From NCBI GenBank assembly GCA_028706475.1, contig JAQWBI010000010.1, positions 1 through 52,042 of the forward strand: DNA of 52,042 nt, read 5' to 3'. The stretch is from Candidatus Cloacimonadota bacterium (GTDB lineage: Bacteria > Cloacimonadota > Cloacimonadia > Cloacimonadales > Cloacimonadaceae). Each line of letters begins with the position of its first letter. The stretch's first letter is position 1. A program made the position numbers and the translations under genes. Below the pieces are notes generated by a model. That model ran no database searches, was not told the origin of the DNA, and saw only the letters and a program-made list of their open reading frames with translations. Below, one piece after another: positions 1-52,042 of this stretch.

Positions 1-146
1 ATAATTTTCTCTTGCCAGATTTCATCTCCATTTTATCATGGTACAAAATACCTGCGATGAGAGATTCGTTCTGGCATCAAGGGTGGAATGAAATCCTCCT
101 GATTGTGCCATCAAAGTATTCTCTTTTCGCTATCATTGGAAGAATT

Positions 147-419
147 ATGACAGTAAGAAGACATGTGGTAACCATCATCGTAGATGATATCGAAAAGGCC
201 TTTCAACCTGTTAGTGAAATGCTGCATAGTCATGCCCCGCATATATTGTTGCGGGTGGGCTATCCTATGCGGGATTGGGGTGCATCTGTTATCTTTCTGA
301 TCATGGAAATGGAAACTTCCGAGATGGGAGCATTTTCTGGAAAGATGGGCATGTTGGACGGTGTGAGAGTGAAAACACAGACTTTGAAAATTGAACCAGG
401 AGATAAAAATGAAGATTAG
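147..419 (+). CDS. TM1266-family iron-only hydrogenase system putative regulator
   Basis: A 90-residue protein resembling the TM1266 family, small ACT/NikR-like proteins encoded beside [FeFe]-hydrogenase maturation genes. The motifs seen are VTIIVDD near the N-terminus, RVGYPMRDWGASVIFLI in the middle and GAFSGKMGMLDGVRVK at the C-terminus, matching the family pattern of two beta-alpha-beta halves. An open frame extends upstream to position 12, but the ATG at 147 is preceded by GGAAGA (138-143) and gives the usual family length. The stop overlaps the hydG start by 11 bp, so the two are probably co-translated. The biochemical role is unknown; a regulatory or sensing role in hydrogenase expression or maturation is only the family hypothesis. 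Family assignment is fairly sure because of the HydG neighbour. Confidence 0.8.
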   Translation: MTVRRHVVTIIVDDIEKAFQPVSEMLHSHAPHILLRVGYPMRDWGASVIFLIMEMETSEMGAFSGKMGMLDGVRVKTQTLKIEPGDKNED

Positions 420-1818
420 CACAGAAGGAATCAAATCCTTTATCCCAGATGCCACGATCGAAGCTTTGCTGGAAAGTGAAAAAAACGCTTCCGCAAGCAG
501 AATCAGGGACATCATCCAAAAGTCACTGGATAAGAACAGATTGGAACCAGCAGAAACCGCAGCTCTAGTCAACGTTAAAGATCCAGAATTGCGAAAGATG
601 ATCATGGAAGGGGCACATGAACTGAAGGAACGGATATATGGAAACCGTATTGTTCTATTTGCACCTCTTTACGTGGGTAACGAATGTGTAAACGACTGCG
701 TTTATTGCGGATTTCGTATATCGAACAAAGAATGCCAACGCAGCACCCTCAGTCACGAACAATTGGTTGAAGAAACCAAATCTTTGGTTGAGACGGGACA
801 TAAACGTCTTATCATGGTCTATGGTGAGCATCCGATGTATGATCCGAAGTACATCGCGGAGACAGTGCAAACGGTATATGACACCAAATACAAGAAGGGT
901 GAAATTCGCAGAGTAAACATAAACGCTGCTCCCATGGATATTGAAGGGTACAGGGTGGTTAAGTCTGTTGGTATCGGAACCTATCAAATATTCCAGGAGA
1001 CATACCACCAGAAGACTTATGAAAAACTACATCCCAAGGGTCCAAAGAGCAGCTTTCTGTGGCGCTTGGACGGCTTAGACCGTGCCATGAAGGCAGGGAT
1101 CGACGATCTGGGCATTGGTGCGTTGATGGGTTTGTATGATTGGCGCTTTGAGGTAATGTCATTATTGTATCATACCATTCATTTGGAAGATACCTTTGGC
1201 GTAGGTCCTCATACCATTTCATTCCCGCGCATCGAACCTGCCATTGGAACCGCTTTTACCCAGCATCCTCCTTTCAGGGTATCGGATGAAGACTTCAAAC
1301 TGTTGGTAGCTGTTATTCGTCTCAGCGTACCTTATACCGGCATGATTCTTACGGCTCGCGAATCAATTGAAATTCGCAATGAAGTTCTGCGCTTTGGAGT
1401 CTCGCAAATCGATGCCGGAAGCTCAATCGGTGTAGGCGATTATTCACACAAGGATGATGAGTCTCGCAAAAAATCCCAGTTTGTACTGGGTGATACGCGA
1501 TCTTTGGACGATGTGATCTATGAACTTGCTAAAGGTGGTTACATCCCATCGTTTTGCACTTCCTGTTACAGAGCTGGTAGAACGGGTGAGCATTTTATGG
1601 AATTTGCCATCCCCGGTTTTGTGAAAAGGTTTTGCACTCCCAATGCTCTGCTTACTTTTGCGGAATACCTCTTCGATTTCTCATCAGAGCGTACCCGCAA
1701 GAGCGGATTAGAGTTAATTGACAGGGAGATTGCCAAGATCGAAGATCCCAAGATGAAGCAATCCGTGATTGAGAAACTGACCGAGTTGAAAGCTGGAAAC
1801 AGAGATCTCTTTTTCTAA
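409..1818 (+). CDS. hydG: [FeFe] hydrogenase H-cluster radical SAM maturase HydG
   Basis: A 469-residue tyrosine lyase that cleaves tyrosine to p-cresol and dehydroglycine and supplies CO and CN ligands for the H-cluster of [FeFe]-hydrogenase. The radical-SAM cysteines are C93, C97 and C100 (CX3CX2C in ECVNDCVYCG). The second, HydG-specific cluster site is CX2CX22C at C383, C386 and C409. Both motifs together separate HydG from ThiH and HydE. The start is the ATG at 409, with AGGAG just upstream (398-402), rather than an upstream TTG in the same frame. It overlaps the TM1266-like gene. HydE, HydF and the hydrogenase are not in the window. A hairpin terminator follows at 1866. Confidence 0.96.
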   Translation: MKISTEGIKSFIPDATIEALLESEKNASASRIRDIIQKSLDKNRLEPAETAALVNVKDPELRKMIMEGAHELKERIYGNRIVLFAPLYVGNECVNDCVYCGFRISNKECQRSTLSHEQLVEETKSLVETGHKRLIMVYGEHPMYDPKYIAETVQTVYDTKYKKGEIRRVNINAAPMDIEGYRVVKSVGIGTYQIFQETYHQKTYEKLHPKGPKSSFLWRLDGLDRAMKAGIDDLGIGALMGLYDWRFEVMSLLYHTIHLEDTFGVGPHTISFPRIEPAIGTAFTQHPPFRVSDEDFKLLVAVIRLSVPYTGMILTARESIEIRNEVLRFGVSQIDAGSSIGVGDYSHKDDESRKKSQFVLGDTRSLDDVIYELAKGGYIPSFCTSCYRAGRTGEHFMEFAIPGFVKRFCTPNALLTFAEYLFDFSSERTRKSGLELIDREIAKIEDPKMKQSVIEKLTELKAGNRDLFF

Positions 1819-1865
1819 TAAAGCCTGGACATACTTGTAGCTTTGCCAGAGCACACGAGATCGTG

Positions 1866-1909
1866 AACTCCCCGATCCTAAACGATTATGGTTTGGGGAG
1901 TTTGCTTTT
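1866..1909 (+). terminator. Hairpin terminator after hydG
   Basis: AACTCCCC (1866-1873) pairs with GGGGAGTT (1895-1902). An inner AAAC/GTTT stem stacks beneath it, and TGCTTTT follows. It lies 48 bp after the hydG stop and reads as a rho-independent terminator closing the hydrogenase-maturation transcript. Confidence 0.7.
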
Positions 1910-2052
1910 CCAGCAAGCAATCTGTATAATCGTAGCTCAACAATGAATCAGTTGAAACCTGTTTTGGGTTACAATTAGTCGATTGCCATTAGGAGCTTGC
2001 ATGGAGTCAGGATGCACTTATCTTCTCTATAAAGGACAATAAGGAGTATCAC

Positions 2053-2361
2053 ATGATAATAGAAGTTACAGATACGAACTTTTCTGATGTTATTGCACAA
2101 GGACAGGTTATCATTGATTTCTGGGCTCCATGGTGTGGCCCATGCAATATGATTGCTCCCATTTTGGAAGAATTGGCATCCGAGCATCAAGATATTACAA
2201 TCGGTAAAGTAAATGTGGACGATTATCCCGAACTAGCTGGAAAGCATAGTGTGATGAGTATTCCCACTCTTTTGTTTTTTCGAGATGGTATACTGCAGGA
2301 CAGTTCCATCGGTGCTGTGTCCAAAAATGTGTTGATGAACAAACTGAATGTGCTGAGCTGA
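2053..2361 (+). CDS. trxA: Thioredoxin
   Basis: A 102-residue single-domain thioredoxin, the usual family length. The redox motif WCGPC is at residues 27-31 (C28 and C31), preceded by VIIDFWAP. The cis-proline loop is SIPTLLFF (residues 74-81). There is no signal peptide, so it acts in the cytoplasm as a general dithiol reductant. AAGGAG lies about 7 bp before the ATG. The acyltransferase gene begins 6 bp after the stop and is probably co-transcribed. Which reductase recharges it cannot be told from this window. Confidence 0.95.
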   Translation: MIIEVTDTNFSDVIAQGQVIIDFWAPWCGPCNMIAPILEELASEHQDITIGKVNVDDYPELAGKHSVMSIPTLLFFRDGILQDSSIGAVSKNVLMNKLNVLS

Positions 2362-2367
2362 TAAACT

Positions 2368-3270
2368 TTGAAGACCAATAGTAAAGCCATTCAGAACGCC
2401 TTGGAGTACTATCCATTTAGAGCTTTGATAGCCCTGCTTGGTGCATTACCCTACAGGATTTGCAGAGCGATCATTATGTTTCTATTCATGACCATCGGTT
2501 ATCATCTGCGCATTCGCAGGGATGTAGCTGATACTCAGATCAGACATGTGTATCCCACTTGGTCTACAGCCAAAATAAACTGCTTGATCAGAGGAATCTA
2601 TCGTCAAATGGCCTTGAACATATTAGAAGAGTACTTTATGGACGATAGTGCCTTAAGCGAAAAGTCGATTATCGTAGGCTCCGAATATATGCAAGAAGCT
2701 CGAAATCTAGGCAAAGGAGTCTTGATGGCAGCAGCTCATTTCGGAAACTGGGAAGCAGCAAGGATTCTACCGCTCCAGGGAATTCCTCTAAGCGTGATTG
2801 TAAAGAAACAACGGAATACACTCTTTGATGCCTACACAAATGCCATCAGAACACGTAGCGGAATGCATATTATCGATATGAAGCATGGTCTGCGCAAAAT
2901 CATCTCCGACCTTTCTGAAAAGCGCGTTGTAGCAATTATGGCAGACCAAAATGCCGGTAGCAAAGGTATCATTCTGGATTTTTTGGGATATCCCGCTTCA
3001 CACTGGAAAGGTGTGGCAAAGCTAAGCTTGCGTTATCAGATTCCCATTGTCCCCGGTTTTGTGATCCGGAGTCCTGAAGACAAAATCATCTTTGAGTTTT
3101 CCAAAATGATATACCATCCGGAACTGGAAGACAATGAAGAGAATATTGCCATCATCCTTAATAAGATAATTCGCATAACGGAAGACTACATCCATAAATA
3201 CCCCGATCATTGGTTTTGGGTACACAAACGCTGGAAGCACGGCTACGATATGTTCAAGGGAAAAAAGTGA
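2368..3270 (+). CDS. Lysophospholipid/lipid A acyltransferase (LpxL/HtrB family)
   Basis: A 300-residue member of the LpxL/LpxM/HtrB family, which transfers a secondary acyl chain to lipid A at the inner face of the cytoplasmic membrane. An N-terminal hydrophobic segment (about residues 15-45) anchors it. The catalytic HX4E motif is H124-E129 in AAHFGNWE. Further family blocks are DQNAGSKG (near residue 193) and HWFWVHKRW at the C-terminus. The start is TTG at 2368, chosen because the family N-terminus begins immediately there and no ATG fits. The weak start just after the thioredoxin stop suggests translational coupling. It implies an LPS-bearing outer membrane. Whether it is the first or second late acyltransferase is not resolvable. 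Confidence 0.88.
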   Translation: MKTNSKAIQNALEYYPFRALIALLGALPYRICRAIIMFLFMTIGYHLRIRRDVADTQIRHVYPTWSTAKINCLIRGIYRQMALNILEEYFMDDSALSEKSIIVGSEYMQEARNLGKGVLMAAAHFGNWEAARILPLQGIPLSVIVKKQRNTLFDAYTNAIRTRSGMHIIDMKHGLRKIISDLSEKRVVAIMADQNAGSKGIILDFLGYPASHWKGVAKLSLRYQIPIVPGFVIRSPEDKIIFEFSKMIYHPELEDNEENIAIILNKIIRITEDYIHKYPDHWFWVHKRWKHGYDMFKGKK

Positions 3271-3409
3271 TCTGAGCATCATAGAACTATCGTTATGTAA
3301 CCCCTTTTTCCAAACTTGGAACACTACAAACACTCTAGAACCGTAAACGGTAGAAGATTATAAGCATTGTTGTGCAACTATAGCGAGTAATTGGGGAGCT
3401 TAAATGCAC

Positions 3410-3562
3410 GGAGTTCAAGACACCTATGCTATCTATCTCTGTTAAAATAAACTAAGGGGTGGCTTGGACTTCGTGTAATGCAGAGAATTCACCACAGATA
3501 TTGAAGTACATTAGACCTTATAACTATAGATATACTATAAGATATAAGGTCAAATGAAATCC
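3410..3562 (+). repeat. Structured repeat A, copy 1
   Basis: Two back-to-back hairpins. Arm L1 GGAGTTCAAGACACC (3410-3424) pairs, with G-U wobbles, to the arm around 3458-3472 (GGTGGCTTGGACTTC). The second hairpin closes with GGTCAAATGAAATCC (3548-3562). Both loops are TATA-rich. Homology with copy 3 runs on about 20 bp past the right end (CGCATTATCCGAG against CGCATCATCCGAG). Confidence 0.85.
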
Positions 3563-3733
3563 AATCGCATTATCCGAGTTAAAACTCGAAAACTATCCAG
3601 TGTCATGTCAGGCTTGGTGTGGTATTCCACGAATTGCCACAGCGACCCAAGGGAGCTTTTGAATCATTCTCCTCTTTCCCTTTGTTCTATGCAGTGTTGA
3701 AGCTGATATCAAGCCGTTATCATCCTGTGTTCC

Positions 3734-3756
3734 CTCGATGATCACCCGATAATATC
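3734..3756 (+). repeat. Motif B, copy 1
   Basis: It carries the core GATGATCACCCGATAATATC, preceded by CTC. The other copies are at 19304-19326 (+) and 36995-37017 (-), and they differ from it at only two positions. Upstream similarity to the 19304 copy extends about 60 bp (shared AGTGTT, ATCAAG and GTTATCA blocks), so this copy lies inside a longer decayed repeat. Confidence 0.7.
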
Positions 3757-3826
3757 AGGTTCAAGTATCGATAAACCAGAGGAGGAATGAAGCTTTTGAA
3801 CCGTTTGGTAGATGTATCAATGTGCT

Positions 3827-3982
3827 GGAGTTCAAGATACCTATGCTATATATCCCTGTTAAAATAAGTTAAAGGGTGGTTTAGACTTCAGGCAATTCAT
3901 AGAATATACCCCTGTAACTGAAGTCCATTTGACCGCATAACGTATAGGTATACAATAAGAAACGTAAGGTCAAATGAACTCC
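3827..3982 (+). repeat. Structured repeat A, copy 2
   Basis: Same layout and orientation as the copy at 3410. GGAGTTCAAGATACC is at 3827-3841. The second hairpin is cleanest here: GAAGTCCATTTGACC (3920-3934) pairs with GGTCAAATGAACTCC (3968-3982), leaving two G-U wobbles. Ends are GGAGTTCA and TGAACTCC, a perfect 8-bp terminal inverted repeat. Confidence 0.85.
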
Positions 3983-4143
3983 ATTTTCTAAGTTTAATCG
4001 TTTGTTAAAAGTATCAGCCAAATTTGGGTATGGCAGCCTAGCAGCAGAACGACATTCGTACCTTGAAGAGTCACTAGGAAAGATTCTGATTGACAGTATG
4101 ATTTATGTGGAAAAATAGGCTTATCATGCTATGGGAGCAGTTG

Positions 4144-7100
4144 ATGTACATAGATCATCGTTATGAAGTTTTGGAGAGTCTCGGATCGGGAAGCTGGGCG
4201 AATGTATATAAAGTTCGGGATATCCGCACAAACAAACTATATAGTCTGAAGCTGTTTCAATATCTATCATCAGAAGAGCTTTACCGCTATTTTAGTGCGG
4301 AAGATATGCATCACATCACAAAGATAGAGCATCCCAATTTATCTCATGTTGTGGATTTTGGACACGTGGGTGACCACATCTACTTCATATCGGATTATTT
4401 TGAAGGCAAGACCCTAGTCAACTATCGATTCTCCAAAGCCAGGATCAGTTTTATCTATGACATTGTAGTCCAGATCTCATACGCTTTACATGCCCTGCAC
4501 AATCAGAATATTCTGCACAAAGACCTCAAACTGGAGAATGTATTGTATCGCATGGAAGGCCCTCATATCGTGATCAATCTAATAGATTATGGTTTTTCTA
4601 AGGTAGATCCTTCGCGAGACAGTCAGCATGTATCTGGAACATTACCCTACATTGCTCCAGAATTGCTAATGGGGCAACAAGCTACCGAGCGCAGTGATTT
4701 CTACAGCCTGGGTGTGTTGTTGTATCGCCTTTGTACTGGTTCATTTCCTTTTAGTGTGGATCAATTGAATGCTCTGATAACGGGTGGGCATCAGTACTTT
4801 ATTCCCAATTTTCCTTCCTCGCTTAATAAGAGCATACCACCAGAACTGGAGCGCTTTATTCTACGGCTTTTGGAACGTAATCCAGAGAACAGGTTTCAAA
4901 GCGGTCAGGAGATCATTGGTTATATAAACCGAATTCATCACGATGAATACCCGTTTTCTGCATCTTGGTCCATTGTAAACACTTTACGTTTCAATAGTTA
5001 TATTGTGCGGGGTAAGTATTCTCATCAGATCCTTGATTTTGTCCCTTCCGTTTGTGAAGCAAATGGTAAGATTATCTCCGTGATAGGGGGAGACGGTCTC
5101 GGGAAAGACAGTATATTATCCCTATTCCGCTATCATTTGTTGGGCGGTGAATTTTTCCTTTTCGATTACTCCTGCACTCGCACTGAACATGAAGCCTTTT
5201 TCGCACTGATCAAGGAATATGTGCAGTCTCTCAGTGATGAAGAGGTAGAAGGTCATGAATTTCTGGCACAGATATCGAAAAAATTTAAACAATACCTGTT
5301 TGGTGAAGAGCAAGAAGCTAAAGCACTCAGTCAGAGCGCAGAAGAGCTCAAATTGGATTTTGAAAGCGTAAAGAGTCTCCTAGTTCATCTATCAGAGCAT
5401 AAGCCCATCATATTCATCATTCGCAACTTCCATTATGTGAATCGGCACACCATAGATTTCATCAACTTCATGTCTCCGATCCTGATACAGAAAAAGATGA
5501 TGATTGTGCTATCCTGCAACGACTTTAATAAAGTCAGCCAGATCAATCATACGGTGATGATTAATCTTCCTTTCTTGAACATTGATGAAAGTAAATCCTA
5601 CATAGACAAGCTGCTACCTGTGCCTGCACCAGATAATATATGTGAAGAGCTATATCGGAGAAGCTCTGGTAATCCCCACTTCATCCGTGAAATTCTTATC
5701 GATCTGGTGCAGAGGAAAAGCATAGTATTGGAAGATGAAGTCATCTTTCCGGAGAGCCTTAAATATTATCAACTGCCCTCACGCCTCCTGCACTCGATCT
5801 ATTCCAGAATGAGCCATCTTACTTCTCAAAATTATGCCTTACTGCAAAAGCTAAGCATCGTACAGACCCCCTTGAGCCGGGAATTGATTATTTACATACT
5901 CAAGTTGAAGGATACCGAACTCTACAACCTGCTGAATGATGCCACCTACAACGAGATACTCAGCAAGAAAGGCAAGTACTACAGTTTTAGCTTCATAGAA
6001 GCAAAAGACCGTATGTTCTCGGAATCTGACCACAAGGTTCATGTGCTGGTATCAAAACGGATTTTGAAGTTTTATGCCCGAAAAGAGATCATTGACAAAG
6101 ACACCTGCTTGGGATTGATCGAAAATGCATTCATTGCACAGGATCTGCAATCTGCCCGCACGTATTATTTGAAGCTCTCAAATCTCTTGAGCGAAGACTA
6201 TGAACAGTCTCAGGCTTACGATGCCATGTTAAGTGTTCTCAAACTGGATTTCGATCCTCGCACTGAAGTAGAAACCAAAGATGTGATAAATGATCTGGCA
6301 ATCTTTCAAGAAAAGACTGAACTAACTGGCTTTTTTGAGCGCGCTGGATTTTTACTGGACAACGCAGACCAGATACCCGAGTTGTTTGAGAAATATCACA
6401 GTATCGGCACTATACTCTTTATGCGTGAAGATCTTAAAGCCGCACTAGAGAGCTTCCAAAAAGCAGAAAGCCTTATTATTACAGGTAAGCAACAACTTCT
6501 GGTTTGGATAGGTTACATTCAAGTATATCTGCGTTCTGAGCCGGAAAAAGCTAAGCAGTATCTGGATCTTGCGCTGGCATCTAAATTACCTCTTGATTTG
6601 CATATAGTCTTTACTGATCGCCTGGCAGTGTATTACGGACAAAAGAAAGACTATGACCGTGCAATTAAGACTCTTGAAGACTTTTTGGAGACTATACCTC
6701 CGGAGCACGATTCCCGGGTAATGGTTCGCCTGGCTTCCATGCACAATGATCTGGGGGTATTCCACAGCGATCTGAAGAACATCGACGAAGCCACTGAACA
6801 CCTGAATATGGCTCTCAGCATCTGGAAACGATACAACATCAGGCGTTTCTGGGGACTTATCTACAATAACCTTTCGGATCTCTATCTCAAACAAGGCATC
6901 ACAGTGCAATCAAGCAGTTACTCCCAGCTGGCATACAAATACGCAAATGAGCTGAATCTCACCACCATAAAAGCCTTGGCACTATTGAATCAAGGTGAGG
7001 CCAAGATCAAAATGGGTGAGTTTAGAGAAGCTGAAACCCTATTGATTTCTTGCCGCGATTTGATCCGATCCATCAGTAGTGTGACCTATATTGATTCTAT

Positions 7101-9597
7101 CCAGCGAAACTTGGCACTGGCAAAAAGTAAAATAAAGGGTTTTGGTCATTACTACGAGTTTATTCTTGAAAGTCAACCGGAACTTACCCGAGGAAAATTG
7201 CGTGAGATAAATCCTTTAGTGAAGACATATTTCTATTATCTAAGCGAAATGATGAGTACCAAGAAACTTCGCAAACTTCTAAGCAGCAACGTTCAAATCG
7301 ATTTCAAGCATCTGCATGAAGAGGAGTTTCATCACAATGTACTAAGCTTGATTGCTATGTCCGAACATGACTATGAGAAAGCTCTGGCGGAATTGAAGCT
7401 AGCAATCCGCCATGCTGGCGAGATCAATAATACTTACGCCATAAATGTGTTTTATATCTTGGAAACTGCCTGTCATTATGGTTTGGGTGACTATGAAAAA
7501 GCCCAGGAATTGATCGATAAAGCGCGCTTAATATCAGAAGAGAACCACTATCGCTATTGGTTATGCAAATTGGACATTCTGCAACTGCGAGTGGACTTGA
7601 TGAATGAGAAGATTCCCTTACGAGAGATTTTGCGGAAGGTTAAAAAGTATTTCCTTGAATGGCAGGAATATGAATACTATCAGCTCTTTGTTGAGCTGTA
7701 TCAGATACGTATCCAGGTTTTACTGGAACTGAAACAAGACGATCATGCAGAACATAGTTACGCAGAATACCAAGGCTATTTGGAACAAATTACTGAGAAT
7801 ACACCTGAAGATGATAGAAGCAACTACCTGGAAGTAAACCTATATAAACTTAATCAACTCCGCAAGTTCAATCTGATTCCTGTGAAGTCTCGAGCCAAGG
7901 ACCTTAGACACAAGTGGAACGAGCTCCTCTTCAACATAGCAAACGTTTACAATGTGGATCGCATCAAATTCCTTATTGGAAAAGGTATCCATGAAGTTTT
8001 GAGCCCTTGGCAGTTCAGATTGATGGAATATAGTGACAGAATTCAGAATTACACTACTTTCCATCAATACAATAGTTCTCAATCCAGCGTGGTTGATCCG
8101 CAATTGGGGCAGGACATCGATAAAGCTATGCGTAATGAGAATCTTGTGTTGAGCGTGATTGATGGTAAGAACATGGCGATAATACCTCTGCAAACAGGCA
8201 TGAAACGAGTGGGTTATCTTGCATTGAATGATGATGGGGAATTGCCTTTTACCAAGCAGGAAATATCTATTATGCGCAACATCAAACAGCACCTCTCTGC
8301 TCTGATAGTGCGCATTCAAGATTTCTCGGAAATAACTCTGCGCATCCAAAAGATGAACGATTTGATGAAGATCTCTCATGAAATGATGCGCATTGTGGAA
8401 ATCAGCGATCTGGAACATGAGATTGTCTCCAGTGCCATAGATTTTACAAATGCCGGTAGAGGTTTTCTGATCAAAAAGGATAGCGACGGTAACAACATCT
8501 ATAAAGTGCAGATTGACAGGCAAAAACAGATTCTGGGCAACGTCGCTGGAGTCAGCAAGTCTGTACTTTCGCTCTCACAAAGCACTCTGGAGATGGTCAG
8601 TACTTATAATGCTTTGGAGGACAACCGATTCAAAGCTGCGATAAGCGTTCAGGATTTTCAGCTTCACACCATATTCTGTGTGCCCATAACGGTTGATGAA
8701 AGTATCTTTGGCTTCCTATATCTTGATAATATGGATGACAATAGCAGGGGTATGTATCTTAAACAAGAGATCATTACACTATTTATAGAACAGATTTCCA
8801 TTGCCATTAAAAACGCGATGCTATACGAAAGCATTCTGCAAAAAAGCACGGAGTTAAACTCCTTTGAGATGCTTAAGGATGAGTTTATGGCGATAGTCTC
8901 GCACGAACTCAATACTCCATTGACTACTTTACAGAGCTATGTGTCGCGCCTGAAACGCAATTTATACGTGGATGAAGATGAACGTAAGGACATCTTGAAC
9001 AAGATCGAGAATTCCGTAAAAAAACTGATCATGACCACCGGAGATATCAACACCATGAACAATTACAATCTGAAAAAGAGTCTTAGTATGGCTGCTGTTG
9101 ATATCTCGGAAATCCTGGAACTGATTCAGCAAGAAGTGGAAATACTATCACGGAAACGGAAGATGTTCATCCGCTTGGAGATAGAAAAAGACCTTCCTCC
9201 GATAATGGTGAACTGGGAAGCACTGCATCTGATGATCTATAATCTGGTTTTGAACGCGATTCGATTTACCAATGATTTTGGCACAGTGGTGATTGGAGCG
9301 CGTAAAGCAGCATTTCAACAGGAAAAACTGGAAGGTAAGGATAGCATGGTGATCTATGTTCAAGACAACGGTATCGGCATTCCAGAGTATCAATTGAAGA
9401 ATGTTTTCCGCAAGTTCTATGAACTCAATGAAATCTATGCTCACAAATCTGGTACTGTGGAGTATCGTTCCAGCGGGCTGGGATTGGGACTATCTACCTC
9501 AAAACGTATAGCTGAACTGCATAAAGGCAAGATCTGGATCAGAAGCAAGGAGAATGAAGGAACTACTGTATTTGTAACCATGCCACTAAAGCATTAG
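4144..9597 (+). CDS. Trifunctional Ser/Thr kinase / NTPase-like / TPR / GAF / sensor histidine kinase
   Basis: A cytoplasmic signalling protein of 1817 residues. Order of parts: Ser/Thr kinase (about 1-265) with glycine loop GSGSWANV (14-21), K36, catalytic loop HKDLKLEN (H125, D127, N132), DYG in place of DFG (148-150) and APE; an AAA_16-like NTPase (about 300-600); TPR-like helices (about 650-1250); GAF (about 1405-1560); HisKA with SHELNTP (H1587); HATPase with N box NLVLNA, DNGIGIP and GLGLGLS. The NTPase looks degenerate: GGDGLGKD has Asp where Ser/Thr normally follows Lys, and the Walker B strand IIFIIRNF lacks the acidic residue. There are no membrane segments, receiver domain or adjacent response regulator. 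ATG 4144 is chosen over 4105 because GGGAG (4133-4137) is 6 bp upstream. This architecture is known in cyanobacteria and myxobacteria; ligand and target are unknown. Confidence 0.92.
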   Translation: MYIDHRYEVLESLGSGSWANVYKVRDIRTNKLYSLKLFQYLSSEELYRYFSAEDMHHITKIEHPNLSHVVDFGHVGDHIYFISDYFEGKTLVNYRFSKARISFIYDIVVQISYALHALHNQNILHKDLKLENVLYRMEGPHIVINLIDYGFSKVDPSRDSQHVSGTLPYIAPELLMGQQATERSDFYSLGVLLYRLCTGSFPFSVDQLNALITGGHQYFIPNFPSSLNKSIPPELERFILRLLERNPENRFQSGQEIIGYINRIHHDEYPFSASWSIVNTLRFNSYIVRGKYSHQILDFVPSVCEANGKIISVIGGDGLGKDSILSLFRYHLLGGEFFLFDYSCTRTEHEAFFALIKEYVQSLSDEEVEGHEFLAQISKKFKQYLFGEEQEAKALSQSAEELKLDFESVKSLLVHLSEHKPIIFIIRNFHYVNRHTIDFINFMSPILIQKKMMIVLSCNDFNKVSQINHTVMINLPFLNIDESKSYIDKLLPVPAPDNICEELYRRSSGNPHFIREILIDLVQRKSIVLEDEVIFPESLKYYQLPSRLLHSIYSRMSHLTSQNYALLQKLSIVQTPLSRELIIYILKLKDTELYNLLNDATYNEILSKKGKYYSFSFIEAKDRMFSESDHKVHVLVSKRILKFYARKEIIDKDTCLGLIENAFIAQDLQSARTYYLKLSNLLSEDYEQSQAYDAMLSVLKLDFDPRTEVETKDVINDLAIFQEKTELTGFFERAGFLLDNADQIPELFEKYHSIGTILFMREDLKAALESFQKAESLIITGKQQLLVWIGYIQVYLRSEPEKAKQYLDLALASKLPLDLHIVFTDRLAVYYGQKKDYDRAIKTLEDFLETIPPEHDSRVMVRLASMHNDLGVFHSDLKNIDEATEHLNMALSIWKRYNIRRFWGLIYNNLSDLYLKQGITVQSSSYSQLAYKYANELNLTTIKALALLNQGEAKIKMGEFREAETLLISCRDLIRSISSVTYIDSIQRNLALAKSKIKGFGHYYEFILESQPELTRGKLREINPLVKTYFYYLSEMMSTKKLRKLLSSNVQIDFKHLHEEEFHHNVLSLIAMSEHDYEKALAELKLAIRHAGEINNTYAINVFYILETACHYGLGDYEKAQELIDKARLISEENHYRYWLCKLDILQLRVDLMNEKIPLREILRKVKKYFLEWQEYEYYQLFVELYQIRIQVLLELKQDDHAEHSYAEYQGYLEQITENTPEDDRSNYLEVNLYKLNQLRKFNLIPVKSRAKDLRHKWNELLFNIANVYNVDRIKFLIGKGIHEVLSPWQFRLMEYSDRIQNYTTFHQYNSSQSSVVDPQLGQDIDKAMRNENLVLSVIDGKNMAIIPLQTGMKRVGYLALNDDGELPFTKQEISIMRNIKQHLSALIVRIQDFSEITLRIQKMNDLMKISHEMMRIVEISDLEHEIVSSAIDFTNAGRGFLIKKDSDGNNIYKVQIDRQKQILGNVAGVSKSVLSLSQSTLEMVSTYNALEDNRFKAAISVQDFQLHTIFCVPITVDESIFGFLYLDNMDDNSRGMYLKQEIITLFIEQISIAIKNAMLYESILQKSTELNSFEMLKDEFMAIVSHELNTPLTTLQSYVSRLKRNLYVDEDERKDILNKIENSVKKLIMTTGDINTMNNYNLKKSLSMAAVDISEILELIQQEVEILSRKRKMFIRLEIEKDLPPIMVNWEALHLMIYNLVLNAIRFTNDFGTVVIGARKAAFQQEKLEGKDSMVIYVQDNGIGIPEYQLKNVFRKFYELNEIYAHKSGTVEYRSSGLGLGLSTSKRIAELHKGKIWIRSKENEGTTVFVTMPLKH

Positions 9598-9651
9598 AAG
9601 CTGTTCGTTCAGTGAATGTACTGATATTCTAATAGATGGAACTACGGGCGA

Positions 9652-11076
9652 TCAATCGAGCAGGAAAGCACTGAGTCTTTTAACAGCTTCATCCTTTCCC
9701 AGGATCGATACTGTTGTGAACATGTCCGGTCCGTGTTGCTGACCAATCAATGCCAGTCTGAGAGGCAGATAAAAGTTCTTTCCTTTGATACCCAGTTCTG
9801 CTATCCCGCGATTCGCTAGCTCTGAAATTGCTTCTTCGGATTCCGTAGTGGCAACCAATGCTTCCACATACCATCTCAGTACTTTTTGCGAGCTTTCACA
9901 GCGGATAAACTCAAGGTCTTTCTCACATATGGGTGTGGGGGAGAGGAACATCTTGGAATACTCTGCCAACTCAGGCAGCAAAGTACATCTTTCCCGCGCA
10001 GCTGAGATAATTCTATGGTATGTATCGATATCTTTGATATCCAATGCGTCGAACCATGGTAGAGCGCGTTCGGCAACTGTCTCCAAAGGCAGACTGCGCA
10101 GATATTGGCCATTCATCCAATCCAGCTTGGATAGGTCAAAGATGGCTCCTGCTTTATTCACTCTCTCCAAGTCAAAAGCTTCACATAGTTCATCCAATGT
10201 GTATAGCTCACGATCGTCAACAGAATGCCACCCCAAGAGAGCTACAAAGTTTAATAATGCTTCTTTCAAGTAGCCTTTCTGTAGATAGCTATCAACGGAT
10301 ACATCGTTCATACGCTTGCTCAATTTGCTTCTATCCGTGTTCAGGATCAGGGGCAGATGTACCCATTGAGGTGCATCCCATCCTAGACATTCATACAGCC
10401 AGATATGCTTTGGAGTGGAGGATAGCCACTCTTCACCACGAATGACATGCGAGATTTGCATATAGTGATCGTCCACTGTTGCTGCCAAATGATAGGTTGG
10501 AAATCCGTCTGATTTGATCAACACTTGATCATCGCTTTGCGAGGCATCCATTTCCACATGACCACGAATTACGTCATCAAAACCAAATCTACGGTTGTCA
10601 GGCATTTTTAAGCGTATCACGCTGGATTCTCCGGCTGAGAGTTTGGCCTGTACTTCTTCCTTACTGAGCTCCAGGCATCTGCGGTCATACTTCACAAATT
10701 CTCCTCGAGCCTGCTGATCCTCCCTCATCTTCTGCAATGTATCAGGACTACAAAAGCAATGGTAAGCATGATTGCTTCTTACCAGTTCATCAGCATGTTT
10801 GCGATACAGTTCCAATCTTTCTGATTGTATGTAGGGGCCGAACTCGCCGCCTTGTACCGGGCTTTCATCAAAATCGATGCCCAGTTCATGGAGTGTGTTG
10901 ATTAGCATTTCTGCTGCTCCGCTTACTTCGCGGCTTTGGTCCGTATCTTCAATGCGGAGGATGCATTTACCTCCAGTCTTGCGGGCAAAAAGGTAGTCGT
11001 ACAGTGCGGTTCTCAATCCGCCAATATGCAGATAGCCAGTTGGGCTGGGGGCAAAACGAACTCGAATGGTTTTCAT
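9652..11076 (-). CDS. gltX: Glutamyl-tRNA synthetase
   Basis: A 474-residue class I aminoacyl-tRNA synthetase charging tRNA-Glu. The N-terminal block RFAPSPTGYLHIGG contains the HIGH-type signature (HIGG, residues 17-20). IEDTDQSR follows, and the KMSKS loop appears as SKLSKR near residue 250. Length is normal for bacterial GluRS. The start overlaps the stop of the upstream 187-residue gene by ATGA, so translation is coupled. It is the last gene of the minus-strand group beginning with maf and converges with the kinase gene across a 54-bp gap. Whether it also misacylates tRNA-Gln (non-discriminating form) cannot be read from motifs alone. Confidence 0.97.
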   Translation of the reverse strand: MKTIRVRFAPSPTGYLHIGGLRTALYDYLFARKTGGKCILRIEDTDQSREVSGAAEMLINTLHELGIDFDESPVQGGEFGPYIQSERLELYRKHADELVRSNHAYHCFCSPDTLQKMREDQQARGEFVKYDRRCLELSKEEVQAKLSAGESSVIRLKMPDNRRFGFDDVIRGHVEMDASQSDDQVLIKSDGFPTYHLAATVDDHYMQISHVIRGEEWLSSTPKHIWLYECLGWDAPQWVHLPLILNTDRSKLSKRMNDVSVDSYLQKGYLKEALLNFVALLGWHSVDDRELYTLDELCEAFDLERVNKAGAIFDLSKLDWMNGQYLRSLPLETVAERALPWFDALDIKDIDTYHRIISAARERCTLLPELAEYSKMFLSPTPICEKDLEFIRCESSQKVLRWYVEALVATTESEEAISELANRGIAELGIKGKNFYLPLRLALIGQQHGPDMFTTVSILGKDEAVKRLSAFLLD

Positions 11077-11636
11077 GTATTTAGCTCCAAAAAATCTTCT
11101 CGATATTGCTTCAAACTCATATCAACTAAACGGTAATGGGGTTCGTAATGTTGATGGAACAGCTTGGAATGAGAGGGCAGTTCACCTCTCTCTGCCAAGG
11201 AATCGGCCAATTGCCAGGCTTCAGGACTTGCAGGCAGCGCATTACTCAAAAGGTGTCTGTTGTTCCGCCAGCGTTCACGGAAGTCTTGTCTCACATCTTC
11301 GCATAGCATACAAGAAGCAAGAATCCAATTACTCAAGCTTTCAATTCTTTCATTGAGTCTATCAACGCTACCATCATGCTTGATAGAACTCAGGCTGATC
11401 CTGGTATAACCAGGGCCAATATCCTGATAGTGAGGAAGATATGGTTCTGTGATCCGCCAGATTTCTGCGCTTATCCCCAGACAGAGTTGTTTGAAATCCC
11501 GCACTATATGAAAAGGGCCGTATAGGGCCTGATAAAGCAGTTTATACAGATCAACAGGTTCCAGAAACGGATGCAGACGAAGCTCTTCAGATACCATGCT
11601 TTCGATTTCTGACTGATCAATCTGACATATTTTCAT
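11073..11636 (-). CDS. Conserved-looking protein of unknown function
   Basis: A 187-residue soluble protein with no signal peptide or membrane segment that I do not recognise. The most motif-like part is near the N-terminus: HPFLEPVDLYKLLYQALYG, then PFHIVRD. Sequences of the form HP-x-(L/M)-x-x-x-D-h-x-K-L-h-Y-Q followed by GP-x-H-x-h-x-D are, to my recollection, found in uncharacterised bacterial proteins, but I cannot name a family with certainty. It overlaps the upstream amidohydrolase by 20 bp and gltX by 4 bp, so it is certainly within that operon and very likely translated. No function should be assigned from position alone. Confidence 0.75.
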   Translation of the reverse strand: MKICQIDQSEIESMVSEELRLHPFLEPVDLYKLLYQALYGPFHIVRDFKQLCLGISAEIWRITEPYLPHYQDIGPGYTRISLSSIKHDGSVDRLNERIESLSNWILASCMLCEDVRQDFRERWRNNRHLLSNALPASPEAWQLADSLAERGELPSHSKLFHQHYEPHYRLVDMSLKQYREDFLELNT

Positions 11637-13107
11637 ATAGAACTTGTTCTTTTTTGACCACCATTACTACTTTTTGTGCCAAATCTGGTTCTTTCGCTGA
11701 AGGTATATAATTTAACATGGTAAAATCCGCATCCATGCCTTTTTTTATCTCTCCCCAACGATGTTCATCATGAGACAAGCGAGCTGCATTGCTGGAGTAG
11801 ATTTGCACTGCTTCGGCAAGGCTCAGCCGCTCATGGGGATTGTGGTGATTCATGGCGGCATAAAGAGACTTTCGGATGTCCAACTCCGTGATATACCAAT
11901 CCGAAGAGCCGGTGATTGAGATGCCGAGGTTCATCATACTCTTAAACCGATTCATGCTTCGGGAACGTTCCGGACCCAACATTTGTGCATAGAATCCCTT
12001 GTCTCCACCCCAAAGCATATCAAACGCAGGCTGCATTACTGGAATCGCTGTAGAATCCTGGATTTGGCTCAGTAAATCGTTGTCCGTTACTTCACAGTGG
12101 ATCAATTGATGCCGCAGATCCCTGTAATCCTCTTGCGCCAGTTTGAGATACACGTTATTTATCTGGCTGATAGCGCGATCTCCGATGCAATGAACTCCCA
12201 CTTGAAGATTGTGATTATGAGCTTTACTGATGAAGTCGTACCAAAACTGATCGCTTTGGTACAGAGTACCAAAAATTGGCCGTCCTTGATAAGGCTGGAA
12301 GAATGCTGCAGTGAGGCTGCCAATTGAGCCGTCGGCAAGGATACATCCCCCGATTCTGGTTGCGCCCATATCCAATGCGGCTTCAATATTGAAAGATTGG
12401 GGGTACAGGACATAATCCACGGCAAGCTCAAACAGATGCTTTTCTAAGAGATCGTAATGCCCCATGGACATATCGGCATCACCTACCATAGTGTGAACGG
12501 TTCCAAAGCCTCCCTTCAAAGCAATCTGAGAAGCTGATTGATATGACCTTAGGATGAGCTCATTATCCAAATTGCTGTGAAACCAATGCACTGCTTTGTC
12601 GTTCTCTACACCTTTCAGTATATCGTCTTCACAAAAGGCTTTCCGGATTGTGCGGGTAATATTGTTGAAGGCAAAGGTATTTATTATGCAGCAATGTCCG
12701 TCGATTCTTCTTAAAACCAGGTTCTTGTCCGGCACTACTTTATCCAGTTCTGCTTTGGTTGGGAAGCGGCCTTCAGTGATTTTCCTCTCATCGAAGTTCC
12801 AGGCGAACACACAATTACCCTTGTCAACGCTGCCCTCGGCGATCATCGTAAATACATCCTCCAGATTTCGAGCTGAAGAAAGGTCTATCATCAGGGAATA
12901 CAAGCCGCCTTCAAAGCTATGAGTATGAGTATCTATGAATCCCGGAAATACATAAGCGCCATGTAAATCTATGCCAAAGAGGTTGTTATCAAGATCACAA
13001 TCTTGATACACGATATCCTTAATCTTCCCTTTTTCACAAAGGATTCCCCGCACATCCTCATCGAATGCATTGCCTATCCAAAAATGACCATTATAAAAGT
13101 AGTTCAC
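11617..13107 (-). CDS. YtcJ-like amidohydrolase (amidohydrolase 3 family)
   Basis: A 496-residue metal-dependent hydrolase of the YtcJ/amidohydrolase-3 type. It shows the HxH metal motif in FIDTHTHSFEG (about residue 60), ADGSIGSLTAAFF where the family has DGSLGSRTA, then HCIGDRA and a late GSSDWYITELD where relatives have GSD-P. The start is a GTG at 13107 overlapping the maf stop, and the end overlaps the unknown gene. The altered GSSDWY segment differs from the second amidohydrolase of this window (27997), suggesting different substrates. These enzymes hydrolyse formamide, urea or amide bonds of varied small molecules; the substrate here is unknown. Confidence 0.85.
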   Translation of the reverse strand: MNYFYNGHFWIGNAFDEDVRGILCEKGKIKDIVYQDCDLDNNLFGIDLHGAYVFPGFIDTHTHSFEGGLYSLMIDLSSARNLEDVFTMIAEGSVDKGNCVFAWNFDERKITEGRFPTKAELDKVVPDKNLVLRRIDGHCCIINTFAFNNITRTIRKAFCEDDILKGVENDKAVHWFHSNLDNELILRSYQSASQIALKGGFGTVHTMVGDADMSMGHYDLLEKHLFELAVDYVLYPQSFNIEAALDMGATRIGGCILADGSIGSLTAAFFQPYQGRPIFGTLYQSDQFWYDFISKAHNHNLQVGVHCIGDRAISQINNVYLKLAQEDYRDLRHQLIHCEVTDNDLLSQIQDSTAIPVMQPAFDMLWGGDKGFYAQMLGPERSRSMNRFKSMMNLGISITGSSDWYITELDIRKSLYAAMNHHNPHERLSLAEAVQIYSSNAARLSHDEHRWGEIKKGMDADFTMLNYIPSAKEPDLAQKVVMVVKKEQVLYENMSD

Positions 13108-13697
13108 AGTTTGCCTTCCAGTTTCATATTGCTGATGGTTTCGTAAAACCTGCGTACTGGGAAGCCCATCACGTTGAAGTAACAGCCTTCGATACGAGTA
13201 ATAAATTGACTGCCAAAACCCTGAATACCATAAGCTCCGGCTTTGTCCATGGGTTCTTGGGTAAGTATATAGTCTTCAATTTCGTTGTCATTCAAAGGCG
13301 CAAAGAATACTTTAGTGCTTTCATAAGCGAACCTTTGATACTCTAGGCTACCAATGCAGATGCCTGTTATCACCATATGGCCTTTTCCGCTTAGAGATTT
13401 TAAGTAACTGCGCGCTTCCAAAGCATCAACAGGTTTACCCAAGATATGGTTTTCCAATACTACGATAGTATCAGCGGCAACCACCAAGTCCTGACTACCG
13501 GCACTGGCTAGAATAGCGCTACACTTATTCTTTGCATGCATCATCGCTTGTAGGGCGGGATCTTCTCCCGAGATTGGCTCATCGATGTCGCTTATGCGTA
13601 TTTTGCACTCAATTCCCAAGAGCGCAAAAATTTCTTTGCGTCGAGGAGAGGCAGATGCCAGGATAACCTTATAATTCTTTAATATCTTATCTATCAT
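13104..13697 (-). CDS. maf: Maf-family nucleotide pyrophosphatase
   Basis: A 197-residue Maf/YhdE protein, a house-cleaning pyrophosphatase that hydrolyses non-canonical or modified nucleoside triphosphates. The motifs are LASASPRRKEIF at the N-terminus (S-x-S-P-R-R), AADTIVV with the catalytic Asp, and GKPVDALEARSYL. The ATG at 13697 is chosen over an upstream in-frame codon at 13727 because AAGGA (13706-13710) lies 8 bp before it and the family begins there. It is the first gene of the minus-strand maf-amidohydrolase-unknown-gltX chain and is divergent from serC. dTTP/UTP versus CTP/m7GTP preference is not decided here. Confidence 0.95.
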   Translation of the reverse strand: MIDKILKNYKVILASASPRRKEIFALLGIECKIRISDIDEPISGEDPALQAMMHAKNKCSAILASAGSQDLVVAADTIVVLENHILGKPVDALEARSYLKSLSGKGHMVITGICIGSLEYQRFAYESTKVFFAPLNDNEIEDYILTQEPMDKAGAYGIQGFGSQFITRIEGCYFNVMGFPVRRFYETISNMKLEGKL

Positions 13698-13838
13698 TGG
13701 ATTATTCCTTTGAGTCACACTTGGCAAGACCCATTATACGTCAACAAAATTCTCATGAGTAAAAAAATAGCTTGCCTGAAAGAATAGCATCTGAAATCCT
13801 TGCACCAAAGTACAAAAAATACATCCAGGAGGATCCAA

Positions 13839-14924
13839 ATGGAACGCGTACACAATTTCAACGCGGGACCCGCAGTGCTCCCCGAAGAAGTTCTTCGTGA
13901 AGCTCAGGCAGACCTATTCAATTATAAAGGCATGGGCCTTTCCGTGATGGAGATGAGCCATCGCAGCAAAGAATTCCAAGCTATTATCGACGAAACTCAC
14001 GCAGCCGTAAAACGCATTTACGGTCTTGGTGATGATTATGATGTCCTTTTCCTGCAAGGCGGCGCCAGCATGCAGTTCTTGATGGTGCCGATGAACTTCA
14101 TTCCGGAAGGTAAGGTAGGAAACTACATCAATACCGGTGTATGGAGCAAGAAGGCCATCTCTGAAGCAAAAAAGATAGGCAAAGCTCATCATGTGGCAGC
14201 CAGTTCGGAAGACAAGAAATTTAGCTATATTCCCAAAAGCTATGAACTATCGGAAAATCCAGCTTACTTGCATATCACTACAAACAACACCATCTATGGT
14301 ACCGAATGGCATCATGATCCGGATGTTGTCTCCGGTGTTCCTTTGATTGCCGATATGAGCTCGAACTTCATGAGCAAACCCATCGATGTGAAAAAGTATT
14401 CCATGATCTATGCCGGTGCTCAGAAGAACGTTGGTCCCGCCGGATGCGTGGTTGTGATCATTAAAAAAGACTACCTTGTCACTGCCCAGAAAGACCTGCC
14501 CTCCATGTTGGACTACAATGTCCACGCCAGCAAAGGTTCCATGTACAATACTCCTCCCTGCTTCACTATCTACATGATTGGTCTGGTGCTGAAATGGATT
14601 GAAGATATGGGCGGACTCACCAAGGTTGCCCAGAACAATCAAGCTAAAGCTAAATACATCTATGATGTGATCGATGCTTCCAACGGCTTCTACAAAGGGG
14701 CTGCAGTGAAAGAAGACCGTTCATTGATGAATATTACCTTCAATCTGGGTACCGAGGAACTTGAAGCTCTCTTTGTAAGCGAAGCCAAGAAAGCCGGAAT
14801 GATCGGTCTGAAAGGACATCGCGACGTAGGCGGCTGCCGTGCCAGCACCTACAATTCACTCCCTCTGAACGCAACTTACGTTCTGGCAGAGTTCATGAAA
14901 GACTTCATGAAGAACCACGGATAA
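13839..14924 (+). CDS. serC: Phosphoserine aminotransferase
   Basis: A 361-residue PLP enzyme converting 3-phosphohydroxypyruvate and glutamate to phosphoserine in serine biosynthesis. It starts with HNFNAGPAVLPEEVL, the SerC signature. Other blocks are FLQGGASMQF, TTNNTIYGTEW and the PLP-lysine segment IYAGAQKNVGPAG (Lys in AQKN). The C-terminus carries GHRDVGGCRASTYN for substrate binding. A strong AGGAGGA (13827-13833) sets the ATG at 13839. Codon choice looks more regular than in its neighbours, which suggests high expression. It stands alone, followed by a long nested hairpin at 14951. Confidence 0.97.
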   Translation: MERVHNFNAGPAVLPEEVLREAQADLFNYKGMGLSVMEMSHRSKEFQAIIDETHAAVKRIYGLGDDYDVLFLQGGASMQFLMVPMNFIPEGKVGNYINTGVWSKKAISEAKKIGKAHHVAASSEDKKFSYIPKSYELSENPAYLHITTNNTIYGTEWHHDPDVVSGVPLIADMSSNFMSKPIDVKKYSMIYAGAQKNVGPAGCVVVIIKKDYLVTAQKDLPSMLDYNVHASKGSMYNTPPCFTIYMIGLVLKWIEDMGGLTKVAQNNQAKAKYIYDVIDASNGFYKGAAVKEDRSLMNITFNLGTEELEALFVSEAKKAGMIGLKGHRDVGGCRASTYNSLPLNATYVLAEFMKDFMKNHG

Positions 14925-14950
14925 AAAAGATATAGAAAACAATAGCGGGA

Positions 14951-15020
14951 GCCCTTCTTTTAGCTGATGCTTATTTTGTGGGACTAAAAACCTGCACAAT
15001 TGAGTAGCACGAAGAAGGGC
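14951..15020 (+). promoter_or_regulatory. Nested hairpin between serC and exbB
   Basis: GCCCTTCTT (14951-14959) is perfectly complementary to AAGAAGGGC (15012-15020). Inside lie a TGCT/AGCA pair and then TTGTG/CACAA, so about 70 nt can fold into one extended stem. ATCTTTATT follows. It may terminate serC, or form a 5' leader structure for the exbB operon 30 bp downstream. The sequence does not decide. Confidence 0.5.
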
Positions 15021-15049
15021 ATCTTTATTAGAATGAACTATGAGGTATT

Positions 15050-15664
15050 ATGACTGTTCTTTCTCTTATGCTTCGCGGTGGCATCTTGATGTATGTGCTA
15101 CTTCTCTTGTCAATTGCAGTGATCGCCATCGTAATCGAGAAGTATCGCCAGATCTTCAGAGTGCTGAAGAGCAATAAAAAGCTATTGAAGCACCTGGAAC
15201 CATATAATGATCCCTCTTCGCTCAGGAAGGCCCTCTCCGAAGTTGATTCCGATAGCCCCATGGCAGTAATGCTGGATAAGCTTATCAATGCCAAAACTGA
15301 TGATAGTGAATTGATAACCCAGAGCATGGAGACCGCTGCTCAGAGTGAGCTGCATAAACTGGAAAAAGGTATGGGATGGCTTAGCACCTTTGCAGCGATA
15401 GCCCCTCTTATAGGTTTTCTGGGTACGGTTATCGGCATGGTTCGCGTCTTCATGAGCATCCAGATTCACAGCAGCGGGGGAGTGGATATCAGTTTACTTG
15501 CCGGTGGTATCTGGGAAGCACTTTTGACCACTATTGGCGGTTTGATTGTTGGCATTGTCGCGATCATATTCTACAATGACATAGTTCAAAACCTGGAAAA
15601 CATCGTAAAGACGATGCAGGAAAGTGGAGTAGAATACACTATCCGTATGAGGAAGCAATCGTGA
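15050..15664 (+). CDS. ExbB/TolQ-type proton channel protein
   Basis: A 204-residue inner-membrane protein of the MotA/TolQ/ExbB family that uses the proton gradient to energise outer-membrane processes through a TonB or TolA partner. There are three membrane segments: residues about 7-28 (GGILMYVLLLLSIAVIAIVIEKY), about 107-130 (LSTFAAIAPLIGFLGTVIGMV) and about 150-172. The second contains the conserved APLIGFLGTVIGM signature. GAGGT precedes the ATG. It overlaps the ExbD gene by GTGA. The TonB-like third gene suggests an Exb rather than a Tol-Pal system, and no tolB or pal follows. Confidence 0.92.
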   Translation: MTVLSLMLRGGILMYVLLLLSIAVIAIVIEKYRQIFRVLKSNKKLLKHLEPYNDPSSLRKALSEVDSDSPMAVMLDKLINAKTDDSELITQSMETAAQSELHKLEKGMGWLSTFAAIAPLIGFLGTVIGMVRVFMSIQIHSSGGVDISLLAGGIWEALLTTIGGLIVGIVAIIFYNDIVQNLENIVKTMQESGVEYTIRMRKQS

Positions 15665-16062
15665 AATTAGAGCTCTCCAAGAAAAAGATTAGCTCCACCG
15701 TTCTGATATCGATGACCGACGTTGTCTTCCTCCTGATTATCTTTCTCTTGATTGCCTCAAATTTTAGTAGCCAAAACGGATTACCGGTAAAGCTGCCAGG
15801 CTCCAAAACAGCGAGCCGGCACAGTCTGCAAAACATATCCATAACCTATTTTTCCGATGACAGGGTCTATTATAACAATGAAGCCATCTCCTTCGAGCAG
15901 TTAGATGAACGCCTCAGAAAGGACTATCAAAGCCCAGATCAGGTTGTAAGGCTCTCAGCAGAGGAAAATCTACCTTTGCAAAAGTTGATCAATCTGATGG
16001 ATACCATACGTAGCTCCGGATTCGAGAAAATCTTTGTAGCCACAGAGGTGGAAGGTCAGTGA
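15661..16062 (+). CDS. ExbD/TolR-type biopolymer transport protein
   Basis: A 133-residue protein with one N-terminal membrane helix (about residues 17-38) and a small periplasmic domain. The essential proton-carrying Asp is present in SMTDVVFLLIIFLL at the start of the helix. LPVKLPGS follows, as in the family. It starts at a GTG overlapping the ExbB stop and ends overlapping the TonB-like start by the same GTGA arrangement, so the three are translated as a unit and should form the inner-membrane motor complex. Confidence 0.92.
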   Translation: MKLELSKKKISSTVLISMTDVVFLLIIFLLIASNFSSQNGLPVKLPGSKTASRHSLQNISITYFSDDRVYYNNEAISFEQLDERLRKDYQSPDQVVRLSAEENLPLQKLINLMDTIRSSGFEKIFVATEVEGQ

Positions 16063-16706
16063 AATCCAGCAAAGCTTATAGTCCATATCTTATCTCCGGA
16101 TTCATTCATCTGCTTCTATTGCTATTACTTGGCTTCCTGTATATCAACATTGATACTCGGCAAAGATGGCATCAGTTTGAGTGGATCACCGAGATGGAAC
16201 CTGGTGTGGTAGGCAAAGCATTTCCCCAAGCAGAATTCGGCGAGGATAGCACAAAACCATCCGATCCAACAGCTTCTGAGGAGGTCGAGCCCACTACTCC
16301 TCTTATTGAGAATCCGCATTGGGAAAACACAGAACAGCAAAATGTAATCATAGATCCCAGTACAATCAGCCGTGATAACATCTCAGCTCTTAAGGACGAC
16401 GGCCGGGTTGGTAATGGCGAATCCCTGGCCTATTCATCAAGTCTGATTGAAGGTGGGGCAGATGTCTTTTTTATCAGGGAAACAATCCCCTCTATCACGC
16501 CATTGATGGACGATAGTGTGGTGGTGGAATTTAGCATTAACCGGGATGGAACTGTGGATATGAACAGCATCAAAGTCATTTCTTATCGCAAGGCGGAACA
16601 TTGGTACTCTTTGTATGAAGCCATGCGAAGCTGGCGTTTTGGCTTCACTGGTGCATACAATCCCCGTAAGCTCTATCAAATCCGGTGCAATTTCCGCTTG
16701 AAGTAG
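16059..16706 (+). CDS. TonB-like energy transducer
   Basis: A 215-residue protein with the TonB layout: a membrane helix at residues about 8-28 (ISGFIHLLLLLLLGFLYI), a long Pro/Glu/Thr-rich periplasmic linker (about 50-110) and a C-terminal globular domain (about 135-215) containing VVEFSINRDGTVDMNSIKVI and a late MRSWRFGF segment typical of TonB C-terminal domains. It starts at GTG 16059 overlapping exbD. It probably transmits the ExbB/ExbD motor force to outer-membrane transporters encoded elsewhere. The linker has fewer prolines than classical TonB, so TolA-like use is possible. Confidence 0.82.
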   Translation: MKSSKAYSPYLISGFIHLLLLLLLGFLYINIDTRQRWHQFEWITEMEPGVVGKAFPQAEFGEDSTKPSDPTASEEVEPTTPLIENPHWENTEQQNVIIDPSTISRDNISALKDDGRVGNGESLAYSSSLIEGGADVFFIRETIPSITPLMDDSVVVEFSINRDGTVDMNSIKVISYRKAEHWYSLYEAMRSWRFGFTGAYNPRKLYQIRCNFRLK

Positions 16707-16711
16707 CTGCT

Positions 16712-17548
16712 ATGTTGAAAGATATCTTTAAATCTATTAGCATCCCCAGTATCATGGGAATACTCAACCTTACCGAAGATTCATTTTCAGATGGTGGAAG
16801 ATACCTTAGCACAGACTCCGCAATAAGCTACGCGCAAGAGTTGATCTTTGCCGGAGCGACAATTTTGGATATTGGTGCTGAATCCACACGACCAGGTTCA
16901 AAGGAAGTCTCTGCCGAACTCGAATGGGGGAGGATTGAACCTGTATTGACCAAGTTGAAGCAAAGCTTTCCCCATATACAGATATCCATCGATACGCAAA
17001 AAGCTTCTGTGGCACGCAAAGCCATAGCATTGGGTGCGGACATCATCAACGATGTCTCCGCTTTACGTAATGATCCTGATATGGTGCAGGTATTAGCAGA
17101 AGCCAAAGATACGCGTTTGGTTCTCATGCATATGCAGGGCAGGCCAGAAAACATGCAAGATAAACCTGAGTATCAAGATGTAGTGAAAGAGGTTCACGAC
17201 TTTCTGAAAGAACGCAGTGAATATGCTATAATGATGGGAATCTATCCCCAGCGTCTGATCCTGGATCCGGGCATCGGATTTGGAAAGAATTTGGAGCATA
17301 ATCTGAAGCTGTTATCATCTCTGGACAGCTTCAATGATCTGAATATACCCTTACTCTTGGGCACTTCGCGAAAACGCTTTATCGATGAGATAACTCGATC
17401 CGAAGTTCATCGACGCATCGGTGGAACACTCACAACCACAATGCTTGCTTGCCTCAGCAAAGCGCAGATCATCCGAGTCCACGACGTATATGAACATGCA
17501 CAATTCCTCAAAGTGCTTGCCGCAGTTGCAGTTATGGGAGAAACATAA
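16712..17548 (+). CDS. folP: Dihydropteroate synthase
   Basis: A 278-residue TIM-barrel enzyme joining p-aminobenzoate to dihydropterin pyrophosphate in folate synthesis. Signature blocks are MGILNLTEDSFSDGG (residues about 15-29), DIGAESTRPGS, NDVSAL, DPGIGFGKN and the late GTSRKRFI and RVHDV. In the first signature the usual Pro after Thr is Glu, an uncommon change in a pterin-binding loop. The ATG at 16712 follows the TonB stop by 5 bp; a GTG at 16685 in frame is less likely because it lies inside tonB. The stop overlaps the cdaA start. A folP-cdaA order is common in Bacteroidota. Confidence 0.95.
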   Translation: MLKDIFKSISIPSIMGILNLTEDSFSDGGRYLSTDSAISYAQELIFAGATILDIGAESTRPGSKEVSAELEWGRIEPVLTKLKQSFPHIQISIDTQKASVARKAIALGADIINDVSALRNDPDMVQVLAEAKDTRLVLMHMQGRPENMQDKPEYQDVVKEVHDFLKERSEYAIMMGIYPQRLILDPGIGFGKNLEHNLKLLSSLDSFNDLNIPLLLGTSRKRFIDEITRSEVHRRIGGTLTTTMLACLSKAQIIRVHDVYEHAQFLKVLAAVAVMGET

Positions 17549-18294
17549 TGGAATTTCTCATTCCACGCTTCAAAGATATTGTAGATATATTCATTATAGC
17601 CTTTTTAATCTACCAATCGCTACTCATCATACGCAAGTCCGGTGGCTATCAGGTACTGTGGGGTTTGCTCTTCCTGTTGGTACTCTACTTTATAGCAAGC
17701 TTATTCGAATTGAAGGTGCTTTCAGGTTTGCTAAGCGGCATACGTACCTATTGGATTATGGCTATAGTAATCCTCTTTCAACCTGAACTACGCACCATCA
17801 TTTCCAATCTAAATCTTGCCAAGGAACTGAAGTCCGTCTTTACTCGAGGAGAAAAGTCCTCACTCTATACGCCTTTGATCGATGCGGTTTCATCTATGAG
17901 CTTTCGAAAGACTGGCGCTCTCATAGTCCTGGAAAACAAACGCAAACTGAATGAATATATCCAGGCTGGTGAACAGATCGACTCACTGATCTCCATGCGG
18001 CTGATACTTACCATTTTCAATACCAAAACTGTTCTTCACGACGGAGCCATCATTATCAGGGGAAACCGGATTATGGCAGCTAAAGTAGTATTACCACTCT
18101 CCAAAAACTCCGAGTACTCCCGTAAGTTTGGCACACGCCATCTGGCGGGAATCGGGATCACGGAGATTTCCGACGCCATAGCCGTCATTGTATCGGAACA
18201 AACTGGGCAGGTCTCAGTTGCTCGTGGCGGACAAATCACTCAGAACATTGCCTTTGAAGAATTGATGCAGATCATCAGCGATGCCGGAAAATAG
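17548..18294 (+). CDS. cdaA: Membrane diadenylate cyclase CdaA
   Basis: A 248-residue membrane enzyme making c-di-AMP from two ATP. Three N-terminal hydrophobic segments (about residues 10-80) are followed by FQPELR and the DAC domain. The active-site motifs DGA (in VLHDGAIII) and RH-x-x-x (GTRHLAGIGITE) are intact, so it should be active. The start is an ATG sharing one base with the folP stop. No CdaR regulator or glmM lies beside it, unlike in Bacillota. The antiporter/PII-like cluster at 37683 is a conceivable target, but that is only inference. Confidence 0.95.
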   Translation: MEFLIPRFKDIVDIFIIAFLIYQSLLIIRKSGGYQVLWGLLFLLVLYFIASLFELKVLSGLLSGIRTYWIMAIVILFQPELRTIISNLNLAKELKSVFTRGEKSSLYTPLIDAVSSMSFRKTGALIVLENKRKLNEYIQAGEQIDSLISMRLILTIFNTKTVLHDGAIIIRGNRIMAAKVVLPLSKNSEYSRKFGTRHLAGIGITEISDAIAVIVSEQTGQVSVARGGQITQNIAFEELMQIISDAGK

Positions 18295-18298
18295 AATA

Positions 18299-18877
18299 AT
18301 GAACATCGGTATCACGGGCAATATCGGCAGTGGCAAGAGCAGCTTTTGTGCCTGTTTGGAAGCTTTGGGATACAAGGTATATTACGCAGATCTCATCGCT
18401 AACCGGATGTTGCCAGAATTGTCTCCTTTTCTCAGAAAGCGCTGGGGAGATGCTGTGTTTTCGGGTCAGAATCCCGACCGTTTACGCATCGCCGAGATTG
18501 TATTCAATCAACCACAAGAACTGGCGTATCTGAATAGCATTCTACACCCCTTGGTAGTAGCTGAAGTGGACAGATTACTCTCGGAACCTTCCGCAAAAGC
18601 CCGATTCTTTGAAATCCCGCTCCTCTTTGAAGCCAGTCTGGAAGATCGATTTGACTTCATCGTACTCGTCAGAAGTCCCTTGGAACTGGTCATCGAGCGC
18701 ATAAAGCAAAGAAATCCCGATAGTTGGGAGAATCAAATCAAGCGGTTGGAACAGCAAATGCCGGATTATCAGAAGGCAACTATGGTGGATATGGTTATTG
18801 AAAACGATGAAGATCTCGAGAAGCTGAAAAACGCTGCCGTCATGCTGATTGAACAGATCGAAGACCTCAATAAGTAA
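18299..18877 (+). CDS. coaE: Dephospho-CoA kinase
   Basis: A 192-residue P-loop kinase for the last step of CoA synthesis. The N-terminus MNIGITGNIGSGKSS holds Walker A at residues 7-14 (GNIGSGKS). YYADLIANRM supplies the base Asp. LHPLV and the later FEIPLLFEA and NPDSWENQIKRL (lid) complete the family pattern. The ATG at 18299 lies 4 bp after the cdaA stop and gives the normal N-terminus; an in-frame ATG at 18281 would add six residues and lies inside cdaA. It ends the exbB-to-coaE group. The coaBC gene for earlier steps is at 47542. Confidence 0.94.
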   Translation: MNIGITGNIGSGKSSFCACLEALGYKVYYADLIANRMLPELSPFLRKRWGDAVFSGQNPDRLRIAEIVFNQPQELAYLNSILHPLVVAEVDRLLSEPSAKARFFEIPLLFEASLEDRFDFIVLVRSPLELVIERIKQRNPDSWENQIKRLEQQMPDYQKATMVDMVIENDEDLEKLKNAAVMLIEQIEDLNK

Positions 18878-18933
18878 CTCCTATCCATTTTTCCATATAA
18901 ATTTATTGCTGCATTTATCTCGGATGATGCGAT

Positions 18934-19090
18934 GGAGTTCATTTGATCTCATGTATCTTATTGTATATCTATATGTTATATGGTCACATGGACTTCAATA
19001 ACTGGGGTGGATTCTATGCATTGCCCGAAGTCCAAGCCACCCCTTAGCTTATATTAACATAAGATAGATAGCATAGGTGTCTTGAACTCC
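18934..19090 (-). repeat. Structured repeat A, copy 3 (inverted)
   Basis: The reverse complement closely matches the copy at 3410, including the flanking TGCAC before the left end and CGCATCATCCGAG after the right end. Terminal GGAGTTCA/TGAACTCC and internal TGGACTTC/GAAGTCCA inverted repeats are all intact. Length is 157 bp. Confidence 0.88.
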
Positions 19091-19303
19091 GTGCATTATT
19101 TGGGTTTATAGGCTTCCAATCAGGTAAGCTATATATTTCTTTACAATTGCATTATGTACAAATTATCAAAGGGAACTCCATATCAGAGCACTTCCTCTGC
19201 AGTCATGTGGCATAAAAAACCTTATGCGATTCTCCTGAGAGACTCTTCTGCCAGGCTCAAGTAGTGTTCAACCAGAAATCAAGGTGTTATCAAGCAGTCA
19301 GTA

Positions 19304-19326
19304 CTCGATGATGACCCGATGATATC
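19304..19326 (+). repeat. Motif B, copy 2
   Basis: Core GATGATGACCCGATGATATC, preceded by CTC. Upstream AAGCAGT is shared with the copy at 36995, and AGTGTT, ATCAAG and GTTATCA are shared with the copy at 3734. Confidence 0.7.
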
Positions 19327-19443
19327 TGCTTCATGTATGGATGAAGCCAAGGGAAAACAATTGGTTCAGCTAACTTCAAAAGTATAATGAGTTCGAGGAC
19401 GTAGATATTGTCTTCAAATAATACATCTGCGTTGATCAAAATG

Positions 19444-19480
19444 CCCGGGGCATAACCGGGAATATTTGTTTACTTTTTTT
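19444..19480 (+). terminator. Possible terminator hairpin
   Basis: CCCGG (19444-19448) pairs with CCGGG (19456-19460) around GGCATAA. Its T-run (19474-19480) is 13 bp away. It is far from the coaE stop, so it may belong to the repeat-bearing segment rather than to a gene. Confidence 0.35.
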
Positions 19481-19502
19481 GTCCGTGAGACCGTCCGTGA
19501 GA
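19481..19502 (+). repeat. Tandem GTCCGTGAGA repeat beside tRNA-Thr
   Basis: GTCCGTGAGA occurs at 19481-19490 and 19493-19502, separated by CC. It lies 25 bp beyond the tRNA 3' end, a position where integrating elements leave attachment sequences. No integrase or duplicated tRNA end was seen. Confidence 0.45.
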
Positions 19503-19526
19503 TTTGTGGCAAATGGCTGTAAACCC

Positions 19527-19593
<67 letters not shown>

Positions 19594-19603
<10 letters not shown>

Positions 19604-20271
19604 ATATATATATTGAGGTTTATTTTGATATCGGGGATATCCACGAAGAATGTATCAATTCTTCTGAGTCCACCACTGTCTTCTTCTTTTATGATCCGAT
19701 CCATGCTATGATAGATGGAACTCAAAGCATGAATATTCACTTCGGAACTGGCATTCAGATTACGGGGATAGAAGAAGGGGATGTCTCCCAGCATGATTGC
19801 CTTTCTACCGTCTTCGAGTACTGAGTAATCCGGCAGGGGTAATCTGTATTCAAGATAGATTTCTAAGGTGTCTGGCAAGTTTTCCAAGCTTTCGGCTGCG
19901 ATTGCATAGCATGAGACATCACTGTCAGCAAGGATGAGATCATCCCTTTTCAACTCGGGCACGAAGTGCTTGGGATGCAGATTTGAGCATAGAAAGTACT
20001 GAGTATTCATTCCGTTTATATGGAGGTGTTCCAATAGTGCTTCTTTATTGAGGAAAAAGCTGTAGTAGTCCGTTTGGGGAAGATCTTGTTTGTTTACACT
20101 GTATTTCACATTGGCATAAAGGCGGCCTACATTTGCACCCAAGGTAAGGTTGAGATCGTAATCGAGCCCTTCCAGCAGGCTGAACCGGATGGGAGATCCA
20201 TATATCGGTTCTTCGGCAAACAGGGCAAAAAACATACAGAGCAGGATCAGGCAAAAGGCTATACGTTTCAT
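19594..20271 (-). CDS. Secreted protein of unknown function
   Basis: A 225-residue protein with a clear signal peptide (MKRIAFCLILLCMFFALFAEE, cleavage near residue 19). The mature part is rich in alternating hydrophobic and polar residues (LDYDLNLTLGANVGRLYANVKYSV), consistent with a beta-rich periplasmic or outer-membrane-associated protein. I do not recognise a family. AAAGGAGAG precedes the ATG. It follows the deacetylase on the same strand after 114 bp. Its last three codons and stop overlap the tRNA-Thr by 10 bp, so mRNA 3' end and tRNA 5' end formation must be linked or share a precursor. Confidence 0.78.
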
Positions 20272-20385
20272 CGACTCTCCTTTATGGATGTGAATTTAAT
20301 GATACTATGGATTTGAAGAGGTCATTTTCGTCAAGTGAAAAGTGGTCTAGATGGGATGATTACAAGGGAGTTGAGAATCTTTGGC

Positions 20386-21165
20386 TTAGTTCCGCAATGT
20401 TGCCTCTACCGCTTCATGAAGGGGCAATACTTTGAGGTTCTGTGCTTGCAGAAAGCTTAGAATGTTTCGAAATACCGGTGAAGAGCAGGAGTCCTGGTAG
20501 TCGTTGGTATCAGCGTCAAAGCGATGAAAACCGATGATGATGATTGATTCATTGTTCATGATGCCGCGCAGGATTCTATGTTTTACAGGTTCCTCCGTCC
20601 AACCGCTTTGAAAAGCCAAATATCCCAAAGCTTTACGGTCGATGGGGGAGTGCATGGCAAAGTCACTGCTGCCGCGGATGTTTTGATATAGATCCAGGAT
20701 GATGGGATAGACCTGTTCGGGACATTGTCCGCGAGGTAGCGCAAAAGACCTGGGTCTCAAGCCATGAAGGCGGAGATTTTGATAATCTTGATTCAGGTTC
20801 TGCTCTGCTTCATCCAAGTCCAATTGGTTCAATTGTTCATGATGCAAAGTATGTCCGCCGGTTTCCCAATGGTGATCCAGTTCCATTTCTCTGATCTGTT
20901 CCCAGTTCATCAGACCCTGATTACCAATTGAAGCGCTATTTACAAAATTGGTACCCCGATAACCAAATTCACGCATGAGTGGGAATGCTTTTTCATATAC
21001 GGATAAATGCTGGTCGTCGAAAGTGAGTACCACAATGGGAGTTTCGATGGATGAAGGAGATACTAATCTACATCCCGCTGGCAGCATCAGAAAGATCAAG
21101 GCCAAAAGACAGGGCCAGACCGATGCTATGGCGACCTTTCGTATCTGAGAAATAGCTGTATTCAT
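20386..21165 (-). CDS. Polysaccharide deacetylase family lipoprotein
   Basis: A 259-residue member of the NodB/polysaccharide deacetylase family (CE4), which removes N- or O-acetyl groups from polysaccharides. VVLTFDDQHLSVYE carries the TFDD motif and GGHTLHHEQL the H-x3-H metal motif, with an intact Asp-His-His triad. RPRSFALPRG is the third family motif. The N-terminal helix ends LPAGC, so it is likely a lipoprotein in the envelope. The ATG at 21165 is preferred to a TTG at 21177. The first 98 bp lie inside the upstream outer-membrane protein gene in another frame. Its substrate may be an exopolysaccharide or peptidoglycan. Confidence 0.85.
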   Translation of the reverse strand: MNTAISQIRKVAIASVWPCLLALIFLMLPAGCRLVSPSSIETPIVVLTFDDQHLSVYEKAFPLMREFGYRGTNFVNSASIGNQGLMNWEQIREMELDHHWETGGHTLHHEQLNQLDLDEAEQNLNQDYQNLRLHGLRPRSFALPRGQCPEQVYPIILDLYQNIRGSSDFAMHSPIDRKALGYLAFQSGWTEEPVKHRILRGIMNNESIIIIGFHRFDADTNDYQDSCSSPVFRNILSFLQAQNLKVLPLHEAVEATLRN

Positions 21166-22120
21166 AATAGAGACCAATTATTGATTGGGGTAGAACTTCG
21201 TAATTGCCTAGAAGCCGGTATTGCCACAGTTCTTCATTGTCCATTACATTCAGTTGGCAGATGGGAAGCACATCAATCTTGTCGGTGATTGAGTGTTCCA
21301 GACGGATTTGATAGCGGGAGTTTTCATAAGGTGCATATTCCCGCATTGTGTATGCTGCTCCCAGATGGAGAGAGCTTTCTTCCTTGATACTGTGCTTGGC
21401 TTCCGCTTGTAAATAGAGCTCATGATGAGCTTTGGTAGAATCCCATCCCGGTAGAATTGAGAGCGCGCAAGTGGAATTAATCTCCAGAGCAGTATTCTTT
21501 GCTTGAGCAGAAATGGCAGAGATAGACACGGGAGTACGCCAATGGTTGTCCATACTACGGATTTCCTCCGAAACCACGAGATTCATGCTTGGTTTACGGT
21601 AGTGGTAAGCAAACAATCCACTGGCTTGATTGTGAGTATTGCCGCCCAGATCGAGGCTGAGAATGGATGATGAGCCGCAATGATGGTGGATTCCAAGAGA
21701 ATTCATACGCATCATTTGAAAATTGTAGGTATCATATCCATATATCAAGGGAGGCAAATTATCCATCCCAAAAGCTGTACCGTATCCAAACTCTCTGCTG
21801 CCTGCTTTTACCGTCCAGCGAGGATTGATCTCCGCGCTGAAAATGATGTTCTTTAGTTTGATGTGGCTTTGGTCAAAAAAATGTTCGGTGTTGAGCTCCA
21901 TATCCAGGCACATCCGATCGTAGCGAAGTTCTTTGACGCCAATCTCAGCACGGTACAACTCGTCCCAGCTAAGTTCCTTACCATTCTGTGTCGCATCATA
22001 GTACATGTTATTTAGTGATTGCCATCTGGCATAAAAAGGAAGGGATACGACAGCCTGAAGGGAGCTAACGAGTATAAAAATGAACAGAAAAGCAAAGCAT
22101 GCTTTATTCATTGATACCAT
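21068..22120 (-). CDS. Putative outer-membrane beta-barrel protein
   Basis: A 350-residue protein with a signal peptide (about residues 1-23, ending SLQAVVS) and a mature part of alternating aromatic and hydrophobic strands with Gly/Tyr turns, such as FYARWQSLNNMYYDA, WTVKAGSREFGYGTAFG and YYEYSYFSDTKGRHSIGLALSFGL. This is the look of a transmembrane beta-barrel of 14-18 strands. It belongs to no family that I can name. The start is ATG 22120 or the nearer ATG 22111; both overlap the TetR stop. It continues seven residues past the last strand and overlaps the deacetylase by 98 bp. It may export or bind a polysaccharide with the deacetylase, which is inference from context. Confidence 0.72.
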   Translation of the reverse strand: MVSMNKACFAFLFIFILVSSLQAVVSLPFYARWQSLNNMYYDATQNGKELSWDELYRAEIGVKELRYDRMCLDMELNTEHFFDQSHIKLKNIIFSAEINPRWTVKAGSREFGYGTAFGMDNLPPLIYGYDTYNFQMMRMNSLGIHHHCGSSSILSLDLGGNTHNQASGLFAYHYRKPSMNLVVSEEIRSMDNHWRTPVSISAISAQAKNTALEINSTCALSILPGWDSTKAHHELYLQAEAKHSIKEESSLHLGAAYTMREYAPYENSRYQIRLEHSITDKIDVLPICQLNVMDNEELWQYRLLGNYEVLPQSIIGLYYEYSYFSDTKGRHSIGLALSFGLDLSDAASGM

Positions 22121-22700
22121 ATTTCAGGATGTCGCGTATGCTCTGCGCCACTTTCTCTATGTCCATTTTTTCCTTTTGCATCAACCACACACTCATTGAA
22201 AAGTCCATAGCCCCAACCAGAAGGATAGCAAAGGCTTTGGGGTCTATGGATCGGATACGTTTTTCGTTGATGGCCAGCTTTGTGATGGTCTCCACATAGT
22301 CCACATACCGCTTCAGGGGATTGTAATCTGGAAATGAGACATAGAAATCTTCATTTTGGCGTGCTTCCATCGTGAGAAACCTGGCGATAAAAGGCTTTGC
22401 TTCAACCAAGCGAATATGGAGAATGAAGAATTCATAGAGGCGGTCCATGGTGTCCGGAATGTCCTTTGTGGAATCAATAATAGATTGCAATACAGGGGCG
22501 ATGATCTCTTGCATGCACTCATTCAGCAGGGCTTCTTTGCAGGGGAAATAGACATAGATAGTGCCCTGTGCGATCTTCGCTGCTTTAGCGATATCGGAGA
22601 TAGTGGTTTGTTGCGAACCTTTCATTGCGAATACTTCGATCGCTTTCTCCAAGATTATCTCTTTCTTGTATTTTCTGTTCGCAGATCGTTTGAGATTCAT
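22104..22700 (-). CDS. TetR/AcrR-family transcriptional regulator
   Basis: A 198-residue regulator. The N-terminal helix-turn-helix is typical: EIILEKAIEVFAMKGSQQTTISDIAKAAKIAQGTIYVYFPCKEALL (residues about 14-60), with the YxYF recognition helix. The C-terminal ligand domain is divergent, as usual. GGAGGAAAG lies just before the ATG. It is the first gene of the minus-strand group containing the barrel protein, deacetylase and secreted protein, with overlapping stop and start, so it probably represses its own operon. The inducer cannot be predicted. Confidence 0.92.
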   Translation of the reverse strand: MNLKRSANRKYKKEIILEKAIEVFAMKGSQQTTISDIAKAAKIAQGTIYVYFPCKEALLNECMQEIIAPVLQSIIDSTKDIPDTMDRLYEFFILHIRLVEAKPFIARFLTMEARQNEDFYVSFPDYNPLKRYVDYVETITKLAINEKRIRSIDPKAFAILLVGAMDFSMSVWLMQKEKMDIEKVAQSIRDILKYGINE

Positions 22701-22753
22701 CTTTCCTCCAGAGGATTGAAGTTATTTCAAGTAGTCGGGAGAGTGCATTTCTG

Positions 22754-23524
22754 TCAATTCTTTTTGCGCGCCACCAGTATTATTCCGGTTCCTCTGGGAT
22801 TGTCCTGCAGCATATCAAGCAGCATAAAAAGCTGAGCTGGCAGGAAAATAACTGCATAATACAATGGCCATAATAAACAGAGCAGTTTATGCCGGGCATA
22901 AAGCGACAGGGGAGTCTTAATCATCAGATTCCAGGATATTGCGCCCCAAAAACCATAACTGAAGCGTGAAGAGACGATCTCAAAGCCGGTGTCTATCAGC
23001 TTTTGCTCCAGATCTGCTTTGCGGTATCCGGGGCGAACATGCTCTGCAGCAAAGGCTGCAGCTTCATCCATGTCGCTCGGAGTGGATATAATGAGGATAC
23101 CGTCGCTAAAAAGTGCACTATGCAGGTTTTGCAGAACCGAGATGTCGTCTTCTATGTGTTCCAGAATATCTATGGCTATAGCAAGATTGTAGTGTTTTGG
23201 GGGTACGAAGCACTGCAAATCTGCACAATCGAAGCTGAAATGATCGCTGGCAATGGCAGCATAACTTTCTATGTAGTCACTTTTGATATCGCAAGCAAAA
23301 ACCTCAGCTTTCGGATATGCTTTTAGTACGAAATCGCTATATTGGCAAAAGCCTGCACCAGCATCATAGAAAGAAAAGCCATCCCTGAAGTAACGTTTGA
23401 TCTCCCGCTTCACATATCGTTGACGTAAAAGCAATTGATCCAGGATATGATAAAAGAGCTTTCGCAAAACAGGGAATATGGACACGTAGGTGGCAAGCTT
23501 GTCCTTGATGGGGTCATATTGCAT
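22754..23524 (-). CDS. SAM-dependent methyltransferase, membrane-anchored
   Basis: A 256-residue class I methyltransferase of the Methyltransf_11 type. Motif I is FYDAGAGFCQYS (about residues 52-63), with ACDIKSDYIE for the SAM ribose acid and AIAIDILEHIED as motif II/post-I, then LFSDGILIISTP. The C-terminal 45 residues (LLCLLWPLYYAVIFLPAQLFMLLDML) are hydrophobic and look like a membrane anchor, which fits a lipid or polyprenyl-linked substrate, but this is inference. AGGAG precedes the ATG. It lies upstream of tetR on the same strand after a 53-bp gap, and divergent from the PHP gene over a region with an inverted repeat. Confidence 0.85.
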   Translation of the reverse strand: MQYDPIKDKLATYVSIFPVLRKLFYHILDQLLLRQRYVKREIKRYFRDGFSFYDAGAGFCQYSDFVLKAYPKAEVFACDIKSDYIESYAAIASDHFSFDCADLQCFVPPKHYNLAIAIDILEHIEDDISVLQNLHSALFSDGILIISTPSDMDEAAAFAAEHVRPGYRKADLEQKLIDTGFEIVSSRFSYGFWGAISWNLMIKTPLSLYARHKLLCLLWPLYYAVIFLPAQLFMLLDMLQDNPRGTGIILVARKKN

Positions 23525-23548
23525 TGCAGGCTCCTGTAAAGAATTTCA

Positions 23549-23581
23549 TTGACGATTTTGACGACTATGCATTTTCGTCAA
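23549..23581. promoter_or_regulatory. Inverted repeat in the divergent methyltransferase/PHP promoter region
   Basis: TTGACGA (23549-23555) and TCGTCAA (23575-23581) are perfect inverted copies, with another TTGACG between them. The right half belongs to CATTTTCGTCAA (23570-23581), which recurs at 20323-20334 ahead of the minus-strand secreted-protein gene. It may be an operator, or paired -35 elements pointing both ways. Confidence 0.45.
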
Positions 23582-23596
23582 TAGATAAAATGGCTT

Positions 23597-24454
23597 ATGA
23601 TAATAAAAGAAATAAATGACATCAGGCACATCAACCTGCACCTGCATACGCGTGCTTCTGATGGAGCATTCACGGTGGAACAGATCATCAGACACTCAAA
23701 AAGAATTGGTCTTGATCTGATTTCCATCACCGATCACGATACTGCAGACGCATATACCAGGCTTCCAGTCTCGGTAGCGCCCCTTCGCATTCTACCTGGC
23801 ATGGAGATCAGCTCCATGCATCAGGGACACGACGTTCACATCCTGGCATACGGATGCGATTTTGATAATCAGGGACTCAAAGAACTAAGCGCAATGTATC
23901 TTGAAGGGCGAAGGAGCAGAGCCATCAAGATGATATCATTGCTAGCAGAATTGGGTATGAACATCACAATCGAGGAAGTGACATCGATGGCAGGAGCCCG
24001 GGAGTTGATCGTGCGTCCGCACATCGCTCAGGTTTTGATCCAGAAAGGATACGTGCAAACCAAGAATGAGGCTTTCGATAAGTATATCGGAAATTTCAAA
24101 CCTGCATTTGTCCCAAAGCCAGAACTTAGCGTGTCCAATGTGATCAAGGTGATACATCAGGCAGGAGGTTTTGCCGTCATTGCGCATCCCGGGAAACTGG
24201 TGGATCAAGCCTATATATCCGAATTCATAGCCTTTGGAATCGACGGGCTGGAGGTCTGGCATCCGGATCATTATCAATTCCAAGTTGAGAACTATATCGA
24301 CATCGCGCAAAGGAATGGATTATTCATGACTGCTGGAAGTGACTTCCACGGTGAAGGAACTGAAATAGCCCTTTCAGACATGGTTCCGGCCTCGGAAATC
24401 ATTCTGGAAAGCGTACGCAAGCTATACAAGGAATACCAATGTCGAAGCAATTGA
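23597..24454 (+). CDS. PHP-domain phosphoesterase (RNase AM/YciV-like)
   Basis: A 285-residue PHP-domain metallo-phosphoesterase. The N-terminus NLHLHTRASDGAFT holds the first metal motif (HxH), then SITDHDTADAY, GMEISSMHQGHDVHILAYG, AHPGKL and the late AGSDFHGEG. All metal ligands expected for the family are visible. The length and motif spacing match the YciV/TrpH group, which hydrolyses 3',5'-nucleoside bisphosphates such as pAp and trims RNA 5' ends. The stop overlaps the following membrane-protein start by 16 bp, so it belongs to the chain running to the second amidohydrolase. Confidence 0.87.
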   Translation: MIIKEINDIRHINLHLHTRASDGAFTVEQIIRHSKRIGLDLISITDHDTADAYTRLPVSVAPLRILPGMEISSMHQGHDVHILAYGCDFDNQGLKELSAMYLEGRRSRAIKMISLLAELGMNITIEEVTSMAGARELIVRPHIAQVLIQKGYVQTKNEAFDKYIGNFKPAFVPKPELSVSNVIKVIHQAGGFAVIAHPGKLVDQAYISEFIAFGIDGLEVWHPDHYQFQVENYIDIAQRNGLFMTAGSDFHGEGTEIALSDMVPASEIILESVRKLYKEYQCRSN

Positions 24455-24978
24455 AGCTGGAATATGTAAGAGACAGGCTTCCCGTCTGCTATCGTTATAA
24501 ACCTGTTATTCGCTGGTTCATGATCCTTATGTCCTTCTCAATTATGGTATATAGCATATACTTCATGATACGCTTTGTCAATAACAGTACTCCTATCTTC
24601 TTTAAAATGTTACCATTAGCCATTACTTTTGTTGGATTGGATTCCGTACTTAAGAAGATTAGTTCTTTGGACAGCGTGACCTTCCACAAAGATCACTTAC
24701 GTTTGGGATTCATCGCCAGAAAGCCACTGGAAATACCCTATGACAACATCCTGGGGTTGGAGTTGCATAAGAAGATTACTTTCTATTTTGGTGTCAGATA
24801 CATGGATTTGCACGGTAAGCAGCAGAAATACACAACTCAGGCTTCATTTCCTCATACATTGGAGATTATCCTGAATATAGCGGATATGGCACCAAAAGCG
24901 GAGGTTCCTGATCAGATGAAGTCTATAGTGGAATACTTGAAAGCGAGTGTGAATGATGAGATTCGACAAGATAATTGA
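24439..24978 (+). CDS. Membrane protein with PH-like domain
   Basis: A 179-residue protein of unknown function. Two membrane helices (about residues 25-46 and 51-70) are followed by a soluble C-terminal part beginning SLDSVTFHKDHLRLGFIARKPLEIPYDNILGLELHKK. The pattern of strands that reads like x-h-x-h-(R/K)-P-h-x-h-P-Y-x-x-I resembles bacterial PH domains found after paired helices (YdbS/DUF304 type), but the match is weak. It overlaps the genes on both sides (16 bp and 26 bp), so it is translated with them. No role in metabolism can be inferred. Confidence 0.65.
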   Translation: MSKQLKLEYVRDRLPVCYRYKPVIRWFMILMSFSIMVYSIYFMIRFVNNSTPIFFKMLPLAITFVGLDSVLKKISSLDSVTFHKDHLRLGFIARKPLEIPYDNILGLELHKKITFYFGVRYMDLHGKQQKYTTQASFPHTLEIILNIADMAPKAEVPDQMKSIVEYLKASVNDEIRQDN

Positions 24979-26113
24979 CCGCAAAGGAAGTGGATGCTAC
25001 AAGTATGACGCGCTCAAAACAATGTATGGTCGAGATGATCTCATTGCTTTGTGGGTAGCAGATATGGATTTTACCGTAGCGGATGAGATCCAAAAAGCTC
25101 TTCAGGAGAGGTTGGAACATCCCATCTTTGGCTACAACTTCCCCAAAGAGATTTTTCATCAATCCATCCAAAACTGGATATTGAAGCACTTTCACTGGGA
25201 TCCCACAGATCAGCAAGCTATATCCGTACCAAGTTTAATGACGGCACTTGCGATTGCGATATTGGCATTAACCCGATCCCAGGATAAGATACTTATTCAA
25301 ACCCCTGTGTATCCTCCGTTTCACAGCACAGTGGTGGAACACTCAAGAACTCTGCTAACTAATCCTCTCAAAAAAGTAGATAATCATTATGAGGTGGATT
25401 GGGAGGATTTTGAAGCCAAATGCCACCAGGCTAGAATGTTCATTCTATGCAATCCCCACAATCCTGTCGGAAAAGTGTTTAGCCATCATGAATTGAAGAG
25501 GATGCACGACATCTGCACAAAACATGATGTGTTAATCTTCAGTGACGAGATACACGCTGACATTGTTTACTCAGGTTGCCAACACATTTCCATAGCTTCT
25601 TTGGGGGCAGAAAATGTGATTACTGGTATTTCGCCGGCAAAGAGCTTCAATCTGGCAGGTATGGCTACTGCTGTGATGTTTGCCCAGAAAGGAGACATTG
25701 CTAAGGCACTGACAGATATGAACAAATCATTACACACTTTTATGGGAAACAGCTTTGGCATCGCAGCCTTTACAGCTGCATACACAAAAGCAGAGTACTG
25801 GCTGGATGAATTGTTGCAGTACTTAACAGCAAATCGTGATCTGCTGAAGACCTACTTTACTAAAGAGCTACCACAAATCCCAATGGCGGATTGCGAAGGC
25901 ACATATTTGGCTTGGCTGGATTGTCGACAGTTGGGTTTAGACGATTACAAATTGCAGGATTTCTTTGTGAACAGAGCTCGCTTGGCGCTAAATCCGGGGA
26001 TCGCTTTTGGAGAGGAGGGGAGCGGCTATATGCGGCTCAACTTTGCCGTACCAAAGCAGATTCTCATCCAAGCACTTGATAGAATGAAAAAAGCTGTGAG
26101 TGAAATCTTATGA
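24953..26113 (+). CDS. MalY/PatB-type PLP aminotransferase or C-S lyase
   Basis: A 386-residue fold-type I PLP enzyme. The start DRKGSGCYKYDALKTMYG and ALWVADMDFTVADEIQKAL are characteristic of the MalY/PatB group, which includes cystathionine beta-lyases. FSDEIHADIVY gives the Asp and Tyr contacts; K230 in SPAKSFNLAGM is the PLP lysine. RLNFAVPK near the end carries the carboxylate-binding Arg. It starts at the first of two adjacent ATGs and overlaps both the membrane-protein gene and dapD (ATGA). It may cleave cystathionine for methionine synthesis or act as an aminotransferase in the DAP route. Only the fold group is certain. Confidence 0.87.
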   Translation: MMRFDKIIDRKGSGCYKYDALKTMYGRDDLIALWVADMDFTVADEIQKALQERLEHPIFGYNFPKEIFHQSIQNWILKHFHWDPTDQQAISVPSLMTALAIAILALTRSQDKILIQTPVYPPFHSTVVEHSRTLLTNPLKKVDNHYEVDWEDFEAKCHQARMFILCNPHNPVGKVFSHHELKRMHDICTKHDVLIFSDEIHADIVYSGCQHISIASLGAENVITGISPAKSFNLAGMATAVMFAQKGDIAKALTDMNKSLHTFMGNSFGIAAFTAAYTKAEYWLDELLQYLTANRDLLKTYFTKELPQIPMADCEGTYLAWLDCRQLGLDDYKLQDFFVNRARLALNPGIAFGEEGSGYMRLNFAVPKQILIQALDRMKKAVSEIL

Positions 26114-26940
26114 ACATTAAAGAGCAAATCGTAGCGTTATACAATAATTCCAGTAGAAGTTACACCCCAGCTGATCGAGAATTGTTCCTCAGCTTTGTGA
26201 GCGCTTTGAATAGCGGGGAGATTCGCTCCTGCGAAAAGAGTGAAAAGGGCTGGATTGTGAATGCATGGGTGAAGATGGGTATCCTTCTGGGCTTTCGTAT
26301 GGGTCAGCTTACGGAGATAACCGCGTACAATGGGAAAAGCTTCTTTGAGAAGGATACAATGCCGGAAAAACTCTTTAGTCTAGCCGATAAGGTTCGCATT
26401 GTCCCTGGTGGTAGCTCGGTACGCATCGGAGCATACATCGCACCCGGAGTAACCATTATGCCTCCCAGTTATATCAATATCGGTGCATGGGTAGATAGCG
26501 GTACCATGATCGACTCTCACGCTCTGGTAGGTTCATGCGCTCAGATCGGAAAAAGAGTGCATCTTTCTGCCGGAGCAATGATCGGTGGAGTTCTCGAACC
26601 TATCGGAACCAGACCTGTGATTGTGGAAGACGATGCTTTTATAGGTGGAAACAGCGGCATCTACGAAGGAATAATCGTAGGAAAAAGAGCCGTGATTGCA
26701 TCGGGAACAGTAATAAACTCCTCCACTCCTATATTTGACAGTATAAATGGTAGTTTTCTGCAACGCGATGAATCCGGCAGCTTTAGCATTCCCCCCAATG
26801 CGGTATTGGTTCCTGGTTCAAGAGCTTTGAAGAGTAATCCCTCCTTCCATATTTATTGCCCTATCATTATAAAATACCGGGATAAAAAAACAGACGCAGC
26901 GGTAGTATTGGAACGTGAACTTAGACATTCGTTGGACTGA
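26110..26940 (+). CDS. dapD: Tetrahydrodipicolinate N-succinyltransferase
   Basis: A 276-residue trimeric left-handed beta-helix acyltransferase for the succinylase branch of DAP/lysine synthesis. The N-terminal domain has GWIVNAWVKMGILLGFR. Hexapeptide repeats cover about residues 95-230, with SYINIGAWVDSGTMIDSHALVGSCAQIG and GVLEPIGTRPVIVEDDAFIGGN matching DapD closely. Length equals that of the E. coli enzyme. It overlaps the MalY-like gene upstream (ATGA) and the aminotransferase downstream by 26 bp. DAP would feed both lysine and peptidoglycan. Confidence 0.95.
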   Translation: MNIKEQIVALYNNSSRSYTPADRELFLSFVSALNSGEIRSCEKSEKGWIVNAWVKMGILLGFRMGQLTEITAYNGKSFFEKDTMPEKLFSLADKVRIVPGGSSVRIGAYIAPGVTIMPPSYINIGAWVDSGTMIDSHALVGSCAQIGKRVHLSAGAMIGGVLEPIGTRPVIVEDDAFIGGNSGIYEGIIVGKRAVIASGTVINSSTPIFDSINGSFLQRDESGSFSIPPNAVLVPGSRALKSNPSFHIYCPIIIKYRDKKTDAAVVLERELRHSLD

Positions 26941-28000
26941 AGCTGAGCGTTTGGCTTCCATAGAGCTTTCGCTATTACGAAAGTTGATGGCAAGAGCCCC
27001 CCAAAATACCATCAATCTCGCTTTGGGAGAGCTTGGTTTCAAGTTCCCCCAAGTTTTGGCAGATAAAGCCATAGAATTGATGCAAAATGGGCAACCGAGA
27101 TATAGCCCCAATGCTGGAGTGGATGTTTTACGGGAAAGGATAGCTCAGGACTACTCTGCATCGGGAGAAAACATCTGTGTTTGTAATGGTGCTGAAGAAG
27201 CCTTATACACTACTATCCATTCCCTTGTGAATCCAGGAGATAGAATAGCCATTCCAGATCCTGATTATCCTGCTTATCCGGTTCTGGCAAAACTAGCAGG
27301 TGCGGAAGTCATCCGCCTGCCTTTTGAACAAGACCTTTGCTCGATTGATTGGGATTTGTGGGAAAAGAAGCTTCAGGGAGTAAAAGCCATTTTAATGAGC
27401 AGCCCATCCAATCCCAGCGGATACTGCTTAAATAGGGGAGATGCGCAGCAATTAAATGAGACTCTGAACAATCTGGGTATTACTCTTATTTTGGACGAAA
27501 TCTATCGTGAAATATATATACAGCAGCCTGATAAGATCGATTACTCCATGTTTGACCGACTAATCCGCATTGGCGGTGTGTCAAAATCCCACTTGATGAG
27601 CGGATGGAGAATAGGATGGTTATTCGCATCCAAGCCATTTATCACGAGCGCTATCAAGCTGAAACAATATATCTCTACATGTCCTGCCTGGTTATCGCAA
27701 TATCTGGCACTATATGCTCTTGATTGCCCTCATATATCTTTATCCGTAAGAGACAGAATGAACCAGAATCATGCTCTGGTAAAAAATGCACTATCCCATA
27801 AAAGGATGCATATCCCCACTGCAACGCCTTACATCCTTATCCATTGTGATGAGGCTGATAAACAGGTAGAGACTTGGTTGCAAAAAGGGCTGCTGAGTTC
27901 TCCGGGCAAGGCGTATGGTTTTGTGACCAAGGATTGGATCAGGTTGAACTATGCTGTAGAAAAAGAAACTCTGGAAAGAGCAATAAGGATACTATTGTGA
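26915..28000 (+). CDS. Class I/II aminotransferase, candidate DapC
   Basis: A 361-residue PLP aminotransferase of fold type I. Visible blocks are SPNAGVDVLRERIA, NGAEEALYTTI, DPDYPAY, SSPSNPSGYC and LDEIYREIY (PLP Asp). K224 in GVSKSHLMSGWRIGW is the Schiff-base lysine, and RLNYAV supplies the C-terminal Arg. It starts at GTG 26915, inside the end of dapD. Its position directly after dapD makes it the best local candidate for N-succinyl-DAP aminotransferase, but aspartate or aromatic specificity cannot be excluded by sequence. It shares the last four bases with the start of the next gene. Confidence 0.85.
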   Translation: MNLDIRWTEAERLASIELSLLRKLMARAPQNTINLALGELGFKFPQVLADKAIELMQNGQPRYSPNAGVDVLRERIAQDYSASGENICVCNGAEEALYTTIHSLVNPGDRIAIPDPDYPAYPVLAKLAGAEVIRLPFEQDLCSIDWDLWEKKLQGVKAILMSSPSNPSGYCLNRGDAQQLNETLNNLGITLILDEIYREIYIQQPDKIDYSMFDRLIRIGGVSKSHLMSGWRIGWLFASKPFITSAIKLKQYISTCPAWLSQYLALYALDCPHISLSVRDRMNQNHALVKNALSHKRMHIPTATPYILIHCDEADKQVETWLQKGLLSSPGKAYGFVTKDWIRLNYAVEKETLERAIRILL

Positions 28001-29565
28001 CATACATCATTTATGGGGGATACATATACGGACAGCCCAATATTGAAGCTGTATTGATCGTAGAGAACAGGATCGTACATGTTGGCAAGCTCTCTGAATG
28101 CAGGAATCTGGCTCGAACAGAAAGTATCGAGATTCACTTGCATGGCAGATGTCTGTTACCTGCTTTTACAGATGCTCACACCCATTTTGTGGAATATGCC
28201 AAATCTAGATTATTGGTCAATCTATTGAGCTGTAAGAGCATTGATGATATTGATAGCGAACTGAGACGTTACCGTGATACACTCAGTTGGAACGCAGAAT
28301 GGATTCTTGGTGGTGGTTGGGATCGCAATATCTTAAGTGATCCCATTGCGCTGAATCGGGACTTATTGGACAGAGTGTTTCCAGATGTTCCTGTTGCTTT
28401 GTTCAGTAAGGATTATCATGCCAAATTGCTTAATAGCAGGGCATTGAAGATAGCTGGATGGGATGCGAATACTCCCGATCCACCCGGGGGCAAGTTTGAA
28501 CGAAGGTCAGACGGCTCTCTGAGTGGAGTATTGTTTGAATCCGCTACTGAGATGATTGATGCATTCATCACAGCGCCACCGGATCAGATTGTGGTGGACA
28601 GCATTATCAATACAATTCAAAGTATCTACGAGTGCGGACTGGTTGGTTTTCATTCCATGGAATGCCATGCGAGTGCCAGGTTGCTTCAGCAGGCTCTAGC
28701 TCAAGGTGCTCTCTTCAGAACTTGCTGGCATTTCCAATCCGGTGAGTTGGATATGGTGATAGAGCAGGAACAGAAAAGCTATGATGGAGATGAGTTCTTC
28801 AAGATAGGCGGGTTGAAACTGTTTGGTGATGGCTCTCTGGGTTCTCGCACGGCAGCTATGTTCGATCCATATCCCAATGACAAGACCAACCGAGGTATCC
28901 TACGCTATGAAGACAGCGATCTCTTCCGACAGATGGAAAAAGCAGCCAAAGCAGGCTTGGCGTGCACTATTCATGCCATTGGAGATAGGTGTGTGCGTCA
29001 GATTATTGATGCAGCATTACACTTAGGGATGAATCCTTCGTATCGGAACTTATTCCAGCGCATAGAACATGTTCAATCTATTCGCTTGAGTGATATTCCG
29101 AGCTTGAAGAAATCCGGTCTTTTTGCCAGTTTACAGCCGGTTCACATCGCCAACGATATCCCAATGATCCACAAGAGTTGGGAGCATATCAAAGAGGAAG
29201 CCTATGCATTCCGCAGTATGTTGAATGCTGGGATACCATACGCTTTCGGATCTGACAGCCCGATTGAGACTATCAATCCATTTATGGGTATCTACTGTGC
29301 GATAAAACGCAAGCATCTGAATGATCCCCAAAGAGAGGCTCTGAACACAAAAGAATGCCTAAGTGTGGAACAAGCCATTGATGGCTATACCATTGGTGCT
29401 GCAGCTGCTTCAAAGTCTGACACGATAAAAGGAAAGATTGCTTCTGGATATCTGGCAGACCTCATTGTGCTGGAAGACTATCGAAAGCTTCCGGATGAAT
29501 ACTGGTTGGAAGCACGATCTCTTTTTACCATGATAGACGGCGTTATAGTATTGAATAATCTATAA
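27997..29565 (+). CDS. YtcJ-like amidohydrolase (amidohydrolase 3 family)
   Basis: A 522-residue metal-dependent hydrolase. Motifs are FTDAHTHFVEYA (HxH metal site), GGGWDRN, FGDGSLGSRTAAMFDPY, HAIGDRCVRQ and FGSDSPIETINPFMG, all typical of the YtcJ group and better conserved than in the relative at 11617. The open frame extends 41 codons upstream into the aminotransferase, but the GTG at 27997 has AAGGA 7 bp before it and a natural N-terminus with the usual beta-sandwich strand TYIIYGGYIYG. It ends the PHP-to-amidohydrolase chain. The substrate is unknown. Confidence 0.88.
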   Translation: MTYIIYGGYIYGQPNIEAVLIVENRIVHVGKLSECRNLARTESIEIHLHGRCLLPAFTDAHTHFVEYAKSRLLVNLLSCKSIDDIDSELRRYRDTLSWNAEWILGGGWDRNILSDPIALNRDLLDRVFPDVPVALFSKDYHAKLLNSRALKIAGWDANTPDPPGGKFERRSDGSLSGVLFESATEMIDAFITAPPDQIVVDSIINTIQSIYECGLVGFHSMECHASARLLQQALAQGALFRTCWHFQSGELDMVIEQEQKSYDGDEFFKIGGLKLFGDGSLGSRTAAMFDPYPNDKTNRGILRYEDSDLFRQMEKAAKAGLACTIHAIGDRCVRQIIDAALHLGMNPSYRNLFQRIEHVQSIRLSDIPSLKKSGLFASLQPVHIANDIPMIHKSWEHIKEEAYAFRSMLNAGIPYAFGSDSPIETINPFMGIYCAIKRKHLNDPQREALNTKECLSVEQAIDGYTIGAAAASKSDTIKGKIASGYLADLIVLEDYRKLPDEYWLEARSLFTMIDGVIVLNNL

Positions 29566-29605
29566 CAGCATCACATCAAACTCTTTGTGGAAGCCAAGAT
29601 TTGTA

Positions 29606-29635
29606 TTGACACAGACTACAGTGTCCAAACATTTG
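29606..29635 (+). promoter_or_regulatory. Candidate promoter of the EnvC-like gene
   Basis: TTGACA (29606-29611), 20 bp, then TTTG (29632-29635). A GACAC/GTGTC inverted repeat (29608-29625) overlaps the -35 and may be an operator. The TTGACA-N18-20-TTTG layout recurs at 37163, 40666 and 51929. Confidence 0.45.
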
Positions 29636-29663
29636 ATTTCAATAGTACGTGCGGGAGAAGAAC

Positions 29664-30761
29664 ATGCCTAATAAGCTGATATCTATATTACTTATGCTTA
29701 GTATAGCTTTGCTGTTTGCGGATGACTTGGATGACAAGGTGCGTGAATTGCAACGCTTGCAGTCTCAGCTTGAAAGCACACAAGCCAAAGCACAGCAGAC
29801 TGCTGACAAGAGAAAGCAGACCAGCAGTGAAATACAGCGTAATTCTTCGTTAAAAAAGCTTGCAGATCAAAACATCAACAGATACAAGAGTGCAGAAAGA
29901 GTAGTAAGGGATTCTCTGTCTCAATTGGAGTTACGCATTGCCAATGCCAATGATCGACTGGGTACACTACAGAACGCCCAAAACTCTGAACTGAATATAC
30001 TGATGAGGGTTGATCGCAGCTATTCTCCCCGCATGATCTCCCATCGGGATCACCGCTATTTGCAAAGCCTGATATTGCATCAAAAGCGGGAATTAGATAT
30101 TCTGAATGGATATAAAGTGTCATTACTTCAAGCTCAGGATATCCACAGCAGCGAAGTAGCCAGAATAAACCGGAACCTGCTTAATGAGAGCCAGAAGAGC
30201 CGCAAGCTGAACAAGAGTATCAGCAACTTGAACACACAAATAAAAAAATTGAGTAAGGAAGAACAGGATTTACAAAATAAAATTGCCAATCTGAAACGAG
30301 ATGCTGCTGCCCTTGAAAGCTTGATAGCTCAACTGATGCAAGACAGCGGCAATAAATCCCCCAGTTACGAATTTACCCAGATCAAGATCGCCTGGCCAGT
30401 GAGAGGCAAGATCATCCGTAGCTTTGGTGAAGAAACCAGAAACTACAATACCAGCATCGTAAGCAATGGAATCGACATAGCTGTGCCAGAGGGTACCAAT
30501 GTCGTAGCTGTCGATGACGGGGATGTAGTCTTCTCGGGCAGATACGGCGGACAGGGGAAGCTCATTATCATCGATCATCTGAACGGCTATTTCAGCCTAT
30601 ACGCATACAACAGCGATCTTTTAGTGCAAAAAGACGCTAAAGTGAAACGTGGCCAAACCATCGCCCGCAGTGGGATGACAGGTTCTGCCAGCCAAGCCTC
30701 ATTACATTTTGAACTACGCAAGAAAGGTGTGGCGGTAAATCCGATCCCATACTTTCAATAA
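29664..30761 (+). CDS. EnvC-like murein hydrolase activator (degenerate LytM domain)
   Basis: A 365-residue secreted protein. A signal peptide (about residues 1-18, ending LLFAD) is followed by a long coiled coil (about 20-230) rich in Gln/Lys/Leu heptads, then a C-terminal LytM/M23 domain (about 245-365). The domain lacks zinc ligands: where active enzymes have H-x-G-x-D it has SNGID, and HLHFE is SLHFE; YAHLS is YAYNSD. The same substitutions are seen in E. coli EnvC, which activates amidases instead of cutting peptidoglycan. The ATG at 29664 with GGGAG 6 bp upstream is preferred to GTG 29649. It probably acts in septal or envelope remodelling. No ftsEX is nearby. Confidence 0.88.
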   Translation: MPNKLISILLMLSIALLFADDLDDKVRELQRLQSQLESTQAKAQQTADKRKQTSSEIQRNSSLKKLADQNINRYKSAERVVRDSLSQLELRIANANDRLGTLQNAQNSELNILMRVDRSYSPRMISHRDHRYLQSLILHQKRELDILNGYKVSLLQAQDIHSSEVARINRNLLNESQKSRKLNKSISNLNTQIKKLSKEEQDLQNKIANLKRDAAALESLIAQLMQDSGNKSPSYEFTQIKIAWPVRGKIIRSFGEETRNYNTSIVSNGIDIAVPEGTNVVAVDDGDVVFSGRYGGQGKLIIIDHLNGYFSLYAYNSDLLVQKDAKVKRGQTIARSGMTGSASQASLHFELRKKGVAVNPIPYFQ

Positions 30762-30820
30762 CAGGTAAACATCCTCTGTGCCAAAACTGATATTTTACTG
30801 CCAGTAGAAAGGATAAGCAG

Positions 30821-31936
30821 ATGTATAAAGTCAAAAATCCCTCGGGAAAAAAGCTACAAAAGCTATTGATAAAGGATCCTCTTCCGGAATCAAGCATCTT
30901 GCATTACACTGGCAGCATGTGGGGAATTGGAGCTCGCTTATCTGCACATTCCACCATTGAGCGGATTAACCGCTTGAAGCAACGCAGTAAAGCTGGTATG
31001 ATCGCCCTGATCCCAGATATATCCTGGTTTTCACATCAGAATATCCCAGTTCCCAAACGCTTATTTTCTTTAATGCAGCAATATTATCCCGGTAACCTCA
31101 GTATCTCTTTTGAAATGAAGGATTCACGTTTCGATCATATCGCTGTGGATAATAAAGTAGCTTTCAGAGTTCCTACAGCCCCTTTATTACGGTATTTTAT
31201 CGACTTACTCGGTGAACCGATGGTATCTACGAGTGTGAACTTATCCAATCTCCCGGCAGAAAACGATTTACAGCGATTGGAGACAGTATTCGGTTCCTGG
31301 TTCGATTTTGCTCTAATTCCACACCCCAAGGCCATTCAGGATAATCCTGCTGAGTCCACTTTGGTTGAATACATCGGAAGTAATGAAATCGGGAAAGAGG
31401 ATATAAAATGCCTTCGCGAGGGTTCGGTGCCTTTCTACGAGGTTAAGAATTCATTCAGTATGCCCCTGGTTATGTTTGTGTGTACCGCCAATATCTGTAG
31501 AAGCCCCATAGCGGAAAAGCTCTTTGCCCGCATGATAAAAGAACATGGGATGCGTTTGACTACGGACAGTTGTGGGCTCTTGGAGGGCGGGCACATGATT
31601 TCGATGTCTTCAATGCAGTTACTTATAGAGCAGGGTATTCTGGAAGCTCAAGAGCATGTATCAAAAATGATCAGCCCTCAGATGGTGGCTGCTTCCTGGA
31701 TAATCCTGACCATGGAAGAACGGCAACGGGATCTCATTCGTCAAGCACATCCCGAAGCCGCACATAAAGTTCTTACGTTAAATGAGATAACCGGTTTCGA
31801 AGGAGATATCACTGATCCTTATGGCAGTGAGATCGATTTCTACCGCAAAACCTACCAGACTATTGAGGAACGTCTGAAGATACTAGTGCAACGTATCAAA
31901 AACAATGATATTATACTAAACAAGGATAAACAATGA
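30821..31936 (+). CDS. Sua5/YrdC-like domain fused to low-molecular-weight phosphotyrosine phosphatase
   Basis: A 371-residue two-domain protein. Residues 1-205 resemble Sua5/YciO/YrdC (threonylcarbamoyl-AMP synthase), with [13 protein letters not shown] matching the family block S-T-S-x-N-x-S-x-x-P. Its start is degenerate: [10 protein letters not shown] stands for PT-x-TVYGLGA, and KQRSK for K-x-RP. Residues 210-371 are LMW phosphatase: [19 protein letters not shown] (CX5R loop) and TDPYG with the general acid Asp. Ile, not Thr, in TANICR favours phosphotyrosine over phosphoarginine, by analogy with YwlE. In Bacillus the two functions are neighbouring separate genes. The N-terminal domain may not make TC-AMP. 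It overlaps purL by ATGA. Confidence 0.85.
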
Positions 31937-34137
31937 TCCAGATTACCGATCAGATAATCGCCGAGCACGGCATATCCCCGGAAGAATACCTTTATATAAA
32001 AGAGATTCTGGGCAGAGAACCAAACATCGTAGAATTGGGCATCTTCAGCGTGATGTGGAGTGAACATGCCAGCTACAAGAACTCCATATTACAGCTTAAA
32101 ACCTTACCCAAAGAAGGCAGCATGATGCTTGCCAAAGCCGGTGAGGAAAATGCCGGAGTAGTAGATATTGGAGACGGTCTCGCCATTAGCTTCAAAATCG
32201 AGAGCCACAACCATCCTTCGGCTTTGGAGCCTTATCATGGTGCTGCCACAGGAGTAGGCGGCATCCTGAGAGACATTTTCACCATGGGCGCCAGACCCAT
32301 TGCGGCTTTAAACTCCCTGCGTTTTGGCAATCCCGACAATCCCAATGTGAAACATCTGCTTGTAGAAGTAGTGCACGGGATAGCTGATTATGGTAATTGC
32401 TTTGGAGTTCCAACGGTTGGCGGAGAGGTCTATTTTGAAGAATCTTACGAAGGAAATCCCTTGGTGAATGCCATGGCAATAGGGCTATTGGAACACAAAG
32501 ATCTGGCCAAATCTGCCGCTACTGGACCCGGAAATGCTGTGATAATAGTAGGGGCAAAAACCGGCAGAGACGGCATTCACGGCGCCACGTTTGCCTCCAT
32601 AGAGCTATCCGAAGAATCAGAAGAAAAGAGAACTGCGGTACAGGTGGGCGATCCTTTCTATGAAAAACTACTTCTTGAAGCCACTTTGGAGATTATCAAA
32701 GCAGGACTGGTGGTAGGTATTCAAGACATGGGCGCTGCTGGACTCACTTGTTCCAGCAGCGAAATGTCCGGTAAAGGCGGAGTAGGAATTGAGATCGATG
32801 TAAACAAAGTTCCTCAGCGGGAGAGCGGCATGAGCACATACGAGATAATGCTTTCTGAATCCCAGGAACGCATGCTGGTGATTGTGGAACCTCAGAACAT
32901 TGACCGGGTATTGGAGATATTTGGCAAGTGGGATCTTGATGCAGTTCAGATCGGAAGCATTACCGAGGACAAGATTCTGCGCGTTAAATCTGGGGACATG
33001 ATCGAAGCGGAAATTCCTGCTGAATACCTTATATTGGGTGGGAAAGCTCCGGTTTACAAACGCGAAACGAAACGTCCGGAATATCTGGATGATGTTCAAA
33101 ATCAAGATACTGAGAATCTGGAATGCCCCATATCGCCAACCCAGGTGTTGATGGATTTGCTGAGCAGTCCCAATATAGCTTCCAAACACAATATCTTCAG
33201 GCAATATGATCACATGGTGGGAATCGGAACCAGTGTGGAACCGGGAAGCGATGCTGCGGTTATCCGCATCAGGGATACTGACAAAGCCATCGCCGCTGCT
33301 ACGGATTGTAATGGAAGATATTGCTATTTGAATCCTTATGAAGGCACCAAGGCAGCGGTCGCAGAATCGGCCAGAAATGTAGCTTGCAGTGGAGCGAAAC
33401 CTATTGCTATTACGAACTGTTTGAATTTCGGGAATCCCTACAAACCAGAAGTGTATTATAGCTTCAGTGAATGTATTCGTGGTATGAAAGATGCCTGCGT
33501 GGCCTTCGATACACCTGTTACCGGCGGGAATGTGAGCTTTTACAACGAAAATCCCAATGCTGCCATTTATCCTACGCCTGTGATTGGCATGCTGGGTTTG
33601 ATGAAAGATTTCAAAAAAGCTATAACCCAACATTTTAAGCAAGCCGGAGACAAGATATTCCTCTTGGGTAATGTAGAAAAGAGACTGGCGGGAAGTGAAT
33701 ATCTGAAAGTAGTGCATAACAAGGTTTGCGGAAGGATCGCACCGATTGATCTCAATGAGGAGAAACGCCTTCAGGAATGTGTTTTGGAACTCATTGATCT
33801 TGAGATGCTCCACAGCGCTCATGACCTTAGTGACGGCGGATTGGCCATAGCCCTAGCAGAAAGCTGCTTTCATCCCGAAAAATCTTTTGGCATAAAAGCT
33901 TCATTTACTTTGTCCCAATCTCCTATTACCGCATACTTTGGAGAATCTGGAGCGAACATTATCGTATCTTTGGATGATAAATATGAACACGATCTACATC
34001 GTATATCCCAAAAGCATGGAATTCACTGTATGAGCTTGGGCGAAGTAACATCCAGCGAAGCGTTTATCATAAACGATGATATTAAAATGTGTGTTTTATC
34101 GATGAGAGAAGCATACGAAAATGGGTTAAAAATCTAG
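31933..34137 (+). CDS. purL: Phosphoribosylformylglycinamidine synthase subunit PurL
   Basis: A 734-residue small-type PurL, the ATP-dependent synthetase subunit that makes FGAM from FGAR using ammonia from PurQ with PurS. It shows [12 protein letters not shown] near the N-terminus, [51 protein letters not shown] and, in the second half, [13 protein letters not shown]. The length excludes the large PurL with fused glutaminase, so PurQ and PurS must be encoded elsewhere. The start overlaps the phosphatase-fusion stop, an odd pairing of purine synthesis with a signalling phosphatase. Confidence 0.97.
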
Positions 34138-34161
34138 AGAAAAGTGGAGGAGGAAATGAGA

Positions 34162-34737
34162 ATGAATTTCTTCTTTGGAAACATCTTTTGGGGGATTCTC
34201 CTGATACTGTGGGGAGCCTCATTGATCTTGAAGACCTTCAATATCAATATGCCACTGGCAAAGATCTTTATAGCTGTAATAATTATCATGTTTGGCTTGA
34301 AACTACTTATTGGTACATCCAGTAAGACATATCATAAGCCTGGTCCTACCAAGGGAAGCTATTATCATAGCAATCGCAGTGGAGAATACAACATTATTTT
34401 CTCTTCTGGAACCATCGATCTGCGAGACATCACAGAGAACACTCCGTCATTGGAAATCACGGTTGTTTTTGGCTCTGCCACTGTAATACTACCGGCGCAT
34501 CTCAATTATGATATTGAGCCTACCAGCGTGTTTGGATCCACGGTGATGCCGGAGAAAAGTCATTATGGATTTGGTGGAGGTAGGTACCGAAGAGGAAATG
34601 AGAAAGCAACTCCGATCCATATTGAGTCCAATGCAATATTTGGACAACTGGTATATGTATTCGAAGATGTAGAGAATACTCAAACTGATCCGGTTGTGGA
34701 GGATGTCGCTACCGAGAATACTCAAAGCGGATTATAG
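34162..34737 (+). CDS. LiaF-like membrane protein
   Basis: A 191-residue protein with two N-terminal membrane helices (about residues 3-20 and 28-48) followed by a soluble beta-rich domain. The segment EYNIIFSSGTIDLRDITENTP, then TVVFGSATVILP and SVFGSTVMPE resemble the repeated FG-x-h-x-h motif of LiaF/DUF2154 'cell wall-active antibiotics response' proteins. AGGAGG (34148-34153) is 8 bp from ATG 34162, so the upstream GTG and ATG codons are rejected. No LiaRS two-component genes are adjacent. In this lineage it may just be a generic envelope protein. It is followed by the patatin gene after 11 bp. Confidence 0.75.
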   Translation: MNFFFGNIFWGILLILWGASLILKTFNINMPLAKIFIAVIIIMFGLKLLIGTSSKTYHKPGPTKGSYYHSNRSGEYNIIFSSGTIDLRDITENTPSLEITVVFGSATVILPAHLNYDIEPTSVFGSTVMPEKSHYGFGGGRYRRGNEKATPIHIESNAIFGQLVYVFEDVENTQTDPVVEDVATENTQSGL

Positions 34738-34748
34738 CTACTTATGAC

Positions 34749-36908
34749 ATGAAGCGAAAGCTACTAATCTTCATAATTTGCACTTTCTGCAACACGGTCT
34801 TCGCCACCGGGATCGGTTATGCCCTTTCTGGTGGTGGAGCCCGTGGCTTTGCTCACATCGGAGTTTTGAAGGTTTTGGAAGAAGAGGGTCTGAAACCGGA
34901 TTACATCTCCGGAACCAGCATCGGGGCAGTAATTGGTGCTTTTTATGCAATGGGTTATAATGCCAGCCAAATCGAAAGTCTAGCTATCAATATCGATTGG
35001 TATCGTTTGTTGCAAGACAATGTTCCCCGGCGAGACCTTTATGTTGGGCAAAAACGCTGGGCGCCCTATGGAAACACCATACTGGAGCTGGACGAGAAAT
35101 GGAATCCAAAACTGCCTACAAGTTTGTATAAAGCAAACAATTTGAACCTGGAACTGTTTGAACTATATGCTCCTGCATCCGGGATCAGAGACTTCAATAA
35201 GCTTGATATCCCTTTCAGTTGTATTGCCACAGATCTACAAAAAGGCACAGGTAAAGAGTTTGTAAACGGTTCCTTATGGCAGGCAGTACGCGCCAGTTTA
35301 TCCGTACCAAGTTTGATCCTGCCGTTCAAAGTAGGGGAAAGCTTGTACATAGATGGCGGAATATCTCAGAACCTGCCCATAGCCGAGGTGAAGCAAATGG
35401 GTGCTGGTCTCGTGTTAGCTATCAAGGTTAATTCCTCCTTGCGGGAAGAAGAGAACCTGGAAAGCATCATCGATATCCTGGATCAGACCATCAATATTGG
35501 CATCAGTAGAAATCTGCAAAAGAATCTGGATCAATGCGATTTGCTGCTGGAACCGGAGCTTAGTCCTTACTCTTCCCAGGATTTCAAACATGTAGATCAA
35601 ATCATTGCGATTGGTGAGGACTATGCTCGCAAGAATATCGATCAGATTCGCTTGTTCATTCAGAGTAATAACATTGAACCCAGGTCCATTCCACACTATA
35701 ATCAGCATGAAGAGCCAATTTTCCAAGTTAACAAGCTGGAAGGAAGCGGTAATGAGCGTATCAGCCTGGCAAAAATTCGAGAGTATCTGGGAATCAAAAT
35801 CCCTGGAAGATACAACGCTGAGGAGATATCAACAGCAGCTCGTAGAGCTTTAAATTCCCAGTACTTTAATGTCCTGTATCCAGAATTGATCCCGGACGAT
35901 AAGGGCGGCTACATCCTGAGGATAATTGTAAATGAGAAACAAGCCAAGTCTTTGACCTTGAACACAGCATATAACAATGAAGAAAAACTGACTGCAGGTG
36001 TGGTACTGAATATTAATAACAAACTGTTGAAGAATAGCAGGCTGTTAGCACAAGCAGTTTTAGGCGGGAAAAACGAACTCAATATTGACTATGTAAAGAA
36101 CTTCGGGGATCTATGGGGGATATACTATCGGCTGTTTTCCTATATCAACGAAAAAACCCTGTATGCCTATAATGAAGATCATTATCAGGTAAACAGCTCA
36201 AAATCCCTGGAATGGGGCGCTACGGCTGGTTTGGGCATCTTTAGCATTCACAATATCATCGGAGAAGGATTCCTGTACTACAGCAATACCAGCTTGTATC
36301 GGGGGATATCCGAAACGGATATGCCATCCAGATATTATTCTGTAGCAGGATTTGGAGTCAAAGCGTACTATGAAAGCCTGGATGATTATTTGTTCCCCAT
36401 GCAAGGAGTAATGATGAAAGGCAAGTTCAACTTTGCCCGCGAAGAAGAACTTTCGGATTATCTGTATAGTAGTTTTCGAGGAAAGGCAGAAGCATACATC
36501 CCTATTACCCACAACCTGTCCGCGGATGTCGGTTTGAGTGTCGGTACCTATTTCGATTCTCAAGCTTCTCAGCGCTTTGACTTCTTTACCCTCGGAGGAA
36601 TAGATGAATTCAAGGGTTATTCACGTTACGAGATCAGTGCTCCTCATTTTCGGATAATGCAACTGGGTTTTGTGTCTGAGCCTTGGAAAGATGTGTTCCT
36701 GAAGGCAGGATTGCAGGGCTTGAGCTATAGCGATGGAGAGTTTGTAGCCGATGTGTTTAGCGATCAATCCTGTTATTATGCCGGGCTTGGAATACGTCCA
36801 TATCGCCTTCCGATGCGCTTTTTTGTAGCTTTAAACAAAAGAAATGTATTGAATACAATGTTCTCAATCGGCTACGATGGTGACATTTTCCATTTCTCGC
36901 GAAAATAA
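34749..36908 (+). CDS. Patatin-like phospholipase with outer-membrane barrel (type Vd autotransporter)
   Basis: A 719-residue protein. A signal peptide (about 1-19) leads into a patatin domain with GGGARG (28-33, oxyanion hole), GTSIG (nucleophile S57) and DGG in LYIDGGISQNLP (catalytic Asp near 203). A POTRA-like part (about 320-400) and a C-terminal Omp85-type barrel (about 410-719) follow, with ending FSIGYDGDIFHFSRK. This order is that of PlpD-like type Vd systems in Pseudomonas and many FCB genomes. The catalytic dyad is intact, so surface phospholipase A activity is expected. The final residue is Lys after FSR rather than an aromatic, so barrel insertion signals are not textbook. Confidence 0.92.
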   Translation: MKRKLLIFIICTFCNTVFATGIGYALSGGGARGFAHIGVLKVLEEEGLKPDYISGTSIGAVIGAFYAMGYNASQIESLAINIDWYRLLQDNVPRRDLYVGQKRWAPYGNTILELDEKWNPKLPTSLYKANNLNLELFELYAPASGIRDFNKLDIPFSCIATDLQKGTGKEFVNGSLWQAVRASLSVPSLILPFKVGESLYIDGGISQNLPIAEVKQMGAGLVLAIKVNSSLREEENLESIIDILDQTINIGISRNLQKNLDQCDLLLEPELSPYSSQDFKHVDQIIAIGEDYARKNIDQIRLFIQSNNIEPRSIPHYNQHEEPIFQVNKLEGSGNERISLAKIREYLGIKIPGRYNAEEISTAARRALNSQYFNVLYPELIPDDKGGYILRIIVNEKQAKSLTLNTAYNNEEKLTAGVVLNINNKLLKNSRLLAQAVLGGKNELNIDYVKNFGDLWGIYYRLFSYINEKTLYAYNEDHYQVNSSKSLEWGATAGLGIFSIHNIIGEGFLYYSNTSLYRGISETDMPSRYYSVAGFGVKAYYESLDDYLFPMQGVMMKGKFNFAREEELSDYLYSSFRGKAEAYIPITHNLSADVGLSVGTYFDSQASQRFDFFTLGGIDEFKGYSRYEISAPHFRIMQLGFVSEPWKDVFLKAGLQGLSYSDGEFVADVFSDQSCYYAGLGIRPYRLPMRFFVALNKRNVLNTMFSIGYDGDIFHFSRK

Positions 36909-36994
36909 TATATTCTTTCCCTTCATCCAAAGCATATCTCTCCATCACTTTTACATTTATTATCCCCAATATACTGGCGAGTATCCATCGGGAT

Positions 36995-37017
36995 ATAATC
37001 GGGTTATCATCGAGTGA
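36995..37017 (-). repeat. Motif B, copy 3 (inverted)
   Basis: On the minus strand it has the core GATGATAACCCGATTATATC, preceded by CTC. AAGCAGT lies just upstream, as at 19304. No copy of repeat A is near, which shows the two repeats are separable. Confidence 0.7.
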
Positions 37018-37162
37018 TCACTGCTTTATTACGGGACTATATCTGGTTCATGTCGGGATATTCAATAGGGCTAGTGCAATTATACAGACAATCTTTTAGC
37101 CGGAAACATTCAATTTAATGTGCTTAAACTATATCGTGAAGATAATACCTCCGGATTCTGTC

Positions 37163-37190
37163 TTGACAAATCCAGCAATGATATACTTTG
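37163..37190 (+). promoter_or_regulatory. Candidate promoter of the PTS IIA/antiporter genes
   Basis: TTGACA (37163-37168), 18 bp, TTTG (37187-37190), 31 bp before the ATG at 37222. TATAC directly precedes TTTG. Confidence 0.5.
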
Positions 37191-37221
37191 GTAAGCAAAT
37201 TCAATAATTGATGAGGAGAAA

Positions 37222-37683
37222 ATGGAAGAGAGCCTTGAGATATGTTCATTTCTCAGTCGCAAACGTGTTTTATGTATTCAGACCGGGAAAAAGCAAGATG
37301 TTCTGGAAATGCTTGTAGATCTGGTAGTCCAGGATCCCTTGGTAAATGATCCTGTGGAAGTAAGAAAAGCCATCTTTGCCAGAGAAAAAGTGATGAGTAC
37401 TGGCATCGGAAATCACGTTGCCATCCCTCATGCACGATGCGCAGGCGTGGAGGATTTTGTGATTGCTTTTGCTAAGATAGAAGAGGGCATGGATTTCGAT
37501 TCGGTAGATCAAAAACCAGTATATCTTGTCTTTATGATCGTGGCAAACGAGCATCAAGATAAGGAATACATCAAACTTCTATCAAGATTGATGTTACGCA
37601 TGAGAAACGAGCAACTGCTGGAAAGATTGAAACAAAGCAACGATGCGGATGAATTGTACAGGATAATGGTGGAAAGCAAGTAA
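37222..37683 (+). CDS. PTS IIA-like (fructose/nitrogen-type) regulatory protein
   Basis: A 153-residue PTS EIIA type 2 domain. The phosphorylatable histidine is H70 in HVAIPHARCAGV. The REKVMSTGIGNHVAIPHAR stretch and KLLSRLMLRMRN match the PtsN/FruA-IIA family. It stands alone, without IIB or IIC, as in regulatory (nitrogen PTS) proteins. GAGGAG lies 6 bp before the ATG. The next gene, a cation/proton antiporter, starts on the last base of its stop codon. IIA domains are often paired with antiporters, so a role in potassium or sodium control is likely, though its phosphate donor is not in view. Confidence 0.9.
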   Translation: MEESLEICSFLSRKRVLCIQTGKKQDVLEMLVDLVVQDPLVNDPVEVRKAIFAREKVMSTGIGNHVAIPHARCAGVEDFVIAFAKIEEGMDFDSVDQKPVYLVFMIVANEHQDKEYIKLLSRLMLRMRNEQLLERLKQSNDADELYRIMVESK

Positions 37684-38882
37684 TGCAAGATGTCCATATT
37701 CTTTCATTTATGGGCATTTGCATGCTGTTCTCCTTACTTACCGGAAGAGCTGCGAATTATATTAAAGTTCCCATCATAATAGGCTACATCATCACTGGAG
37801 CCATCTTTGGTCCGGCAATTATCGCCTACGTGAGTTCTGCTCAGATCGATGCTATGGGTTTCATTAACCTCATCACACTGGCTTTAATAGGCTTTAATAT
37901 CGGTACTGAATTGCGCTTTAAAGAACTACGGAGAATGGGGAAGAAGATAATCATTATTGTTCTGATGGAGGCTAGCCTAGCCTTTGTGGTTACAGCTATC
38001 GCTACCGCAATAGTCTTGAAGAGCATTCCCATGGGCATCATCTATGGAGCATTGGCCAGCGCTACTGCTCCTGCAGGAACTATCGACGTAATCAGGCAGT
38101 ATCAGGCCAGGGGAGAGCTTACTTCCACTCTTTTTGCCGTGATGGGTCTGGACGATATATATGCTTTGGTGATATATTCATTGGGAATTCCCTTGGCGGG
38201 AATACTTTTGGGAGCGAAGAATCTAAGCATATCACATGCTCTTCTGGGTGCATCCTTCGATATCGTAGTTGAGATAGGTCTCGGGGCGGCAACAGGATAC
38301 TTATTGGTACTTTTGGGTAGATACATTCACGAACAGTCGCTGTTTCTCATCTACTCTCTGGGCTCGCTGTTTATCATGTGTTCTCTTGCGGAATATTTGG
38401 GTCTTTCGCCGATTTTATTAACTATGAGCGCTGCAATAGTAATGACAAATCAAAATGGCATTATCACCCAGAAATTTGCTCATTCACTTACCCAGTGGTC
38501 ACCTCCGGTATACCTAATGTTCTTTGTGTTGCTGGGATCACGTCTTGATTTTAAGATCATTGCTTCCTATGCATTGCTGATTGTGGCATACATTGTGTTT
38601 CGCAGCATCGGAAAGTTTGCCGGTGCTTTCTGGGGAGCGAAGCTGGCGAAAAGCGAAAGCAAAATCCGCAAGTATCTGGGCTATACTCTACTATCGCAAG
38701 CAGGAGTAGCCATAGGTCTCAGCTTAGGAGCAGCCGGTATTCTGAATAATTTGGGATTGAAGGCTGAAGCCACCCAAGTGATTAGCGTGATGACAGCGTC
38801 CACGTTTTTGATCATGCTTTTAGGTCCGGTATTGGTGAAGTATGGCTTGAACAAAGCTGGAGAATTAAGGGTGAAGGATTAA
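37683..38882 (+). CDS. CPA2-family cation/proton antiporter
   Basis: A 399-residue integral membrane protein with about 12 hydrophobic segments, of the monovalent cation:proton antiporter-2 (KefB/NapA-type) family. Blocks include VPIIIGYIITGAIFGPAII at the N-terminus, ASATAPAGTIDVIRQY (extended region, position of the paired acidic site) and GLSPILLTMSAAIVM. In the usual ASATD-like signature it reads ASATAPAGTIDV, with Asp a few residues later, so ion stoichiometry is unclear. It has no C-terminal TrkA-N domain; regulation could be through the IIA and PII-like neighbours. Confidence 0.88.
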   Translation: MQDVHILSFMGICMLFSLLTGRAANYIKVPIIIGYIITGAIFGPAIIAYVSSAQIDAMGFINLITLALIGFNIGTELRFKELRRMGKKIIIIVLMEASLAFVVTAIATAIVLKSIPMGIIYGALASATAPAGTIDVIRQYQARGELTSTLFAVMGLDDIYALVIYSLGIPLAGILLGAKNLSISHALLGASFDIVVEIGLGAATGYLLVLLGRYIHEQSLFLIYSLGSLFIMCSLAEYLGLSPILLTMSAAIVMTNQNGIITQKFAHSLTQWSPPVYLMFFVLLGSRLDFKIIASYALLIVAYIVFRSIGKFAGAFWGAKLAKSESKIRKYLGYTLLSQAGVAIGLSLGAAGILNNLGLKAEATQVISVMTASTFLIMLLGPVLVKYGLNKAGELRVKD

Positions 38883-38896
38883 CACAGGAGAACTTT

Positions 38897-39214
38897 ATGT
38901 ACATGATCTTACATCTCTATAACGACAAATATCTGGACGACATGATATTGGCATTATCGGAAGCAGGAATTGAGGACACCATCGTACTTTCAGGAGAGAC
39001 TCTGGGGCAAAAAATGCTTTACGACATTCCATTATTTGCCTCATTCAAAGATTCTCCGGATATCAGACAAGGATATGGCAGTGTGATCCTGGGCATAGCC
39101 GAGAAGGATGAGGTGGATTTTGCTTTGGCAGAGCTTACAGAGTCCGGTCTGGATCTACTCAAGATGGGAATGGTAAAGGTCTTTCTGATACCCATAGCCT
39201 CTACAATCGGATGA
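38897..39214 (+). CDS. Small PII-like protein of unknown function
   Basis: A 105-residue soluble protein. The order beta (MYMILHLY), helix (KYLDDMILALSEAGI), beta (DTIVLSG), an extended loop (ETLGQKMLYDIPLFASFKD), beta (YGSVILGIAE), helix (DEVDFALAEL), beta (MVKVFLIPI) is that of PII-like ferredoxin-fold trimers. I cannot assign it to GlnB or PstA by motif. AGGAG precedes the ATG. It follows the antiporter by 14 bp. PII-like proteins bind nucleotides such as ATP, cAMP or c-di-AMP and control transporters; here cdaA makes c-di-AMP, so binding of that ligand is a testable guess. Confidence 0.7.
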   Translation: MYMILHLYNDKYLDDMILALSEAGIEDTIVLSGETLGQKMLYDIPLFASFKDSPDIRQGYGSVILGIAEKDEVDFALAELTESGLDLLKMGMVKVFLIPIASTIG

Positions 39215-39376
39215 TAGAAAAATGCTCTCCATACAATTATGTTATCATTGGTTGCAAGGTCATTTTGCCCAGTTCATAAAAAAGATTGACTGCTTTTGAA
39301 GAGCTGTAATAATTGCTCTTACACTGTAAAGTGCTGTGTGAAAGTCATATCTGCACTACAATTATTGGGAGACTAT

Positions 39377-40654
39377 ATGCGTCGATTACTGATCTTAGTG
39401 ATCTTAATCAGCCTACTTTTGGGCGCTTGTGGAAAAACGCTTACATCCGGTAAAACAAGGGTAACTTTTTGGCACGGTCTTAGCGGTCCATTGGGTGATA
39501 CTCTAAACGAAATGATTATGGAATTTAACCGTGAACACGAGGATATCGAAGTGGTGGCGAATCCCATCAGCAGCTATACGGCATTATCCCAGAAATTGAT
39601 GGCATCTATTCAGGCAAAGAAACAACCTGATATAGCTCAGGTGTTCGAAAGCTGGGCCTCAAAATATATCGAATCCGGTGTTTTGGCATCTTTGGATGAA
39701 TTGATTGCCGAAGATGACGATTTTGATGAGGACGACCTCAACGACGTGTATCCAGTATTTAGAGACTCCAATACATTTAACGATACCCTGTATTCTTTCC
39801 CTTTCAATAAAAGTGTAAGAGCCTATTTTTATAATAAAGACGAGTTTTATAGAGCCGGTCTGGATCCGGATTATTTTCCCAAAACCTGGGATGAATTCAG
39901 AAAATATGCCCTGTTGCTTACCAGGGACATTGATAATGATGGAGACATCGATAAATATGGCACAAACTTCAACGTAAATGAATGGCAATTTATCAATCTC
40001 TTGTATCAAGCCGGTGGAGCCTTGATTGACGAAGAGGGAAATCCCACTCTGAATAGTGCACAAGGTATTAAAGCTCTAACCTTTATTACAGATATGATGT
40101 TCAAAGATAAGAGCGTGTATCTGGTGCGTGAGTATGAAGGGCAAAACGACTTTCTGGCAGGTGTGGTGGCTATGTATGAGGGATCAAGCGTGTCTATCAC
40201 ACATATGCGTCAACAACCGATAAACTTCAATATTGGTTATGCTTCGCTTCCCACCGATGTTACTACTCAAAGTGCAGTGTCCGGAGCCAATATCGTGATC
40301 TTCAAATCTGGAGACAGAAAGCGGGAACGAGCAGCATGGGAGTTTATCAAATGGTTTACAGACACCGAGCAAACTGCCAGGTGGAGTGTAGCAACCAGTT
40401 ATATGCCAGTTCGCAGAAGCGCAATGAAAAGTGAAATAATTGTGAACTTCCTGCAAAAGAATCCTCAGTACAAAGGCATCTACGAACAGCTGGAAACAGC
40501 AGTATATGAACCGCAAACAGCGGCTTGGTTCAAAGCCAGACCAGAGCTAAAGGGCTATCTGGAAAAAGCAATGCGCAATCAAAATAGTCCTCGTGAAGCG
40601 CTGGACGGCGCTGCCCAGAAATTCGCTGAACTGATAGCTGAAGAGTCTAGATGA
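39377..40654 (+). CDS. ABC transporter solute-binding lipoprotein (sugar type)
   Basis: A 425-residue extracellular binding protein of family SBP_bac_1. The signal ends LLLGACGKT, a lipobox with Cys at about residue 17. VTFWHGLSGPLGDTLNEMIMEFNREHEDIEVVAN and the later MYEGSSVSITHMRQ and AAWEFIKWF match sugar or polyol binders. The DIDNDGDIDKYG stretch looks like an EF-hand-type calcium loop, known in some sugar binders. ATG 39377 has GGGAG upstream; the frame open from 39296 lacks a signal peptide if used. No permease or ATPase genes are adjacent, as tRNA-Leu follows. The sugar is unknown. Confidence 0.9.
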   Translation: MRRLLILVILISLLLGACGKTLTSGKTRVTFWHGLSGPLGDTLNEMIMEFNREHEDIEVVANPISSYTALSQKLMASIQAKKQPDIAQVFESWASKYIESGVLASLDELIAEDDDFDEDDLNDVYPVFRDSNTFNDTLYSFPFNKSVRAYFYNKDEFYRAGLDPDYFPKTWDEFRKYALLLTRDIDNDGDIDKYGTNFNVNEWQFINLLYQAGGALIDEEGNPTLNSAQGIKALTFITDMMFKDKSVYLVREYEGQNDFLAGVVAMYEGSSVSITHMRQQPINFNIGYASLPTDVTTQSAVSGANIVIFKSGDRKRERAAWEFIKWFTDTEQTARWSVATSYMPVRRSAMKSEIIVNFLQKNPQYKGIYEQLETAVYEPQTAAWFKARPELKGYLEKAMRNQNSPREALDGAAQKFAELIAEESR

Positions 40655-40665
40655 GCATTTTTCCC

Positions 40666-40694
40666 TTGACAAAGAACGGGATTTGGAAGTTTTG
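40666..40694 (+). promoter_or_regulatory. Candidate promoter of tRNA-Leu
   Basis: TTGACA (40666-40671), 19 bp, TTTG (40691-40694), ending 12 bp before the tRNA. It is the clearest case because the transcript start must lie close to 40707 or just upstream. Confidence 0.55.
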
Positions 40695-40706
40695 AAACAT
40701 ACGCGT

Positions 40707-40794
40707 GCCGAAGTGGTGAAATTGGTAGACGCAGTGGACTCAAAATCCACCGGGCTTTTTGCCCATGCCGGTTCGATTCCGGCCTTCGGCACCA
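40707..40794 (+). tRNA. tRNA-Leu (anticodon CAA)
   Basis: An 88-nt class II tRNA with encoded CCA. The acceptor is GCCGAAG/CTTCGGC and the anticodon stem GTGGA/TCCAC, with loop CTCAAAA (anticodon CAA). The long variable arm CGGGCTTTTTGCCCA has a GGGC/GCCC stem, and the T arm is GCCGG-TTCGATT-CCGGC. It reads UUG codons. Confidence 0.97.
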
Positions 40795-40979
40795 TAATTT
40801 GCAAGGAGCGTAACGGCAATTTTGCTATCCGGCAGTATTCTATGATTTTAATGGCAATTTGTATTACAACACTATTTTATATACCGACAGCTTTGTATAC
40901 GATGTTTGCCTTTAGATACACAGGGATATTCAGTGCCCTGTTGAAACTTAAATTTAGCCTGAAACATATGGAGGTATAG

Positions 40980-42005
40980 ATGTCTACCAGACATATCACT
41001 CTGACCCTTTGCTTGCTGTTGCTGGCTGCTGCACCTTTGGCAGCTGTTTCTCAAGCAGCATTGCTCTTCTTATCCTTCGAACCCGGCGGTCGTGCCAATG
41101 GCATGGGCCGAGCCTATTCTGCTGTTGCTGATGATGCATTCGCCATGTGGTGGAATCCGGGTGCCACCGCTTTCAACCGAAAGGGACAAATTGCTTTGAA
41201 CCATGTTCCGTGGCTTCAAGGTTCCGGAATAAACGATATCTATTATGAGTACTTGGGCTGGAACCAATATTTCGAGAGCATTGGAAATATCAATGCACAC
41301 ATAGTGCTACTGGATGCCGGAACTCAGGAACAGACGAGTATTGACGGCAACTTCGAAGGTACCTTCCACACATTGGATATTGCCGGAGCAGTCGGTTATG
41401 CATATGAAGCAATCCCTGCAAAACTGGGCGTGGGAGCCAATTTCAAGCTGATCTATAGCTATCTGGCGCCGGGAACGGGTCATACTGAAACAGAAGGCAA
41501 GGCTTTTAGCTTTGGTTTCGACGTGGGTGCAAAATACAAAGACCTTGCTAATGTGAAAGGTCTGGACCTTGCTCTGGTTATTCAAAACTTTGGTCCCGAC
41601 GTAACTTTCGTGGACCGCGACCAAGCTGATCCTCAACCCCTTACCATGCGATTAGGCGCAGCATACAAAGTTCTGGATAATCCTATGGGAAAGCTTACTG
41701 TTTCCGGTGAAGCAAGCAAGATCCTGGCAAATTCCGATCCATTGATTGAGCGCTTTATAAGCGGATGGGAGTATATGGATGAGACTATCTATGGAGCAGG
41801 TGCAGAATATGTGTATCTGGATCTAATCTCTCTACGTGGCGGATACTTCAACGATGGAGCGGGAAAGATCACTGGTCCCAGCTTTGGTGTAGGTCTTCAA
41901 TACTCCTTTGATAATCGCTACAAGTTGAATGCAGATTTTTCAATGGTTCCCGGTGGAGAATTGGTAGACTTCAATAAAGTCTTTTCCCTGGGAGTTGAAT
42001 ACTAA
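40980..42005 (+). CDS. PorV/PorQ-like outer-membrane protein
   Basis: A 341-residue outer-membrane protein of the PorV/PorQ (UPF0164) group, related to FadL barrels and, in T9SS bacteria, to the shuttle (PorV) that passes cargo to the sortase. A signal peptide (about 1-26) precedes FEPGGRANGMGRAYSAVADDAFAMWWNPGATAF, the hallmark N-terminus. Repeated strands end FNKVFSLGVEY, an aromatic final residue as expected of a barrel. GGAGGT directly precedes the ATG. The hairpin at 42022 follows, and the next gene encodes a protein with a T9SS sorting domain, so this is probably a functional PorV-type pairing. Confidence 0.88.
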   Translation: MSTRHITLTLCLLLLAAAPLAAVSQAALLFLSFEPGGRANGMGRAYSAVADDAFAMWWNPGATAFNRKGQIALNHVPWLQGSGINDIYYEYLGWNQYFESIGNINAHIVLLDAGTQEQTSIDGNFEGTFHTLDIAGAVGYAYEAIPAKLGVGANFKLIYSYLAPGTGHTETEGKAFSFGFDVGAKYKDLANVKGLDLALVIQNFGPDVTFVDRDQADPQPLTMRLGAAYKVLDNPMGKLTVSGEASKILANSDPLIERFISGWEYMDETIYGAGAEYVYLDLISLRGGYFNDGAGKITGPSFGVGLQYSFDNRYKLNADFSMVPGGELVDFNKVFSLGVEY

Positions 42006-42021
42006 CTCTTTCACGAGATTC

Positions 42022-42060
42022 AGAAGCAGATTATATATATATGGTCTGCTTCTACTCTTA
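42022..42060 (+). terminator. Hairpin terminator after the PorV-like gene
   Basis: AGAAGCAGA (42022-42030) pairs perfectly with TCTGCTTCT (42045-42053) around an AT-rich loop. A modest T-rich tail follows. It contains the ATG at 42041, which is therefore unlikely to be the start of the protease gene. Confidence 0.55.
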
Positions 42061-42091
42061 TCTTGTACATAAACTTATGGTAAAAGGAAAA

Positions 42092-45000
42092 ATGAAAAAA
42101 TCAAATTTGTCCCCAATGCCGTATCGCAGTTTATCGATTCTGATCCTTATATGCTTTGCAGCTCCAATCTTTGCGCATAAGATGGTTTTGAAACCAGCTG
42201 CCCATTCTGTGCGGCAAAAAAGACACCCTTTTACTGAAAAGCTTTTGCAGACAAAAAACGATATAGTCTCACGTAAATCCGGGGGAGAATATCAGAAGTT
42301 GCTGGTAATCCTGGTGGATTTTCAAGAGGATTCCGATACTAGAAGTACAGGGAATGGGAAATTCATGTTGGAAGCGGATCCAGATTACATATATTCTGTT
42401 GGTGCTCCACCTCATGACCGCCAGTATTTCGAGGCCAATCTGGAAGCAATGCGCTACTACTATTTGGCTGCATCCGCAGGAAGCTACGAATTGGAATATG
42501 ATGTGTGGCCAAAGGACAAACCAGCTTATACGCTATCGCAGAACATGGGCTACTACAATCCTCCCGATGCAGAATCAAGCGAGTTTGTGGAGAAGATGGA
42601 AGAGTATTTTAAGGAAGCCTTTGAAACTGCAGACAGGGATGATCCTGAGATCGATTTTGCTGCATATGCACACTATATGATAATTCACGCAGGTTCGGAT
42701 TGGCAGCATGATATAGCTGGTGATAGCCCTCTGGATATCCCATCATTCTTCATAAAAGTGGGAGATGGCAAACAAGTAGAGGTAGATGACGGAAACCACG
42801 AGATATTCCACGCTTGTAACGTTCCAGCCACGATCTCTCAGGATTTCCAAACGGAAGAGATAGACGGGCAAGTGATCCACAGCGGTTATGGAGCTTTGAA
42901 TTCGGTATTGTTCCATGAGTTTGGCCATTCTCTGGGCTTGGTGGATCTGTATAATGTAAGAAACTTCAGTCCCATGGTTGGTGCATTTGACATCATGGAC
43001 AGCGGTGGCTCTGGTGTTCTAGTGGATCAGTTAAATAATGGCGATTTTGTCTATCTGGAAGGGGCTATGCCAGTACTTCCCGGAGCATTTAGCCGCCTAT
43101 TGCTGTTTGAAGAGGATTTTGAGAACAGGGGTTTGTTCAAAGAAGTAACTGATCTGAAGCTTTTTCCCAGATTGGATCTGGCTGCCAGCAGCTTGAAACA
43201 AAGTGGGGATATGGGTCCCAGTATTATCCGGTTTCAGATCAATCCGGATGAATACTACTTGATCGAAAACCGCAATCTTGATCCCGACGGAGATGGTGGG
43301 ACAGCTGTGTATGGCACTTTGGAGTATCAAGCAGATCCAACCAGGAAAAGAGTGATTCTGTATCCCACAGCTTATGATGACAATAACAATAGTCCTACCT
43401 ACGAGTATGATTATCTTTTGCCTTCCTTTATAGATGCTCAGGACAATGTACATGGCGGCGGCATTCTGGCCTGGCGTGTGAACGAAAAGGTATTGTATCA
43501 GGAAGGAACAGTATATGAGGATGGGTCTTTTGCATCTAACTTCGATACGAACTATGTGAACACAAGTTTTTCACGTCCCGGTGTGATGGTATTGGAAGCA
43601 GACGGTATCAGAGATCTGGGCGAGTATTACTCTCAATATTGGACAGGCACAGCCTACGAGTATTTCCATGCTCACAAACCTTTTCTGAACAATATTGGCC
43701 AGTTTATGCAGTGGAGTCCGGAAGAGTGGCGTCCGCGCCTGAGTTCGCAAAGCAAACCGGCAATGTTGGATGAGAAAGGTTTGGGCACTATGTTTTATCT
43801 GGACGAGATCAGCGATCCGGCTCCAATAATGAACTTTGTTTTAAAAGCAGGGATGTTCGAAGAATCCGTGAACCTCAATGTTAATGGTTCTTCCTTTGCA
43901 GGGCAAGTAATCAATACATCGTTTGGCAACACTCTGCTCCCGTTTAGCGGTTATAACTACATCAACCTTTATTCTGATGAATACGGGGATTGGTCGCCCA
44001 TGCTTGAGAATGAACCTACCAATGCTGGTTTCTTCGATTATCCACTGATAAACATGAACTTCAACAATGATCAATACATGGACTTAGTTGGAGTTTCAGG
44101 CAATCTATTGTATCTGATCGATATCAGCACAGGTGTGTGCAATACCACTACAATCACATTTCCGGATAGTGTATCCCGGCCTTTGGTTTATGAAGACGCT
44201 GTGTATGTATACGATTCGGATATCCTATACAAAATAAAAGATGGCGCTATAGAATGTTTTGTCCCCATGGAAGGCATCAAAAACTTGACTGCTTATTCGG
44301 ATTGCATCCTGGCAACACAGAAGTCCCGGCTTATGCAATTATCGAAAGAAAGTCTGGAAATAGAAAGAACTATTATGATTCCGGAAGAAATTGGTGATTA
44401 TGAGCCGGTAATCTGTATGGATGCAGAAGAAGCGATTATCTTTGTTACAGCAAATAATGGAAACATCTACCGTTATGCTGCGTACAATGATAAACAAGAT
44501 GAGGGTATCATTGTTCGCATCTTCAGCAATACCGGCTCCTATTTGCCTTCTCAACCGGCACTGATCGCACTTGAGGACACAGAGCTGAGAATTTTCTTCG
44601 GACTGGGCAATAATGCTTATATGCTATCTCAAAACGGTTATCTGCATGCAGGTTTCCCTCGTTATCTCGATAAAATACATATAGAGGCCAAGGCAGATGC
44701 GAAAGCACTGCGCTTAGGAGATGAGACTTTGCTACTATTCCCTGTGGCTCAGCAGGGCTATATCGCCGTTAATGAAGAAGCAGAACCGCGTTATCAGTAT
44801 TCATTGCTAATGCCACATAACGCCATGAATGAATCCTCTGCATGGTCAGACTTCATGTATTATGATGAGGACAATCATAGATTGCTATGGTATTATTCAG
44901 TTGTAGATGGCCAAAACAGCAGAAACTATATCCATAGTATAGCTTCCGATACCAATCCGATTCTTTGGAATGGATACTTGAATTCCGGTTCCGGAGTAGT

Positions 45001-45289
45001 GTATGGTAGCATTACAGGAACAGCAGCACCGGATAATGCTCCTCTACATGCTTATGTGTTTCCCAATCCCGTGAAGAGCGGCATTTATAGATTGAGAGTG
45101 GAGAATGCTTCTGCGGATACAAAACTGCATATCTACGATATTAGCGGAAGCATGGTGTATTCGACCCACAAAAACGATGAAAGATTTGATCTGGAACTGG
45201 ATTCCAAAGACTTAAGTTCTGGTGTGTATGTAGTTCACGTAAAAAGCGGCGTCAAGGATAAAACCTTCAAATTCGCCGTTGAAAAATAA
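42092..45289 (+). CDS. M6-family secreted metalloprotease with T9SS sorting domain
   Basis: A 1065-residue secreted protease. The signal peptide (about 1-32) leads to an M6 (immune inhibitor A-like) domain with HEFGHSLGLVDLYN (zinc motif HExxHxxGxxD, first His near residue 274) and DIMDSGGSG with the Met-turn. A large region (about 600-970) has no recognisable motif and looks beta-rich. The last 85 residues, starting YVFPNPVKSGIYRLRV and ending VYVVHVKSG...KTFKFAVEK, are a type A sorting domain. The ATG at 42092 is chosen with AAGGA shortly upstream; ATG 42077 is possible. It is predicted to be exported by the T9SS and attached to the surface or released, and presumably degrades proteins, fitting a peptide-fermenting lifestyle. 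Confidence 0.93.
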   Translation: MKKSNLSPMPYRSLSILILICFAAPIFAHKMVLKPAAHSVRQKRHPFTEKLLQTKNDIVSRKSGGEYQKLLVILVDFQEDSDTRSTGNGKFMLEADPDYIYSVGAPPHDRQYFEANLEAMRYYYLAASAGSYELEYDVWPKDKPAYTLSQNMGYYNPPDAESSEFVEKMEEYFKEAFETADRDDPEIDFAAYAHYMIIHAGSDWQHDIAGDSPLDIPSFFIKVGDGKQVEVDDGNHEIFHACNVPATISQDFQTEEIDGQVIHSGYGALNSVLFHEFGHSLGLVDLYNVRNFSPMVGAFDIMDSGGSGVLVDQLNNGDFVYLEGAMPVLPGAFSRLLLFEEDFENRGLFKEVTDLKLFPRLDLAASSLKQSGDMGPSIIRFQINPDEYYLIENRNLDPDGDGGTAVYGTLEYQADPTRKRVILYPTAYDDNNNSPTYEYDYLLPSFIDAQDNVHGGGILAWRVNEKVLYQEGTVYEDGSFASNFDTNYVNTSFSRPGVMVLEADGIRDLGEYYSQYWTGTAYEYFHAHKPFLNNIGQFMQWSPEEWRPRLSSQSKPAMLDEKGLGTMFYLDEISDPAPIMNFVLKAGMFEESVNLNVNGSSFAGQVINTSFGNTLLPFSGYNYINLYSDEYGDWSPMLENEPTNAGFFDYPLINMNFNNDQYMDLVGVSGNLLYLIDISTGVCNTTTITFPDSVSRPLVYEDAVYVYDSDILYKIKDGAIECFVPMEGIKNLTAYSDCILATQKSRLMQLSKESLEIERTIMIPEEIGDYEPVICMDAEEAIIFVTANNGNIYRYAAYNDKQDEGIIVRIFSNTGSYLPSQPALIALEDTELRIFFGLGNNAYMLSQNGYLHAGFPRYLDKIHIEAKADAKALRLGDETLLLFPVAQQGYIAVNEEAEPRYQYSLLMPHNAMNESSAWSDFMYYDEDNHRLLWYYSVVDGQNSRNYIHSIASDTNPILWNGYLNSGSGVVYGSITGTAAPDNAPLHAYVFPNPVKSGIYRLRVENASADTKLHIYDISGSMVYSTHKNDERFDLELDSKDLSSGVYVVHVKSGVKDKTFKFAVEK

Positions 45290-45300
45290 GGAGGAAGCAA

Positions 45301-46257
45301 ATGCGCAATACTATCCTCTGTCTATTCATACTTACTCTCGCGGTAAGCCTTTTTGCCCAAAGTGCTGAAGATTGGTTGTGGGATGAAACAGAACCTGAAG
45401 AAGAAAAGCTGGAAGCTGATTTCATCAAGGTAAATTACGATAAAAAAGATGCTCGCCTGGCCATGGTGATGTCTATGCTGGTTCCAGGTGCGGGACAGTT
45501 TTATGCGGATCGCAGCGCTATAACCACATACATATTTCCGGTTGTAGAGATTGGGATGATAGCTGGTTATCTCTATTTTGAGAACAGTGGCAACGACAAG
45601 ACAAAAGATTATGAGCGATATGCAAATGGAGAGGAGATCACATATACTCTTCACAATGGAACAGAAATTACGACGACTCGTTATGACAGGGAGCGACAAG
45701 CATCAGTGGAAAGCCACCTGATCAATTTTAACACTGCTGATATATACGAGGATTTATTCTTCCGCTTGGACGACAACAATTCCCAGCATTTCTATGAGGA
45801 CATCGGCAAGTATTCTCACTACGTATTTGGCTGGGCGGATTGGTATTATACTTTTGCTGCAAATGAGCAAGGTGAATTTATGTATCCGAATTGGTATCCT
45901 GAAGGTGGAGAAGCTAATGATTCGGGTTGGATATGGACAGGTAACTACCCTCTATACAATGATCCTGACCATGGATTTTCCACCGACGAGCAAGTGGATA
46001 AAGCAGATCACCGCTCCAGCCCCATGCGCAAGACCTATATAGATATGCGAAACGATGCCAAAAGTGAATTTGGCAAAGCTCAGATCTTTACCTTTGGTCT
46101 GGCCTTGAACCACATCGTAGCAGGCTTGGACGCTATCCGGGTCACAAAGAGTTACAACCGCAACGCCATCACCGACAGCGGATTTCGCATGAAGTATTAT
46201 ACCGGGATTAGAAACCAGCATATTACTCCCATGATAAACCTAAACTGGACGTTCTGA
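45301..46257 (+). CDS. DUF5683-like secreted/membrane protein (tandem paralogue 1)
   Basis: A 318-residue protein with a signal peptide (about 1-19, ending SLFAQ). After an acidic linker, LAMVMSMLVPGAGQFYADRSAITTYIFPVVEIGMIAGYLYFENSG has the PGAGQFY-type turn and flanking helices of the DUF5683 group. The middle (about 100-230) is Tyr/Asn/Asp-rich. The end, RKTYIDMRNDAKSEFGKAQIFTFGLALNHIVAGLDAIRV, is shared in form with the next two genes. AGGAGG is 7 bp before the ATG. The function is unknown; an envelope assembly or anchoring role is only inferred from the protease and PorV-like neighbours. The longer acidic and middle parts suggest it is the founding type. Confidence 0.75.
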   Translation: MRNTILCLFILTLAVSLFAQSAEDWLWDETEPEEEKLEADFIKVNYDKKDARLAMVMSMLVPGAGQFYADRSAITTYIFPVVEIGMIAGYLYFENSGNDKTKDYERYANGEEITYTLHNGTEITTTRYDRERQASVESHLINFNTADIYEDLFFRLDDNNSQHFYEDIGKYSHYVFGWADWYYTFAANEQGEFMYPNWYPEGGEANDSGWIWTGNYPLYNDPDHGFSTDEQVDKADHRSSPMRKTYIDMRNDAKSEFGKAQIFTFGLALNHIVAGLDAIRVTKSYNRNAITDSGFRMKYYTGIRNQHITPMINLNWTF

Positions 46258-46895
46258 TGAAACATATCATTTTGCTGGTCACTATCCTGATGCTATGCGG
46301 AGCTTTGGCAGCTCAGTCGCACTTGGCATATATTGGTATGAGCGTAATTCTTCCCGGAAGTGGTGAGCTGGCAATGGGGAAGACCAACCGGGGTATAGTG
46401 ATGATCGCAGCCGATATCCTCTCTGCATACTCCTACTTTAAGACGGATTACGATATCGACTTGCAGAGGGATCAGTATAAGCAATATGCTCACGAATATG
46501 CCGGAGTACCTCTGGATATGCCAAACGGTCATTATCAGTCCATTCAGGAGTACGAAAGCAGCGAGGAATATAATAATTACTTGGAAATGATAGCGCGCAA
46601 CTACTACTTGATCTCGAACTATGATCCAGCTGGATATGCAGAATATATGCAAAGCGAGAGCTTTGGCGAAGATGAACAATGGACATGGCAATCCGATGCT
46701 CATTGGGAAAAGTACAGGGATATGCGTAAGAAACACCAAAAAACAAAGATGAATCACACTCTTTCCATAGGATTGTTGCTCCTAAACCGTGCTATTAGCG
46801 TAGTCGATACAGCTATCTTGAATCGAAATATGCATCTATACGCCCAGCCTTCCGGATTGGATGGCATGATGCTCAATTGTGAATTGAGGTTCTAA
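46257..46895 (+). CDS. DUF5683-like secreted/membrane protein (tandem paralogue 2)
   Basis: A 212-residue protein with a signal peptide (ending GALAAQS). Its plan mirrors the preceding gene: YIGMSVILPGSGELAMGKTNRGIVMIAADILSAYSYF (turn PGSGELAMG), a middle with many Tyr/Asn/Asp/Glu residues including a DEQWTWQSDAHWEKYRDMRKKHQ segment, then LLLLNRAISVVDTAIL where the first has LNHIVAGLDAI. The start overlaps the first gene's stop by one base, and the stop overlaps the third gene in the same way. Clear homology to the neighbours is at the level of pattern, not of identity. Function unknown. Confidence 0.72.
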   Translation: MKHIILLVTILMLCGALAAQSHLAYIGMSVILPGSGELAMGKTNRGIVMIAADILSAYSYFKTDYDIDLQRDQYKQYAHEYAGVPLDMPNGHYQSIQEYESSEEYNNYLEMIARNYYLISNYDPAGYAEYMQSESFGEDEQWTWQSDAHWEKYRDMRKKHQKTKMNHTLSIGLLLLNRAISVVDTAILNRNMHLYAQPSGLDGMMLNCELRF

Positions 46896-47545
46896 TGTGT
46901 GCTCATAAAAGACTATTGGTGTTTTCTCTTTGCCTTGTTTCCTTGAGTGGATTGTGGGCACAGAATAAGGACTTTTTGCTCTCATTAGCAATTCCAGGCT
47001 TATCTCAAGTCAAGAACGGCAGAAATATCGGATATGCACAAATGGCTACTGAAGCCGTTTTTATTGGGACTCAACTCTATTGTAACAGTGAAGCAAAACT
47101 CTTGAGGGATGAATCCTATACCTATGCACTGAAGTTTGCCCATATCAACCCAGGGCATTACGATAGCAGCTTTTACAAAAATTTGGGTAAATATAATAGC
47201 AGTGGATTCGACGCCATGGGATATAATGCATCTGTCAGGGAGGAAGCCTTGAGTCTGTATCCCGGTGATCCCATCAGCCAGCAGCAGTACATAGATGATC
47301 ACGCTTATGGCGAGGATAATTACTGGAATTGGGATAGTGAACAGCATAAGTCTTCTTTCAACGGTATGCGTAATGATGCCCTGGACTTCGAATCTTATGC
47401 TCAACTGGCATTAGGAGTTACCATTTTGAACCACTTGTGGAGCGGTATAGATGCTTTAAGACACAGCAAACAGAAGCGAGATGCTCAATTTAGCATAGAT
47501 ATCCTGCACAATGTCCCCCTTTTGAAGCTCTCGGTAAAGTTATGA
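46895..47545 (+). CDS. DUF5683-like secreted/membrane protein (tandem paralogue 3)
   Basis: A 216-residue protein with a signal peptide (ending SGLWAQN) and the same outline as its two neighbours: LLSLAIPGLSQVKNGRNIGYAQMATEAVFIGTQLY, then a Tyr/Asn-rich middle with EDNYWNWDSEQHKSSFNGMRNDALDFESYAQLALGVTILNHLWSGIDALRH. The last stretch is very near that of paralogue 1 (LNH...DA). The turn reads PGLSQVKNG, so the Gly of the usual PG-x-G is replaced by Ser. Its stop overlaps the coaBC start by ATGA. Function unknown. Confidence 0.72.
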   Translation: MCAHKRLLVFSLCLVSLSGLWAQNKDFLLSLAIPGLSQVKNGRNIGYAQMATEAVFIGTQLYCNSEAKLLRDESYTYALKFAHINPGHYDSSFYKNLGKYNSSGFDAMGYNASVREEALSLYPGDPISQQQYIDDHAYGEDNYWNWDSEQHKSSFNGMRNDALDFESYAQLALGVTILNHLWSGIDALRHSKQKRDAQFSIDILHNVPLLKLSVKL

Positions 47546-48711
47546 TGAAGAATGCCAAAATCCTGCTATGCGTGAGCGGCGGAATCGCTGCTTACAAGGC
47601 TATTGACCTAGCCAGTAGATTGCAAAAGATGGGCTTTGAGATACGCACAGTGCTCACTGAATCTGCATGTAAATTCGTTGCGCCCATAAATTTCTCTGCC
47701 ATCACGCATAACGACGTATATACTTCGTTGTGGGATGGAAGTGATCCTATACCGCATATCACCCTTGCGGATTGGGCAGATTTGGTAGTGGTAGCCCCAG
47801 CATCTGCAAACACAATCGCAAAAGCTGCTCATGGTCTTGCGGATAATCTACTCAACTCAATACTGTTGGCCCATCGCAAACAGGTATTATGGGTACCAGC
47901 AATGAATGTGAATATGTATGAAAACCAGGTTACAGGAGAGAACTTACAAGCGCTAAAACTACGCGGACACCATATATTGGATCCTGCATTTGGTATGTTG
48001 GCTTGCGCCTACACAGGAAAAGGGAAGTATCCTCCCAATGAAGAGATAGTGTATGCGATTCGCACCTATCTGGAGTATGGAGAAGACCTTTGTAGTGTAA
48101 AAGCCTTGGTTACTGTAGGCGCTACAGTTGAATCCATAGATCCCATGCGTATGATCAGCAATCGTTCCAGCGGGAGAATGGGCTTGTCTTTGGCACGTGC
48201 GCTATATTTGAGGGGGGCAGAGGTAATATTGGTATATGCTTCGATCAGTGAAAGCAAGCCCTACTACATTAGTGATGCATTTCACACGCTATCGGTGGAC
48301 GAAATGCACAATAGAGTAATGCTCGAAGCCCCCAAATGTGACTGGATATTCAAGTGTGCCGCAGTATCAGACTACAAACCAGCAGAATATCGTGAAAACA
48401 AGATTAAGAAAGCTTCTGATCTTCAACTGAACTTGGTTAGGACAAAAGACATATTGTCCGATCTGGGGAGTTTGAAACGGGATAATCAACTTCTGATCGG
48501 ATTTGCTGCAGAAACTCAAAACCTGGAAGAGAATGCAAAGAAAAAGCTGGAAAAGAAAAACTTGGATCTGGTGGTAGCCAATCATCTGAAGCATGCCGGT
48601 TCTGCTACTAGCGATATACTCATGATAGACCGAAAACACAATTTGTGCTCTGCTCAAGGCGACAAATTTGATCTTGCTCACCTAATAATCGATCGCGTAA
48701 TAAGCTTATGA
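47542..48711 (+). CDS. coaBC: Bifunctional phosphopantothenoylcysteine decarboxylase/phosphopantothenate-cysteine ligase
   Basis: A 389-residue two-domain enzyme for two steps of CoA synthesis. The CoaC half has GGIAAYKAIDLASRL, APASANTIAKAAHGLADNLL and the PAMN motif in WVPAMNVNMYEN; the catalytic Cys is in LACAYTGKGKYP. The CoaB half has TVGATVESIDPMRMISNRSSGRMGLSLA and the CAAVSDYKPAEYRENKIKK block with its Lys. Both are intact. The ATG overlaps the third paralogue's stop by ATGA. It continues the coupled chain to birA. Confidence 0.96.
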   Translation: MMKNAKILLCVSGGIAAYKAIDLASRLQKMGFEIRTVLTESACKFVAPINFSAITHNDVYTSLWDGSDPIPHITLADWADLVVVAPASANTIAKAAHGLADNLLNSILLAHRKQVLWVPAMNVNMYENQVTGENLQALKLRGHHILDPAFGMLACAYTGKGKYPPNEEIVYAIRTYLEYGEDLCSVKALVTVGATVESIDPMRMISNRSSGRMGLSLARALYLRGAEVILVYASISESKPYYISDAFHTLSVDEMHNRVMLEAPKCDWIFKCAAVSDYKPAEYRENKIKKASDLQLNLVRTKDILSDLGSLKRDNQLLIGFAAETQNLEENAKKKLEKKNLDLVVANHLKHAGSATSDILMIDRKHNLCSAQGDKFDLAHLIIDRVISL

Positions 48712-49427
48712 ATACAATTCTCATCAGTGGAGCAAATTCTCAGATAGGCAGCTTTCTTGCCCGTGCTTATGAAGCGGAAGGACATAAGCTAATCTTACTT
48801 TACCACCAGCGCACAGATCGCATTAATGACCTTATCTCTCCCAAGATTCAGGTAGATCTCAGGGATCTGGATGCTCTTGAGCAGAAGCTATTGAATCACT
48901 TGAAATCCATAGACTGTCTCATTCATTGTGCCGCGATTCGTAGTGAGGATCATCAAGCTATGTGCGACATAAATCCTCAGATTTTCCGCAGGGTTCTGGA
49001 AGATAATGTGTATCCAGTGTATAATCTTTTGAAAACCATACTGCCGGATATGCGCTCGAGAGCTTTCGGTAGGATTGTGTTATTTACTTCTGATGTTACC
49101 CGAACCGGATTAGCGAATGGCTCTGCCTATGCTGCAGCCAAAGCTGCTATAGCCAATATGGCAAAAAGCGCCGCATTGGAGAACGCTGGTAGAAACATTC
49201 TAATAAATTGCCTTGCTCCGGGACCGGTAGAAACGAATATGGAAGAGGATTATAACTCCGATTATCTGGAATTCAGGAAAGAATATTTTAAAAAGCATCT
49301 GGAGCGGACAGCATCCGGTAAACTGGTGACAAAGCAAGAGATCAAAGCTGTTGCAGACATGCTCATATCCCCTTTGATTTCCAATCTTTGTGGAGAGGAA
49401 ATCATCATGAATGGAGGTAGTAAATGA
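48708..49427 (+). CDS. Short-chain dehydrogenase/reductase (FabG-like)
   Basis: A 239-residue Rossmann enzyme. The nucleotide-binding loop is SGANSQIGSF, with Ser and Gln where most have TG-x-x-x-GIG. The catalytic pair is YAAAKAA (Tyr-x-x-x-Lys, preceded by SA), with FTSD upstream for Ser. LAPGPVETNM is the substrate-loop block typical of FabG-like SDRs. The cofactor Arg/Lys in motif I is not clear. It overlaps coaBC and the DUF3108-like gene by ATGA. It could be an acyl carrier reductase or sugar dehydrogenase; the sequence does not tell. Confidence 0.87.
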   Translation: MNTILISGANSQIGSFLARAYEAEGHKLILLYHQRTDRINDLISPKIQVDLRDLDALEQKLLNHLKSIDCLIHCAAIRSEDHQAMCDINPQIFRRVLEDNVYPVYNLLKTILPDMRSRAFGRIVLFTSDVTRTGLANGSAYAAAKAAIANMAKSAALENAGRNILINCLAPGPVETNMEEDYNSDYLEFRKEYFKKHLERTASGKLVTKQEIKAVADMLISPLISNLCGEEIIMNGGSK

Positions 49428-50176
49428 AACGATATATTGTAATACTGGCATTGTTGATAGCTGTGAATCTAGGTGCGAATGTGTTTATGGATGGAGAGAA
49501 GCTTACCTTCAACATAAATTACGGGATCATTAATGCGGGTCAGGCTACTTTGGAAGCCAAGACATCCGTGTATCAGGGTAACCCAGTGTGGTACCTTTCT
49601 ACAAACGCAAAAACGCATAGCTTCTTCGACAAGATCTTCAAAGTAAGGGACAGGGTTGAGTCCTGGTGGGATAAAGAATCCCTTTTGCCCTACAAATTCG
49701 CCAAGAATCTTCAAGAAGGGAAATACCGCCAGCACAGAGTACATATATACAATCACGCCCGTGGACGCACAACGTATCAAAGGTGGCACTTCAAGAACAG
49801 CCGCTTCGACAACACTGAGATGGATTTACCCATGGATTCACAGGATATTCTGAGTGCATTTTATTGGGTACGTCATCAACCCCTAAAGGTTGGACAAAGA
49901 TTGATGGTAAATATCACTGCCGACGGCCGCATTATGCCTACTGAGGTAGTTGTCCATCGCAAAGAGAAAGTGAAGAGTATATTTGGTGAAGTGGAATGTC
50001 TGGTTATTGAACCAAAACTGAAAGGAGAAGCAGTGTTCAAGCAGACAGGAGACATCTTTATTTGGGTCACTAATGATGAGTACAAAATCCCTGTGAAGCT
50101 GGAAAGCAAGATTACTTTCGGTTCTTTTTCAGCAACCTTGGATAGCGCACAAAAGGTACCCCTGAAGTTGAAATGA
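49424..50176 (+). CDS. DUF3108-like secreted protein
   Basis: A 250-residue protein with a signal peptide (ending NLGAN, about residue 18). The mature protein begins GEKLTFNINYGIINAGQATLE, the start of DUF3108, and the pattern DKIFKVRDRVESWWDKESLLPYKF (the D-R-(V/I)-x-S-x-h-D-x-x-x-h-x-P motif) and the late FIWVTNDEYKIPVKLESKITFGSFSATL fit. Such proteins are predicted periplasmic beta-proteins of unknown activity. It overlaps the SDR and queA genes by ATGA. Confidence 0.85.
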   Translation: MKRYIVILALLIAVNLGANVFMDGEKLTFNINYGIINAGQATLEAKTSVYQGNPVWYLSTNAKTHSFFDKIFKVRDRVESWWDKESLLPYKFAKNLQEGKYRQHRVHIYNHARGRTTYQRWHFKNSRFDNTEMDLPMDSQDILSAFYWVRHQPLKVGQRLMVNITADGRIMPTEVVVHRKEKVKSIFGEVECLVIEPKLKGEAVFKQTGDIFIWVTNDEYKIPVKLESKITFGSFSATLDSAQKVPLKLK

Positions 50177-51216
50177 CCACGGATTTGCATTATAAGCAAG
50201 CGTACCATTATGATCTCCCCATGGAGTTGATCGCTCAGTATCCCGCCGATAAAAGAGATCACTCCCGTTTGATGCATTTGTATGCTACAGATGAGGGTAT
50301 CAGTCACAGAACATTTACTGATTTGCCCGATTTACTGCGTCCAGGCGATCTTTTGGTACTGAACAACAGCAAGGTGTTTCCGGCCAGGATATTCGGGCAT
50401 AAAGACAATGGAACAAAGATCGAAGTACTATTGCTAAATCCTTCTTCCGAGACGGATAAATGGAAGTGCCTTCTATACCCAGCCAAACGAATAAAACAAG
50501 AGCAATACATTACCTTCTCAGGCAATATGAGAGGTTGGGTATATCCTGAAAACATCGATGGAGTACACGACATAAAGCTTGAATACAGCGGGGAGTTTTG
50601 GCAAGAGATAGAACGCATAGGACACATTCCCTTGCCTCCATACATTGATCGTCCCGATGAGCAAAGCGATAGAACGCGATATCAGACCGTATATGCGCAG
50701 CTACAAGGATCTGTGGCTGCTCCAACAGCAGGATTGCATTTTAGCCATGAATTAATTGAGAAGTGCAAAAGCAAGGGAATACAGTTCGCTGAGCTTACTC
50801 TTCATGTTGGGATTGGCACCTTTCGGCCAGTTAAAACCGACATCATAACCGAGCACAAGATGCACAGCGAATGTGTTCAAATCTCAGCCGATACTGCTGA
50901 GACGATAAATGAAGCTAAAGCAGAAGGGCGCAGAATTATTGCAGTGGGCACCACCTCCGTTCGAGCTTTGGAAAGCTTCTGGGAAGCTGGAAAGCTACAA
51001 AGCGGCAATCGTTGGACAGACATCTTCATCTTTCCCGGATACGAATTTAAAGTCCCAGATGCACTGATTACGAACTTCCATTTACCAGAATCCACTCTAT
51101 TGATGATGGTTTCTGCTTTTGCCGGATACAGTTTTATCCGCAAAGCATATCAGGTAGCAATTGCTGAGCGCTACAGATTCTTTAGTTATGGCGATGCCAT
51201 GTATATAGAGCGATGA
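50173..51216 (+). CDS. queA: S-adenosylmethionine:tRNA ribosyltransferase-isomerase
   Basis: A 347-residue enzyme that transfers the ribosyl moiety of SAM to preQ1 in tRNA to form epoxyqueuosine. Blocks seen are YDLPMELIAQYPADKRDHSRL, LNNSKVFPARIFGHKDNGTKIEVLLL, HIPLPPYIDRPDEQSDRTRYQTVYA, GSVAAPTAGLHFS and ITNFHLPESTLLMMVSAFAG. Length is normal. It starts at an ATG overlapping the DUF3108 stop by ATGA, and ends overlapping birA by ATGA. Confidence 0.97.
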   Translation: MTTDLHYKQAYHYDLPMELIAQYPADKRDHSRLMHLYATDEGISHRTFTDLPDLLRPGDLLVLNNSKVFPARIFGHKDNGTKIEVLLLNPSSETDKWKCLLYPAKRIKQEQYITFSGNMRGWVYPENIDGVHDIKLEYSGEFWQEIERIGHIPLPPYIDRPDEQSDRTRYQTVYAQLQGSVAAPTAGLHFSHELIEKCKSKGIQFAELTLHVGIGTFRPVKTDIITEHKMHSECVQISADTAETINEAKAEGRRIIAVGTTSVRALESFWEAGKLQSGNRWTDIFIFPGYEFKVPDALITNFHLPESTLLMMVSAFAGYSFIRKAYQVAIAERYRFFSYGDAMYIER

Positions 51217-51932
51217 AAGAGAGAAGCTTTTTTTACTATGATGTGCTGGACAGCACGATGCTGGAGTATAAGAGACTACGGGAGTACCATAATGGTCTGA
51301 TTTCCGTTCGCACCGGCTCACAAGACGATGGAGTAGGCAGAGACAATCATATATGGCTATCTCCGCCCGGAGGATTGTGGTTCACTTTTGACCTGATGTC
51401 TAGTGGAGTAGTATCTTCTTTTGCACTGTTTGCCGGATACTGTGTGCACAAGGAGCTATGTCGCCTGTTTTCGCCTCTGTCTGACAAGTTGCAGATTAAA
51501 TGGACAAATGATCTTATCTACGACGGAAAGAAACTGGGCGGTCTACTCTGTAAAAGCCATCCCGGACGTTATACGATCGGGGTGGGATTGAATACAAACA
51601 ACGAAATTGACTCAGAGTTAGGGAAATTTGGTGCTATCAGTCTGAAAAGCATTTTAGGTGATGAGATATCGAACGTAGAGCTTTGTTACAATCTGATCAA
51701 TGCAGTAGAGAAGAGCGAACGCCTTCTTGCTCATGAAATCACATACATTACGTATTGTAACGAGCATCTCTTTGGCAAAGACCATGATGCAGTAATTGAT
51801 TCGGGGGGCACTTCATTTGAAGCTCAAATACTGGGAATTGACCTGAAAGGAGCCTTGATCGTCCGAAAAGATATGGGAGAAATCGTAAACATCCATACAG
51901 GTTCCATTCTAAGCATCAAAGCTTTTTCTTGA
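51213..51932 (+). CDS. birA: Biotin-[acetyl-CoA-carboxylase] ligase (BirA, class I)
   Basis: A 239-residue biotin protein ligase without the N-terminal DNA-binding domain, hence class I. YYDVLDSTMLEYKRL is the substrate-binding start. The biotin-binding loop reads DDGVGRDNHIWLSPPGGLWFT (GVGRD in place of GRGR). KWTNDLIYDGKKLGGLLCK is the ATP block, with its conserved Lys and Asn. It attaches biotin to carboxyl carrier domains and, lacking a wHTH, should not act as a repressor. The 3' end closes the coupled chain from 45301. Confidence 0.92.
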   Translation: MKERSFFYYDVLDSTMLEYKRLREYHNGLISVRTGSQDDGVGRDNHIWLSPPGGLWFTFDLMSSGVVSSFALFAGYCVHKELCRLFSPLSDKLQIKWTNDLIYDGKKLGGLLCKSHPGRYTIGVGLNTNNEIDSELGKFGAISLKSILGDEISNVELCYNLINAVEKSERLLAHEITYITYCNEHLFGKDHDAVIDSGGTSFEAQILGIDLKGALIVRKDMGEIVNIHTGSILSIKAFS

Positions 51933-51957
51933 CAGATAGTGCAATCCCAAATCTTTG
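51929..51957 (+). promoter_or_regulatory. Candidate promoter of the last (partial) gene
   Basis: TTGACA (51929-51934), 19 bp, TTTG (51954-51957), 40 bp before the ATG at 51998. Its -35 overlaps the end of birA. Confidence 0.45.
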
Positions 51958-51997
51958 TGAAAGTCGATAAATGAATATTCATACCCTGGAGGATCTA

Positions 51998-52042
51998 ATG
52001 AACAGATTGTTGCTGATTGCCATGGTTGCCTTCATGCTGATT
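51998..52042 (+). CDS. Start of a secreted protein (partial)
   Basis: Fifteen codons reach the window edge without a stop: MNRLLLIAMVAFMLI, a positively charged start followed by a hydrophobic run, as in a signal peptide. GGAGG lies 6 bp before the ATG. The product cannot be known. Confidence 0.7.
   Translation, partial: MNRLLLIAMVAFMLI

Follow-up and report, generated by a model that had tools for sequence, protein, structure and literature searches.

A conserved five-gene unit of Cloacimonadota couples a PorV-like shuttle and an M6 protease with three DUF5683 proteins, candidate envelope-side partners of a type A T9SS cargo

The closest described gene sets serve type B cargo of the T9SS. 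In P. gingivalis, PorP holds the type B cargo PG1035 and in turn binds PorE, a periplasmic protein associated with the outer membrane, and shuttle-cargo-PorE operons occur in F. johnsoniae (PMC9143113, PMC12618676). Type A cargo of P. gingivalis is anchored by PorU through A-LPS (PMC11285876). The block described here lies in a 52,042-nucleotide stretch of DNA from a Candidatus Cloacimonadota bacterium (the window; coordinates are window positions and all features lie on the forward strand). It encodes a PorV-family protein, an M6-like protease and three further proteins, termed P1, P2 and P3. Like the PorE-PorP-type B CTD cargo complex, the gene set combines a single cargo with a dedicated beta-barrel shuttle and a putative envelope-side partner. 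It differs in having a cargo with a type A CTD, a PorV-like shuttle and, as the putative partner, a trio of DUF5683 proteins. The PorP/SprF shuttle, the type B CTD and the peptidoglycan-binding PorE of that complex are all missing from the block, and the layout alone is similar. In the literature outside subscription journals, the T9SS of Cloacimonadota receives a passing mention only, no account of PorV together with M6 was found, and DUF5683 is named solely in an unrelated context without a function. To our knowledge, DUF5683 has no known function, and the statement of the original prediction that no role is established was correct in this respect.

The first gene of the block (40980..42005) encodes a PorV/PorQ-family outer-membrane shuttle protein of 341 aa, which matches the PorV/PorQ family profile NF033709 with 209.9 bits (7e-62), above the cut-off of 90. 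Against the equivalog NF033710 it reaches 115.8 bits, below the cut-off of 250, compared to 78.8 bits for the next best PorV copy tested in the window genome; judged by profile score, it is the closest to canonical PorV among the copies checked. Targeted searches of this genome returned eight PorV-family matches and 66 sorting-domain matches, and several PorV-family genes (on contigs C2, C25, C7 and C10) directly adjoin CTD cargo genes. The idea that the block copy serves as the general PorV of the genome was rejected, given that PorU and SprA are retained in the two block-less genomes checked, which means that the T9SS as such does not need it. Just upstream, a 98-aa ORF (40683-40979) covers tRNA-Leu (caa) at 40707-40794 and is therefore probably no gene. 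A 14-pair hairpin (AGAAGCAGATTATATATATATGGTCTGCTTCT, 42022-42053) stands between PorV and the likely M6 start, where it could reduce readthrough into M6 or provide a processing site. A promoter scan gave a site count no higher than in shuffled sequences.

The M6 ORF opens at 42041, and its likely start is the ATG at 42092, which follows the ribosome-binding-like AAAAGGAAAA and precedes an N-terminus that by eye resembles a signal peptide. The product (42092..45289) is an M6-like metalloprotease (PF05547 3.7e-4, NF052323 1.4e-59) and a T9SS type A cargo. Its C-terminal sorting domain (45056..45274) matches PF18962 (Por_Secre_tail) at 3.4e-11 and TIGR04183 at 2.1e-10, and has the top score of the 66 domain matches in the genome. 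The closest named family, the T9SS-dependent M6-like inactivated metalloproteases (NF052323), gives a match of 202 bits that covers the M6 and middle regions; the block protein does not reach the cut-off of 600 bits and, unlike that family, has an intact zinc motif, HEFGHSLGLVD (42914..42946). This motif (HEFGHxxGxxD) is intact in 36/36 module loci, and the motif loss expected of NF052323 is absent. T9SS core components are encoded in the same genome (PorU 607.9 bits; SprA 490.6 bits in total).

P1 (45301..46257, 318 aa), P2 (46257..46895, 212 aa) and P3 (46895..47545, 216 aa) follow. P1 and P2 overlap by 1 base, as do P2 and P3, and P3 overlaps coaBC, which begins at 47542, by 4 bases. The original prediction had described three genes overlapping by one to four bases, each with a signal peptide, downstream of a PorV-like gene and an M6 protease with a sorting domain; the arrangement was confirmed by the coordinates and by the NF033709 and Por_Secre_tail matches, and the signal peptides are present as judged by eye and hydropathy. 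Its suggestion that the three genes are paralogues with profile similarity was borne out by hhalign, run on alignments of 57 P1, 65 P2 and 53 P3 orthologues. The comparisons gave probabilities of 99.7% for P1-P2 (1e-25), 100% for P2-P3 (5.6e-44) and 99.6% for P1-P3 (1.4e-24), far above chance, the E-values being pairwise and free of database calibration. On this profile evidence, P1, P2 and P3 are true paralogues.

The proposed relation to DUF5683 (PF18935) was also supported. When orthologues were scanned singly at E <= 0.1, PF18935 was matched by 57/57 P1 (best 4.9e-9), 35/65 P2 (9.4e-10) and 17/53 P3 proteins (9.9e-4), and P3 is further tied to the family by its hhalign match to P2. Window P1 itself reaches 24.3 bits (3.6e-5), below the gathering score of 26.7 bits, and window P2 and P3 have no match by themselves. 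Taken with their orthologues, all three proteins appear, by profile, to be divergent members of DUF5683. They share with the family the signal peptide, the PG-x-G turn, the hydrophobic helix, the polar middle, a last helix that finishes with DA or similar and two C-terminal strands with Phe as the final residue. The window genome also encodes a canonical DUF5683 protein (a 163-aa ORF on contig C5), which has the same anatomy in roughly one half to two thirds of the length. P1-P3 differ from the family by a much larger middle (212-318 aa in total compared to about 144-163; the polar middle of P1 is enlarged), by their tie to PorV-M6 and by window proteins that score under the Pfam cut-off. The LIC11435 family (NF047756) has the PG-x-G hydrophobic region in common with P1 (6e-6), but the match is partial, with 57 residues and 25 bits against a cut-off of 380. 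A PHROGs search gave no significant match.

The sequence motifs of the original prediction held in part. PG-x-G is present in P1 (PGAG, 45484..45495) and P2 (PGSG) and is replaced by PGLS in window P3; the PG pair itself is invariant across 81 aligned trio members. A common MRN...LNH...DA end is found in P1 and P3 (MRND..LNH..DA), but P2 reads MRKK..LNR..DTA. All 81 aligned members carry an acidic residue, Glu or Asp, in the first long hydrophobic helix (Glu83 of P1, 45547..45549; in the same alignment column, Asp53 of P2, 46413..46415, and Glu53 of P3, 47051..47053). In the last helix, all 81 likewise have an Asn whose next residue is His or Arg (Asn270-His271 of P1, 46108..46113; Asn177-Arg178 of P2, 46785..46790; Asn179-His180 of P3, 47429..47434).

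In the AlphaFold2 models of P1 (pLDDT 83.8) and P2 (90.0), a short helix and the PG turn are followed by two long helices, the first of 36-40 and the second of 42-50 residues, with a polar head between them, and by a beta-hairpin at the C-terminus. Judged from the helix registers, if the long helices pack against each other in antiparallel fashion, the conserved acidic residue and the Asn-His/Arg pair would be level with each other. Foldseek searches of both models against the PDB returned nothing at E <= 0.001 and no solved relative; matches to GldM/PorM had TM-scores < 0.2 and were dismissed as noise from long helices. A sequence search of the PDB with P1 found nothing, and the P2 matches, mostly antibody chains at E >= 0.03, were attributed to chance. 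That an intact-looking protease is almost always paired with predicted exported, polar and Tyr/Asn-rich proteins would also fit a quite different relation, in which P1-P3 are substrates of M6, for example precursors processed at the surface, and not its helpers. This seems very improbable, as the conserved, ordered core of P2 in the model and the polar residues within the helices suggest a structural machine.

A feature that the original prediction overlooked is the C-terminal residue. A terminal aromatic residue on an amphipathic strand is a well-known signature of outer-membrane barrel proteins. P1 ends in an amphipathic beta-hairpin with terminal Phe (46186..46254; DSSP strands 296-304 and 307-315), as does P2 (46830..46892; strands 192-199 and 203-210), and P3 has a hairpin-like segment (47480..47542) that ends in Leu in the window and in an aromatic residue in 55/57 orthologues. 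Across the trio, 179/182 members (P1 57/57, P2 67/68, P3 55/57) have an aromatic C-terminus on an amphipathic strand, compared to a background of 10% in neighbouring genes and 34/35 for PorV barrels. The trio helices have a median KD19 of about 1.0-1.6, which is borderline for inner-membrane segments. In view of the terminal aromatic residue combined with borderline helix hydrophobicity, we can only infer the membrane in which P1-P3 reside.

The order of the five genes was compared in 40 loci sampled across the phylum, the genomes being mostly MAGs. PorV-M6-P1-P2-P3 on one strand was found complete in 25 of 29 loci, coming from the 11 families of the window's order, and no locus had another order. 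Three of the remaining four start at M6, at a contig start or at the edge of the examined stretch, and in one PorV is split in two frames. The synteny that the original prediction had put up for checking is thus conserved through the phylum. The genes are close together, with spacing generally near zero or negative, mostly <=14 nt from P1 to P2 and mostly a 17-nt overlap from P2 to P3. The sole interrupted block (G011; L096, G011:C182) has genes of 480 and 1513 aa between M6 and P1. Upstream and downstream neighbours vary between families and the block stays constant, which marks the five genes as a conserved unit; that PorV, M6, P1, P2 and P3 form one unit is well supported. Downstream of the block in loci of other families and f13 (L109:12290-19444, L114:4064-9200, L121:2596-9810), one or two histidine ammonia-lyase-like genes, a lipoprotein with a CVYYNTFYNA-like start, an EcfT-like gene and TruA were read by eye.

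A shorter version of the block occurs twice. In family f13 of the sister order, PorV-M6-P2 is found in 7/7 complete loci, with a 4-nt overlap of M6 and P2 in 6/7. The single DUF5683 gene of f13 groups in the tree, whose rooting is weak at depth on account of long outgroup branches, with P2 of family f12 (100/99), which has P1, P2 and P3; therefore, P1 and P3 were more likely lost in f13, and the notion of its single gene as the unduplicated ancestor was dropped. A further genome, G092, arrived at PorV-M6-P2 independently, and its block lies midway along a 277-kb contig. As both reductions retain P2, it is the member always kept and, on this comparative evidence, appears to be the indispensable core. 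The trio was probably present in the ancestor of the class. The description of the three genes as diverging, made in the original prediction, is too weak for an ancient trio with one constantly retained member.

Loss was surveyed in 71 genomes (>= 90% complete, <= 5% contaminated), absence being read from fragmented assemblies. P2 was found in 65/71 and an M6 match at 1e-18 in 68/71; in G080 the M6 match is apparently to the paralogue only and the genome's own block lies at a contig end. Apparent losses of P2 in G069, G095 and G103 were set aside, as the contigs end inside or just past M6-P1. Three genomes from three genera (G041, G004 and G034) are without M6, P2, P3 and the PorV orthologue, their best PorV matches reaching 50-56 bits compared to >= 223 for complete orthologues; a weak P1 match elsewhere in G034 (E 0.003) is likely another DUF5683 protein. 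PorU (616 bits in G041, 597 bits in G034) and SprA (201 bits in each) are retained in the two of these three genomes that were checked, so the block is best seen as an optional addition to the T9SS, lost whole. This co-loss and the near-zero or negative spacing support the view, already expressed in the original prediction, that the genes form an envelope module linked to T9SS cargo.

The whole-block losses also bear on the proposal that P1-P3 are general envelope proteins, like DUF5683 elsewhere, and are linked to PorV-M6 by co-expression only. In the window genus the gene run extends into the housekeeping genes coaBC, queA and birA, as this proposal would have it, and both canonical DUF5683 proteins and a P2 relative in Marinimicrobia are found without PorV-M6. 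Two such relatives (L212:1923-2591 and L213:7848-8516; P2 profile 3e-32 and 7e-29) came, with 15 Cloacimonadota loci, from a contig scan of named genomes that used two patterns and was not exhaustive. They end in ..RLNLRF or ..RLNFRF and adjoin genes named by eye as Lnt-like (apolipoprotein N-acyltransferase-like), EcfT-like, then TruA and HtrA; PorV and M6 are absent from both neighbourhoods. In several Cloacimonadota, the region downstream of the block likewise contains EcfT-like and TruA genes, which suggests that the P2 gene is probably old at that position; PorV-M6 may have joined it later or have been lost in Marinimicrobia. The lack of PorV-M6 in Marinimicrobia implies a role of the family independent of the protease. 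Yet the housekeeping neighbours vary between families while the five genes remain together, and the whole block was lost in at least three separate genera, which makes a link by co-expression only unlikely. Elsewhere in the window genome, a DUF5683/LIC11435-like protein ending in ..GLELRF is encoded downstream of a TPR-like protein gene (L146:3585-4181, contig C55). On contig C3, a PorU-like protein of 1678 aa (L148:5994-12049) lies beside a PorV2-like gene (NF052325, 102 bits), separate from the canonical PorU at C3:20560, as a possible second sortase-shuttle pair.

A second M6-PorV pair of the window genome (contig C25; L147:3789-6968 and 6991-7893) permits a direct comparison. Its order is M6-like gene, PorV-family gene and another CTD protein gene; the M6 paralogue has a sorting domain and a broken zinc motif (HQFGHVLGLPT), and with 286 bits against NF052323 it is of the inactivated type. 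No DUF5683 gene lies beside this pair, and in the single available comparison of one intact and one inactivated pair the trio thus appears to accompany the intact protease only. M6-like matches about 2 kb from a PorV-like match, an arrangement that resembles the C25 pair, were seen in G034, G046, G047, G074 and G083. The main rival account, which we consider rather unlikely, builds on this comparison: P1-P3 would be periplasmic chaperones or inhibitors attached to the inner membrane, which keep the active M6 harmless before secretion, until the T9SS takes over. The trio indeed goes with intact M6 (36/36) and is absent beside the HQFGH pair, and the helical hairpins after the signal peptide could serve as inner-membrane anchors. 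Against it, the comparison comprises one active and one dead pair only, the C-terminal strand with its terminal aromatic residue points to outer-membrane handling, and related DUF5683 proteins occur in the window genome without an adjoining protease.

The layout shared with the PorE-PorP-type B set leads us to propose P1-P3 as the envelope-side partner of PorV-M6. As a whole, the best explanation, which we put forward tentatively as plausible and short of probable, is a unit of one type A cargo and its dedicated shuttle, with the DUF5683 trio in that role. Equipped with a signal peptide and a type A sorting domain, M6 would cross the outer membrane via the common T9SS translocon and then pass to the PorV-family shuttle reserved for it. 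P1-P3 would be exported proteins whose long antiparallel helices have a weakly hydrophobic base and a polar head rich in Tyr, Asp and Asn, with the amphipathic beta-hairpin at the C-terminus. They may sit in or against a membrane, most likely on the periplasmic face of the outer membrane, and probably as a hetero-oligomeric partner of PorV. There they could keep the PorV-M6 complex in place, position it or license it, in much the way that PorE acts on PorP and type B cargo, with P2 as the putative core subunit and P1 and P3 as specialised duplicates. The trio, which stays with PorV and M6 through almost the whole phylum, may thus help to handle or anchor the M6 protease at the cell surface, a role so far undescribed for DUF5683. 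Several points count against this explanation: anchoring of type A cargo through A-LPS would make a protein anchor unneeded, the second PorV-M6 pair of the genome copes without DUF5683 neighbours, the P2 relative of Marinimicrobia adjoins neither PorV nor M6, the Foldseek searches gave no solved relative, and the KD19 of the helices is compatible with an inner-membrane location. A more far-reaching version is doubtful, namely that P1-P3 form a new T9SS accessory hetero-oligomer under a cargo-specific PorV, and that this assembly traverses or lines the envelope and has a single active surface protease under its control.

If true, the proposed role would be the first function for DUF5683 and would mean that type A cargo, like type B cargo, can have private shuttle-anchor sets. 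The strict five-gene partnership is a concrete lead on DUF5683 function, and the concept of private cargo-shuttle-anchor sets, hitherto confined to type B, would be extended to type A cargo with a PorV-like shuttle. In Cloacimonadota, where the T9SS has hardly been studied, the loss of the whole block and its two reductions to P2 provide a natural experiment.
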